Shown here: positions 1 to 64,000 of the stretch, in pieces | How positions within the stretch are numbered: position 1 is the stretch's first letter | How the letters are laid out: the number at the start of each line of letters is the position of its first letter | NCBI GenBank assembly: GCA_951799425.1 | Contig: OX637396.1 | Span: forward strand, 39,051,901-39,115,900 | DNA from: Ilex aquifolium | Taxonomy: Eukaryota > Streptophyta > Magnoliopsida > Aquifoliales > Aquifoliaceae | Direction: 5' to 3' | Length of the DNA: 64,000 bases | Program-made: the position numbers and the translations under genes | The notes under the pieces: model-generated | The model's input: the letters and a program-made list of their open reading frames with translations, nothing else | Told to the model about the DNA's origin: nothing | Databases searched by the model: none

Positions 1-116
1 TTTAACGGAGAACATATAATTAAAATACGGCAATAACATACAAAGAAAAGCCAACGAAAAACTGAAATGCTGAAGTTAATCGGAAACAAAAAAGCACATA
101 GGAGCAAAAGGTTTAC

Positions 117-1242
117 CCTGGATCAGTCTTGAAGACCAAGCCAAACAAAGGACCAATTGAAGCTCCTTCACAAAATGCAGTAACCAGCAAGAGAGAGACT
201 CCTTTCCACTGCTTGTAAAGAGATAGAGTAAGAATAGAGTGTAGCAAAACAAAAACTACCACAGAAAAGGCAATAAATAGGAGTGAATTGCAGAATACCT
301 CATTCCATAGTTGTGCTAAGATTAAACACAGGCCAGTTCCGATACATGCAAGAAGTGTTAATAAACCCCCAATGTTCCAAAGCAGATGCAAGTAGGCTCC
401 GGAAGCCGAACTCATCAGAGTACAAAACAAGGTGAGGTAAACCTGTGGCAACAGCCCAAAAAATAGTTAAGGAACATTTACCTTGTAAAAACAACACCTG
501 CATGCAGGTAAAAGGAAAATTTTGACATCAGAAGAAACAGTGATTCGAAGTACCAAAATCTCATACAAAATTCCATGTACAAACTAAACCAAGATGCAAT
601 CAATTTAATTAAAACAAACAAGCAAATCGAACCGAAGGTTGATTAAAAGAAACAAGACACTGTTCGAGCTGAAGAATCCTCACAAAAAACAGCACCAATT
701 TACCCCAATTACACCATATCCAAGGATCGCATCAAGATGCATATTTCAAGAACAATTGATGGTTGCACTGCGCAGACTAATAATTCATACGCCAAGAACC
801 ACAGCAAAAAATAGAGAATTTTAACAACCCGCTGATACTTTCACTTTCATACTGCCAAAATAAATCACGAAGGTTTGAGGGACTCTATAGCTATAATCCC
901 CTGAGAACAACGGTTATTTTAACGAAGTATAAAAAAAAACTCATGAATATGCAAAATCTACCAAATGTACTAGAATTTATTTGTTTCCAAATGTTCCAGT
1001 CTTAAAACCTTGGAATTCAGGAGTTTGATACTCACCATTCTACTTTCCTTACCATTTGCCTACATTTTCTTGACAACCAAACAGAAAATTCAAGCAACAA
1101 AACAGCAAGAAAAATGCATAGAACATCAATTCCAGATATTTTTTGAGAGAAAAATATTCATTACCTGTATCAGGTGAATTTGAACAGGTGGCGGGTTCTT
1201 CCCGAATAGAACATTCCAATCGATTTGAAAATACCTATTCAT
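117..1242 (-). CDS. Bax inhibitor 1-like protein, 5' part of gene (3' end outside window)
   Basis: Minus-strand gene with exons 1165-1242, 299-442 and 117-211; it continues beyond base 1. Donor and acceptor sites are canonical (GTAATG donor, CCACAG acceptor, GTATTC donor, GTAAAC donor) and keep frame. The joined product starts MNRYFQIDWNVLF and then matches the BI-1 family: SASGAYLHLLWNIGG forms the end of the first membrane helix, and EGASIGPLFGLV matches the EGASVGPL block of plant BI-1. BI-1 proteins are ER membrane proteins with 6-7 helices that suppress cell death and affect calcium leak; that role is inferred from the family. The N-terminus (26 residues before VYLTL) is shorter than in Arabidopsis BI-1. 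The acceptor of exon 3 is a tandem site (AAGCAG), so one Gln may be alternatively included. GA-rich DNA at 1297-1314 lies in the probable 5' UTR. Confidence 0.85.
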
Positions 1243-1856
1243 TGTACTGCGAATACCAGTGGAGAAGAAGCGAACGAGCAGCATTTTTTGCACAGAGAGA
1301 GAGAGAGAAGGAACGTGAAAGCTCTCTGTCAGAGTAAAGAGAAGAAGTGAAACGAACAAGCAACTGAATACTGAGAGCTGTATATACAGTCTGTTATTCT
1401 AGAGAGAGAAAGTTATCGCTTACCCACCCCTGTCCTTTCCTTTTGGTTTTATTTACAGAGTGCTTATTACGGGTTGTGTGAAGTTTATGGAAAATTCTAA
1501 GGGTAATTTGGGGAAATGGTAAACGGAATAGTTCGGATGTTCGCGGGAATGAAAGAGATTTCGAAATCGATGCAACCGACGACTGCTTAGCTGGAAGCTG
1601 GGAAGATCTGAACAGTTGAATTCAGTATTGGAAAGAATTCGATTCACCAATATTCATTACAACTCAGATAATTCACCCATACACAACAACAAAAACAGAA
1701 TGAAACTAAGAACAAAAAGAAGATTGAACAACTCTACCTATTGATGAACTGTCCATTGAATCATATCAACACAATACTGAATCTTATTACAATAAAAAAA
1801 AAAAAAAATTCCCCACACAATCTTAATCTTCAAATCACAATAGCACTGCCTCTTGC
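1243..1856. other. Intergenic region between BI-1-like and phytocyanin genes
   Basis: Holds the promoter and 5' leader of the BI-1-like gene (GA-rich stretches at 1297-1314 and 1402-1409) and the 3' flank of the phytocyanin gene, with an A-run at 1795-1808. No further gene is visible. Short open frames here lack family similarity. Confidence 0.5.
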
Positions 1857-3223
1857 CTAGGCCATAAATGCAACCACAATCGTCGAAAATAATCCGAGCA
1901 CCAGACTATTCAGGCTAGCAAAAGCACTGGCTGCTCCGGTTTGTGATGCTGGAGTAACATTATTAGCAGGGGTGGCGGTTGTCGAGGGTGGACTGCCGGA
2001 AGAAGTCGAGCTGGAGGGCGGTGATGGGGTGGCGACCGGGGTTCCACCTCCAACAGGGGTGCTTGCTGCCACAACATTGACTGATAGCTTCATGCCTTGC
2101 CCACAGTGACCAAATGAAGGACATATGAAGTACATTGACCCGGGTGATTTCAGGGGAATTGTGGTTTGGCCACCATTGTAGGATTGAAGGGCATTGCCAG
2201 TGGCACAATTGTCATAGTCATCTTGACTAACTTGGTCCAAACTGTGGCTGCTATCATAATTGAACACTGTTCATGAATATAAGAATTTGGTAAGTATGTA
2301 ATATTAAAATCAAATAAGCAAATAGAGGGTGTCCAAGAAGCCCCTCATATGGTGAATCAAAACTAAAATTGAAGAGAGAGAGAGAGATTGCTTAGTATGT
2401 GCATAATTATGTTAATATTATGCACATGCATAGCATATCAATACAATGTTTACTTACCCAAAAAAAAAAAAAAATTATCTTCATTGGTATTCTTTTTTTT
2501 GGTCAGACCATCCGGTATCCGAAAGCCACATTGGGCTCCGACTAATCCGGATTCGAGCCGGGTGGGACCACAAAGGCAGCAAAGCTCTTCCTACCGAATG
2601 CAGCTGCGTTCCCAAGACTCGAACCCGAGACCTTGGTTAAGCTAGATAGATCTATTTTACTAACCTAATTATTTACCGTCCTTGAATTATTAGTAGACAC
2701 AATATTAGTTTAGACCGATTCTCAATCCAAGGATAGCCATGGATTAAGTCTAAATAGTAATATTGTAATTCCTAATTCTACTAACTCTCGAAGAGTCACT
2801 TACAACTTTTTGAATCGCTTTTAAGTTCACATTTATAACTAATGGAAAAAAAAAAATGAATACTGCCAACAAATATTCCAGATCGACATCGCCTTCCATA
2901 TGTTTTTTTTTTTAAATTTCTCTCAACTATAGGTCATTCAATGTGATTAGGTAGAAGACTCTCCTATGTATATGGAGCACATTTGAATTCTTAAATCTGG
3001 TAAATGAATCGGTAACTGTAACGATATATTTTTAAACGTGGTTTAAACTTTAAAGTTGAACCAACTTACAAAGTGTGTCGCCGACGTTAAATTTTTCGCC
3101 GGCTGCCCAAGTAGCATAATCTCCGGAGGTGGTCCAGCCTGAACTGCCGCCGACAACGTGCTGCACTGCATAGGTGGCCGGAGCGGCAAGGAGGAGGAGA
3201 AGGAGAGCAGCTGCCATGGCCAT
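1857..3223 (-). CDS. Uclacyanin-type phytocyanin (blue copper protein), GPI-anchored
   Basis: Two exons, 3070-3223 and 1857-2266, joined by an 803-bp intron (GTAAG donor, AACAG acceptor); 187 residues. Residues 1-19 form a signal peptide with a six-Leu core. The cupredoxin domain follows: His59 (NYDSSHSL), Cys100, His105 and Met110 in ICPSFGHCGQGM are the type-1 copper ligands. Cys72 and Cys106 form the usual disulfide. Met as axial ligand points to the uclacyanin/plantacyanin class, not stellacyanin (Gln) or the copper-free early nodulin-like group. A Pro/Ser/Thr-rich linker (about 122-155), likely O-glycosylated, leads to a C-terminal hydrophobic tail typical of a GPI-anchor signal. The protein probably acts in electron transfer at the cell surface; the partner is unknown. 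The start is the first of two ATGs (MAM). A 5'-truncated SINE sits in the intron. Confidence 0.93.
2493..2640 (-). mobile_element. 5'-truncated tRNA-derived SINE in phytocyanin intron
   Basis: Read on the minus strand, the element contains a good RNA polymerase III box B (GGGTTCGAGTC, 2616-2626), a middle part with GATTAGTCGGAGC, and ends GTCTGACC followed by eight A. Box A is missing, so the copy is 5'-truncated. The middle and the GACC-A(n) end recur at 9507-9655, which supports a repeat family. No clear target-site duplication is visible. Confidence 0.55.
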
Positions 3224-3306
3224 GTCTCAAGTTTTTCTGAATGCTCAATGAAGAAGAATGTAGATGAGATGAGACACAAATGTGGAGAATGGCCTCATAG
3301 TCATAG

Positions 3307-3318
3307 CTATTTATATAG
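3307..3318 (-). promoter_or_regulatory. TATA box of phytocyanin gene
   Basis: CTATATAAATAG on the minus strand, about 85-95 bases upstream of the phytocyanin ATG at 3223, a normal distance for a plant TATA box with a 50-60 base leader. Confidence 0.6.
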
Positions 3319-3439
3319 AAACTATGAGTTATGAAAACATGGGAATTTTAATAATTTGGAGGGTAGAAAATTGTTTCTAATACCAACTTCTGTTTTTCAT
3401 GTTAATTAATTGTGTCTTAAATCATTTGTGTAATGGTTT

Positions 3440-3440
<1 letters not shown>

Positions 3441-3494
<54 letters not shown>
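3441..3494. repeat. (CT)27 microsatellite upstream of phytocyanin gene
   Basis: 27 uninterrupted CT units, reading as GA repeats on the coding strand about 120 bp upstream of the TATA box. GA/CT tracts in plant promoters can bind BBR/BPC GAGA-factors. Likely length-polymorphic. Confidence 0.95.
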
Positions 3495-3498
<4 letters not shown>

Positions 3499-4262
3499 CT
3501 GTGCTGGCTTTGAAGAGTTGTGTTTGGTCATTAGCTATTTAGAACAAAGATAAGAACATGGACACTAGTCGTAAAATCGGGGTTAAGATCTATTTCATTA
3601 CTTTAACATATAATTTCATTCATTGATAGATCATTTACTCTGAATTCAAATGATGTTAAACATTAGTGGGTCCCTCACTCATAATTCATATAGCTACATG
3701 TTCTATTATTGAGTGAAATTGAATAAAAAGATAATGAAAAGTATCTGAATCCGTGAACTTACGACAAAGAGACACAATCAGCTTGATTTTCACCATGAAA
3801 CACACCGCTACAACGGCTTCAACTAAGCCAATTAATTAAAATTGACAAATTAACTCGCACAAGTATTCTAGTGGTGTTTCCCAAATCAAACTAAATATCT
3901 ATAATGTGTTGTTGATTACGCGTATCTTAAATTTTTTCTATATGAGTGAATCTGAAGTAATTTCGCCTTAGAAAGGTTGGTTGTCAACAAAAAAAAAACC
4001 AGTATAAGTCAAGAGCTAAGATAGATGATTCTCAATTGGCACAGATCATGCTCTCACCATATCAACCATTTTATATACAGATTTCAATAATTGCCAACTA
4101 ATGTTTGTATGAGAATCATAGCATGATCCCAGTTGTTTTTTTGGTCGGGTCACAGATAATTTTATTTGATTTCTCTTATGAAATAATGTCAGATATTGAC
4201 TTATAATCAATCGAGTTGTTGGTAGGACTTCGCAATTATTAACCCGGCTCACTAATTTGATA
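3495..4262. other. AT-rich intergenic stretch
   Basis: No gene or convincing repeat seen. At 4135-4155 a T-run followed by GGTCGGG resembles the tail of the SINE family found elsewhere in the window, but no target duplication could be found. Confidence 0.35.
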
Positions 4263-4272
4263 CGAAATCGTT

Positions 4273-4475
4273 GAATTTATTACTAAAATATTGTCATTTT
4301 CAAATAAAAATATCGATCTACCGCATTTTTCAACTTATTTACCGATCTACTGCAATTTTTAAAGGCAGAATTATTGATTCCGTTTTCAAAAACTGCAGTA
4401 AATCGATAAATAAGTTGAAAAGTGCGATAGATCTTTATTTTTGTTTAAAAATGATAATATTTTGGTAATAGATTC
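4273..4475. mobile_element. Mutator-type MITE, 203 bp, with 10-bp target duplication
   Basis: Almost the whole element is one inverted repeat. The left end GAATTTATTACTAAAATATT pairs with the right end read on the other strand, GAATCTATTACCAAAATATT, and the arms extend about 88 bases each around a short loop near 4361-4387. It is flanked by exact 10-bp direct repeats CGAAATCGTT (4263-4272 and 4476-4485). A 9-10 bp target duplication with long terminal inverted repeats is the mark of the Mutator superfamily. It has no coding capacity. Confidence 0.85.
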
Positions 4476-4485
4476 CGAAATCGTT

Positions 4486-5326
4486 ACTAATTTATTGGAT
4501 ATGAGTTTTGATTATATTATACAAGCGGTCCGTCCCGTGTAACGAACGAAATTATAATTTGTCATCTCCTTTTTATTTTTATTTTATTATTTATTCATTT
4601 TCTCTCATTCTATCACTTGTCACTTGAAAAGTTAGATACGTAATTATAAAATTAAAAAAAAATTGGATGGTAAAAAATAATTATTTTTGAATATTTGGAA
4701 AAGTACATGTTAATTATTTGCTAGTTAAGGGTGGTTAGAAATGCATGTATTGGAGATCTGATTGGAGAGACCTTAGATTTTGAATTAAAAACTCAAAATT
4801 CTAATAATTTAGGAAATGGTGAGAGAAGGATTCTTAAACCCTAATCCCTCTAAATTCTTCGTTTTTTTTATATATATAGATAGATATACGGGTGATTATC
4901 ATGTAATTAGTTCGATCGACCTATTCAATAAAAGACACCAACCTGATTACACAAGATTATAAAAAGTCTAGTACTATTGAGATACAATGTGAATTCAAGA
5001 TGACACGAGACGTTATTAGTATTGGATATTGAGTGGTTAAAGCATGCATTAGTTTAAGAAAAGAATAAGCATATATGGGGAGACCCAATTGGTGCAAGAA
5101 AAATCAAACACTTATATCTGGTGAGGGCTTAACCAAACTTCTTTCGAATCTCACTTAATCTGTTGAACAACTATGAGTTGGTTTGGAATTATAAGCCATG
5201 ACAATAGCTTAGGTTCAATAATAATTTTGAAAACACCATGGCCATCTTTAAAGAAACATGCATGCTTTATTTTATGGCCTACTCTTTGACTCCAATGATA
5301 ATAATGGAAGCTCTTCAACAAAACCA
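4486..5326. other. AT-rich intergenic stretch
   Basis: No gene or clear repeat structure recognised. Confidence 0.35.
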
Positions 5327-5745
5327 TTTTTTTTTTAGGTCGACTAATGTGTTTTGGGGGGAAAATGATATTTTTACTTAATATGGGAATTGAATCTCGA
5401 GACTTAATTCAATACAACTATTGAATTGAAAGTGCGCTTCATCTAATATTTAAACTTACAACTAATACAATTGCTACATTGAATTAGGTTCATGTAGCAT
5501 TGCTCGTGTTTTTTAATAGGTCTTTTTGCACTTTGATTTTTTTTAGGTCGATTAATGTGTTTTTGGGGAAAATGATATTTGACTTAATATGGGAATCGAA
5601 TCTCGAGACTTAATTCAATTCAACTTATATTGAATTGAAAGTGCGTTTCATACAACATTTGAATTTACAAGTAATACAATTGCTACATTGAATTAGGTTC
5701 ATGTAGCGTTGCTTGTGTTTTTTAATAAGTCTTTTAGCACTTTGT
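5327..5745 (-). repeat. Tandem pair of ~210-bp SINE-like repeats
   Basis: Two direct copies, 5327-5536 and 5537-5745, align over their whole length with few differences. Each starts with a T-run and AGGTCGA. On the minus strand each ends in GACCTAAAAAAAA and the second holds a box-B-like GAGATTCGATTCCC. The poly(A) end and box B suggest a pol III retroelement, but no box A is evident. Head-to-tail arrangement may come from unequal exchange or from insertion into an earlier copy's tail. Confidence 0.6.
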
Positions 5746-6026
5746 ACCCAAAAAGATTTTAAGTTTTTTACTTTGCACCCTCAAAGATTAAATTTATCAC
5801 ATTATACCTTTAATGTATTAAAAGTGTTGTAATTTGACTCTTCTGTTAGCTTCCGTTATTTTTTCCATCAAAAGCCAATCCATTGGCACTGACGAAAAAA
5901 TTTACGAAAAGTTAACAGAATGACCACATTGCAACACTTTTGATACATTTAAGGTGTAATGTGGAAAAAATTCATCGTTGAGAGCGCAAAGTGAGAAACT
6001 TAAAATCTTTCAGGATGCAAAGTAAA
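5738..6026. mobile_element. Foldback (MITE-like) element, ~290 bp
   Basis: Left arm beginning at 5738 (GCACTTTGTACCC) pairs with the right arm ending near 6026 over about 120 bases. Shared blocks include AAAGATTTTAAGTTT and AAAAGTGTTG. No open reading frame. The target duplication could not be fixed. Confidence 0.6.
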
Positions 6027-6555
6027 ATTTACCCTTTTTAATATAACAAATAAGAATATATGGAATGAGATCTCATTCAATACATTTTTTTTTTCTAATT
6101 TTCTTCTTGGTATATCAATTATCATTTATTTAAGTAGAATTCATTGTGTGCAAATGGGTCTTTTCGTCATTAATAGTGAATAATTCGTCAAAAAAATAAT
6201 TAAAAGAAAAAAAAATATTAGAGAAGATTTGAATCCGAAATATATAACAAACTAATAAGTTATAACTACATATTTATACGAAAATAACAGCGTGAGTTAC
6301 GTATTTACTTGAGAGAATCATTGTATTAATGTTATAATGTTAAGAGTGGCCAGCTAATTTGTGCAAATCCGATAGGACAATATTGTAATTTTCAACATGG
6401 GCCGAACCAATTGGGCCAAAAGTAATTAGGCCGTAGGTTGGTACTATATGTGATGGGCCCATCAGAGGTTAGCCCAGGCCCTGCCAATGGGTTTTTATCC
6501 TTGACCAGGCTCCATATTTTCAGTTATTTTCATCATCCCGGCCAAAAAAAAAAAA
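6027..6555. other. Intergenic stretch with clustered GGCC motifs
   Basis: Mostly AT-rich. At 6400-6490 several TGGGCC/GGGCCC motifs cluster (TTGGGCCAA, ATGGGCCCAT). Such motifs resemble site II (TCP-binding) promoter elements, but no transcript start or gene is evident nearby. Confidence 0.3.
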
Positions 6556-7833
6556 GGGTTTTTTAGGTGTGGGTACAATTTTTTAGACTTATTTAGGCAA
6601 AAGTGTATGGATAAGTTGTTTATTCCATTAAGTACAATTTTTATAAAACTTTTTATGTTTAGGTACAAAATTCAAATGAATTAAAATCATTTTTTACCTA
6701 AACACCCTTCCTTAATTTATGCATTCTTAATTGATAGTTATATATCTAATCAAATATGTAAAGATTTCATTAGATTCTTTCACTACCTCTCCCCTATTTT
6801 CTCTCCATCTCTCTCTCTCTTTCCCCTTTACTTTCTCTATCTCTCCCCTATTTTCTCTCTATATCTATCATTGATAATTTATTTTATTTTCAAATATGTA
6901 AAGATTTGATTTATTTTTTCATCTCTCTCCCTTTATTTTCTGTAACCATTTCGCTCTCTCCCTATTTTATCTCTTTATTTATATCAACATTACAACAACA
7001 TAATTACACTAATCAGTTACACCAATCAGTTACAATTGTCTTATAATACACCAAACAGTTATTCATGCATTCTAATAAACCAAACAGTTACACCAAACAA
7101 TTACACGAATTTATAATATCAACACAATTTGTCAATCAGTTGTTTACATAAACTTAATAGTTACACTATTTAGTATCGCGACATCGTTACACCAATCATA
7201 TATATCAAATTTAGTATAATGATAAAGTTTTTTGTGTAATTATAAACCTAATTTGGTGTATATAATTGATGTAACCATGTCGTGATACTAAATGATGTAA
7301 CTCTTTGATTTATATAAATAACAAAATGACAAATTTGAGTTGGTGTTGTAATTTTGTATAATTGTTTAGTATAACTGTTTAATTTATTATAACACATGAG
7401 TAACTGTTTAGTGTATTATAGGGTAATTGTAACTAATTGGTGTAACTGATTAGTATAATTGTGTTGTGTAACATTGATATAAGGAGAGAGAAAAATGGAG
7501 AGAATAAGGAAATAAGGGGAGAAGGAGTGTGAGAGAGAGAGAAAATAAGCGGTGAGAGAGAGAGAAAATAAGCGGAGAGAGAGATGAAAAAATTAAATCA
7601 AATTTTTACATATTTAAAAAAAATTTATCAATATGAGAGAGAGAGAGAAATAGATATAGAGAAAATAGGAAAGAGAGAGTGAAAGAGTAATGAAGAGAAA
7701 GGAGAGAGAGTAATGGAGTAATAAATACCCTTTTAGTCTTTTTTCAAAAAAATGCACTTAGAGCAAAATAAGTTTTTTTAATGTAGTTTAGCTAAAATAA
7801 GTCTAAATTTTTGTACCGACTTCTAAATTACCC
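6556..7833. mobile_element. 1.28-kb foldback element with ~600-bp inverted arms
   Basis: Ends GGGT...ACCC are inverted; TTTAGACTTATTT near each end and many internal blocks pair in inverted orientation: ATATGTAAAGATTT and CTCTCTCCAT-type tracts against GAGAGAGA tracts, and CAGTTACACCAA against TTGGTGTAACTG. The arms meet near 7215-7240, where TAGTATCGCGACAT (about 7170) faces ATGTCGTGATACTA (about 7279). A runs flank both ends (12 A at 6544-6555, 9 A at 7834-7842), compatible with a 9-bp duplication. No transposase frame is present, so it is a non-autonomous DNA transposon, possibly Mutator-like. Confidence 0.7.
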
Positions 7834-7842
7834 AAAAAAAAA

Positions 7843-8470
7843 TATAGTCTATTGTACGAGACTCCCTCCATAACGAGATTTGGAGAGTGACAGCGAAGAT
7901 AAATTAGTTAATAAACTCCAATAGATTGAAATTTGGATTGGAGTTCCCAAATCAAGTTCAGATTGCTTGAAATACAATACGAACGACACGACACGATCCG
8001 ACCCATAGAGAGATGTAACAAATAGCAACAAGGATACACTTTTTTGAGTTTGTTAAGCACCTGAACTTAGTAAAGAAGGCATGATGTATAGCCTGAGTTT
8101 GAGGATTTGGACAAAAATAGCAACATGCAGATAAAGTCAAAAGCCCTATAAATCCCCCCCCAAATGGCTTTAAGACAAAAAGTGAGGGTGTCACTAGCAG
8201 CAACTTTGGTGTCCCTAAGTTCAAAGAACTCTATCCATGCAAACAGATTTGTGCGCGGTGATTTCCGCAGAATAAAAGAAAAGGACAGATTTTTCATGTG
8301 ATGAACACGGGGTTTATCTGATAGTCGAGGATCCCGAGGCAAAATGGAGTGATGAAACTCCTAAGGAGTGGTGATGAATTGTCTTTCCAGCAATCCACAT
8401 GATTTCAGCGAGTCAGGAAGGAATATGTCACTCAGAAGAGAGAGTTAAAAGGGGGCCGGAGTGTTTTTCG
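7843..8470. other. Unassigned stretch, probably degraded transposon
   Basis: Higher GC than the flanks and with overlapping short open frames on the minus strand, but none resembles a known family. It runs into the LTR-like stretch to its right. Confidence 0.25.
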
Positions 8471-9360
8471 GTGTAACTCATCCGACGGTCAAGTCATTGC
8501 GTGTGAGAGAAAGGAGGAAACATTGTTGTATTTGTGATAATATGATTTGCGTACCTCTGTCCTTAGTTCTTTGTAACTATTTATACCTTCATGGAGGTCA
8601 TCATCACTGAGAGGTGGGTCATGTCAAGAAGAGACTCCCCATTGGTCCATTTGTGAGGCACTGGTTAGTGTTCAGTCATTGGGCAAAACACCTCATATTT
8701 TGCGTGGGGGAGGCTCTGACATTAAATGCTCAGGCTCCCGAGCATTTAATGCTCTTCTTTCTAAGCTTCCTGAGCATCATGGACAACCCATCCTTATGAG
8801 GGATTATTAAATGCTCTTCTGGATGGCTGCGTGTCAGCAGGGACATTCTTGTCAATTGACACTCAATTCTGCACTTTGTGCCACGTGTTCAAACTCCCTT
8901 TGACTGTTGGTCTTGACCTTTCTACCATTTTGACTTCTTTGAGAAAGCAAGTTAATGATGAATGGACAGCTGTGATCTCAAGTGATGACAGTTGCCAATT
9001 ATCCTCCCCTGTCTCGAGGTCTTGGATCCGAGGTGATGTCAAAGAGTAGGCCTCGAGGGAGGGCAAATTAAACCGATGAAACTTGTCGCAATATGGGAAT
9101 AGAGATATCCTCGGTGCCAAGAACACGTGTCAACACCATAAGCTTCTGATGTCCTCGATGCTGAGAACATGTGGCAACACAACAAGCTTCTGATGTTCTC
9201 GGTGCCGAGGACACGTGGCAATACCACAAGCTCCTGATGACCTCGGTGCCGAGAACACGTGACAGCATTCCAAGCAATGGTGACTTCGGTGTTGAGGACA
9301 CGTGTCAGCCTTCGATGGAATCTCAAAAGTGTCCCATCAAGATTCAATACAGAACAACGT
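8471..9360 (+). mobile_element. LTR-like region (probable retrotransposon LTR fragment)
   Basis: GC-richer than the flanks, non-coding, with a TATA-like TATTTATACC near 8577, a 12-bp perfect hairpin stem (CATTAAATGCTC, 8720-8731, paired with 8740-8751) and a 44-bp tandem repeat at its right end. These are common LTR features, but I could not fix TG/CA ends, a target duplication or a second LTR. Confidence 0.35.
9109..9327 (+). repeat. 44-bp tandem repeat, five units, each with a G-box-like core
   Basis: Units start at 9109, 9153, 9197, 9241 and 9284. Each begins with a palindromic CCTCGGTGCCGAGG-like block and continues with ACACGTGTCA or a close variant. The core CACGTG (G-box/ABRE-like) is intact in four of five units; the second reads CATGTG. 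Spacing is 44, 44, 44 and 43 bp. Confidence 0.85.
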
Positions 9361-9506
9361 TGCATGACTTACACAAGTTGACATGAATGGTCCATGTAGA
9401 TAACTCCAAGCTTTTACGTAGCATATATACTACTTTTGGATGGATTGATGCAATCGTTTTCCTCTACAACAATAATACACATGGAGGCCCGTCAACATAA
9501 ATATTC

Positions 9507-9655
9507 TTTTTTTTTTTTTTGGTCCGACGGTCAGGAGTGTCCAGGTCAGCTTAAGCAAACCTCGACTAATCCTCTTCCGGTCCGGTCAAAGGCAGGCCAC
9601 GCCGACACAAGTTTCAGGTTCCATACTGGTAACACTTGTGAATCCCAAGGTGACC
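9507..9655 (-). mobile_element. Truncated SINE, same family as 2493-2640
   Basis: On the minus strand it contains GGATTAGTCGAGG, matching GGATTAGTCGGAG in the copy at 2493-2640, and ends GTCGGACC followed by 14 A. Box B is degenerate. The right (5') border is approximate. Confidence 0.5.
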
Positions 9656-9853
9656 TGAAATTTTGCATGATATTCATCTCTCTCTCTCTCTCCATATTTA
9701 TGAGGAACAAGCTCATTTGCATCACTATTCCACATAAGAAAATAAACTGCATTCAATTGAGTCTCAATGTATCATAGTTCCATTCAATGTAACAGACCAC
9801 GAAGGATACTTCTGGGATTAATTTGATTCAACAAAAAATTGATATCTTCAGCT

Positions 9854-9862
9854 TATAAATAG
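9854..9862 (+). promoter_or_regulatory. TATA box of the dioxygenase gene
   Basis: TATAAATAG, 34 bases before the ATG at 9896. Transcription should start near 9885, leaving about 10 bases of leader before that ATG; the in-frame ATG at 9917 may therefore be used instead. Confidence 0.6.
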
Positions 9863-9895
9863 AGAAGTATAGCCACCTTTAAGATCACTAACAAG

Positions 9896-11823
9896 ATGAG
9901 AACTAGAAGAGAGAGAATGGAAGAGGAGAGAGGAAGCTCAGCTAGTTCATTCACTAGTGCAATGGCACTTGACCAAATGGGGGTAGCCAATGTACCCCAA
10001 CGTTATGTTCTTCCTCCATCGCAGCGCCCAAACCCTAGTCTTATCTTTCAACCCTCCACTGGTCTACCAGTCATAGACCTTTCCGGTTTATGGCATCCTT
10101 CCGTTAGGTCTCAGACCATCACTGAAGTTCGCATTGCCTGTGAAAAACTTGGTTTCTTCCAGGTATTGTTCACCTTCTTGTCGTCTTTCCGCGTCCCGGG
10201 ACACCTTCTCATCCTCCATAAAAAGAAAAGGAGATATTTTAATATGCATACCATTAGTCGAGTGTAGCTAGCCAAAAAAAAAAGAGAGTGAATTGGGTAC
10301 ATAAAGTTAGCCAGTTATCAGCACATGGCATGTAAGGGTGTGAATTAACAATCATACGTTCTTAGATATGCATGGAAATGAAGAAACAAACGTACATACT
10401 TTAGGACACGTCTTACTGAGATCGTGATCATTACGAACTAAAGAGGAGCACATTAGAAAGATCACGCCAATTACGTTATTTTTTCTCACTTGGAAGCTTA
10501 GAGAAATTTATGTTAATTTTACACATAAAGTGAAACCATGCATTCATTATTGCATTATTATCATTCAAGTTTACGTAAAGATTTTGTATGTTTGCAGGTG
10601 ATTAACCATGGAGTTCCTCTTTCAGTCATAAATGATGCCCTAGACTCTGCGATGTTGTTTTTCAACTTGTCTAACAAGGAGAAGATGTTTCTTGCGTCAG
10701 ATAATGTATATGAACCTGTTAGGTATGGCACAAGTTTGAACCATGTGAAGGATAAAGTTCATTTTTGGAGGGATTTCATCAAGCATTACTCTCATCCAAT
10801 CCCAACATGGATTGACCTATGGCCTTTGAATCCCCCAAGCTACAAGTAAGTAATCTTAGAATATTTTTTAACACTTTCCAAAAAAAGACAGTCCCATGCA
10901 CGAGGTTCTCCCTCCACACAAGCCCAGAAACGCATAAAAACCAGTGAAATGTACCATTTTTCAACAAGTCTTTTGTGTTTTATGTGTTAAGAACTAAGCC
11001 AATAAAATAGGGTTTTTTCTTGCCAAAATCCAAAAGAGTTCTTTCATATTGAAGTTTACAAAAAAATTCCGGAACTGGAGAAGCAAACACTACAAGAATA
11101 TTCATGTTTTGGCGTGCTGATATATTTATACATATTGCAATACTAATTTCATTGTTTAACATTACAGTGTTTTACTGATAGAAGTCATTATTTTATGAAG
11201 TTGTTTAACATGCCAAAGACATCAAAATCAGCAAATTGGTTCTTCTCCACAGGGAAAAGATGGGAAATTATGCAAAGGATGTGCAAGTTTTACACAAGCA
11301 GCTAATGGAAGTAGTTTTTGAAAGCTTGGGACTAAACTCTAATTACTTACACAAAGACATCGAACAGGGCTCACAACTCATGGCTATAAATTGCTACCCA
11401 GCCTGCCCTGAACCAGATCTTGCACTAGGCATGCCACCCCACTCGGACTACGGATACCTAACCATCCTGCATCAATCCCTACTAGGGCTACAAATTATGG
11501 ATCACGATAAGAAGTGGCATTCGGTTCCAGTCATCGAAGGAGCCCTAATAGTTCAGTTGGGAGACCAAATGGAAGTTATGAGCAATGGTCGATATAAAAG
11601 CGTGGTGCATCGAGTTACTGTTAACTCGGAGAAAAGGAGACTGTCTATGACTAGTCTTCACAGTCTTGCTTTGGAGAAGAAGGTAGAACCTGCACCGGAG
11701 CTCGTAGATGAGAAACAACCTCTATTCTACAAAGTTTGTAGCTTCAAAGATTTTCTTGACTTCATTTCTGGCAATGATATCATGGAAGGACGGTTCATAG
11801 ACACATTGAAGAAGAATCCATGA
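9896..11823 (+). CDS. 2-oxoglutarate/Fe(II)-dependent dioxygenase (DOXC class)
   Basis: Exons 9896-10162, 10598-10845 and 11253-11823 give 361 residues in frame. The N-terminal DIOX_N part includes LPVIDLSGLW and CEKLGFFQVINHGVP (across intron 1). The catalytic double-stranded beta-helix carries the iron ligands His235 and Asp237 (PPHSDYGYLT) and His291 (SVVHRVTVN), and the 2-oxoglutarate-binding Arg301-x-Ser303 (RRLSMTS). All key residues are intact. Sequence style is closest to DMR6/flavanone-3-dioxygenase-3/GIM2-like enzymes of specialised and hormone metabolism; the substrate cannot be read from sequence. The soluble enzyme would act in the cytosol. Alternative starts are ATG 9917 and ATG 9962. 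A Met replaces the usual Leu in GDQMEVMSNGRY. Confidence 0.93.
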
Positions 11824-13417
11824 AGATGGTCTATCTAGTAGGGTATAAACGCATATTTAGTATCCTTTTTGTTGCAGTGTGTTGTTCTAGTCTTTGTGTG
11901 CACTCACACTCTATCCAAGGTCTCTTAGCTCACTACACCAGTCTCCCATCACCACGGGATTAGAAAGGGTCACAGGTTCACAATCTTACCCCACATGTGG
12001 ATTGTGGCGTGAGTGATATTTTCAAATATAGTACAAGTCATGTTCCTTGTATTTGTGTTTTCTCTAGATAAACCATGCAAAAATAGAAAAGAGCCAAATT
12101 TTCCAAGTGTTTAAATTTCTCAGAATGCAATGGAAGGCAACTAGCAAAAAGTTGGAAGTGAACTGTGGGCTTTACTGGTTTCAACTAGTTTGCCGTGAAT
12201 ATTGATTATAATTGGTTTTCCTGCAAGCTAGTATTTTCACCCAAGGACAGAGATTAATTAATGTTGAACCATTGGAGTTATTAGGCAATTTTTTTTAGTT
12301 AATTAAAGCACAAAACAGAGAAATATTTTGGCAGAAACATTGGATTTGATAACTAGCATTTCCCTTTGAATACAAAGCATTGGATTTTCTGTCAATATTG
12401 ATTAATGGAAATGCATGATATACACTATGTATTACATGGCTATGACTGCATATTTTTGTTGAATTTCAACTTAGTGATAACACAGGGGCAACAACATGTT
12501 TGGCATTTTCATATTTAGTAATTAACAATTATCTTTTGTAAAAATATATAATGTATTTATTCTATACAACTTTGATTTTGATTTCCCAAAACTTGTCGAT
12601 TCAGCATTGTTTTTGAACGTATATTATTTTGTAACACACACACACAAACATGTAGGAAAGCTCATTTTCTTGATGAATTGGATGTGCTTTTGAAATTTCT
12701 TGATGAATTAGATGTGCTTTTGAAAGTCGGTAAGGGATAGCTTCTTTGGTAAATTTAATTAGCTGTGAATTTCATGAGCCAGGCAATGTCATCCGTATTA
12801 GTACCTTTTTTTTTTCCGATGAGAATTGTTTGTGCAGCATACATTTAGAGTTTTTGATTAATTGCTTGATTGTACACCAATTATCCACTTCGGAGAGTTG
12901 TTTAATTATTTCTCATTATAGTTAAATTGAAATCTCCATGTAACCCTAAAAAATCATGTCAAGCCACTAGTTAAACCCAACAAGTAAATGGAGTCAAATG
13001 TAATGTGGATTTGGATTAAAACAGATAAAAAAGGTAACGAATAGCATTTTGACTTCAATTTTAGCATCATTAATAAGATAATTATCATTTATCTTATATC
13101 AAATCACTAATCATCATCTTAGGGTTCCTCAGCATTCACAATTTTTCAAGAACATATACAGAATTTTGTGCCCTAAGTTGGTAAACATCTCTTTTTTTTT
13201 TTTCCTATTTTTACTCAATAATGAACAAAATTGCAATAATTTTAAGCAATACATTTCAATATCATCATCATCCAAATATTGCAAGATCCCCAAAAACCAA
13301 ACGCCCAACACATTCAATCAAAAAAAAAAAAAAATAGGGCTTACCCTAATAATCATATAATGAATTACAAATTAACTTCAGAAATAGTTTCCAATAATTC
13401 AATTGATATCGGCAAAA
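11824..13417. other. Intergenic region 3' of the dioxygenase gene
   Basis: Contains the 3' flank of the dioxygenase gene and AT-rich DNA. A 30-bp direct duplication lies at about 12668-12726 (TTCTTGATGAATTGGATGTG, second copy with AATTAG). No gene recognised. Confidence 0.4.
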
Positions 13418-13472
13418 TTATACACCCAAACAAAATGTATGAACAAAATTGAAAGTTGAAGGCCACTTACAA

Positions 13473-13648
13473 AGAGAGCTCATAAGACTCGACATTAGCC
13501 TACTCTCTCTCCGATTGTCTGCCCCCCCCCCCACGCGCCGCCCTAAACCGCCGTCCCTTCCTAGCTTATCCTCCATTAGTGGACCTTGTTTAATTTTTTT
13601 GTTACTTTCAGAAAGAGAAGGGCTTCGTAAAGGAGAAGGGGGTGGCAT
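13473..13648 (-). CDS. Possible first exon of an unrecognised gene
   Basis: On the minus strand, a TATA-like CTATTTAAAC (about 13706-13715) precedes ATG 13648. The frame runs about 59 codons to a GTAAGT-type donor at about 13471. The peptide (MPPPSPLRSPSLSESNKK...) is low-complexity and matches no family I know. No matching downstream exon was found, so this may be a short non-coding transcript or chance. Confidence 0.15.
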
Positions 13649-13712
13649 GTTTGTGTGCGTGAGAGCGCAACGTACATATTTGTGTACTCGAAATCCAACG
13701 GCTTTTGTTTAA

Positions 13713-14482
13713 ATAGGACCCACTCTGGAGCATATCCCAGCCACTATTATATCAACATTTCCAAAGTGTTTGTTTAAGAACATGATTTCTTTTGTTGTTT
13801 TTTTTGTTATTTTGTAATTTTTTACGTACGAGGATAATTCGATACTAATATTAGTACAATATCAAAAGTTTCTACATTTAAAAGTAAAGTTGCAAGTCAA
13901 AAAGATGTAAATTACAACTACAATAAAAAAGTATGAGAATTAAATCATATATTTTATAGAAATTCATCCCTTAATCACGAGCCATATTCCATAGAGAGAT
14001 TGGTTTAAAAAAATAATTCAATCCATTACCATAGTTCATGTTTGAATGTCCTTCTCACATCCGGGATTTAAGCAGAACTCAGACTCTGTCAAACTCATGT
14101 ATAAGGGTTTCATCAAACTCAGGGGATGGGCTTCATCGAATCCACGTATAAGGATTTCATCAAAACCAGTTCAATCCTTCACCCAAATTCCATCCAAACA
14201 TGCCTAAAAGGTCTTGAGCTGATAGAGTCCCAACTTCCCGTTGGACTGCTTTGATATGCTGCATAGAGCATACACAATTCATCCAATAGTGTAAGATTAA
14301 TTTAAAAAGAATTGAAAATTTATACGTCCTAAATTCAGTATTGTTGATATCTTTTAGGTTAATTTAATATTTGGGTTAGCGAATGATTATAGGATTTACC
14401 CCTGGCGTAAGAGTCTAAAATGGTGTTGCCTCGAACGATTTCTCATTGTAATTTAAAAAAAAAAGGAAGAAATGTTTACAAA
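13713..14482. other. AT-rich intergenic stretch
   Basis: No gene seen. Around 14090-14165 the phrases AAGGGTTTCATCAAACTCAG and AAGGATTTCATCAAAACCAG form a short direct repeat. Confidence 0.3.
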
Positions 14483-14688
14483 TTTTTTTTTTTTTTATTT
14501 CCGTTTATACCAATCTTTCAGGTTGGACTAATGCTGGACCCACGCGCAAAACTGACTCTCTATGCATAAGGAAAAAATCTAGGACCAATGGCCCGAAGAA
14601 CGTTTGCAGCTAATAAATTTCGAACTCTTGATTAGTACCCAATGAAAGTCCTTACCAAATGACACTTGACCCACTAGGCTAACCACTA
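14483..14688 (-). mobile_element. tRNA-derived SINE, ~206 bp, near full length
   Basis: Minus-strand element with both internal pol III promoter boxes: box A TAGCCTAGTGGG (14670-14681) and, 42 bases further, box B GAGTTCGAAAT (14617-14627). A tRNA-unrelated body follows, ending in a poly(A) tail seen as the T-run 14483-14496. This differs in sequence from the family at 2493 and 9507. No clear target duplication was found. Confidence 0.75.
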
Positions 14689-15267
14689 GCTTTTAACAGT
14701 GGCTGCGAGTAATTGTGTTCCTGATCAAGGCGGGAGATCCAAAACTGATTGGTCACGTGTTACAAGACACGTCCCCTTTATGGTTGGTGCTCAATGACAC
14801 GCGTCCTGTTTTCACAAAGAAAACGTGGCACATAAGCACGTGCATACAGAATCATCTTCGAAGATAGAGAAATAATACGGTACCGAAATCGATACCCATG
14901 CCAAAATTTATAATTTTTTGAAGGATAATTATCTATATAATAAAGTATAACATAAAAAATAAATTTTATTTTTCACAGTTGAGATTGTTTTAAATTTTAT
15001 TTTAAAGTTAATCTAATGACTAATATTAATTCTCAAAATTTAATACGAAAAATAAGTCTCCTAAATGTGTGTTTTGGGTGATTTTTCAAAAGTGTTTCTA
15101 AGACTTACTTCTTATGAGTATTTTAAAAAAAAATAAGTAGTGTTTGGGACAACGTATTTTAATTACTTCCAAATAAGTCAAAAGTAGTTTTATCACTTAA
15201 ATAAGTAAGAAAAAGTAAAAAAAATAATTTCTATTTTTTTAAAAATTACTTCTCTACAAAATAATTC

Positions 15268-15722
15268 ACCACCACCACCACTGTCGCCACCACCACCGTC
15301 ATCGTCCCACCATCACCACTACCTCTACCGCCTTACTATCACTACCACCACCACCATCGTCACCTACCACTATCATTATCTTATTCTTATATTTATTACA
15401 ATTATCACCATTATCCCACCACCACCGTCGTCGACCGTCACCCACCGCCACCTGTCATCGCCACCCACTGTCACCCACCCCCACCACCACCATCTTCACT
15501 ACCCACCACCATAACCCACCACTCCCACCACCACTACCATCGCCCACTATCACCACCGCTGTCACCCATGACTGTCAATACCACTATCGTCACCCAAAAT
15601 CTATCATCACCATCACTGTTACCATCCACGATTGTTACCACCACCGTAATCGTCGCCGCCCATCACAATCATCACCGTCTCCCACCACCACCACTATCGC
15701 CATCATCGTTAACCCCCACTAC
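15268..15722 (+). repeat. CAY/ACC-rich degenerate trinucleotide satellite
   Basis: About 455 bp made almost only of CAC, CAT, ACC and CGC/GTC steps (ACCACCACCACTGTCGCC-type). The frame slips often and stops occur, so it is not a coding Thr/His-rich exon. A low-complexity AT-rich stretch flanks it (15040-15265) and may belong to the same element. Confidence 0.8.
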
Positions 15723-16334
15723 AATGGGTGTTTAAATTACTTTCTCTCTCATCTATATTTGTGATTTTATTTTGGGTATGAATACAAATATGTTTATGAT
15801 TGATAATTTTTTTTTATTACTTTTGTACATTTAGGCACATGCAATAACTAGTATTTTTATAAGGTAGAAGATATAACTCAAAAAGTGATATAAATTATAA
15901 TTTCTAAAGGTAAAATTACTATTTTTTGAGGTCAATTTATACTTTTTAAAAGTGAAATTATAATTGATAAATTAATAATATATAACTCAATAAAACACTA
16001 TTAGAAGCAAAATGTTGTATAAAGGATTCTTTGCTATTTTCAATAATCAATATCTCAACAAGAGAGAGCATGATCTCAACTAATTTTTGAACACAAAACG
16101 AATGTTTTTTTTTTTTTCACAAACTCTTTGATTCTGTATAGTAAATTAAAATTATTGAGCAATGAATTAACTAGTTATAGAAAAATTTAAAGATTTTAAA
16201 GAACGTTGTGTTCTAGTTTAAGATAAGATTGAATTGAAATATACTAAAAAAAGGTTATTTCATGTATTATTTTGTTTAGATTAAATGGAAACTGGTTTTT
16301 ACTGTATCATATAGTTATTTAGACTCAAACATTA

Positions 16335-17560
16335 TGCTCCATTTTGTATGATGGAAAAATGGAAGGATAGAAATTTGGGAGAATGAAAAGTTGGAGGGAT
16401 AAATAAAATATCATATTTGGTAAGTAATGATGGAAAAGTTGATGGATTAACTTTCTTTCCAACTCACTAAAATCAGAAGGAAAATAGATGAAAAATTAAT
16501 TATTTGTGTTGAGATGTATTTTATTTGTCTATATATCTTTTGATATATGCATATATTATGTATATATTAATTTCATATAAAAATACAATGATAAAATATG
16601 TATTTATATTTATATTTTAAAAAAATTTAAAAATTAAAATTAAAATTAAAACATATTTTAAATTAAAAAAATATATTTTTTTCATCTTAGCTAGGGGTGA
16701 AAATTTTCAACTCAACACGATAATACGACTCGAACTCGACACGAATTTTATGACACGAACTTGAAAATGACCTGACACGCGAACAAAAAATATAAAAGAC
16801 TCATATTCAGTTCAAACTGTCAAACTCAAAATTGATATCATCAACCCGTTTATTTAAAAATAAACACTTTCTTTATTTTCTCGTTTGTATGGTAACACGA
16901 AACTAACATGTCAAACTCAAAATTGACACTATCAACCTGTTTATTTAAAAATAAACACTTTCTCTATTTTCTCGTTTGTATGGTAACACGAAACTAACAT
17001 GTTTAATTAGTATTATAAACATAAAATGTTAATTATTTGTAACTATTTATTAAGCACTGACATAATCTATAATATAAAAAAGATATTTTACTTATTATTA
17101 TTATTATTATATTTATTTAAATTAATTTTTAGTTTGTAGAAAAAATATTAACATGAATTCAATTAAGTGAAAATAGAATATTAGCGTTAAATTTTTTATT
17201 CAAAGTTTATATGGGTCAACACGAATACGAACACGAAGATGACACGAAAATAAACAGGTCAACTCGCAACTCGACACGACACAATTAGTTAAATGAGTTG
17301 AGTTAGATTTGACTAATGTTCGATACAAACCTGTAATGACTCAACACGAATCTGAAACGACACGACTCGATTGTCACCTCTAATCTTAGCCAGCACAAAA
17401 AAAAAAAAAAAAAAATTAATCATTTTTATTTTTCATCCATCCTACCAAACACAAAGTTAGGAAAGTGTATCATTCTTACTTTCTTTCCTTGAAGGATAGA
17501 AAGTGTATCTCTTCTATTTTTCATCATTCTTACTTTCCATCATTCCTACTAAACGGAGCA
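16335..17560. mobile_element. DNA transposon (MITE-like), split by a nested hAT element
   Basis: Ends TGCTCCATTTT and AAACGGAGCA are inverted repeats, with further inverted pairing of ATGATGGAAA and TTTCCATCAT blocks. TTA occurs at both edges (16332-16334 and 17561-17563), which would fit a 3-bp duplication of the PIF/Harbinger type. A 691-bp hAT element lies inside. Without it the element is about 527 bp and non-coding. Confidence 0.6.
16692..17382 (+). mobile_element. Non-autonomous hAT element, family A, copy 1 (691 bp)
   Basis: Ends TAGGGGTGAAAA and TTGTCACCTCTA are inverted and are flanked by exact 8-bp duplications ATCTTAGC (16684-16691 and 17383-17390). The body is rich in CGACACGA and AACACGAA motifs shared with the copies at 25958 and 29244. 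No transposase frame. An internal direct duplication begins near 16817 and 16911 (TCAAACTCAAAATTGA...). Confidence 0.9.
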
Positions 17561-17563
17561 TTA

Positions 17564-18344
17564 ATATATTTTGTCAGGTTCGAACTTAAATTTTGTTTGT
17601 ATCAATTAGTGAATTATTTTCAATCATATTTTTTTATCTCTATTACATAGAGTCCTGACTCCAAGATAAGCTCTCTCTCTTGGTACACATACACATCCTT
17701 GATGTCTAAACTGAGCAAACTTACAACTCATATATCCTATAAATAAAAAAATCTCTGAAATTAAGGAGAAATCTACTGTATTAAAAAAAAAAAAAATGGT
17801 ATTGTACCGTCATTTATAATTTTTGTGAGTATTTTTATAATTTTTAGTAAAAAATTTACTTCGTCTTCTCATGAAATTAATACGTGCAATGTCTGATGTG
17901 AAGTATTCAATGTCCCTGCAACTGCAAGCTTCTACTTCTTAATTTGCCTTTTTTCCAGTGCAATACAAACAACTGAAAACAGTTGACATCTTTGCAAAAC
18001 CGAAGCTACCATGGTTTTCAAGCTCCTGGCCGGCGGCGATGACATATTTACAAGGTTGTACATCTCATCAATTTGGCTGCATGAAGGCAATAACAAACTT
18101 ATTTTTTTTGTCCAAATTGGGCATATGAAGTATGACTTCAACATCGCTGATGGGTGGTTGTACTAGTTTTTCCAGTACAATGCATGCATATACAAAACAG
18201 TTGGATGTACAGACTAGCAAAACCGAAACTTGCCCATAGTTTTCGGGTCGGGTTTGTCTCGTGTGCAAATTATATCGTGTTAAAATTTAGTTATTTGATA
18301 TTTGATTTTGATGAACCCAAAATTAATTGGGTTAGACCCAATAA
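17564..18344. other. Intergenic stretch, AT-rich
   Basis: No gene. A partial duplication is visible between about 17932-18080 and 18140-18245 on opposite phases (GCAAAACCGAAGC and GCAAAACCGAAAC, with TTTTCCAGTGCAATAC and TTTTCCAGTACAATGC). Confidence 0.35.
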
Positions 18345-18729
18345 ATCAAGAAGACCCAAGTACTACAACTCTCTTAGGGTTAGCCACCGTGACCTCACCA
18401 GTAATGAAGAAGACATCCGCATCAACCTCGACTTAGTAGAAGATGAGAGGGAGATAGTCATGCTCAGGAATGCAGAGTACAAGCGTCGTATGACCAAGTA
18501 CTACAACTCGATAGTGAAGCCTCGTTCCTTTTTATCCGGGGATCTAGTCCTAAAAAAGGTCATCCTGTCTACCAAGGACTCCCGGGAAGGAAAACTGGAA
18601 CCCAACTGAGAGGGACTTTACACTGTCACAGAAGTTGTAAGATCGGGTACCTACAGAATCCAGAATTTTGAAGGAAAAGTCCTGACCCATCCATGGAACG
18701 CAGAGCATCTACAAAAATACTACCAGTAA
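18345..18729 (+). pseudogene. Ty3/gypsy (Tat-like) integrase C-terminus, broken
   Basis: The frame reads INLDLVEDEREIV, then PRSFLSGDLVLKKV, then GKLEPN followed by a TGA stop at 18607-18609 where the family has Trp. It goes on in the same frame with EGLYTVTEVVRSGTYRIQ and ends HPWNAEHLQKYYQ before TAA at 18727. This is the well-known end of gypsy polyproteins after the integrase core. Protease, reverse transcriptase, RNase H and the integrase catalytic core are absent, so only the 3' end of pol remains. The motif CCAAGTACTACAACTC occurs both at the left break (about 18355) and inside (18495). Confidence 0.85.
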
Positions 18730-19020
18730 CTGGGGCAGTGAGTTATAAGTTGGTGGTCATTATTTAGACTATTTACTTTTTATTTTTGTCAATTTTCTCA
18801 ATATTTACTTCAAATTATGAAATAAAATTTCACAATGTTTTTTCATAAGTTGTATTTCTTTCAAGTCCATGAAGTCTTTACAAAAGATTGAATTTGACTT
18901 ATCAACAAAAAACGAGAATACAAAGACACCTCCTAATGACACTCACTGTCTCCGCTCCCATCATCGCTCGCGACCTCCTCGTCAGTTTTCGGAGCCTCAT
19001 AAGGTAAAAATCCGAAAAAG

Positions 19021-19834
19021 TCATAAGGCACCTGCCTTGGCCCTCTCAGCAGTATCCCTCATCCTCGCCATCTCTATGGAGTGAGCCTCTGCCCTGGTAG
19101 CTCTCTCAAGGGCTACTCGAAGGTCTGTCTCTAGATGGGCAACCCTCTCATGTGCTAGCCTCAACTGCTCTTCAGCATCTTCTCGTGCCTGCCGCTCGAG
19201 CCCTAATTGCTCTTCAGCAACTTTATGTGCCCGCCTCTCTGCAGCCTAGTCATTGATTGCCTCTTTGATCTTTAACGTACTTGTAAACAAGTAGGGCAAA
19301 GCAGCAGCCACCTGCAGACGGTCAAAGGAAAAATATAAAGGAGAAAGGACAGTACAAAGCCAAAGGAAAATGCGCAGGACATACCAAAGCGAAGCCCTCC
19401 ATAGCAGCGTCGACAACTCCCTCAGGGCCCCTAGAGCCAACCTCATCAACCTCCGTGCGGGTCACAAAACCATAGAGTCTCTCCCTAGCCAACCTCACGT
19501 CTCGCAACATAGATACTGGGGCACTACCCGAAATGGGACAGCTAAGCGGACCCTCTGTAGGAGACCGCGCCAGAGCCTCAATCTTCGCAACACCACCGGC
19601 GCCCAAACGGCCAAAGAGCTCCCCTGATCCTATGGACCCAACGCCAAGGCGACCGAAGCCTCCACTTGGCCCAGCAGACCCAGCTCCCCTAGCTTCACTG
19701 GCGCCGCCCATAGCACCATGGTCACCCAGTTGGGCGCCACCAATAGCACCTTTAGCATCGCTAAGGGCCAGCTCCCTTGAGCTCTCTATTGCCTAACCAC
19801 TGGTACCCATCTTCTTTGAGCTCCTGGTCTCCAT
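19021..19834 (-). pseudogene. Antisense reading frame (aORF) of the Tat-like retroelement
   Basis: Lies 290 bp downstream of the pol end on the opposite strand. Exon 1 (19385-19834) begins METRSSKKMGTSG and runs through a Gly-rich segment; the donor GTATGT and acceptor TCTGCAG define a 73-bp intron (19312-19384). Exon 2 (19021-19311) encodes a Glu/Arg/Ala-rich coiled coil (HKVAEEQLGLERQAREDAE and similar), ending at TGA 19021-19023. The total is about 247 codons, with in-frame TAG stops at codon 14 and just after EAIND. Antisense frames after pol, with introns, are known in the Tat lineage (for example Grande); their function is unknown. A TATAAAT (20136-20142, minus) may be its promoter. Confidence 0.65.
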
Positions 19835-19927
19835 TTGCCTTGTTGTGATTTGAGAAATAGAAGACTAAGTGAGAGAGATGGGTTGATGATCAGTAGCCTC
19901 TTGAAAAGGCCCTTTAAATAGAGGAAG

Positions 19928-20100
19928 GATGGCTTCTTGAAGAAGCTTGGTGGGAAGAATAGCTTATTGGAGAAGCCTTGGAATAGCTTATTGGAGAAGC
20001 TTGGAAGACTAGCTTCTTGGAATAGCTTCTTGGAGAAGCTTGGAAGAATGACTTCTTAGAGAAGCTTTGAAGGATAGCTTCTTGGGGAAGCCTCAGAAGA
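19928..20100 (+). repeat. Minisatellite of AGCTTCTTGGAGAAGCTTGG-type units
   Basis: Imperfect units of about 25-30 bp repeat six or seven times. Each is close to a palindrome (AAGCTTCTTGGAGAAGCTT-like). It sits upstream of the antisense frame, in what was probably the 3' LTR or leader of the retroelement. Confidence 0.7.
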
Positions 20101-20749
20101 AATGAAAAAGAGGAAGGAGAAGACTAAATAGCTCAATTTATAGACAAATACCCAGCAAGAGGAATGCCGAAAAATGCGAAAAATATTCGGTGTCAGTAGA
20201 CTCAATAGAGTACCTGAAGAGGAAAATTCAGTTTGGTGGTGGTGGTGGAAGAAGAAGAAAGGGAGAAAGAGGCATTTGGATTTGGGTTCTTGTTTGGATT
20301 GTGGAGAAAATTTATGATAGAGCACGGTTATTTGAATCTAAGTTTCAAATCCCTCTCTTTTTTATCTGCACACTAGTACAGTGTGTGTACGACTCTCAGT
20401 TTGAAAGAATTGGATGCAAGATCATATTTAGTCAAATTAAAAAGTTATAGGACTAAATTAGTAAAAAAATGAATTAAAATGGGCATACTTAAAATTAATG
20501 ATATCTAAGGGGGTAAGTAGATAATTTACTCTTCATGTGTTAATGTCATCAACCCGTACTTACGGTTCCTTTCCAAACGTCTTTCTCAACACTATTTACG
20601 TGTTCCCTTGGAATTCTCTCTCTCTTCCAGTCCCCCACCCCCTCCCAGCTGACTTCTCCGGTAAAGATCCGTCGGGTTTTGGCCATATCGCGCCGGGAAA
20701 AGCATCAATTTTCCGGCGTCCTTTACGTTTCTCGATCACAATCGTAACC
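20101..20749 (+). promoter_or_regulatory. Promoter and 5' UTR region of the RABD2 gene
   Basis: From about 20450 the DNA changes from retroelement remnant to a CT-rich, GC-richer leader (TTCTCTCTCTCTTCC at about 20615), typical of a plant housekeeping 5' UTR. No clear TATA box. Confidence 0.4.
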
Positions 20750-23700
20750 ATGAATCCCGACTAGTGAGTTCCCTTCAGTCCTCTTCCCTAAATATGACCG
20801 AATTGTATTCACGTCTAATTGATAGCTAGCTTCTGGAGATATGGTGTGTTTTGAAAAACTCGTTTATAACATGTTTGTGATATTGTAGTTATTTTACTAA
20901 TGATTGATGTGATGCTTGATTTGTATTATTATTCCTGATCTGTTCCATAAACCCTAGATATTGAATTTTGGTCTTAGGTCCTTTAGTTGGGGTGTAGCTC
21001 TAATTGTTTAAGAATTAATGTCAATTTGGTTTATGTTTGTCTAAATTGTTAATATCTGCATGCTTACAAGGTGTAGCATATCAAAAAATTGGATGTATGG
21101 CGGGCCAGAATATACCAATTTTTTTTTAATGAATATGGGCATATTTTAAGAAAAATAAGACAGATGTAGAGGAAGAAAGATGGTTAATATTGGTCATTTA
21201 GTCTAATTATTGAGGTTGTGGAAGAATTCTAGGCGTGCATGCCTAATAACTGGTTTTTGTTGTGTTGACCCTTCTTGATGATTTATGAAGAGGCCCTTTG
21301 TTCAGATTTTAGCATAACGACCTTTTTATTGATGCTATCTTGTATTTAACACAGGTTGGTTCCTCATAGAGCAGGCTATAATTTATCTAATTTTTAGCAC
21401 CATAAAGTGAAATTCAAACCAGTGAAGCCTATAAGTGTCTTTCAGATGATAGCCTGGAAAATCTGGAGGTTGCTCTAAGTGCTATTGTAATCTCTATTCA
21501 AACTGATGCAAGCATTCCACCTTAATAATCAGGAAACACAGATAAATGATTACATTAATGTGTTAGATATCATTGTTTGAGAATATCATTGTTTACACAT
21601 TCTTTACAATATGAGAATATCATAGCCCTTATTGCTTACCCCAGTGTACTTTATGTGTTGGTCTTTAACTGAACTGAAAATTGGAAATGCTGTTGCAAAT
21701 TATTGCTTTAAACTCTGTTTAGGATCTGATTGATGGTTGTGAGTCATATTGAGAGCACCAGATCATATTTTACCTTGTAAAACATGTTGCTGCAGAAAAC
21801 CAAAATATTTGTGAATTGTTTACATATGGCCTTGACTCTGTGTGATGCTTTGAATATAATTATTGATAAGAAGGTTAATGTTATCTGCTGTCATTTTGTC
21901 TATATTTTTTCTGTACCTTGGTGAGAGGATTCAGAGTTGAACAGTCATATGTTACTGTTTGCAACCAAAATGGTTCAAATTCAATAAAATTAATATTTCT
22001 GCTGCTTTCTTTTTCAGCGACTACTTGTTCAAGCTTTTGCTTATTGGAGATTCTGGTGTTGGAAAATCATGTCTCCTACTGAGATTTGCTGTAAGTTTTT
22101 TAGGATCTTAAAGCTTTTGAATAGAGGTCTTTTGGAGAACGTATTGTTGTATTTTAGACCCCTGGGGCCAGCTTCTGCTCATAGAGGCACCTGCAGGTGG
22201 TGGAAATGCAATGTTGACTGTGTATGCAATTTTTGAATTAAGGACTTCGTCTGTGTTTCTGATATTATGTTTCATTGCTAGTTGCCTAGTTCACATGCGT
22301 ATATTTTATTATTAGGCATTTTAAGATTCATACATGGTTTTGGGTAATCTGATTCTTGTTCATGTGAAGGGTTCAATTGTCATTCAGTATTGTTTCATAT
22401 GTGGGAGAACAAACTATGTTGCATTTTTCCGATGGATGAAAAGTTCATAAAACCTAACCGAGAATTTGGTTGTTCATTGGAATTGTAGATCCCTTTTGCG
22501 CGTAATGGTTGACATCTGATGAATTACCTTGCATGATCTTGGTTATTACATTGTGCATTGGAAGTTCACTATCTTTTCGCATAACAGTTATTATAAGATT
22601 GTATTTACACATTGATCTGTGACTAGACAGATGTGACAATTTATTCTAGAGCACCATGTTTTGTGATTTGGAAAACCTAAATGTCATGATGGTCTTCTGA
22701 ACACAAGTTTTAGTAAATTTGAAAGCCTTTTTTTTTTTAAAAAAAAAATTTGGTCCTAGTTTTCCTTTTGCTACTCAAAAGTCAAGTCTATAATAATTGA
22801 ATTCAAAACTTATAGAGTTGACAATTTAGACTGGAAAAGCGTTGGCATGTCAATAGTATCAATTAAATAATAGTATAATACTATTCATTATTTGTTTTTG
22901 TTTTTTTTGGTCATGACTATTCATTATTTGTTGAATCTCCATATAATGTGAGGAATAGCTGACTAAACCATTGTAGCATAGTGGTAAGTGGTAATTGTTG
23001 GAATGGCATGTGATGGGTTGGGGTGGGGTTAGGTCCAGTTCTTTTTTTGTTGATTAATAAGTAAACAAATAATGTCACAAAAATCTATAGAAAACCACCG
23101 CCACAACATCAGATCGATAAATCCCACCTAAATGGTGTTGGCTTTGCAAATCTGATTTGTTGGATTACCTTTGATGGGTCCATGTCATTGGTAATACTAC
23201 ACGTCATATCTTTTTTCATTGCTTTAGTTAGTGTTTTATATTTTTTTCCCTATTTGTAATTATGAATATATGATATCTTACAATGTCAGTCAATCACCCA
23301 TGATCAATTTTTATTGATCTTTTTCGCTCATGGCCCTACTATCTAGAGAACTCTCCATGGTCACTCCAGTATCTTAACATTCTTAATTTGGTTGCATTAA
23401 AATGTTGTAATAGTTTTTGATAGTCCTATGTTCTACTTTTATATGTACATGTCTATACCTAAAGAGATTTTGTCTTGCACCTAATAAAAGTGATATAACT
23501 TAATGTGTTCAATGTTATTTTGGAAGCTTTCTTTATTTTATCCAACTTTTTCAATTATATGGGCAGTTTTTTCTTCAATCTCACCTTCCTCATATATATA
23601 TGTACCAAAACCCTGATAATGACATTAATCTTTTCATGGTCCTCTCTTCATAACTCTCATGGTTTCCTCAGTTTTCTTTTCGTTTCTAATGGATTAAAAT

Positions 23701-26700
23701 TTGACATAAATATAGGAAGCCTCCAATTTCTGATGTATGACTGTAATTTACAACTGCTTGTGTATTATCTGCAGGAGTCAATGGATTAGCCCTGTTATAT
23801 AGGCTGTGGCTTGATAGTGTTGTTATGAACTTGGTTTACTTTCAGTTGTGAGCATATGAAAATATATTAAATGTTTCCCATTTAAGATTTTAATTGCTCT
23901 CATCGGCAATGTCTCTAAGCTGGCACCAGGTTTGGTTTGTTTTACTTTCAAGATTTTAAATTTTTATATTACAGATGAATTATTGTAATGTAATTTTGAT
24001 TACCTTGAAAGGAGTTTGAGTCGATGAGATACTTAAATACTCTCTTTTGTGGAATACTATTATAATATCTCCATTATAGCAGTAAAATAAATGATGAAGG
24101 AGATCAAAAAGACCTTTTGATTTTTATGTATGGACTAAAGAAACGAATTCCTTCCTTATCCGGGTGCCACCTCATCTTTTTCAAAAGTAGTTGGCATGCT
24201 GCACTTATGTTTTTGTTGAGTATAACAACTCAGATTCCTAGTAATGAGTCTTATTCTAATTGCAATGACCATGATTTATTTTAATTTAATTTTTAACTGG
24301 TGCTATTGCCCCTGGCTCCTCCCATATAAGTTTGGCTTTATACTCTCAGTATGCCATGCCTATTCTACTTCATTCTTTGCGCAAATTGTGTGCTTTTCAG
24401 TAAGGGCAAGTAATTTGATGATAAAATATTTGTGGAGGGCATTTCCTCATGGGCAACATGGCTTTCATGAATTCTTTTTGCGAATGTAAGTTGAATATAT
24501 GATCAAGACATCTGGACGAGTTATCATGCATATGGGATTGCTTTTGTTGATTTAAATTGTCTCCATGTTGGAGATTTCTTGATGTAATGCTAATGAAACC
24601 ATCACTATTTTCTTGGTTTCCCTTCCTTTTTTTTTTTTTTTTTTTTTTATGTTTTAGGATGATTCATATTTGGAGAGTTACATAAGCACCATTGGAGTTG
24701 ATTTTGTAAGTAAATATTTTGCCATAAGCAACTACTTTATTTTGCTTAAAGCAATTATTGTACTTCTATGTGGTCTGTTGGTACTTTTTGTTTATGGTAA
24801 CATGTTTGCTTTTGTAGAAAATACGCACTGTGGAGCAAGATGGGAAGACCATCAAACTTCAAATTGTAAGGTTTTGCTTGCACCGCATTTTTCTTCTTTG
24901 ATTATGTCTAATTATTTTATCGAGTGCTTTATGAATATGCCCCTCTTGGCATTTTTTTAAGCTAGTTGGAAATTGGCCAGTTCTTACTTGTGTGTTACAT
25001 TCCACTTGACAATGGTAGTTAGGTCTGTAATCTGGTTCTATTTGTATGTTTGTTCTCCTTTTTCTTAAACTGGTTTTGCTTTGATAGGGGTGACCAACAG
25101 AACATTTTTTCCTGATTTCTTAATGACTAAATTATACCAGTTTACTTTTTCAACTATATGCAGTGGGATACTGCCGGACAAGAACGTTTTAGGACAATCA
25201 CTAGCAGCTACTATCGTGGGGCACACGGGATTATAGTGAGTACTTTTCTCTATTTCCCATTGCGAGTATTTTTCCTTTCTCGTCTAATTAATATGTATTC
25301 CCTGTTTACTATCGTGGTGGCTTGTGGTGGCTTCTTGTATAGGTGGTTTATGATGTGACGGACCAAGAGAGCTTCAACAATGTCAAGCAGTGGCTTAATG
25401 AAATTGATCGCTATGCAAGTGAAAATGTTAACAAACTTCTTGTTGGGAACAAGTGTGATCTCACTGCAAATAAAGTTGTGTCATATGAAACAGCCAAGGT
25501 AAACGAGTTGTCCATAAGTTGTTCTTTTGTGATTGAATGAAGATTACATTTGTTAGCAGTTTGTTATGAGCTTGGTCTTTCTTTAATTCCTTGTAGGCAT
25601 TTGCTGATGAAATCGGGATTCCTTTCATGGAAGCCAGTGCAAAGGATGCTACTAACGTAGAGCAGGCTTTCATGGCCATGACTGCTGCGATAAAAAATAG
25701 GTAATTACCCTATGCTTAGTCGTCAGTTACAATTCTATGAAAGTGATTAGAAGTAATTTTTTATGAAGATCAACCCCTCCTTTTGATTGCTTTTACATGA
25801 AAAGGGGTTTTTGATTTTGGATGATGGCATGGTTCATTGATAGATTGATAGAAATGGGGACCACCTATCTTCTAGGGGAACTCACTTAAAAGCTTCACAA
25901 AGAGGGTGAATATGAAGTTATTAATTAATGTTGCGTGCTCGCCATCAAGATCTCACCTAGGGGTGGCAATTGTGTGGTGTTGGGTCGTGTTTGTGTCGTG
26001 TTCATGTCTAGCACTAGTCAACTTTAATCCAACTCATTTAATTAATTGTGTCATACTAAATTGACCTATTTATTTTTATATCATGTTTGTGTTGACTGTT
26101 GACCTATATAACTCATGAATCAAAAATTTAACACTAATATTTTATTCTAAGATTCTATTATCTCTTAACCGAACTCACTCATAGTTTTTCCATAAGCTGA
26201 AAATTAACTTAATACATATAATTACAAAAATAAGTTAAAAAAAACGTTCTTATTGTATAAGGATTATGTCAGTACTTGATAAAAAAATAATAAAAATTTA
26301 GGCATTTTATTCCTATTATTCTAGTTAAACGTACTAATCGTGTCAATTGTGGGTTATTCATATTTGACACTAACTCGATTCATTTATTATTTGTATTAGT
26401 AGGTCGTGTCATTTTCGGATTCGTGTTAAGAAATAATTAAGCATAACCTAATAATTTCGTGTCGATAACGAGGAGTGGTTACATGTTATGTCAAAAATTA
26501 TCACCCCTGATCTCACCTTTCATCTTTAATTTTGCCGGGTTTCTTGAGGTTTCAATGAATTGCTCTGGCACTTGGTTTATAAACTTAAGGAATTCCTCAT
26601 TGCTACAACCATTATAATGAACAATATAATTTATATGATAATCTAGCATTCCATATTAGTTGCATTAAAGTTTCTTAAATTGTGGAGTACTTTGAACTAT

Positions 26701-27103
26701 CTATTTCTAGCCTTTAATGTAATCAAGATTGCTTTTGCTTAGAGGTGGTAAATGATCCAAGCTACTTGGGTTTGGCTCGATTCAAGCTCGTTCGTTCAGA
26801 AAATGAGCCGACGTCGAACAATTTTTTAAGCTTGTTTAGAAAACAAAGCCCTATAACGAGTCGAGTTTGAATTTTTTAGGCTTATTTTGAAAAATGAGTT
26901 CATTAGGCCTGAACTCATTTGTTTGGCTCATTTACCACCCCTTCTTGCTTCTTTGTTAAATTCTGCTACTGCTTTATCCTCTCAATGTTCTTCCCAAATG
27001 CAGGATGGCAAGCCAACCGGCGGCCATGAACAATGCCAAACCTCCGACAGTGAATATTCGTGGACAACCTGTTGCACAGAATAGTGGCTGCTGTTCTTCG
27101 TAA
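20750..27103 (+). CDS. RABD2: RABD2/Rab1-type small GTPase
   Basis: Eight exons: 20750-20763, 22018-22090, 24658-24705, 24818-24865, 25164-25235, 25343-25498, 25597-25700 and 27004-27103. They join in frame to 204 residues. Start [15 protein letters not shown] and end GCCSS are diagnostic of plant RABD2. Nucleotide-binding motifs: G1 GDSGVGKS (15-22), switch I Thr40, G3 WDTAGQE (62-68), G4 NKCD (121-124), G5 SAK (151-153). C-terminal CC (201-202) is the geranylgeranylation site. RABD2 proteins drive ER-to-Golgi traffic. The first coding exon is only 14 bases, before a 1.25-kb intron, and the second intron is 2.6 kb. G5 context is EASAK instead of the usual ETSAK. The last intron holds two hAT-type MITEs. 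Confidence 0.97.
22895..22916 (-). mobile_element. SINE stub (22 bp) with exact 14-bp target duplication
   Basis: Minus strand: TCATGACC followed by an A-rich tail. It is flanked by exact direct repeats CTATTCATTATTTG (22881-22894 and 22917-22930). This looks like an extremely 5'-truncated insertion of the SINE family ending GACC-A(n). It lies in intron 2 of the RABD2 gene. Confidence 0.65.
25958..26509 (-). mobile_element. Non-autonomous hAT element, family A, copy 2 (552 bp)
   Basis: Ends TAGGGGTGGCAAT and ATTATCACCCCTG are inverted, with exact 8-bp duplications ATCTCACC (25950-25957 and 26510-26517). Internal sequence matches the copies at 16692 and 29244 in reverse orientation (GTCGTGTTTGTGTCGTG, GTTGACCTATATAACTC). 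Sits in intron 7 of the RABD2 gene. Confidence 0.9.
26741..26942. mobile_element. hAT-type MITE, 202 bp
   Basis: Ends AGAGGTGGTAAATGA and TCATTTACCACCCCT are inverted. Flanking 8-mers TTTTGCTT (26733-26740) and TCTTGCTT (26943-26950) match at 7 of 8 bases. The body has pairing blocks such as AGCTTGTTTAGAAAA. It lies only about 50 bp before the last acceptor of the RABD2 gene (27003), in the region where branch point and polypyrimidine tract must lie. Confidence 0.8.
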
Positions 27104-28374
27104 GGAGAAAACGCGAGCAGTTATATTTATCATCAGGTCTGTGTCGTCTTCCATGGGTTGTATAAACACTACCTTGATAACGGACTAGTTTGAGATTGTT
27201 TCATTTAGTGGTTCCGAAAGCTGTTATTGACTCTCCATTATTTCTCAGATATCTGTTAATGGGAAAGGGCTGTACAAAATCATGAATGTTAAAAGTAGTA
27301 TTGTTCTGCCGTTGCAGAACAAACATATGGGACTCGTGTTATTTAGCCTCCTTTTACTTTCATCTTACTTACAAGCAAGCCATGTAATACTATTGAAACC
27401 TAAAAATTGATCTAATCATGTCACAATATTATGGTATAATAGTGTTTTTGTGGTCGTAACTTTTTAATTTTTTTATTGTGACTCAATCACATGAAACTAA
27501 TAAATGTAGAAGAATACTTGCGCTTCAACAGAATATCATCTTTTAATGTAGAAGATTACGGTATACTAGGAATTGGCATACCAAGAGTTGTACAACATTA
27601 GGACAAAGGATACACCCCAATATGACCTCCCCCCCACCCCACCCCCCCCCCAAAACAAAACAAAAAACAAACCCACCCAAAATAAAAAACACATAAAAAC
27701 GTTACTAAAAACAGGAAAACATTTTCCAAAGATAGTTATCGATTTGAGAGAGAAGTGATGAAGAACCCTACCCCCTGTTGGGCAGATTGATTTTTCAACT
27801 CGAACGTGGTATCACTTGTATAGATGGAAATCTACAATAGGTCACAGATTAACTAACAGCGGAACCTTCCACCACAGTATCAACTGCATACAAATCATCT
27901 CGAGCCTATTCTGTAAAAGCAAAGAAATAAAAAACCTCCCACCAGCCTACTGTTCTTGCCTCGAGGGCAAATCAGAAAATGTAAAAGCTGGTTTCACACT
28001 GCAGTTGTGGTGTGATTTCACCTATCTGCATTAACAACGAATCTATCACCGAACATCACCCTTCAGTTTCCAACAAAACAAAAAACTAAATAGTCTCCAA
28101 CCCACGCAGATACAAAATGGAGCAAGAAATATTTGACGTCATAAATTGATTTTTCTTGTGCCCCAAAAATCTCAAAACAGTGATAACACGGCTTTTGGTA
28201 GACCAAAAATGCTACAGGGAACACATGAAGAAACACAATTTACAATTTTTAAGGCAGTAACTTGGGAGAGACTTTGTGATACAGAAAATTCCATTATTGT
28301 CAATTTCCTGCCCACTCAGGAACTGGAGTAGGGAAGAACTCAAACAAGGAAACATAGCGGGGCAAGACAGAATC
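27104..28374. other. Convergent 3' flanks of RABD2 and RGG genes
   Basis: The RABD2 3' UTR (plus) and the RGG-protein 3' UTR (minus) face each other. C/A-rich low complexity at 27625-27660. No further gene. Confidence 0.5.
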
Positions 28375-31300
28375 TCACTTGGCACCTAAGGTTGGGAACT
28401 GCCCTTGATCTTCAATGGCAGGGGCTTCCACATTGCTCATTCTACCGCCTCCACTGTAGCTGCCTCTGCCACCACGTCCACGCCCACGACCACGACCACC
28501 AGGACTATAGTAACTCTTCCCTTCCGCAGGCTTCAAGAACTCGTTGATACTGACAGCCTAGAACAGCCAGAGGGGAAAAAGTTAAAAAAAAAAAAAACAT
28601 CAAACTTAAAGATAAATGAATTCACTTGTTAAAAATGCATTACCAAATTGTTTTCATTTATTTATGTACGGTTGAATACTTGATTGAGTAATTCTATGTG
28701 CACCAAAAATGTTCACCAAATGATTGTCATTGGATGATAGTCGGTCCCACTGTTCCAAAGGCTGACAATGATTTGTTGCACATTTTTTGTGCACATAGCA
28801 TGACAATACTTGAATAAAGCAAAATGCACTGGTCTCAAAAGTGTCTTCCTCCAAGTGCAGGCACATGGTTACAAAACATACGATTTTCTTTTTTTCGGGG
28901 GAGGGGGCGAGTAGATTTTGCTAAGCACATTGGGTCTAGTGCCCAAAAATGTACTTGGTCTCCTCGCCAAATGCCCACCGGGAGCTAGTGAAAAAGCAAT
29001 TGGAAATCCAGGGGAATAAAAAGGTCCAGATATTTAAAAGGTATGTTATTTTAACTTCACAGTACAACGGAAAAAACAAATGAAAAAAATATTAGGCTCC
29101 ATAGGCTGCAGAGAAAGACGAAAATAGATAATTAGGAGTCTTAGATTATGACAGAAGGGCCAATAGGCATGGAAAATTTGAACTATTGGGGTGTGATGCC
29201 ATCATCTGATTATATAGAATTAAGTGGCATGGCAAACAGCAATTAGAGTGGGCAATTTTTGACACGACACGAAATTAACGGATTAGGGTTGGTCATTTCT
29301 CGACACGAACCCGTACATAACACGACTCGTTAACACGGATAATAAATGGACCGGGTTAGTGTCAAACACAAACACAAAATTGACACAATTAACATGTTTA
29401 ACTAGTATTATAAAAATAAAATGCCAAAATTTTATTATATTTTATCAATTAGTGACCTAATTCTTGTACAAAAAATATATTTTTACTCATTTTTATTATT
29501 ATATATATTAAGTTAATTTTTAATTTATAGAAAACATATGAGCATAGGTTTGATTAAGTGATTTTAGACTTAAATCTGAGCGTTAAATTTTTTATTCATG
29601 GGTTATATGAGTCAACACGAATACAACATGAAAATAAATAGGTCAAATCGATACGATTAGTTAAACAGGTTAGATTAGAGTTGTCTAGTGCTCAACACGA
29701 ACCCAAAATGACACGACATGATATGATTGCTACCCCTAACAGCAATGATTATCATGCACCGCTGCTTGTGGAAGGCACTCCTCACTTCAAGCATATTAGA
29801 CACAACTGGACAGGCTTGGGCAGTAGTAAATCAGGCGCAAGTATTAGTCAGCATTAAAAAATGATCCCTCATCATTAACATGTTTGCTTGTGTCAGTCAT
29901 GCAGCCTCAAAAAATTGATGGCGGCATCTTTTACTTATACCATTAGTTCTAGTACACTTGGGAATTCTTAGTTGGCTAGTTGTAAGAAGTGCCCCCAACC
30001 ATCGAACAAAGGATTATCCCGGACCCGCACAAAATATCTATTCTTAGACTCACAAAATGGAACGTGATAATGATGAGTTAGAATGCCATAGAAACAGAGA
30101 GACATAATGTGTTACCTACTCTTAACTCAAAGCGAGCCAAAGCAAGTGGGTAGAAGTTCTGTTGGTCTGATGTACGAATGCAAATTTAAGTAGCCCGAGA
30201 ATAATTAATATGATCGAATAGAAAAGTCCAGATATTTAAACGGACATTTTTTGGCAAGCCATGTCCAAATTTCCTCAATAAGAGGTATCATGTTCACAAT
30301 CCAGTGGGCAGGCCAAATTTGACAACTATGATCTTCCTATATAAAATGGTGAGCAGAAAACACTCTGCAAACATAACATACAAAGATTGACTTTCAGATT
30401 CTTGGTGATTTACATCACTCATGGACCAGAAGTCAAACAAATGAAGAGCCATGAACAAAAATATAGAGCAAGCAAGGAAGATTAGTGAATAAGCTGACAA
30501 AACTGACACAAAGACAGTGAAGTGTAAATATAAAGGAATGGAATGCCAATGGCAGAGGTTAGAGCACAGGCAATATGCATATTTTGAATACAAGGTCTGA
30601 CTGAGTTCCTTGGAGATCCAGACATCCCAAGCATATATAACTATGCATGTATAGCAATAAACAAGGGACGCGTAAGTAGCAATACCTTCTTGGCTTTCTC
30701 TTCTTTCTCGGCTCGCTTATCCTTGTCAGAGCCCTTTTAAACAAATGAAATGGAATATGATCAGTACCTCAAAAAAATTCTTTGAAATAACAAGTACCTC
30801 ATATAATTGCATTAGGCAATAACAAGTACTAGATAAGATTGTCATTACTAACTACAGAGTTAACCCTTGACGAGTATGTAGAAATGCTTAAGGAGTGCAT
30901 GGTATCTCACCAGTTTGATAAAAATGTCATCATTGTTCTTCTTCTTGTTTGAAATTTGTTGCATGGATTCAAACTCCTTGACATCAACCTTCCTTTCCTG
31001 GGTTTTAAGTGTTTGAAGAGCCTTCCTCTTCTCTTCGAGCACCTTCTCATACTCTTCAAGAGTCATCTCCTACATTATCACGTAAGAATTACGATAAGCA
31101 ATTATAGAATAGCATCAGTGTTATTTAAGGCGTAAAACAAACCGAAGTGAACCGGTCTCCCGAGAGCCTAGGCGAGAAGCAAAGCGAACCCTTCATCGAA
31201 ACAAAGCGAACAATATAAAAAATAAACAAATATTTTAGTTTAATACTTTGATTACTCTTAAATATTCAAGTTTTAACTTTACAAATTCCAAATATTTAAA

Positions 31301-34300
31301 TGCAACCAAATAATAAACATTTACATATTTTAAATAGGCAAGATATTAAATATTGAACATTATTGCATTCTAAAAATAATCAATTCACATAATCACGTCA
31401 TCAAAATGGAAAGCTAGCAAATGTGGGTTCGACTCACACCGAGATTGATTAATATCACCACTAAATAGAGCATTGAACATCATCTAATCATAACAAGACA
31501 GATTACCATATGATATTGTCAGATGAATCAATCAATTTATTTTATACATATACATATACATATACATGTATAACATCATCTCTGCTATGGTTTAGTTAAT
31601 GTTGAGGAAGAAGAAGAAGAATGAGGGGGAGGGGGAGGGGGAGGGGGAGGAGGAGAAAATAAAAAAAATTGCAATTAGGCGAGTTTCTCGCCTCACTCGC
31701 TTCATCACCTAGGCTCGCTTTTTCCTCGCTTTACTTAAACCTCGCTTCGCCTTGGCTGTTCAAGGTGACCAAGTCTCGCCTCGCTTCACTTCTCACCTAG
31801 GCTCACTTTTCACAAAACTGAATTAATTAGCATAATGTCGTTAGTACACTATTCTTCCTGAAATTCTTGGTATGCTCATACTATAAATTTAACGCTTATT
31901 GAAGACCATTTAGCATTTGGATTTGCTAGAGCTCTCGTAAAAAGGTTCTAAAATTCAATTGTAAAGGAGTTGAGACCAAAATCGTTTTTATCATTAAAAA
32001 AAAATATATAACACTAATAAATTGTTTTCAAAATCATAAAGAATATGATGCCACTCTTGGAGAGAAGTCAGCATTTTGGAAGTGCTGAAGCTCTCACTAC
32101 AAAGTTCTCACACCCAATTGCAGGAAACAGCAGAAGAGAGGATATTTAATCCATATCAAGGAATTCCAAAAAATGAAATAAGGAGCTTAATTCTGAATTT
32201 CAGCATGCTCTCCCTAAAGGGTGAAGCTACAAATGGGGCACTACTTGACAAGAGCCACAAGCCCTCCTATTGGCACACCTGGAGATCTGTCACGCAAATC
32301 ATCAAAACAATTCTTTCTTGTAAGGGCATTGTAGTACTTTTACTTTTCCAAAGACCTAAATCAAACAACATTACTATGGGCTCCTCTCATTCCCAACTCT
32401 ATCTCTCGTCAAAAACAAGTATTTATGAAAACATGACATATACAACAAAAACGAAGGATGGGACAAATATCCAGCAGCTGATTTTCGCCAGTAATTGTAG
32501 AATGGAAGAAAAGGTACACAGGAGAGAGATGGTCAAAGCTAGTTTTCAATCTAAAAGAAAATTGCCATAGGAGAAACAAGTTACAAAACCTAGGAAATTT
32601 TAAGAGCTTATCATGATAAGATCGAATTGCGGCATAACAGTGATTCAACAAACCATAGGTGTCAAGTTACAGGTGCCAACACAGAGAAGGTTCAAGTTGG
32701 AAAAATATGTCAATGACTTCATACATGGAAGGATTTATTTCAGTGTGAGAACACAAGAACGGGATTGCGAGGCAGTATCACGAAACAATGAAAATTCGAA
32801 TGTTGAGTCTAGAAAGGACAATGCTAGAGAATCAAAATTCATAGATTTTGCCCGCATACAACTAAAATTACAAAATGCCCAGAAAGTTATAAACTTGGTC
32901 AATATAATGAAATGTTTCCATGCACCAGATCGCATTACCCAAATCCCATTAATCACAAGCAAAACCACAATAAAAATTTTTAAGGAAAAAATGTCTCATG
33001 AGTGATTTTTTATCCAATTAATATGACACGAGTGAGGTTGTGCTGGCTCAAAAATTATCATAAACAACGTACACACACTATGTTTTCTTATCAAATATAT
33101 CCCCAGCTGGGGCTGCTGTATGGAAGGTTCCATTTACCTTTGCCACCTACAAGAGATAGAACTACTGGCTAAGGAAGCAGCAGCACCAACTGCTATCAAC
33201 TTGTTTATGAAAACACACCCATCTAGTGTTCAAGACCACAACCATGAAAAGCGATAGCATATTCATAAAGAGTATATCTAGTACAATAGCTGAAAACATC
33301 CACCTTATCCTCGGGTTCCTTTTCTTCAGCTTCTTTTTCAGGAATCTCCTTGTTCCCATCTGTTGCATCTTCCTCAACCGAGGGCTTCTCAGCACCCAAT
33401 TTTTTCTCATCTTCATTGACAACTTCCTCAGTGACCCTATACAATACAATGTGATAACGGAAATATTAATGTGTAGTCACGCCACATAAAAACCCAAGTG
33501 TCAGAAAAAGCATATACCAAGGATCTCAAAAATACTATAGCAAAGGTGCTATAAAAATACTCACTGAGCTAATTCATCAGTTTCAATTCCCCAGTTCCCT
33601 CGACCAGCTCCATCACGCTTAAACTCGTTTCTGTACAGAGAAATAGACAGTTGAAACATCCATATGGTAAGCCAATAAATAAACAAAAGAAATAATATAT
33701 GATATGTGGAGAACAAGTAAAGATGCTAAAGCAGAAGATACAAATAAAACGAATCAGTACGACGAATTTTTACCCGCGACCAGTTCCACTGTGGCGTTCA
33801 AATACCCTATTACGAGGCCGTTCCCGTTCCCCATCCCCCACTTCTCCATTGCTGTAATCGCCACGGCGACCACCACGAAAAGGACCACGAGGTCCACCAT
33901 AGCCACCACGCCTTTCGGGAGGTTTTCCAGTATCTGCCTCTTCAGTGGCACCTTGACCACCAGAGAATCTACTGTTAGCATATGGATTCTCATTGTTGGC
34001 TGCATCTCGAATGAATCCACCTCCACGACCACTCCCATATCCACGTCCTCTACCACGACCTCCGCCACGTGCAACTTCCTCTTTTACCTCCTTGACTACT
34101 CAAAGATACAAACAAGCAAAGCAAGCAAAGAAGTATGGAAATAAATAAGAGGGCTTACAAAGCATGTTGTGAAGCTGAAATTAAGACAACATGCAGGGAT
34201 TGCATCAAATTCAATTCCCATAATAGTCGAGCAGCAGAAATTTCTTCACAGGTATGAAAAGCCATTTACAAACAAAAGAGATGAATTTAGAATGCCAAAA

Positions 34301-36176
34301 AAAAAATAATAAGAAAACAAAACAATGCGAGAGTATGATTGGACAGAACCACCATCACAGCAAGTCACATCCCAACACCACTAAAATAAAGAAACAAATA
34401 TTCCATGGGTATCTAGTCAGATTGTGCCTCCATGAAACTCCACCGAACAAATATAACTGAATGCCATTCTCAGCATAGCCCCAAGGCGCATGTGACAATA
34501 CACACACCAATACACTTTTGGGATAGCTTAGCATTCCAATACCTGCTAACATCAGTATAAGGTTTAGGGAAATATTTTGTCTACAGATTTGATGCTACAC
34601 ATGTTCTTCCTGCTTTCCTTGTAGTACAGCTTGCAGAAAGTCATCACAATATGAGAAAAACATAACAAAACTAAATACTAAAATATAAACAAATGACCTA
34701 CAATCTCAAATAATTCAAATAAATCCAACAGACTATAAATCATCAGGAACTCCACAATCATAAAAGGATCCACCTACTTATGCTATGCCCAATTCAAGTC
34801 CACCAACAAAACTATATTCCCCTTGTTCCAACACAACTAACAAATGAAAATAGCCAAAATGAAAATTTGTGCATAGAGGAGCTCAGGAGACTTGCACAGC
34901 CACCCCTAGCATATATACAAACAAAATACTAAAAGACAGATAACCCACTAAAATGTCTTATCGTCTGTCTGTATTTGGGCCTTAACCAAGCACATCACTA
35001 GGATTCCCATGTAACTTGGAAACTTTGATGAAGTCTTAGACACTTCCAACTGAAGGAAAAACAAAAATAGAAAAAGAAACTAACTGATATATGCCTAGTA
35101 TGGTACTGAGAGAAATAAAAATAAGAGATTTTGGCATTGTCATTATAGCTCAATTCCAATAGTGAAATCAAAAAGGTACCTGCAGCTGCATTTTACAATT
35201 TTTCACCATAACCACCAAAAAATATGCTTTTAGAGAATTCCATGTTCTAACCCCAGCATCTTACATGTTAAGCCAACAGATTAATCATACTACCGAACAC
35301 ACAAAACGGAAAATTTAGTGCCACTATCATTTAGTGTGTTAAGCATCCCATAAAGCCACTGTCTTACAACATAATACATAGCACGACCCATAGTAATCCA
35401 GCCAATAATCAATATTGCAACTTCGTTGATCAACTCAATTTTCTCTATTCTTTGCTTGCAGCAAATACCATCTGAATCATAAAATCACCCCGTCAGATTA
35501 ATTTTTTTTCTGGAAAGTATTAATACATCATCTTGTCCGTAAGTAACATCAGCCAAAAGCTACCTTCTTGCATTTATTATTTCTATAACACTTACAGAGT
35601 GTAAGACCGACAACATGAAGACCCAAATTGTATATACCATTGACTGTTAACCATTTTTTGCATGTTTTTTCTTTCTCTATTCTTTTTTGTGCATTGACAA
35701 TACAATTTTTTTTGCACATACTAAATATAGTATCAGACCAAAACTACTTCAAACTTATATTTATATATCATATACTAACAGAAAAAAAAAAAAACAAAGT
35801 TCCAAACAAACTAATCCAAATTAATAACTGCCAGATACACGAGTAAAAACACACCCAAACCCAAATCTGCGCAAAAAAAAAAAACAAAACTAAAAAAGCT
35901 TACCATCAATTCAATACGAATATGCACATGTACTTAGATCACTAGAAGCTAAATAATATTCCAAAATTGAGTCGAGAGCTCACCAGCCTGAGCTGGTGGA
36001 AGAGGCTTGGAAGGCAACTTAGCCGCCGGCTTGGACGGCGGCTGCTGAGCCGCCGGCGCCGGCGCCGGTGCAGGCGCTTTCTTCGGCGCGATCTTCTGCT
36101 GCTGAACAGCGATCAGCAGCGATGGATCCTCGGCATCATCATCCCCTAGCAAATCGAACGGATTCGCAGTCGCCAT
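28375..36176 (-). CDS. RGGA: RGG-repeat nuclear/cytoplasmic RNA-binding protein (RGGA / SERBP1-HABP4 family)
   Basis: Seven exons: 35984-36176, 33774-34095, 33565-33630, 33304-33436, 30911-31069, 30686-30733 and 28375-28557; 367 residues in frame. The N-terminus MATANPFDLLGDDDAEDPS and LPSKPLPPAQ is the plant Stm1-N-like signature. A first Arg/Gly-rich block (ARGGGRGRGRGYGSGRGGG, about 71-90) is followed by RVFERHSGTGRG, an acidic stretch (EKEAEEKEPEDK), then MTLEEYEKVLEEK...ESMQQISNKK, the HABP4/PAI-RBP1 domain. A second RGG box (GGRGRGRGRGGRG, about 327-339) precedes the end QFPTLGAK. Arabidopsis RGGA binds RNA and affects salt and drought response. Introns are long (1.9, 2.2 and 2.1 kb) and filled with repeats. 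Confidence 0.95.
28694..28798. mobile_element. Small MITE, ~105 bp hairpin
   Basis: CTATGTGCACCAAAAATGT at the left pairs with ACATTTTTTGTGCACATAG at the right; the inner parts (AAATGATTGTCA and TGACAATGATTTG) pair as well. It lies in intron 6 of the RGG gene. The target duplication is unclear. Confidence 0.7.
29244..29738 (+). mobile_element. Non-autonomous hAT element, family A, copy 3 (495 bp)
   Basis: Ends TAGAGTGGGCAAT and ATTGCTACCCCTA are inverted, flanked by exact 8-bp duplications ACAGCAAT (29236-29243 and 29739-29746). The body shares GTCAACACGAATAC and related blocks with copy 1. Lies in intron 6 of the RGG gene. Confidence 0.9.
31118..31810. repeat. GCGAGGC-rich repeat with inverted ends, in RGG intron 4
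   Basis: GCCTAGGCGAGAAGCAAAGCGA (31168 onward) is inverted relative to CGCTTCACTTCTCACCTAGGC (about 31782-31802), and several CGCCTCGC-type words recur. Probably a degraded non-autonomous DNA element. A G-run array lies inside. Confidence 0.45.
31625..31647 (+). repeat. (GGGGGA)4 array, predicted G-quadruplex
   Basis: Four runs of five G separated by single A (31625-31629, 31631-31635, 31637-31641, 31643-31647), within a GA-rich stretch. Meets the simple four-run G-quadruplex pattern. It is on the strand opposite to the RGG gene, so its transcript carries the C-rich complement. Confidence 0.85.
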
Positions 36177-37012
36177 CTCCCAACACAAAAACCGTTGCTC
36201 TCAAAGCTCAACTCCCAAAGGCGACCACTAAACCCTAATTCCACCTCATATCCATCATCGATACAGATCTATCGAACAGCCAACCACCACAAAACCCTAG
36301 AAAAATCTAGAGAGAGAGAGGTAGAAAGTAGAGAAAGAAAGTAGGTTTCGGTGAAACCCTAGCCGCAATGCAGTGGAGTAAGTGTGAGGACTGAGGAGAG
36401 AGAGAGAGAGAGCGACGAAACTTATCTGAAAATCTCAATTTATTGTCGTCGGTGTGGTTTCTATATTTTATTTTTCTTGTGTTTAATATTTTTTTGTCTG
36501 TACGAACAAGTCGGTTTCAAGGAGAAGATAAGCCAGCTACCAAAAAACCAAAGTATCCTCTGATTTTTATCATCAGTATTTTTTTTATACTTGGATTTTT
36601 TATTCTTTAATCCATTGCAATTTATAAAAAAATTTATAAAAATTATAAAAATATTCACAAAAATTAGAATCTTTCTTGAGTCACCCGTTTCGTAGATGGA
36701 TAGATCTAATATGACACGATTGAAAAGCGAATTAGACATAAATGAAATCAATTAAAATAAATACACGATATAACTCGTTTATATATCAATTATACACAAT
36801 TTATTCAAAACAAACCGAATATATGTGAAACATATTTTGACACAAATCAATTAAAACTCAACACGAACTCGCCTAATAAGATTGACAAGCCTACCGAATG
36901 TATGGCATATTTATTATGAGGTAAATCTGATTTTGATCTGAATCAAAATTAAATTAGGTAATTATAAATTAATATTTCTTTACCAATGATTCTGGTCTTT
37001 AAGTTAATTTAA

Positions 37013-37044
<32 letters not shown>

Positions 37045-37660
37045 CAATGTTCAATCTGATCTTTATTTGATTCAAATTATATAAATAAATAAACAATAAA
37101 TATGAGTTATTAAAACATCGCCAATAAGCTCTCTATTCCCACTCAACTATCTATTTTGAAAGGCCGAGCATAAAAAATCATTCTACTGGACTCTCTATTT
37201 CAAAAAATAAAATAGAAAATGTTATTGAAGATGCTCTTATACAATACAATTTAATTTAAAATTTAAAATCAATTTCCTTATATTTATCTTAACCTACCTA
37301 AGTCCAATAATTTTTTTTTTTAAATTTATTTTAACAAATTCAAATATGGACTAAAAGAAATTAAAAATATGTCCAATTTTTAAAATGAATTTGGAGAGAA
37401 TTTTCAAATTGAATTTAAATTAAAATAGGCCATACTAGAATCCAAATCCAATCAATGAACAATACAATTTGTAAGTTTACTTATCATGTTCAAAATGTTG
37501 AATTTGGAGTGTGTTGCATTACTTGGAGCATGTGAGATTATAAGCAAGAAATATATTTGATGAAACATTCTACAAAAATGACAATTTCAAACACCCACCA
37601 CTTTGGAGAAAAAATTGGGTGCAACCGCAACACCACTTGAAGTTAAGTTAGTTGTTGACC
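36177..37660. other. RGG-gene promoter/5' UTR and intergenic AT-rich DNA
   Basis: 36177-36440 holds the RGG gene 5' leader with GA tracts (36307-36320 and 36395-36411). 37013-37036 is an (AT)12 microsatellite followed by ACACAC. 36700-36890 has AACACGAAC-type words recalling hAT family A, but without clear ends. Confidence 0.45.
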
Positions 37661-37757
37661 TAATGACCATCGTCCCCACTACTATTGAATTTTATAGTCA
37701 CAGTTTCAAATCTTGTTATCCCCTCCCTGTAATGGTGTGAAGTCTCTTAAAAAAAAT
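37661..37757 (+). mobile_element. Possible short tRNA-derived SINE
   Basis: TTAGTTGTTGACCTAATGACC resembles the start of some plant SINEs. A box-B-like GTTTCAAATCT follows at about 37704-37714, and the end is CTCTTAAAAAAAA. Box A is weak and no target duplication was found. Confidence 0.35.
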
Positions 37758-37959
37758 ACACCCACCACTCGACACCCAGGGCTGGAGGGGTGGGGGGTGA
37801 GGGGTGTTGGCATAATTTATATACATTAAAAAAATAAGATTTACTCCATAATGTTAAGCGGCTAAACGATCGGACCAGATAGATGCAGGTAGTTTGACTG
37901 TCTTACCTGTCGTTGAAACAAGTTGGAGACGTATCGGTCTATATTCCCCACCAATTGGA

Positions 37960-38160
37960 AGTCATTTTTAGGAAAAGATTCCTAAGCTTCTTACCAGGGT
38001 TAGCAGCCAACTCGTCCCCTCTTATGGAATTTATAGAAAAATAAAAGTGGAATTCAAATGGGAAGAGGTCTATCAACAAGCCTTTGCAAAAATCAAGGAG
38101 ACCTTAGCGAACACCCCCGTGATGACAACTCCAATAGCACAAATTTGCTCAGCCGAAAGA
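37960..38160 (+). pseudogene. Ty3/gypsy RT-RNase H junction fragment
   Basis: One frame reads FLSFLPGLAANSSPLMEFIE and, after a frameshift near 38040, another reads KVEFKWEEVYQQAFAKIKET and then LANTPVM. This is the stretch linking reverse transcriptase to RNase H in gypsy polyproteins (FxW...QxAFxxIKxxLxxPPV). It lies just beyond the stop of the GlyRS gene on the opposite strand, within its 3' flank. Confidence 0.55.
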
Positions 38161-38281
38161 ATAGAAATGTTCTTTTTGATACAAATCAATCCCAAAATGA
38201 TAATCTACGGTTTCTTATTTTTTCCCTATTGAAATGAACCCAAACCTCAATTGGCACAAATGAATGAAATGCACATAAAAA

Positions 38282-41200
38282 TCAAAATCCGGGCAAAACG
38301 GAGAGGTCTGCTATCCCTCTCGGAAGGTCTGCAATTTTCTTAAGTAATGCAAGCCTGTTGTTTCTGATTTTTTCTTCTTCCTGCACATATAAGATCACAT
38401 GTATAAAGAAATGCATGAATTAACAACGTAAAATCAGATATACGCACAAGACCAATTAGCACATAATTACAAAAAATTCAAAGACAACATTTACTACCCA
38501 AAAACCAAGATGTTAAAGTTTTTGCACCCTTTATATAGCAAAAAATACTGTCTGATGTCATGATTAGAGACTCGCATTTTCAATCCCACAAACTACAGTA
38601 ACTTGCACTATTTGTTGGATTGGAATCAATTCGTCGGGGCCTTAATGCCCCTCAAAAATCCCCAGGATTTGCACCACTGATGTTCCCTGAACATGAGAGT
38701 TTTTGATTAATTTTTTGGGTTTATGTCTAGACACCCAACTTCCTGGTTTAAGGATAAAAACAAGCATGTCACAAAACCGGGGGGAAAGCTGATCCATTAA
38801 GGTCCTTCGTGCTAGTGCTGAGAATAGAGTAAGTCCGTCCAATACAGTTAGTGTCATCCACATTGCCAGAAAAGCTGTATCAGCCATGGAAGCAGACAAG
38901 GGTGCAAATGCTAAAACCACAAGTCCAAAACGTAAAGCAAGCAAGAAATGAATGATGAGCTAGAAAAAAAACACAAAAAACACGTTTACTGCACTAATCA
39001 TTACATAAACACATATATACACACTTCTTTGTGGAAGAAGAAGGGGGAATGGAGCAAGTATATACACATGCATGTTGCTGGATAATTAAATAGGTTTCGA
39101 AAAATTCAACTTACATGCATTGACTTCAACAGTTTGGTTGAAGGCCGGCATAAGTATCCCTGTGGGGTCAAGTGACCCCCCTGATGTTGGAATTCTTTTA
39201 CATATTTATGATATTTGTGAAATTTTTGCATGATTAGTTGTATTTCCCCCATTGGATAATTCAGAGAATGTAGGTAATGAAATCTGTGTGGGGCAGTTGA
39301 AATTGATTTGTGAAAAAATTGAGGGCCTAAAGAAAACATACAAGAATGTCATCAAATCAGGAAGTTATTCAGAACTAAGTATAATAATCCTTCAATATCT
39401 AAGTTTTTGGCATTACAGTTCAGCACACCATGTCAGCTTCCATTGAAGAGGTGTGTCATTGACAGTTTCAGATAGAACTTATTTTTCCATAGTTAGAGAG
39501 GGCATTAATTTCTTATCGTTTATTTAGATAAACACCAAGAGTCTGGGCAAAGAAAACTGTTTATCTCAGATGTTAAAATCTACAGTCCAGGACACCTTGT
39601 CAGATTGCATCATGAGAACAATGCTTTGATTAAGGAGAAAAGGAATGATTTTCTTGGTTTTGTTTGGCATAATATATTACTTTTCTCATCAAGCCCAATC
39701 GAAAACTGCAATTTATACACCATTGCGTTATTATCTTACTAAGGAAATTTAAATAAGCAAAAGTACCATAGGATGCATGATACAGGTTTTGTCTCTCTTG
39801 ACCACAATTGGTTGGTCTCATGCACTTCTATTATTTTTTGAACAGAGGGAGTAGTGGATTATATACACTCACAGATTTTGGATGCAGGAGGTACATTTGA
39901 GGTGTGTAGAGCATGAATGATTATTAAGAATATTATGCTACAATAAATATTTTACCCTTAAACTATATAAGCATGAGCACAAGAAAATATAAAGGGCGCT
40001 TCTGGAGGAAGGGGCAAAAAATTGAAATAATAAAGCCAAGCTCAATTTTCACATTTAGCAAAGATCTGAAGAAACGCACCACCATGACGAAGACATGATT
40101 AAAAAAATCGTCCAGTGGCTGTAATAGTTGCATTGATTGTTCCACAAAATCATCCACCTCAATTCCTGTAGAAAGGACGTAACATTAAATGGCTAGGCAA
40201 GTGGCAAGCTGATGAAAGACAATTACTATAGACTCAACAGCAATAAAGGTGTTGGCGAATTTAAAACAATTAACTACCCATAGAATTTGTAAAGCAATAC
40301 ATTTGGAAATACCGAAATAACACAAAGTCATTTACTAGGTAAAATGCACTATCTGGTCAAAGGTAAATACCTGGATGAATTTTGTTTCTTAATGACAAGA
40401 ACGTGTTCCACAAAGCTCTCTCTTCATTGGTTTCGAAGGCAGCCTCATCCACCTAACAAGTTTATTTTGATTTGGTGTAAGAACTCTAAAAGGATAATAC
40501 CAAAAAACTAAAAAAATGAAACCATTTATATTACAATAGGTATCACAAACGTCCCCGTATGTCTTGTCCAAGATATACGAAGGAAACAAAGTGATGAAAA
40601 CACCATTGAAAGTCACGCAGATCACAATGGAATTGTAGATTCGGAAATAAAAAAATCCCAACAATAAAAACAAAAGCAATCGCAGATTTATCCTACAATA
40701 TGATGACTCACACTATAGTTGATAAAATTAAAGTAAAGGAGAAACCTGAAAATTTTGCATACAAATTTTTGTTCTAGCTCTTCAATGATCTCAGCACAAA
40801 ACAGTGTCATGAAATAGGGACCCCATTTGAAGAACGTTTTTATATTCAGACCAATATTAAACGTCCTTGGATATCAAAATGGCTAGGAAGGAGAGGGGTG
40901 CTAACTTTGGCAGCTAATCGTAAAATAAGCCAGTGTCTTGTAATAGAGACCCCACTTGAAGAACTTTTCTCATATTCAGACCAGCAATGAAGGAGAGGGG
41001 TGCTAACTTTGGCGGCTAATTAACCAAATAGCACTAAATGTATGGAAACTTGGCTAATCAACCCGTAGCCTTTATTAATAAAAACCAACTTTATGTACCA
41101 AAAAAAAATAAAAACCAACTTTGTCGACTCACAAATCCAGAGAGCCAAAGTCAGTCTAGATTCTAGAATTAACTAGAAATGTTGCAAAGCATTTATACCG

Positions 41201-44200
41201 CGAAGAGGAAAATCGCAGTAGAAGACACATTATTTAAGGTGTTCTAACAAAGCACAGCATACACCTATCGAAAAGAAGATATAATTCACATAACCCTGAA
41301 AAAACTTACGGGAGGAATCCCTGACATGAACCAATAAAGCCCTCACAACTCTCACACACATCTCGCAACTTAGGGACCAGGAATATATTTACAGACTTCT
41401 TAAGAGTCAACTTGTTAGACAAGAGCTGATAATCATTAATTCCCTTCCACACCATAAAACTCTATATATCACGAACCTGGCCAAAATTATACTTTAAGAC
41501 GGCATACAAAATTCTCTATGCTTAAAACAATTCTATGAAGCCAATCACCTTCCACCCCATGATTATTTCATTCGTCCCAATCTCCATGGTGTAACCAACC
41601 ACAAAGTGTAGCTACCATGATAAAACACCAGCGAACTGATTCAACCCACTCACAAATACAATTTTCATTCAATCGAAGCATGAACCTTCTTTACCTTTGG
41701 CCTTCTTGTTCCTAAGACCACACATCCTAACTCCTCCTTGGATATCTGTGCTTCCAGCTATCAACCTTCCAAATACCATATCTTGCTGTTCTACCCTCTA
41801 AACCCGGCTCAGTACCACCTATGAGCCAAACATGATGTTCCCATACACATTACATATCTTCAGCGATGACGGCTATCAGACCTTTTTTACTCATCCCAAT
41901 GAAAATTCTGGTCTAGAACAAATTCCATCAAAGATTAAAACACTTGGGCTCAAATATGATAAGTGACGGGACTGGTCCTTCATGTTTGATAACAACCATA
42001 GGCACCATACACTCGCCCCATATTTCAATACATAAAAAAGAAATTAGCATCTGTATTTTGCTTCCTAAACAACTTATTTAATTTAAGAAAAAAGAAAAGC
42101 AAAAAAAGTGGCTGGCAGTTAAACAATTCATGCCAATTTTTATACTGAATCCCTTATTCATCTTGTGGAAAAGTGATCCAGTACTAGTCCCATAATCAAT
42201 AGAAAACTAAGGACCAATTCAACTAGTGAAAACAAATTTTAAGTTTTACTGGCCGAAACCAGAAGCTAATTAAGTGACTTCAATTTTAATAAAACTTTTT
42301 TCTACATAATAAAGAAAGATATGATAACTTATGGCTTCACTGAAAACATTGCACTTGATAGGACTCAATGGCGAAATAGGATTCATGTAGCCGACCCCAA
42401 AAACGTTGGGCAAGGCTTTGTTGAGTCGAGTAGAGTTGTTTCTACATAATCATTTGGTCTGGATTTGCTATCACATAACACTAACAGGCTTTTTGTAGGC
42501 TATATCTTCTAGTCACTCATCCGTTTGAAACATATTAAGTACCTCCAAATCAGCATTCACATCCTTTCCACGAACAATTCTTGTTGGACGAGAATATGCT
42601 TCCACAACCTTTGGCAGAAGCTCGCCTCTTGACAAGGCTTCCATCTGCAAACAATTACTTCTTACACAATGGCATGCTGATATATATTCCAAAAGCACTA
42701 GAAAATGACGAGTAAAAATCTTTTAATTCTGCAATTTTGCAATATACAATTATGCAAAACAAATAAGTCAAAACACTCGCAAAATACGATATTTCCACTA
42801 TAAAACACAAAATCAACCATACTACTTTTACTTGCTAAAAGCCTATTGTGAGTGACATTAATTTAAAAAATACAGCAGAATGTATAAAAATTCTGACATT
42901 GGAGTCGGAAAGTATACACCTTAAACAATGAACATATCATTTGACTGTTTTTGCACGCATATCCACAAGGACACAACTAACAAGCAAAAAAGCAGCAATT
43001 TCCGTCACCCCACATTTCTTCCTTTTATTTTAATTTTCCCGTAGGGTTAAAAAATGTATCACGTGGACAACAAACAATAAATGGTAAATCCCAAACAATA
43101 TAATTATCCAAAGATCAGGAAAGCCAAGGGCCAAAGGACGAAAATTGTAAGGAACTCTCCCAATCTTGAGTATTGACCATAAACATGTCCTAATTCAAGC
43201 AAGCTTTGCAGATTTTATGCAGAGTTTTAACTTATGATTTTCAGGAAAAAAAAAAAAACAATGAAAATCCACACCTACTACAGCTATCCCAGACTTCGCA
43301 TGCATTAATTTAAGAGCAACATCTGAGCAATCAATAGGGTCTCATTAATTTGCCAATTCTATGCAATCATTACATGCATTTTTTAGTATTACTGATTCTG
43401 AAATAGAACTTTAGTAGAGGCGTATCGCTAAGTAATAAATGGTCTAACTCCCAATTAATCTTAGTGGCCCAAGCTTTGCCATGGGGAAGTGTGACAAGAA
43501 ATACATTAATGAAGGCAACTGAGCTGAGATCAATTCTTCCTGCAAAATTCCAGCGATGATCTGGGGCTATTTGGACAAAGATCCAGAAATACCAAGAATA
43601 CACCACAGGAAATCCATCAGATAAGAGGCCATGCACTAACGTTCAACTTTTGGAGAATGCAGCACTAATGTTGACCTCCTTGTTCAGAAGCCTAGACTTA
43701 ACGAATGCAGATGCAGAGAATGGTAGGGTCTGGAAAAGGCAGAGAAGCAACTTTTTCACATTCAAGCTATTCTCCATGAAGCCATCCAAACAGGCAAGAA
43801 GACTTCCCAATCACAACATTGTGGTAAATGCTAAACTGAAAAAGCAGTGTCGCCAGCTCAATAGAAGCTTGGAAGATATCCTTGCCATAGGAACATCTAT
43901 TTTGTTCCTCATTAAGGCCTCACAGTTGATTATCTGATTAGTTGTATTCCATTCAAATCTTTAGACAAGAATGCAAAGACAGCCAATAACCTATTTATCT
44001 TCAGCTATCAGATAAAATCATAGAACTATGGGTGCAAAGAGGCGGACATTGGTGCCGGTGGATCGAATAATGAAGTTAGCTTTATACTTAAGTAAAATTA
44101 TACTCCACTCTGAATCCATTGATGTTCACGAAAGGAGCAAAATAGGAGAGTCTTTAATGGAAAAGACCCTTGAAATGTGACATAGACTTCCTCCGCAAGA

Positions 44201-47200
44201 TCTTTATACTTATCTTTTGTTGATGCATGGAGTCCTAAGGAAAACCTTTTTGGTTTCTGACTTCCCAAGATAGGGCATACTGTTCTATACACGTGGCATG
44301 GTAAATATTTCGCTCATTTTTCAGTTTGTGTAAATTCTTTGTTCATCAGAAATGGAATGGCACATATGTTCACATGCTCTTCAAAAATGAATTGAAGCTG
44401 CAGTTTAAAGTCACCACTGTCTATGAGGAATGATCAAAGTAGGTTTAATGAGAGATCCCAAAGTAGCTTTATACGACTGTAAACTTGATGATAAAAAATT
44501 CATAAGGGCTAAACTTTCAAGTTCAGAGATCCCAAACTTTCACAAGTCTAATTTTCATAGTCACAGTAATAGCCTTTTGACTGCTCTCAGCTTAATTCAA
44601 CAAACTGGATCAAAACACAGGTTTATGAGCTAAAACTGTAACCTTGCTGATAATACTATTTTAATTGTTACAACTTCTAAGTTATGAGATCCCAAATTTT
44701 GATAACGCCTAATTTTCCTAGCCCAGTAAGCAGCCTTATGACGGCTCTCAGCTTAATTCAGCAAACTGGAACTCCTCAATTTTGGCCATCAGTTTGCAAA
44801 CCTGTTATGAAAATCCAATGACATTTTAGTGGACATAAATAACAGCATCTGATCTGTAGCTGTCATGATTCCAGCGTACAAAGAAAGAAAGAAAAAAACA
44901 AGAGATTGGTTTACACATCTATACTACTAATAAAAAACCTTTAACATGAAAAACTTTTGATTGACTATTTTGTCTTTATTAAAAATTACAAAGGTCATCA
45001 TGTCTTTTTTCAATTATCTATATCTGTACTATTAATATAAAGTAAATAAACATGAAAAAAATTTAATTGACAATTTTGTCCTTACTAAAAATCAAAAAGC
45101 TCTTTATGTCCTACATTTTAATATTCAATCACTATATTGTCGTTATAAAAATTTATAAAGTTCATTATATCCTTTTATATTTAAATATTTAAATTAACAA
45201 TCTAAATTACCCTCCAACATCTTTTTTATATGTTATTATATTTAATTTACTCAAATAAATCAAAATTAGATAAATAAATATCGATCCATATTTATGATTA
45301 TCACTAACAACAATCCTACCTTTCTAAAACTTAAAAGGCATAAAAATCCCTTCATTTCTCTGTAAGGTTGATATCTATATGTATATATTGTTAAAATTAA
45401 GACATAATGCAAATAACAAAAAAATAATAAATAAAAAATTCTAAATCTCACGATGTTTGAAAACCTTTTTAAAACACTCTATAATATAATGCTTGAAAAA
45501 ATCCCCCAAGACAATGCTGATCTTCTATACTAAAACAGGTACTATTTCCTTTTTGTTTTGAAGTTAAGACATGAACTATTTAATTTTTTTTCTTATTACT
45601 CGATTTTCCTTGAACTTTTTTTAATTACATAATATAGATAATACAAATAAAAACTTAGAAAATGAGATGTCACTTGCTCTAATTTATGTAAGCATATACC
45701 TTGTTTTTCTTTTTATAGATTTCAAGAAAATTTTTAGCACTTAAATTTTCACGTGCATTTGCATTGCTAGTAATCTAAAAAGTATCCTTCTCATCTTTAT
45801 CAACTTACTCCTAACCCTAAGAAAAATAGACATGGTCAAGAGCTTTTAAAGCCACCCATCTCCTCTACTTTAAACAGATAGTACACAGAAATTCATCACT
45901 AATCCCAACGTCACAAATTTTTCTTCAGATTGTCTGTTAGTTTTCTTAAAAGGCATTACCACATGATACTGTCTCTTGGAAGTAAACCAGAGTAACTAAA
46001 AGCAAAGTGAGAAAGTACATTCAGACAACCAAAATAGTTGGGAAAAAAGAAAAGGAAAAGAGTTAAAAAAAAAACAGCACAAGGGAAAAGCCTAAACAGA
46101 TCATCAATTGCAGAATTCAATTATAAAGGTACATTTTAGGTACTAATCATTTGATGGACAAACTCAGAGCAGATATCAGTATATGGGCATCTTCAAAAAG
46201 AAGTTAAGTTACTTTAAATGCAGACTTGGTCGCTAGACAAGGCCAGTTTGCGCGTTCCATAAGAATAGACCGAACCACTTCTGGACTTATTCCCTTATCA
46301 ACCTGTCATCAAAACACATTAAATATGAATGCAAATCATCTCATCTTCCTGCCTGAAAATACCTCATGCCAAAGCTAAGCAAACAAAAACTTGGATGCTA
46401 TATAAGCCTGTAACAAGTAAACGATGATCTCACATGTACAATGAGATGAGTCATGTAACTGGCAATCTCTAAAGGATGGAGCACATAACACGAAGGCAAT
46501 CATGTATTTGACTTCACAGAACAATTCCAGGCATTGTTTCGATATGTACATTCCTCCTAATAGAATGAACTGATGTTCACAAAATATAAAAGGAACCACA
46601 CAAGAGTATCAGAAGGCTATCTGGTTCCAAGCATGTCCAACAAGCTCATTTGAAGAAAATAAGCTTGGGAATAGTTATAAATGCCATTGAGACAAATCTA
46701 AGCCATCTAATATTCGATTGGCATGACTTGCCAAAGTCAAACACAAACTCTAGATTTGATATTAATGATGAAACATCCTCGCAACCTAGAATTGGGGAAG
46801 AGAAATTGAAGGAGAACTTTAGGTAGTCAACGATTATAAGTAATATCTGAGCAGCCATACATGTTTTTTCCCCCATTTAAAAAATGCAGCTTGTCCATTC
46901 TAAGAAGACAAATAGTCATCCCTTTATTCCAGATGGACACCATAATCACAAAAACCCCTTGGTTTTGTCATTCTAACAGCCTTCAAATTGTCTGCTCTGT
47001 ATTTTTCAACAAATAGCAACTTCAGCTGCTAATTGTAAAATTGTGACGAACAGGACTGGCAATGAGTTGAGTAAGAATAGAAAACATCAGCCTAATTAGC
47101 TAAAATAGAGATCGAGTCAAGCCCATGCCTCTTCAAGTTCAAACTATACAAATCCACTCCATTTGACTGAGGATTCATCTCATTAAGAAAGAAAATTTAG

Positions 47201-50200
47201 AGACCTAGATCAAGTGAAAATTTAGCTTAAAAACACCCTCAATCCCAAAACAGAAGAAAGAGATGCATTATTAGTTTAAACTCGGTCATTCATTAAAAAC
47301 AAATCTAAAAGCTAATATACCCAGAAAAAGAGAAAACAAAAGGAGTACATGGCCATGTGACTTGATTCAAAAGTAACAGGAATTTAAAAGCACACAGATT
47401 TGTAACCTGAACAAGGAACAGAAAAACAAAAGATCCCTGAGCAGACTATAGGCTGACCCTGACCCTACTAACATCATCGTCTCAGCTACTGCTTTCATAT
47501 TGGCCTATTCTATAGGTTTTTCATCACAAAAACCTTAGTGTATGCTCATTCTGAAGATCAGGAGTTGGGTTTACAATTTTCAATCAGACACGGTGCACTG
47601 ATTTTATGCATTCAAGAAATTAAATTTTGGAATATTTACTTTTTTCCTTTGTGACTTTGAGTTGGGTGCATGGTGTGAATTTTCAGCGAGCAACACACAG
47701 ATCCTAGTTGCAATTACAGCAAAAGATATAAGGTCACCCCAACTCACCATTTAACCTTAAGCCCCTATTCGAAAAGTAATGCACACAAATGAAATCGTGG
47801 ATACCAAGGAGAACATTGACACAAATCTATAAAATTCTCTTTTTTCCCCTGGTAGATAATGGAGGGCATGAAACTTCCCTATAACCCTCCATTCTTTTTA
47901 TCTAGGGATCTTTTAAGATGATGAAAAGACAGAAATAAGGAAGATATATCCCAAACAGCATAGCAACTCCAAACAATTCCTTGATCTTTAAGTTGCACGC
48001 ACATACCAGAAATTGCTCCAGCCTCCGGGTTACAAATTGATGTACCTAAACAAGAGAAGCAATAATCAAAGCATGGTTTCATCAGTGGTGGTGAACAAAA
48101 AGATGTGTGAAGGGGAAAAAAATAGATAAAAAGAAAAGGCAGAGGAAAATAATAATAATGCCTAATGGATAAATAGGAAGCATAGATAAGGTTGCAGTAA
48201 ATCCAACGATGTAGCACCAAAACATCCAAAGTTTGCATAGATTAAGAGAAAAGAGAAGAGAATGAGAATGAGAATGAGAAAGGCAAGATAGAAGAACAGC
48301 AAGGGGAGGGCAAACAGACGAGAGTGATAGATGTAAATAATTATCAGTATTGAGGCAGTCTGCAAAATTAACCAAATCAAAAATTGCAAAAAAAATACGA
48401 TAATAACATTTAAAATTCCTAAAATAAAACAAAATCTAAAATTAAATTCATAATATTGATATTCAACCCTTCCTATCCAGTTCCTTGTGTTCCCCATCAT
48501 TCAGTTATCATAATGATCTGATTAATATATCATATGATGAGCCAAGTACAATCAAAATTACAGGAGATGCAGCAAACACCCCATTCACAGTCTCTAGCAT
48601 CATATATTCATCAAATGGCAGGTGGTGCTGCCACTGTGTTTGACATGTTCAAGCATATCATACTATTGGACTTGCAAATGAAACCAAAACAATTATCATG
48701 TAAAACTCTCTTAATGCCTCTGCTAGATCCAATGGAGTCTCAAAAGTTCCACACCGTTCAATTAACAATGGACTTTCTAGATGAATCCAAAAGAAACTGG
48801 TTCTTACATCACCTATTGTTTTGGCATCAATTTTGATGGGTTGGACAGCAGCAGCAAGTCCTAAAGCATGTCTTAAATCCAAATTTCTGTTGTTTTCCAC
48901 CAACACTTGGACCTACACCAAACAAAGGCAGCATTATTCTGATGTCACCCGAAGAGACTAAGCAGTTTTATGCTCATGTAACGTACAAGACCATAAGAGA
49001 TTCGCCGCAAGCCAAATGGATCATTAGTGGAACTTGGCTGACAACCAGCTCCAAATAAGCCGACAAGGCTATCTAACCTGCAAGATGCAACACATTATGA
49101 GACCACTAACTTGTCCATTCTGGTTTAGGTGAATAAAAGTGTAACATATAAGAATAATAGTAGGAGCCAGTCGTGAATAAGCAAAAGGAGATAAAATTTC
49201 CACTTGGATTTCAGGCATGAATGGTAAAAGAACCGTATGTCTTCTAGCGTACTCCAGTTAAATATTAATGGACTATGTTTAGGAACAAAATCATACTCAA
49301 AAAATTGATGATGGTCCTAACAAGAACTTTGAGCAGACACACAAGAAGAGAGATGAACTCCATTCAGCAGGTAAAAGTACAAGTCTCGCTTTCTGTTAGT
49401 TGCATATTCAAGATAAACAAAACGAGAAACAGATTCTGAGTGGATGTTTATTTAGGCATCACCAAATTATTCACAAACATAAAAAATTACTTGTGACATA
49501 AGAAGGAAAGTTAATAAATGCAAACTAGTAGAAGTAACAAACACAATCCCTTGATCAACTGAAATCGTCTTCCATGATGCATCGTGCAACTATTATATGA
49601 CCAAATCTAGATGTCGAAGTTGAGATTCAAAATTATGTCAACAAATTACTTTTGGTGTCATAATCAATCAATTTATTTCAACTGCAAACAAAAGAAGAAT
49701 TAGAAACAGATATTAAAGAAAACAGAAATACAGAATCACCATCCACCATACACTGTTTTTTTTTTTTTTGGTCAGGATCCACCATACATTGTTCTATATA
49801 TGTAAATTTGACAAAAAAAAAAAATGGATTCAATGTAGAATGTATATAGAAGATTTAAACTTCAAGCAAGATGAAAACATGACTTCCAACCTAGCATAGC
49901 TACAAGCTATGAAGCACAGACGCATATATGGACACAACACGATCCGACACGGACAAGACAAATTCTAAAATGTAGGACATGGACACAGACAAGATATTTA
50001 AAAAAATAATTGTTTCATACATTAGTTATAAAAAGTATAGATATATATAGAGATACAATTATATAAATATAAGAAAATCAATACTTTCTAATAGCTAAAT
50101 TATATTTACATGTTATGGTACTCTTAGCATGACCCTTTGAACTCTTCGATCATAGTTGGCAATAATCACTCACTTGTCAAACACATTTTTAGCAAGCCTA

Positions 50201-53200
50201 CACAATAAATATCTCTAATCCTCCCATGCCCTTGTATTCCATTTTTTCAGTAAAGCTTAAGCAATATTTTGATAGGATTAGTCTTAATAATTATCCTTTT
50301 TGCCTTGCAATAAGATAGTCATAAGGTTGATTTGTAAGTTTTGCTAATAATATGTTAGCAACTGTTCAAGAATTGTCAGCCACGTGTTTAATTTTCACTA
50401 AAAGACAGCCTAAGACTTTCGGACACATTGCTAAGTGAGTGTCGCACACATGTCCAAAACTAAAATTTCCATTTCTTAACAATATGGAAACAAACATAAA
50501 AGTGTCGAACAAGTGTCCAAAAGTGTCCAAGAAATGTTGGAGTCTGATAAGTGACCGACACAGGAACGTCATCTTCTTAGAAGTGCCTATGCTTCTTAGG
50601 CTACAAGAAGTAATAACAGGCGAAAAAACAAATCAAATGGAAAACCTGTTGAACAACTTCTCATACCAAATGGATGAAAAGACCAAATCTTGTGAATATT
50701 ACACGAAAAAAACTCATTGTATTAAAAGGAGATAACCGAAAATAACTCTTACCCTCTCTTGCAAAGTCTACAAGCTGACACCAAATCCTTACGACCAAAT
50801 TTTAAACTCACAAAGGATTCCAGCTACTGCTCATTTTCTGTTTAGGAAAGAAATATTTTTGATAAATATCCCAAAAAAAAATATCCTCTTCTCTTGAAAA
50901 TCAATAAGCAGTACTGGGATTTTTCAGGCAGTTATACTCCCAATAATTTGCACGACGACACTGACGCTATGGCATATGGGACTGGGCAGATTTATGTGGG
51001 ACCACATGTTTTTACCACATGTTTTTGACCTAATGAGAAGGTTCTGATTCACTAAATTTTGCTTAAATAATCTTTTGAACCAAAACATGGTGAAAGACTA
51101 TTGTAGGGCATTATCATATATTCATATGCCATTCAGTTTGCTTTGTATAGCAGCACGCCTTAAGAAAAATCACCCACCACATAGGTCATAGGTCAGCTCA
51201 TCGAACTTGCAACAATCATAACATCACCCCTAAAATCGGGGATGGAGGTTCCATGGTTCAAGATATCAACCAATATTGATATGACTTGGTAGAGTTGAAT
51301 CCAACTCAGCACCTCTTGATCCAATACCGTGGCACGTCCCGTGTAAACAAGTCCCACATGACTTGCGCAGGTCATCCAAGGTTTCTCCCAGTCAACCAGA
51401 GTCGTCTGATTCACAGTCACCGAATCGGGCGATATTGATCTGCGACAACACGATATAGCCTAAACCTCCTGTGATTTAAACTTCTTCTGTGCAGAATTTT
51501 GTGCGTATCACTCGATATTATTCCGTGATGTCGTGAACAATGCATCTCAGTGCCTTCTGAGTCAATTGTTGATGCCATAACCTTGAACCATGGTAGGTTA
51601 TCCATCGTTAAGTCTGATCTCGCTTTCAACCATGAGAGAAGCGTATTGAGCAAAAGGTTTATGCACCGCACAGGCAACTACTAAATTAGCTTTTCTGCTC
51701 CTTGTTTAGTATGCTTTGGGCTTTTTTCCTTAACGTCGCGTCACCTGGTGAAGTATAAATTTCACTTTTCCACATGCAATTAACAGCATGTTCATCTAAC
51801 GTCAAAGGGCCTAGCTTCCATGATACATTTTTCCTTTAACGTTTTAGGACCCATAAAAAAGCATAGGCAGAATAGAACTCTTTCATCAATAAGATAACAC
51901 TATGTTCTACCACATTTATCCCACCACACAATCAGTTAAAGTGTCTCAATTTACATTACAAGGAAAAAAAAAGTATCTCTAACTCAATGTTGCTAAGATC
52001 ATGGAAGGTCATGGTATTTAGTATGGGAACACGTATGCAGTTCAACACTTCTTGAGATGGCAAGGGAAAGGTAGACTTTTTGATTAGAGATAAAAATGAT
52101 GAGCTAGTTTCAAACGAAAGGACAGTTTTCCACTTAATCAATGGAATAGGATTAAAAAATATGTTGTCTTTTTATTTTACAAACGCATTAACCAGTTTAC
52201 AACAATTAATATGTAAGCAATCATGTAAGGACATATTACTGCTTAATTTCATCTGTTCATTTATTTGGCGTAGCTCTTCCAAATTACTGTTATTCTATAC
52301 TCCATCATCTTAGCTAATCATTTTAGACCCTTCCCATACAAAATGAGAACAGAGGTAAGAGTTAATGAATGGAATTTATGCTTTCTTAATTTGGTATACA
52401 GAACTGAAGGCCTTTTTTGGTGTCTGAAACATTAATGAATTATTCTTGGACCCCAATATCTAGATCAAAAGACGCTTGATCCTAGCATTTTTGGGGTAAC
52501 AAAGGCTCAAATAGAAGCAGTCCCGTGTTTCATCTCGAAAAATCTCATGCAAACGTAACATTAAAAATAGTATTTACAGTTACAGACAATGAAGATATAA
52601 AACAATTACAGGAGTGATCCGAAAAGGAATAAATGTATGATTGTTCCTTCTACTTCACCTGTCTGCAATTGCCAACACGATCCCTGCATCTGTTTTGGGA
52701 AGTACATCTCCTGAAAATCGTGGAACTGTGATCTCAAACAATGCCTCTGAAATCTGCCACACATAAATATGAAAAATAAAACTAAATTTGGTAAGAACCA
52801 AGGAAAATTCCCAAACAAAACTTAATTGCAGCAATGAAGTAAACAACCAAAATAAGAATCTCATATATGAATTTTGAGAAGGAAAAAGAATGCGTAAACT
52901 AGCCTTGCCCCAATTTGATAACAGCCAAGTGAACCTCAAACCAGCTCGAGTGATCGAATTCATGGTAAACTTTTGTTTAAAAAGGGTAAATTTTACCAAC
53001 CCTAAAAGGTTTTGCTTGATTAGTACTCTTACACTAGCCGTCAGGAGAAAAATAGATAATGAATAACAACAAAATACCAGTAAACAGTAAGTACTATAGG
53101 GGTTAAAATGGCCAAACAATCATACCATCAAGAGATCACGAGAATAGGAAGTAAAAAGTACCATATCCATGCATGTTTTATATATATTGAAAATGATTTT

Positions 53201-56200
53201 AATAAAAACTGTAACCTTTTTAAGTTAAAGGCAATGATTTATGCATCCCTTTCTATTAACTACATTACTACCGATTCATACAAGTATCCCTAATTGTACA
53301 CATGTCCAGTATAAACCGTAAAATGTCCCCATTTCTGTAACACAGGCATAAGCTAAAGGTACATTTGCCACCATTTTAGTAGAATTTTCTTTTTCTGGAA
53401 AAGCGAAAAGTATTCCGGAAAACAAAGGCAAGAAAAGCACTTCCAAATGCTAACTACTTAATGCTTAGCCTAAATGTACTCAGGTTCACCTAGCCACTTC
53501 CTTCAATCTAAGTAGAAGAATGCATAGTGGTAAACTTGAATTAATCAGTTTGAAGTTTGCAACTGCTATTTTCCCTCCAGATTAACCCAAAGGATCCAAT
53601 AGCAAACCACACATGAAAATACAACCATACATAAGAATAATGGGGGCGGAGAAATGGGTGTAGTTGTAAGTTTAAAAACCTGCTCTGAGTAGCCATCTCT
53701 AAGAGCATAATGGCGTGCCATTATCCCTGAAAGAGAAGTAAATTCTGTAACAACAGCAGTAGCAAGATCTGACATAGCCAATGACGCAGCATCCTGAACA
53801 ATTTGAAGATCATCTTCATTAATTCCCAGAGCCAAGCCCAGTTCAGTAACTGTACTCTGGACCCGTATCATCTTGTCTAGCATTGTACCTAGCTTCTCCT
53901 GATTCATTTCATACAAGGATTCAGTGGGAAATCCAATATAGTTACAACACTTGGACAAATTAAACAATCATTTTTATGGTCATTAAAACACTTTAAATGA
54001 CTGGCAGCCACATCGCCCATTACTTGTAATAGAAAACTTTAAGTTCCCAATCTTGCAACTAAATCCTATCTGATCCCTCAGGTACCAGATGGAAAAACAG
54101 GAAAACAAATTTGCCAGACATCCTATCAAATCCATGAAGAGAGGTATCCCACATCAAAAAATTAAGTAGACCCAATGATGGTTTATAAACATGAAGTACC
54201 ACTTCACCCATTGCCAATTTGTTTTGGGTTTGATGCTCTAACATGGTATCAAAGCTGAACCTTGGGTGTTAGTGGTCCAAGTATCTAACCCAGTTGAATT
54301 CCCCGAATTTGTTTATCTATCTGTTTCAGTTCGGTTTGTTAATCCACATGCAAGTCTGGGTCACACGTGAAGGAGGAAAGTGTGAAGAGAGTTATCCCAC
54401 ATCAAAGAATTAAGTATTCCCAAGACTGAGTAAAATACTTGAAGGGTCATTCCACCCATTACTAATTGGTTTTGGATTGAATGCTCTAACAAAATTTTCT
54501 CCAAAGTGTAAAGAAAAAACCCAAGGCTGCAGAAAGGTTGAAAAGCCATACATGGAAAAGGATCCCCTTCAATTGACTTCGAAATTCTGAAAACTTCTTA
54601 CTTGTATCCATCTCATAGAAAAACTTTGCATCTTCATATCGAGCTCTGCACAAATAAATGACTTACTGGCTCAGTCCAGAAACTCCTTAATGAAAAAGAG
54701 TTTTGATTCAAGTATAAACAAAAAGTGAAAGTAATGGACTGCATAATGCAAATTTGACTTCATATATGAATTCAAATTGAAGTTGCTTCCAAGCTGACTT
54801 TGATTTTAAGCTTATAAAAAGATATATCAAAAAATATGCAAAGTTCAGCAGATAATTTCTGATTCTTTGCTCAACAAGGGAATAAGTGTGGTCTACATCA
54901 ACCTAAGTACAGCTTCATTTCCCTTTCTCACCACTGCCTCATTGATTGCTCCATTAGCAACCTGAAAAGAGATCCAGTGTCATCTGAGCAGTCACGAACA
55001 GTTCATTTCCAGTACTAAGACTATTAAGTTATAAAACAGTTATAGAATGGTCAACATGTCTCACAGAAATGAAGTAGGGTAAAAGATTTCCATTCTCGTT
55101 GGTGATGGCAAAATACTTCTGGTGCTTCTGCATAACCTGCATGATAGGCAATGTCATCACTCATCAGATAATGGCAGCATTCAATCAATATTACAAGTCT
55201 CAAACTACAACCCAAGATATTATGAGACACTAGTGCTGTCAAAGCCACAAATTTATTTTTTTAAACAGAAAGGAATTATAGCATTTAACTGAATTCAAGA
55301 AAGAAGACATCATCAACATTATTTATTTACTTTTTTTCTGGTAGGAATGTATGGAAGACAACAGGGCTTGAGATTACACACACACACATATATCTATATA
55401 AAGTGAATTTTACTTTTCGTTTCCCAGATGGTGAATGCTTCCAACTTACACCAAAAAATAAGACAAACTATTTGTTCAAGCCAATTGAAGATGTATAAAC
55501 AATATCTGGGTGACAGAATTGAATCATCAAAAAAGCGAGTCATACCTCTCAAGAACCATGCAACCAGCAACATGTATTAGCAATGTTTATTAACAGTATG
55601 TTTTCAAGAGTAACATTTAATGTAACTGTTGGCTAGGGATATGGTAATAGAAGTAGAGTGACGTCCTAAAAATTGTTAAAATACCCTGAATACTCTTCAC
55701 ATAGCCTGAAGAAAAAATCTATTTCCTGACATAAATTCAAGCTGAAGCAAATAAATCATGTTACAGTCAAACTTCAGGAGAGGGGATCATACCAATTAAT
55801 TTTGCAGTACATGGACAAATTGGGAATATATTTACAAGGGTGAGGCCTCTTTTGCATCTTTGTTTCCTCACCTCAGCTTTCTTGGGCTCAGAATTCTTCT
55901 GTTTCTTGGGTGTTTGGATCCTCCTCTTCTCTCGTCTAGATCGAATTTTAATTTTCCAAGAAATTAGAATGATAGGGATACTGTGGGACTTTCTTCTTTA
56001 TTGTCTATTCTTGTGTTGTTGTCGTTTGGATAAGTTTGATAGGAGAGTTGGATTCCTGATTCTTTGGGGACCTTTTCTTGTAAATCGCTCCTTCGGTATT
56101 GATGATTCTTTGCCTATTTTCAACCACTCTCTAACAATATAGAAGGCTAAAGTACCCCCCTGAAGGTACATGTTTTTGCATGAACGGTTGGCTATGGGAA

Positions 56201-59200
56201 ATTTAATACCGGCGATTTGATTCAACGAAAGAAACCTTGGTGTTTGTCTTTCTTCCAATTGGTGTGGCACGTGTAGAAGGACTGGTGAGAGCATCGACCA
56301 TCGTTTTCTCCATTGTAACATTGCCTTAAGATTTTGGAATAATCTATTTTTGGAATTCAGGTTGGATAGGGTGTTTCCTCGTTGTGTTTCTTTTTTTGTG
56401 AGAATGACGGTGGGTGGTGGGTGATGGAAGAACAAAAGGGCTTCAACTCTTTGGAATTATGCAATAATGGCTATTTTTCAGGTGGTCTGGTTGGAAAGGA
56501 ATTGAAAAACTTTTGAAGGAAAGGAATAAATGTTGACTTCGTTAAGGGTGTCAGTGGCAAAAGAATTCTGGAATTTTCCTTTGCCTTCAAGTAATCAAGG
56601 GTGTACCACGTTTGTGTACCGTGATGGATAATGATTTCCTGTTTTTGTTTTCTATGCACTTTTGGTTTCACTTTGCCGTCGTTGATTGGATTTCTTGTCC
56701 ACCACTTATGTGACTTTACTTCACTAATAAAAGTTGTTGATTACTGAAAAAATCTTTACGGAATGACACAATAACTCAAGACAAGTGAGTGTTGTCAGGA
56801 AACTTGAACACTTCCATGCAAGAAGTGATTTATATGACAGATGGAAAAAGGAATTATCACAACAAAAATTCTGCATAACAAGTACCATTGAAATAATTAA
56901 AAACAACATCCTCAGCCAAGCTCTCAATACGTATTTGAAAATGCAACATACGCACGCACAGATCAATTTAAGCACTTCAAGCAACCGAAAAGCTGTTCTA
57001 TCTTCTGCTACAATCCTACAACTATTTTGTTCGATGTATATCCTCAGGACTATAACTGACCTTGCAAATCATCAAATGATCAAGTTATGAATGTCCAACT
57101 ACCCATTACTAAAATGAATATCTGAGAACAAGTCAATTTTGCCTTAAAAGACTTTTTGGAGAGGATGAGATTAAAGATGCAATAAATCCCCGGGTCCGGA
57201 TGGCTTTACCATGGCAGTTTTCTAAAAGTGCTGTGAAGTAATTAAAGGGGACTTGATAAAAGTTTTTGCAGAATTTTTTGAGAATGGAGTTGTAAATTCA
57301 CGCACAAATGCCACTTTAATTTGTCTTATTACTAAGAATGAGAGATTTTCTAGAATAAAGGATTTGTGGCCCATTAGCTTAGTGACTAGTTTATACATAG
57401 TTTTGACCAAAGTCTTTCGAAGAGACTTCGAGAGGTTTTGGAGACTATTTCGGTTTCCCAAGGAGTCTTTACCAAGGGAAAGGCATTTTGGATGTGGTTC
57501 TTGTTGCTAATGAAATTGTTGAGAAGTAAAAGGAAAAGAAGAAGGATGGGATTGTTTTTAAGGTGGATTTTGAAAGAGCTTATCATATGGTGGGGTGGGA
57601 CTTTTTGCATTATGTGATGGAATGCAATGGTTTTGGTTTAATCGGTAGTTGTAATGGGGCTTCAAAAGAGTGTTTTAAATCAACTAAAGGTCTTAGACAA
57701 GGAGATCCTCTATCTCCATTTCTTTTCACTTTGGTGGTTGATGTGATGAGTAGGATGATGGATAGGGTTAACAGTAGGAGGGAGGTGGAAGGTTCGAAAG
57801 TTGGAAGGGAAAGAGTGGAAGTAACTCATTTACAACATTAAGTTACTTGCCCTAATTTTGAAATGCTTTGAGTTGATATTGGGCCTTAAAGATAACTTGT
57901 CTAAGAGGACAATTGTTGGAATTAATGTGCAACAAGACAAGTTAGATAGATTGGTTGAACCTTTAGGATACTCTATTCGAAATGGCCACTTAAGTTTTTA
58001 GGGTTATCCAAAGTCTTTTACCTTTTTGAGAGCAGGTGATCCAAAAGATTAGAAAAAGGTTAGATGGGTGGAATAAAGCTTATTTGAGTCTGGGACACAT
58101 TAATCCATTCACTGCTCTATAGCATTCCTCTTTAGTGTATGCCTCTATTCAAGATGCCTTTGAAAGTGGTAAGAAGGATTCAAAAAATGATGAGGGATTT
58201 TTTAAGGAAACGTAGTGGTGAAAGATAAAAGAGATCATTTGGTGAAATAGGACTTGGTATCCCAATCCAAAATTAGAGGGAGTCTTGTTTTGAGTAACTT
58301 AAAAGCTAGATATATTTCTTTACTTGTTAAAATGGTTACCAAATATACCCATTGAGATCAATAGTTTATGGAAAATCTTGTGATCAAATGAAGTATGAGA
58401 TACAAGAAAATGGATTGGATTCCAAAGCGAGTGAGAGAGAGAGTTTTCATTGTCCTTGGTAGTTCATTTCACAATGTTTATCTAGCTTTTCTACCTATGC
58501 AAGTATTTTGATGGTCATGGGGAAGGAATTCGATTTTGGGACGATACTTGGGGAGGTGATTCATCTTTTACATCCATGTTCCCTCACTTATACAGGTTGT
58601 CTAGAAATCACAATTCATCCATCTCAAGTACGATATCATCCTTCTCGATCCCAATTTGCTGGAATTTTGACTTCTTTAGAAATTTCATGATAAAAAGGTG
58701 GTCGAGATTTCTTCGCTTTCGAGTATCCTTGATACATTGTGTTGAATCCTTCTTCTTTGGACCAAAGGAAGTGGATGAGATTTTTCTCGTAAGTCGCTTT
58801 TTGAGTCCTTGATTGATAAACATTGCTTCCCAACTTTCCAACTCTCATTTATGATTTGGAAGTTTAAGGCTCTCCTAAAGGTACAAGTTATTGCTTGGTT
58901 GCTTGCACATAAGAACCTCAATAACAATGATGTGCTACAAAATAAAAGACCGTCCTATTATCGTTTACCATAACAGTGTATAATGTGCAAATGTAGGGAG
59001 GAAAGCATGGATCATCTATTTTTCCATTGCTCTTTTGTCTATAAATTGTGGAATAGGTTATTAGGAATAGTTGGCATTTTGTGGGTGTGTCCTAAAGATA
59101 GTGTTTCGATATTTGAGGTTCATTTTAACGGCTTTGGATCAAGCAACAAAATCTAAGATTGTATGGACGAGTACGACGTTAGCATTGTGGTGGGTGGTGT

Positions 59201-62200
59201 AGTTGAAAAGAAATGGGCGAATTTTTGAAGAATGAGAGACCTCTTTGAAAAATTTATGGGAAAAAATCATTTTCATGGCTTCTCTTTGGGTTACCACGTC
59301 TAAGGATTTAGGAATACCATTCTTTTTTTATCAATGACCATAGTGAGTGTTTGCTTCCAGTTATACTTCTTTTTCCTTAAAGAGATCAAACTTTTGGATT
59401 GAAAGGTGGCTCCTCATGAATTATTTCCAACCTGGCCTCAAGTGCATGCCGATTGTTGAGACTTGGGATTTTGTTATCATGCTTCTTTTGCTATGCTCAT
59501 AATTCTTTTTTTACAACTGAATCTTTGTTTGTGATTTTTTCCCCACAAGGACTCCTTGCCCTCTTGTATACTTTTTCATGATTTTGATGATTAACAAATT
59601 CTTGTATTTCCTTTCAAAAAAACCTCCCTCAACTATTTCTCAAGCGTGACCCCCAATCACTCGAGGAGGAGAGATGACTGTGAATTGATATGCACCAAGA
59701 GAAGTAGACGAAGAGATTTGAGCATCCAACCCCATGACAGACAATCCCCTACTCCAAAAACAGCTTATAGAGAATGGTTCCAACAAAGTATATCATCAAG
59801 CTCTAAACAATAAGTTGGGGGGGGGGGGGGGGGGGGGCAAGGTATCCATTAAATTCATACACGTCCTTCCAAAAGCATAGCCACAAAACCACCTGGAAGG
59901 ACACAATTGAAGTCCATAAAAATTGAATGTCTTACCATTATTAGCAGATCTTTGGGAAGCTCTAGGAAAGACTCTTTAAATTTCCCAAGAACTGGAACAG
60001 GTGCCTCAACAAGATTCACAACCTGAGTTTCACAAGGGAAAATACATTTATATCATGTATCACAATACTGAACCCAAGTCAACAAAGCACTGTCCCAACT
60101 ATTTGGATCATGTAGCACAAGCAGCGACAATAAGCACTTAAAGATACAACATGTATGTTACCTCATCCAGTAAGCCACTCTGCATGACAATACACCCATT
60201 AACACCCTTTGCTAGAACACTGGAGCGCTCTAGAATTGTGTTCTTGCGATGCTGTAGAGTAAATGAATTTTTTAAGCACTAGGTTTTTCACTTCTTTAGT
60301 CGACATCATGCTGTAGACTACATCATTCATTGCTTCACTTACCGCGATATCAACAGAAATTCCAGTAAGCTGCATTGCATTGGAATATGATTCTGCACTT
60401 TTCACCTGTGACAATTTTGTGAATGATCATCAGCACGCATATCAGGGCAATAAGCAGAAATACGTTATCATTGCGTTCTCATATGTAGAATCAGAACTCT
60501 CATTGTGATATATATAGTTACTGACATACCATCCTCGTAAACAAGTAAAGAAAATAATTAAATAAACATCAAACATGCCAACAAATCAGGAAAGAAAGAA
60601 GATCATAAAAGAAGCAGAAAAAGGGAACAATTAAGTCCGTACTGCTACTACTTATAACAATTAACAGCAAGAAGGTTAATATAACTCAAATAATTTTTTC
60701 TATGGACATACCTTTAAAGTAGATGAAGGAGTATTTCGAAGACCATGAGATAGATTTCCACTAAAAAATAAAATAAGAAAAACGTGAATGAGACACAATA
60801 GAATATCAGTAGACTAAAAGAGCCAAAAAGCTACGAATGCATTACCAATAACATCTTGGAGAATTATATAGGAAGGAATATAGCATACACCAGATATCCA
60901 ACGATAACCACTAACCAGATATTATAGTTTACCTAATGGGTCCTCTACTATAGTATACAAGCAAGGAAACGATGACTGGTTAAGAATCCTACCAGAAATG
61001 CAGTTCACAATATCTTTAACATGACCAGCAGTCAATCTGTACTGTATGTTGAGGATATAAACAATTAACTTGCTCTTCTCTATAAAAGTTTAAGATTTTA
61101 GAAGAATGGGAAGCTTCAACATGAAGTGTCTACTTCGTTTGCTCTCAAAGATGAAACAAGAAAGGTATTAGACAAGAAAAGCTCACACACTCCCTAGAAC
61201 TTCAGTATTACGTTTAAGTAAATCTGAGAGAGGCTCCATGTGCCAAACAACCAGAAAGCATGCGTAAATCGTCGATTTCCTTATTAAAACCCTAGTAGCC
61301 TCAGTGCATGGGAAGCTTGAACAGCAGCATCGAGTCTGAAAGCATCCATAGCCCCTCAAATCACGTGGTCAGCAGCTTTACAGAATATCTTCACCATTGA
61401 TACTTTTAAGGCACAAGGGCAAAGAAATTATTAATTGGTGTTGCATACGCAAAAGAGTAGAGGAAACAAATGGCCTGGTCTGTGCATTTGTATTCTCAGT
61501 ATTCTGAGGTGTCTTGGATTGTGCCTAAGGCCCTAAACGGTCCTTTATTTGTTGAACTGTTGGAGGAGGGAATGTGGCAGAAGTAGAGGTTTGAAGGTGT
61601 AGGTAGTGCCTTCCCCCTTGACTTTAGAGGAGGAATCAGTCCCAAAGAAATTGGAGACCCTTCTTCAGACTTTTGTTTTACGGGTTTTTAGGAAACCAAT
61701 ATTCTCTTTGTATGTAGCTTTTTCTGGGCTTTTGGTGTTCCCCATGTAATTAGCATAAGTTTTCTTTTGATATTTTTGGTTCGTCCTTGACCCTTGCTCT
61801 TTGTATACTTCCGGTGTGCATGGGATGTCCTACCCAATTAATCAAAACAAAATATTTTATAAACAAAAGAATAAAATTTTAGTAAACATAAAAAGTATGC
61901 AGGCCGGCATACTTGCCTTAAAATACCAGCAAAAATAAACGGAACTATCACGTCTCCATGGAGGGCCAAAATCCAACGAATAGGTCTGCTGAACATGACC
62001 TAAGCGATATCAAGTGAACAAAAATCACATTCAGTTTATAGAAAGCATAAATGCATAATCAAGTTGATAAAGCGTAAAACAAAGTAAGAATTGCCACCCT
62101 CTGATGTACTATAGTTATGTTTTACGTACATTACTGAGAGTGAGTGAAATTAGGAACTTCTGAACTTTTACTGCTAATTATTAAAGAAGCTCTGTTTAAT

Positions 62201-63568
62201 CACTGGATTGTACTCCCTGTGCATGTCTATAGAGATTTAAATTGCAAATTAAGTTGTGCACTTGTACCCCAGCAGAAGATCCCAAAGCATAAAAGGCAGC
62301 AGCATATCATTAACTACAATTCATGCATGTGTCTCATCTAATCCTTTTCTATTGGAAGGACAGCATCTAATGATCAACAAAACAACCAACTAAAGATTCG
62401 TTCAATCAAATGTAAAGTGTGACCTGGTAGCACTTAGAACAAATAACCTAGAAGAACAAATAACCTAGAAATTGCCCAAAGCCCCATGAAGGAAAATTAA
62501 TAATCACATATTCAAGCTAAGTAGTCAAAATGGCACAAACCTCAGAGTTCCAACGCATTGACTTCGGGAAGGAGATTTTAGCAATTGTACCAGGCAACTC
62601 TTCGGACAAAACCTAGCCAAAAATGAAAACAAGACCAATGCCAATAATTGAGACAAATGTAAGCAGATGCCATGAATGTAGCCATTATTCTAAAGATTAG
62701 GATACATTGACAACAGGAAATAATAAATTTATCCATTCCGCACTTTGACGACCAAACTTAGCAGTATATATTATGCCGAAGACAATGTTAGATGTCATGC
62801 TACTTTAAATTATGATGAACATCAGCAAGAACGGCATATTCTACGACAATGACCTATTAGAAAGGTCTGCAGTAATGTTTGAATCCCATCAGATGAATAT
62901 CTGGCTAATGTTTCTACTCTGAGGAATTGTTCAAAAGCTAACTAAACAATTCAGACCTTCAAAACTGGGAAGGCTGTTTGAAGCCTATCAGATGAATATG
63001 TGGCTAATGCTTCTACTCTGAGGAATTGTTCAAAAGCTATTTAACATTTCAGCTTTTTAAACCTAGAAGGCTAGCACTAGGATAGCCCCAAAACGCCTTG
63101 TCAAAGCTTCAGAATCACAACAGAGGCCCAAATAAGGGCTGCCGGGTCATTGGACCCAAAAGATGTCATAATGAGCCAAGTAGAATAGCAGAATGGGGAC
63201 AGCTCTGCCCCTTGGCACGTCTATGGTGTCCCGGAAGTGCTGCTGTGGTTGCGAGAGTTGAGTAAATCCTCCGCATGATCACTCACAAGAATGCTGGCAA
63301 GTACACAACAACCCTCTCTTGAGGGTGGGAGGGGAGGACTCTAACCGTCCAAAAAGGAAGAGTATTAACTACCACTTTGGAGAAGAGACCCCAAGATTTG
63401 AAGAAGCCATGGCTCAATCTTGAGAGGACCAGCCAATTATTGGCATGACAACCTCTTTAAAGTAACCGAACTGTATTCACAACACTCCAAAAATAGAAAG
63501 TGTCACATATACCTCCAATGCAAGCCGTGAAGGCTCCACCACACGAGCATAAATGTACTCTGTTTTCC
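38282..63568 (-). CDS. EDD1: Organellar glycyl-tRNA synthetase, alpha-beta fused (EDD1 type), C-terminal 20 exons; 5' part outside window
   Basis: Exons in transcript order: 63513-63568, 62541-62612, 61917-61999, 60712-60760, 60343-60405, 60162-60251, 59936-60022, 55065-55136, 54903-54961, 54552-54645, 53680-53898, 52659-52753, 48987-49077, 48808-48912, 48007-48045, 46213-46302, 42543-42644, 40371-40452, 40080-40165 and 38282-38380. They join in frame to about 576 residues plus a split codon. Landmarks: KTEYIYARVVEPSRLALE, ISFPKSMRWNSE, VMQKHQKYFAI, EKLGTMLDKM, AASLAMSDLATAVVTEF, RHYALRDGYSEQ, SRPTRIVRGKDV, PLDDFFNHVFVMV and the end LSVLPGF. These match the bacterial-type GlyS beta subunit as fused in plant EDD1, which charges tRNA-Gly in plastids and mitochondria and is essential for embryos. 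The alpha (catalytic) half is beyond base 64000. Intron 3 (61916-60761) starts GC, not GT. Confidence 0.96.
40804..41022. repeat. Direct duplication (~110 and ~90 bp) in GlyRS intron
   Basis: GTGTCATGAAATAGGGACCC (40804) recurs as GTGTCTTGTAATAGAGACCC (40933). Both copies continue with TTGAAGAAC, ATATTCAGACCA and GGAGAGGGGTGCTAAC. The second copy lacks about 25 bp of the middle. Confidence 0.75.
44526..44772. repeat. Direct duplication (~85 bp, 160 bp apart) in GlyRS intron
   Basis: GAGATCCCAAACTTTCACAA at 44526 and GAGATCCCAAATTTTGATAA at 44686 start two similar segments. Both end CTCTCAGCTTAATTCARCAA followed by ACTGGA. Confidence 0.75.
44918..45770 (+). mobile_element. Non-autonomous Helitron candidate, 853 bp
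   Basis: Starts TCTATACTACTAATAAAA directly after an A and ends GTGCATTTGCATTGCTAG directly before a T. That gives TC at the 5' end, CTAG at the 3' end and an A/T host junction, as for plant Helitrons. The 3' hairpin is weak. The 5' 100 bp is repeated in diverged form from about 45011 (TATATCTGTACTATTAATAT). No Rep/Helicase frame. It lies in the GlyRS intron between the exons at 46213 and 42644. Confidence 0.5.
49758..49776 (-). mobile_element. SINE stub (19 bp) with 17-bp target duplication
   Basis: Minus strand CCTGACC followed by about a dozen A. It is flanked by ATCCACCATACACTGTT (49741-49757) and ATCCACCATACATTGTT (49777-49793), identical at 16 of 17 bases. Same end sequence as the SINE copies at 2493 and 9507 and the stub at 22895. 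Confidence 0.65.
49907..50599. mobile_element. hAT-type element, family B, 693 bp
   Basis: Ends CTATGAAGCACAGACGC and, read inverted from the right, CTAAGAAGCATAGGCAC form terminal inverted repeats. They are flanked by exact 8-bp duplications GCTACAAG (49899-49906 and 50600-50607). CGACACGGACA and AGTGTCCAA words are typical of this repeat type. No transposase. Lies in the GlyRS intron before the exon at 49077. Confidence 0.85.
50700..52600. other. GlyRS intron, remainder
   Basis: Non-coding. 51180-51680 is GC-richer than the rest and has open minus-strand frames of 75-86 codons, but without similarity to a known family; it may be an unrecognised repeat. The other parts show nothing notable. 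Confidence 0.3.
54133..54491 (+). mobile_element. Complete TRIM retrotransposon, 359 bp
   Basis: Two terminal direct repeats of 111 bp (54133-54243 and 54381-54491) share TATCCCACATCA, AATTAAGTA, CACCCATT and end GCTCTAACA. Directly after the first lies TGGTATCAAAGC (54244-54255), one base off the standard primer-binding site TGGTATCAGAGC for initiator methionine tRNA. Directly before the second lies a polypurine tract GAAGGAGGAAAG (54369-54380). The internal domain is 137 bp and non-coding. Flanking 5-mers are AAATC and AAATT. It lies antisense in the GlyRS intron between the exons at 54552 and 53898. Confidence 0.85.
55840..56750 (+). pseudogene. LINE fragment A (3' end with zf-RVT domain)
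   Basis: Frames around 56250-56350 read WCGTCRRTGESIDHRFLHC, followed by RFWN: the CxxC...H...C zinc-binding domain at the end of plant L1-type reverse transcriptase proteins. Stops and shifts break the frame. Upstream sequence (55840-56140) is open but only weakly LINE-like. Lies in the 4.8-kb GlyRS intron. Confidence 0.65.
57130..59622 (+). pseudogene. LINE fragment B (L1-type reverse transcriptase, degraded)
   Basis: About 57150-57470 encodes the start of the RT region in broken frames (INPRVRM, FAEFFENGVVNSRTNATLIC). 57563-57841 reads MDFERAYHMVGWDFLHYVM and LRQGDPLSPFLFTLV, motifs of plant L1 reverse transcriptases. Further right, 58984-59055 reads MCKCREESMDHLFFHC and KLWN, the zf-RVT domain. 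The 3' end is near 59615, where TTTCAAAAAAA gives a short A-tail. The FADD catalytic block is missing or destroyed and there are many stops. It lies antisense to the GlyRS gene in the intron between 59936 and 55136. Confidence 0.85.
59817..59837 (+). repeat. G21 homopolymer in GlyRS intron
   Basis: Twenty-one consecutive G about 100 bp beyond the donor side of the exon at 59936 (on the gene strand it is poly-C inside the intron). Length should be checked, as such runs are error-prone in sequencing. Confidence 0.9.
62878..63065. repeat. Tandem duplication (~98-bp unit) in GlyRS intron
   Basis: GTTTGAATCCCATCAGATGA (62878) recurs as GTTTGAAGCCTATCAGATGA (62976). Both continue TCTACTCTGAGGAATTGTTC and AAAAGCTA. 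Confidence 0.85.
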
Positions 63569-64000
63569 CTGCATAAATATCGGCTATGAACAAACTTGTT
63601 CAACATGGACAAAAAACTGGCGACACATCAATCAAAGATGTGTATAATGCTTCGTATACAAACTAAGTTCAAGTGCTTAACAATAAAGCATTTCATGTCA
63701 TTATGGATTGCAACCTCTTGGCAGCTGCCACTTTGTAGTGCCTTTATTTCTCTATCACAAAAAAAAAAAATACAAATAATACAACTAAAATGATTAACTA
63801 TGTGCAACATATAATGTAAGCAACAGTGCAGATTCTACAGAAAAGCTTAGCCACCTCAATGGTCGTATTATGGTAGTTCTGCCAATGAAGTAGATCAGTA
63901 ACTTGCTTTTACATAAATGGATATTGATGCAGAGAGTCTTGAATTTTACTTCATAAATAACTATTAAAAATTAATATTTCCATTAAATAAAAGGCGATAA
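63569..64000. other. GlyRS intron running off the window
   Basis: The exon preceding 63568 (expected to encode a YGV-type segment of the beta subunit) is not found here. Therefore the window ends inside an intron. Confidence 0.6.

Follow-up and report, generated by a model that had tools for sequence, protein, structure and literature searches.

An apparently spliced antisense gene in Retand-like elements of Ilex aquifolium and its deleted copy in one genomic window

Comparison of a 64,000-nucleotide stretch of Ilex aquifolium DNA (the window, G000:C6:39051901-39115900) with related copies in the same genome points to a conserved antisense gene, with about five exons and apparently spliced, in the Retand-like elements of this plant. 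It is probable that such an element, reduced to a remnant by extensive deletion, lies in the window and that its relatives carry this gene, as one unit, between pol and the 3' end. The low dN/dS of the relatives suggests that selection kept the split gene in them. The window feature by itself is an ordinary broken fragment of the larger gene. An initial annotation of the window had treated a two-exon antisense frame as the unit, and this has to be replaced by the larger gene of about five exons.

The remnant in the window

By comparison with other copies, the element remnant spans about 18309-20226 of the window (Table 1), and it lacks gag, the greater part of pol and the remainder of the 5' LTR. 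There is no complete two-LTR structure, as the copy keeps 53 bp of a putative 5' LTR and the 3' LTR is absent. These 53 bp would be the LTR start, judging by their match to other copies; a second LTR was located in no copy. The pol C-terminus ends HPWNAEHLQKYYQ at 18688-18726 of the plus strand and is followed downstream by the antisense frame on the minus strand, just as had been reported. This frame has its ATG at 19834 and runs for 150 codons to 19385, and a frame of 96 codons begins at 19311, after an interval of 73 bp. The GTATGT...CTGCAG interval, the TATAAAT on the minus strand and the two in-frame TAG codons described initially were all found in place. A Pfam scan of five pieces of the window gave no family in any of them.

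Table 1. Features of the remnant and of its antisense gene (positions in the window)
Feature	Position	Strand	Remarks
Putative 5' LTR start (TGATGA...)	18309..18361	+	53 bp kept; matches the sequence right after the purine-rich stretch of other copies
pol C-terminus (integrase tail)	18368..18729	+	Single in-frame stop at 18610-18612
Exon 5 (coiled coil, acidic tail)	18933..19311	-	TAG at 19246-19248
Intron 4 of the family gene (apparent)	19312..19384	-	73 bp, GTATGT..CTGCAG, phase 0
Exon 1 start (METRSSKK.., Gly/Ala-rich) fused to exon 4 end (..EGFAL)	19385..19834	-	TAG at 19793-19795
Internal-deletion junction	19579..19589	-	TRP28 exon, small exon and most of exon 4 removed
Degenerate tandem repeats	19923..20101	-	Units of about 13, 24-26 and 39 bp; between the TATA box and the ATG
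TATAAAT	20136..20142	-	About 300 bp ahead of the antisense ATG
Final stretch alignable to other copies	20143..20226		Relatives continue into a purine-rich stretch and a 3' LTR, both missing here

The "Gly-rich N-terminal half" of the initial annotation is a product of the internal deletion, which fused the Gly/Ala-rich start of exon 1 to the end of exon 4. In the copies keeping both sides of the internal deletion (L009, L012, L013 and L014), the two halves of what is one exon in the window are about 1.5-3.5 kb apart, and a short similar stretch is found at both ends of the deletion. When a probe for the junction was searched, 19 places in the genome were matched; the window alone spanned the junction and the other 18 of 18 places covered one side, suggesting that the deletion is private to the window as far as the junction-probe search reaches. 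A shared subfamily of deletion derivatives was discarded, because the junction appeared in no other place in this search, which skips low-complexity words.

Relative to L010, L012 and L024, exon 5 of the window has an 84-nt in-frame deletion at about 19204 and a 53-nt deletion at about 19026 that shifts the frame, contradicting the earlier statement that no frameshift was evident. The frame first described stops at 19021-19023; the displaced ending ..SECH* is read in a different frame and terminates at 18933-18935. The two stops in 246 codons amount to 0.81 per 100 codons versus 0.35-0.81 in the exons of the other copies, whose values come from aligned pieces and understate their frameshifts; within the family, these values give no support to a lighter decay, which had been claimed relative to the neighbouring repeats. 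The idea that this copy was spared is likewise unsupported: it lost its C-terminal frame along with the exons removed by the internal deletion. With two stops, a frameshifting deletion and missing exons, the window copy has no intact reading frame and is a pseudogene.

Changes private to the window were counted where the relatives agree. In exons 4 and 5 (45 + 54 codons) there were 6 silent changes and 9 altering or stop changes, the expectation without selection for these exons being about 2.5-2.9 to 1; the numbers are small, and they are compatible with the absence of selection. The pol tail (49 codons) showed 5 silent versus 1 altering change, a ratio below the neutral one in a tiny sample that may predate the insertion. 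Selection on the window copy was not supported, the private substitutions being too few.

Other features were noted in the window. A Rab1-like gene begins on the plus strand about 0.5 kb past the remnant (20750-22090), with its ATG at 20750 and an exon piece (22019-22090) that matches Rab-1A at 3e-10, and the remnant may lie in the upstream region of this gene. Frames resembling, by eye, the exons of a 2-oxoglutarate-dependent dioxygenase gene are found at 9863-11823 of the plus strand, and 6798-7700 holds a long, imperfect inverted repeat that shares about 71% identity with its reverse complement. An AT-rich repeat occurs in three dispersed places, 16992-17349, 26000-26464 and 29265-29721, with a similarity of 70-73% among the copies.

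The antisense gene in other copies

The same genome has other copies that share the antisense frame: with the stop-free part of exon 1 as query, the 800-Mb assembly yielded 150 scored matches from 1130 candidates, the window being included and some copies matching twice. We compared 36 copies from the top of the similarity ranking, several of them picked for long open frames, and they are a non-random sample. A separate stretch (G000:C1:28998732-29005299, partly L043) bears five matches to the antisense gene on one strand at a spacing of about 1.6 kb, a portion of the gene being tandemly repeated there.

The exon structure was read from native copies with no mending. In the 36 other copies, about five exons can be read in the antisense gene, split by short GT-AG introns of consistent phase, and the exon queries, drawn from different copies, total about 770 codons. 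Exon 1 has a METRSSKK.. start, is Gly/Ala-rich and ends ..SSRG. Exon 2, which ends ..VKQ, carries the Pfam domain Transposase_28 (TRP28, PF04195), exceeding the Pfam curated cut-off in all three frames scanned (6.2e-7, 3.2e-6 and 1.9e-7); it was matched in 34 of the 36 copies (missing in L018 and L019), and it sits between the two parts that the window fuses into one exon, being absent there by deletion. Exon 3 was 129 nt long in 30 of the 32 copies parsed, and 118 and 131 nt in the remaining two. Exon 4 (..SIDRS.. SKRAK.. EGFAL) has basic clusters, and exon 5 is a coiled coil, recognised by eye, with an acidic tail ending ..DGSGGSECH*. An exact TATAAA was present in the aligned piece of 7 of the 21 copies that could be aligned at that region.

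Exon 1 and intron 1 were the weakly conserved parts: the SSRG-type donor was seen in 19 of 32 copies examined, with a candidate acceptor about 79 nt further in many of them. Intron 2 (73-75 nt) had a GT donor in 30/32 copies and intron 3 (64-76 nt) an AG acceptor in 29/32; the intron 2 acceptor and the intron 3 donor were located by patterns requiring them and were excluded as evidence. Intron 4 corresponds to the interval of the initial annotation, which recurs at variable length (64-103 nt) in the 34 of 37 sequences, window included, where it could be measured; it was left unmeasured in L028, which lacks exon 5, and in L033 and L038, where the exons are too far apart. Its donor was GT in 32/34 sequences (exceptions L015 and L039) and its acceptor AG in 33/34 (exception L010), and its lengths fell into modulo-3 class 1 in 15 cases, class 0 in 13 and class 2 in 6. 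In five copies (L018, L022, L029, L031 and L035) intron 4 was a multiple of three and open, and read-through is possible there, the edge in L029 being doubtful. Intron 4 diverged more than exon 4 (median 0.42 vs 0.33, 434 pairs). In this comparison it has the properties of a GT-AG intron, that is, fixed sites, variable length and a frame restored on removal.

In L018 (G000:C14:1617500-1626500), exons 4 and 5 are open over 291 aa through the intron; a pol match was not found nearby, and gag-like frames lie alongside, possibly from a nested element.

The class of the element was deduced from its relatives. In L024, the domains RVT_1, RT_RNaseH and RVT_3 follow one another in a single frame and are followed by the integrase; RVT_3 was taken to be the additional RNase H (aRH). 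The initial assignment to a Tat-type gypsy remnant agrees with this aRH-type domain order, although the region is lost from the window copy. The Tat clade is described as having an aRH, placed between RH and integrase in Ogre and Retand, in passages of PMC6317226. An antisense TRP28 ORF of the Retand type is found downstream of pol in the other copies and is deleted in the window copy, and the assignment to Retand rather than Ogre, which rests on TRP28, is a probable one. These comparisons support a place for the window element in the Tat clade of Ty3/gypsy, as a Retand-like copy reduced to a remnant by heavy deletion.

A distant TRP28 family was detected in the same genome. The search with PF04195 gave 150 scored matches of 5837 candidates, many of them frames of 360 and 364 aa with equal score. 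In one 3-kb stretch (L045) the TRP28 exon shares 29% identity with its counterpart in L013 and is followed by a small exon of 171 nt, a basic exon and one with a coiled coil, the reading frame changing along the way. The phases of its introns 2, 3 and 4 were 1, 1 and 0, matching those of the window's family; L045 was the sole copy of its family whose introns were read, and the comparison covers exon 2 onward with the intron 3 acceptor unplaced. A 271-bp probe from the basic exon of L045 gave 40 scored matches (793 candidates) of 93-100% identity, which indicates recent amplification. PF04195 had 0 matches in 14 control genomes, and among viral contigs searched with the TRP28 alignment 108 pattern matches were obtained, none of which was confirmed as a relative.

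Constraint and alternative explanations

Selection on the reading frame was evaluated by NG86 dN/dS summed over pairs of copies, with the window excluded and only pairs with dS of 0.05-1.2 considered; as pairwise values include the neutral decay that follows insertion, they are raised. The dN/dS was 0.26 for the TRP28 exon (bootstrap 0.23-0.31; 312/465 pairs, 31 copies), 0.44 for exon 4 (0.37-0.56; 558/561 pairs, 34 copies), 0.42 for exon 5 (0.36-0.52; 507/528 pairs, 33 copies) and 0.66 for exon 1 (0.63-0.79; 70/171 pairs, 19 copies), and the integrase tail, used as a control, gave 0.27 (0.18-0.38; 321/325 pairs, 26 copies). None of these values is near 1, and the TRP28 exon is constrained as strongly as the integrase. 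The initial annotation is supported in regarding the antisense frame as a genuine coding frame; many copies in the same genome have this frame under constraint.

Shifted frames had a dN/dS of 0.75-1.37. One reverse-strand frame was also low (0.67 for exon 1; 0.35, 0.51 and 0.54 for the other exons evaluated; 0.35 for the integrase), which is what facing third positions would produce; the strand control is therefore weaker than the shift control and uninformative for exon 1. Stops separated the frames better, the coding frame having 0.35-0.81 per 100 codons and the other five 1.24-9.35. Most copies of the family are broken: a stop was present in the aligned piece of 14/19 copies for exon 1 and 17/31 for exon 2 and, with the window included, of 15/35 for exon 4 and 18/34 for exon 5, and exon 3 had an in-frame stop in 14/32 copies. 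Many of the exon 3 stops (L009-L044) lie in the same few codons, mostly as a Gln codon changed to a stop.

It is improbable that the antisense frames are independent ORFs, or the pieces of a single ORF broken up by old indels, with spacers in place of the introns. Antisense ORFs of at least 600 bp are indeed scored individually in a published survey (PMC11963269), and in five copies the interval between exons 4 and 5 is open and a multiple of three; however, independent indels would not yield GT in 32/34 and AG in 33/34 sequences at the same place with lengths in three modulo-3 classes, nor leave a 129-nt exon between two short intervals in 30/32 copies, nor match the phases in a family whose TRP28 is 29% identical. 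A frameshift instead of an intron is disfavoured by the same intron 4 sites and lengths and by the constant small exon. That the antisense transcript, and not a protein, is the functional product, acting as double-stranded RNA against the element, as raised in passages of PMC7264820, is an even less probable explanation because the codon-level constraint on the TRP28 exon equals that on the integrase; transcript and protein roles could nevertheless coexist.

It is extremely unlikely that the window copy has been kept by selection as a host gene or as a regulatory piece near the Rab1-like gene. The two stops, the frameshifting deletion and the loss of TRP28 argue against it, as does a deletion junction found nowhere else in the search, despite the frame kept over the internal deletion, the TATA-like box of its own, and the end of the remnant about 0.5 kb ahead of the Rab1-like start codon. 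Private changes in its pol tail, 5 of them silent and 1 altering, speak for such a role but may predate the insertion; those in exons 4 and 5, with 6 silent and 9 altering or stop changes, are too few to decide.

The one-gene reading and known systems

If the antisense gene is one spliced gene, what the window copy keeps of it is a fusion of portions of exons 1 and 4, then intron 4, then an exon 5 with a shifted frame. The gene would be transcribed from its own promoter and spliced by the host, and its product would gain a TRP28 domain, basic clusters, a coiled coil and an acidic tail. The best functional reading of this domain make-up and of published reports, a tentative one, is a nuclear, self-associating, coiled-coil, DNA-linked accessory protein that would regulate the element. 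Retrotransposition copies the element through sense RNA, and on the simplest view the introns would survive RNA-mediated copying, because the sense genomic RNA would contain only their reverse complements, which the spliceosome would not recognise. A pattern over the exon 4 end and the intron 4 donor had 207 matches (0 for the reversed control), and one over joined exons 4 and 5, which spans a more variable exon start, had no match in the genome, a result suggestive of introns that are not lost during copying. This would be a natural example of an antisense orientation that keeps introns from being lost, and it would point to capture of the gene in the form of DNA and not of processed RNA. Taking everything together, we lean somewhat towards the Retand antisense ORFs being exons of a single, ancient gene that is spliced, that already had its introns when it was acquired and that has kept them over many cycles of copying through RNA thanks to its antisense position. 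It would encode a nuclear regulator with TRP28 and a coiled coil, the TRP28 part matching the integrase in its degree of conservation.

Surveys scoring only long ORFs would see fragments of such an antisense gene of Tat/Retand elements. A limited literature search, key older papers not included, found no account of a multi-exon spliced antisense gene in such elements; a term search showed that the word intron is absent from the main text of PMC11963269 and of PMC7264820, and passages of the latter, a review, ask for a search for antisense and spliced transcripts.

Antisense TRP28 (Transposase_28, PF04195) ORFs are known in Retand-lineage elements, and those described in PMC11963269 resemble the present gene in their location, antisense between pol and the 3' LTR, and in their TRP28 domain. 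Other antisense ORFs of the same elements have Smc-like matches, of the coiled-coil type, and tandem repeats lie near, a further likeness. There the ORFs are described as separate, whereas here they are read as exons of one gene. Gene23 of the maize Grande element is likewise an antisense accessory gene transcribed from its own promoter, and its product has been reported as nuclear (passages of PMC7264820). Ogre and EVADE, according to passages of PMC6317226 and PMC12786077, have sense-strand introns spliced by the host, and the likeness lies in host-spliced introns within plant LTR retrotransposons, with splicing inferred in our case. Those introns belong to sense-strand genes that are the element's own; introns of the antisense gene, in contrast, could not be lost by the genomic RNA. 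Retrotransposition reporters share the logic of orientation and splicing (passages of PMC12786077), but their intron is oriented with the element and lost on transposition, whereas the introns proposed here are oriented with the antisense gene and would be kept.
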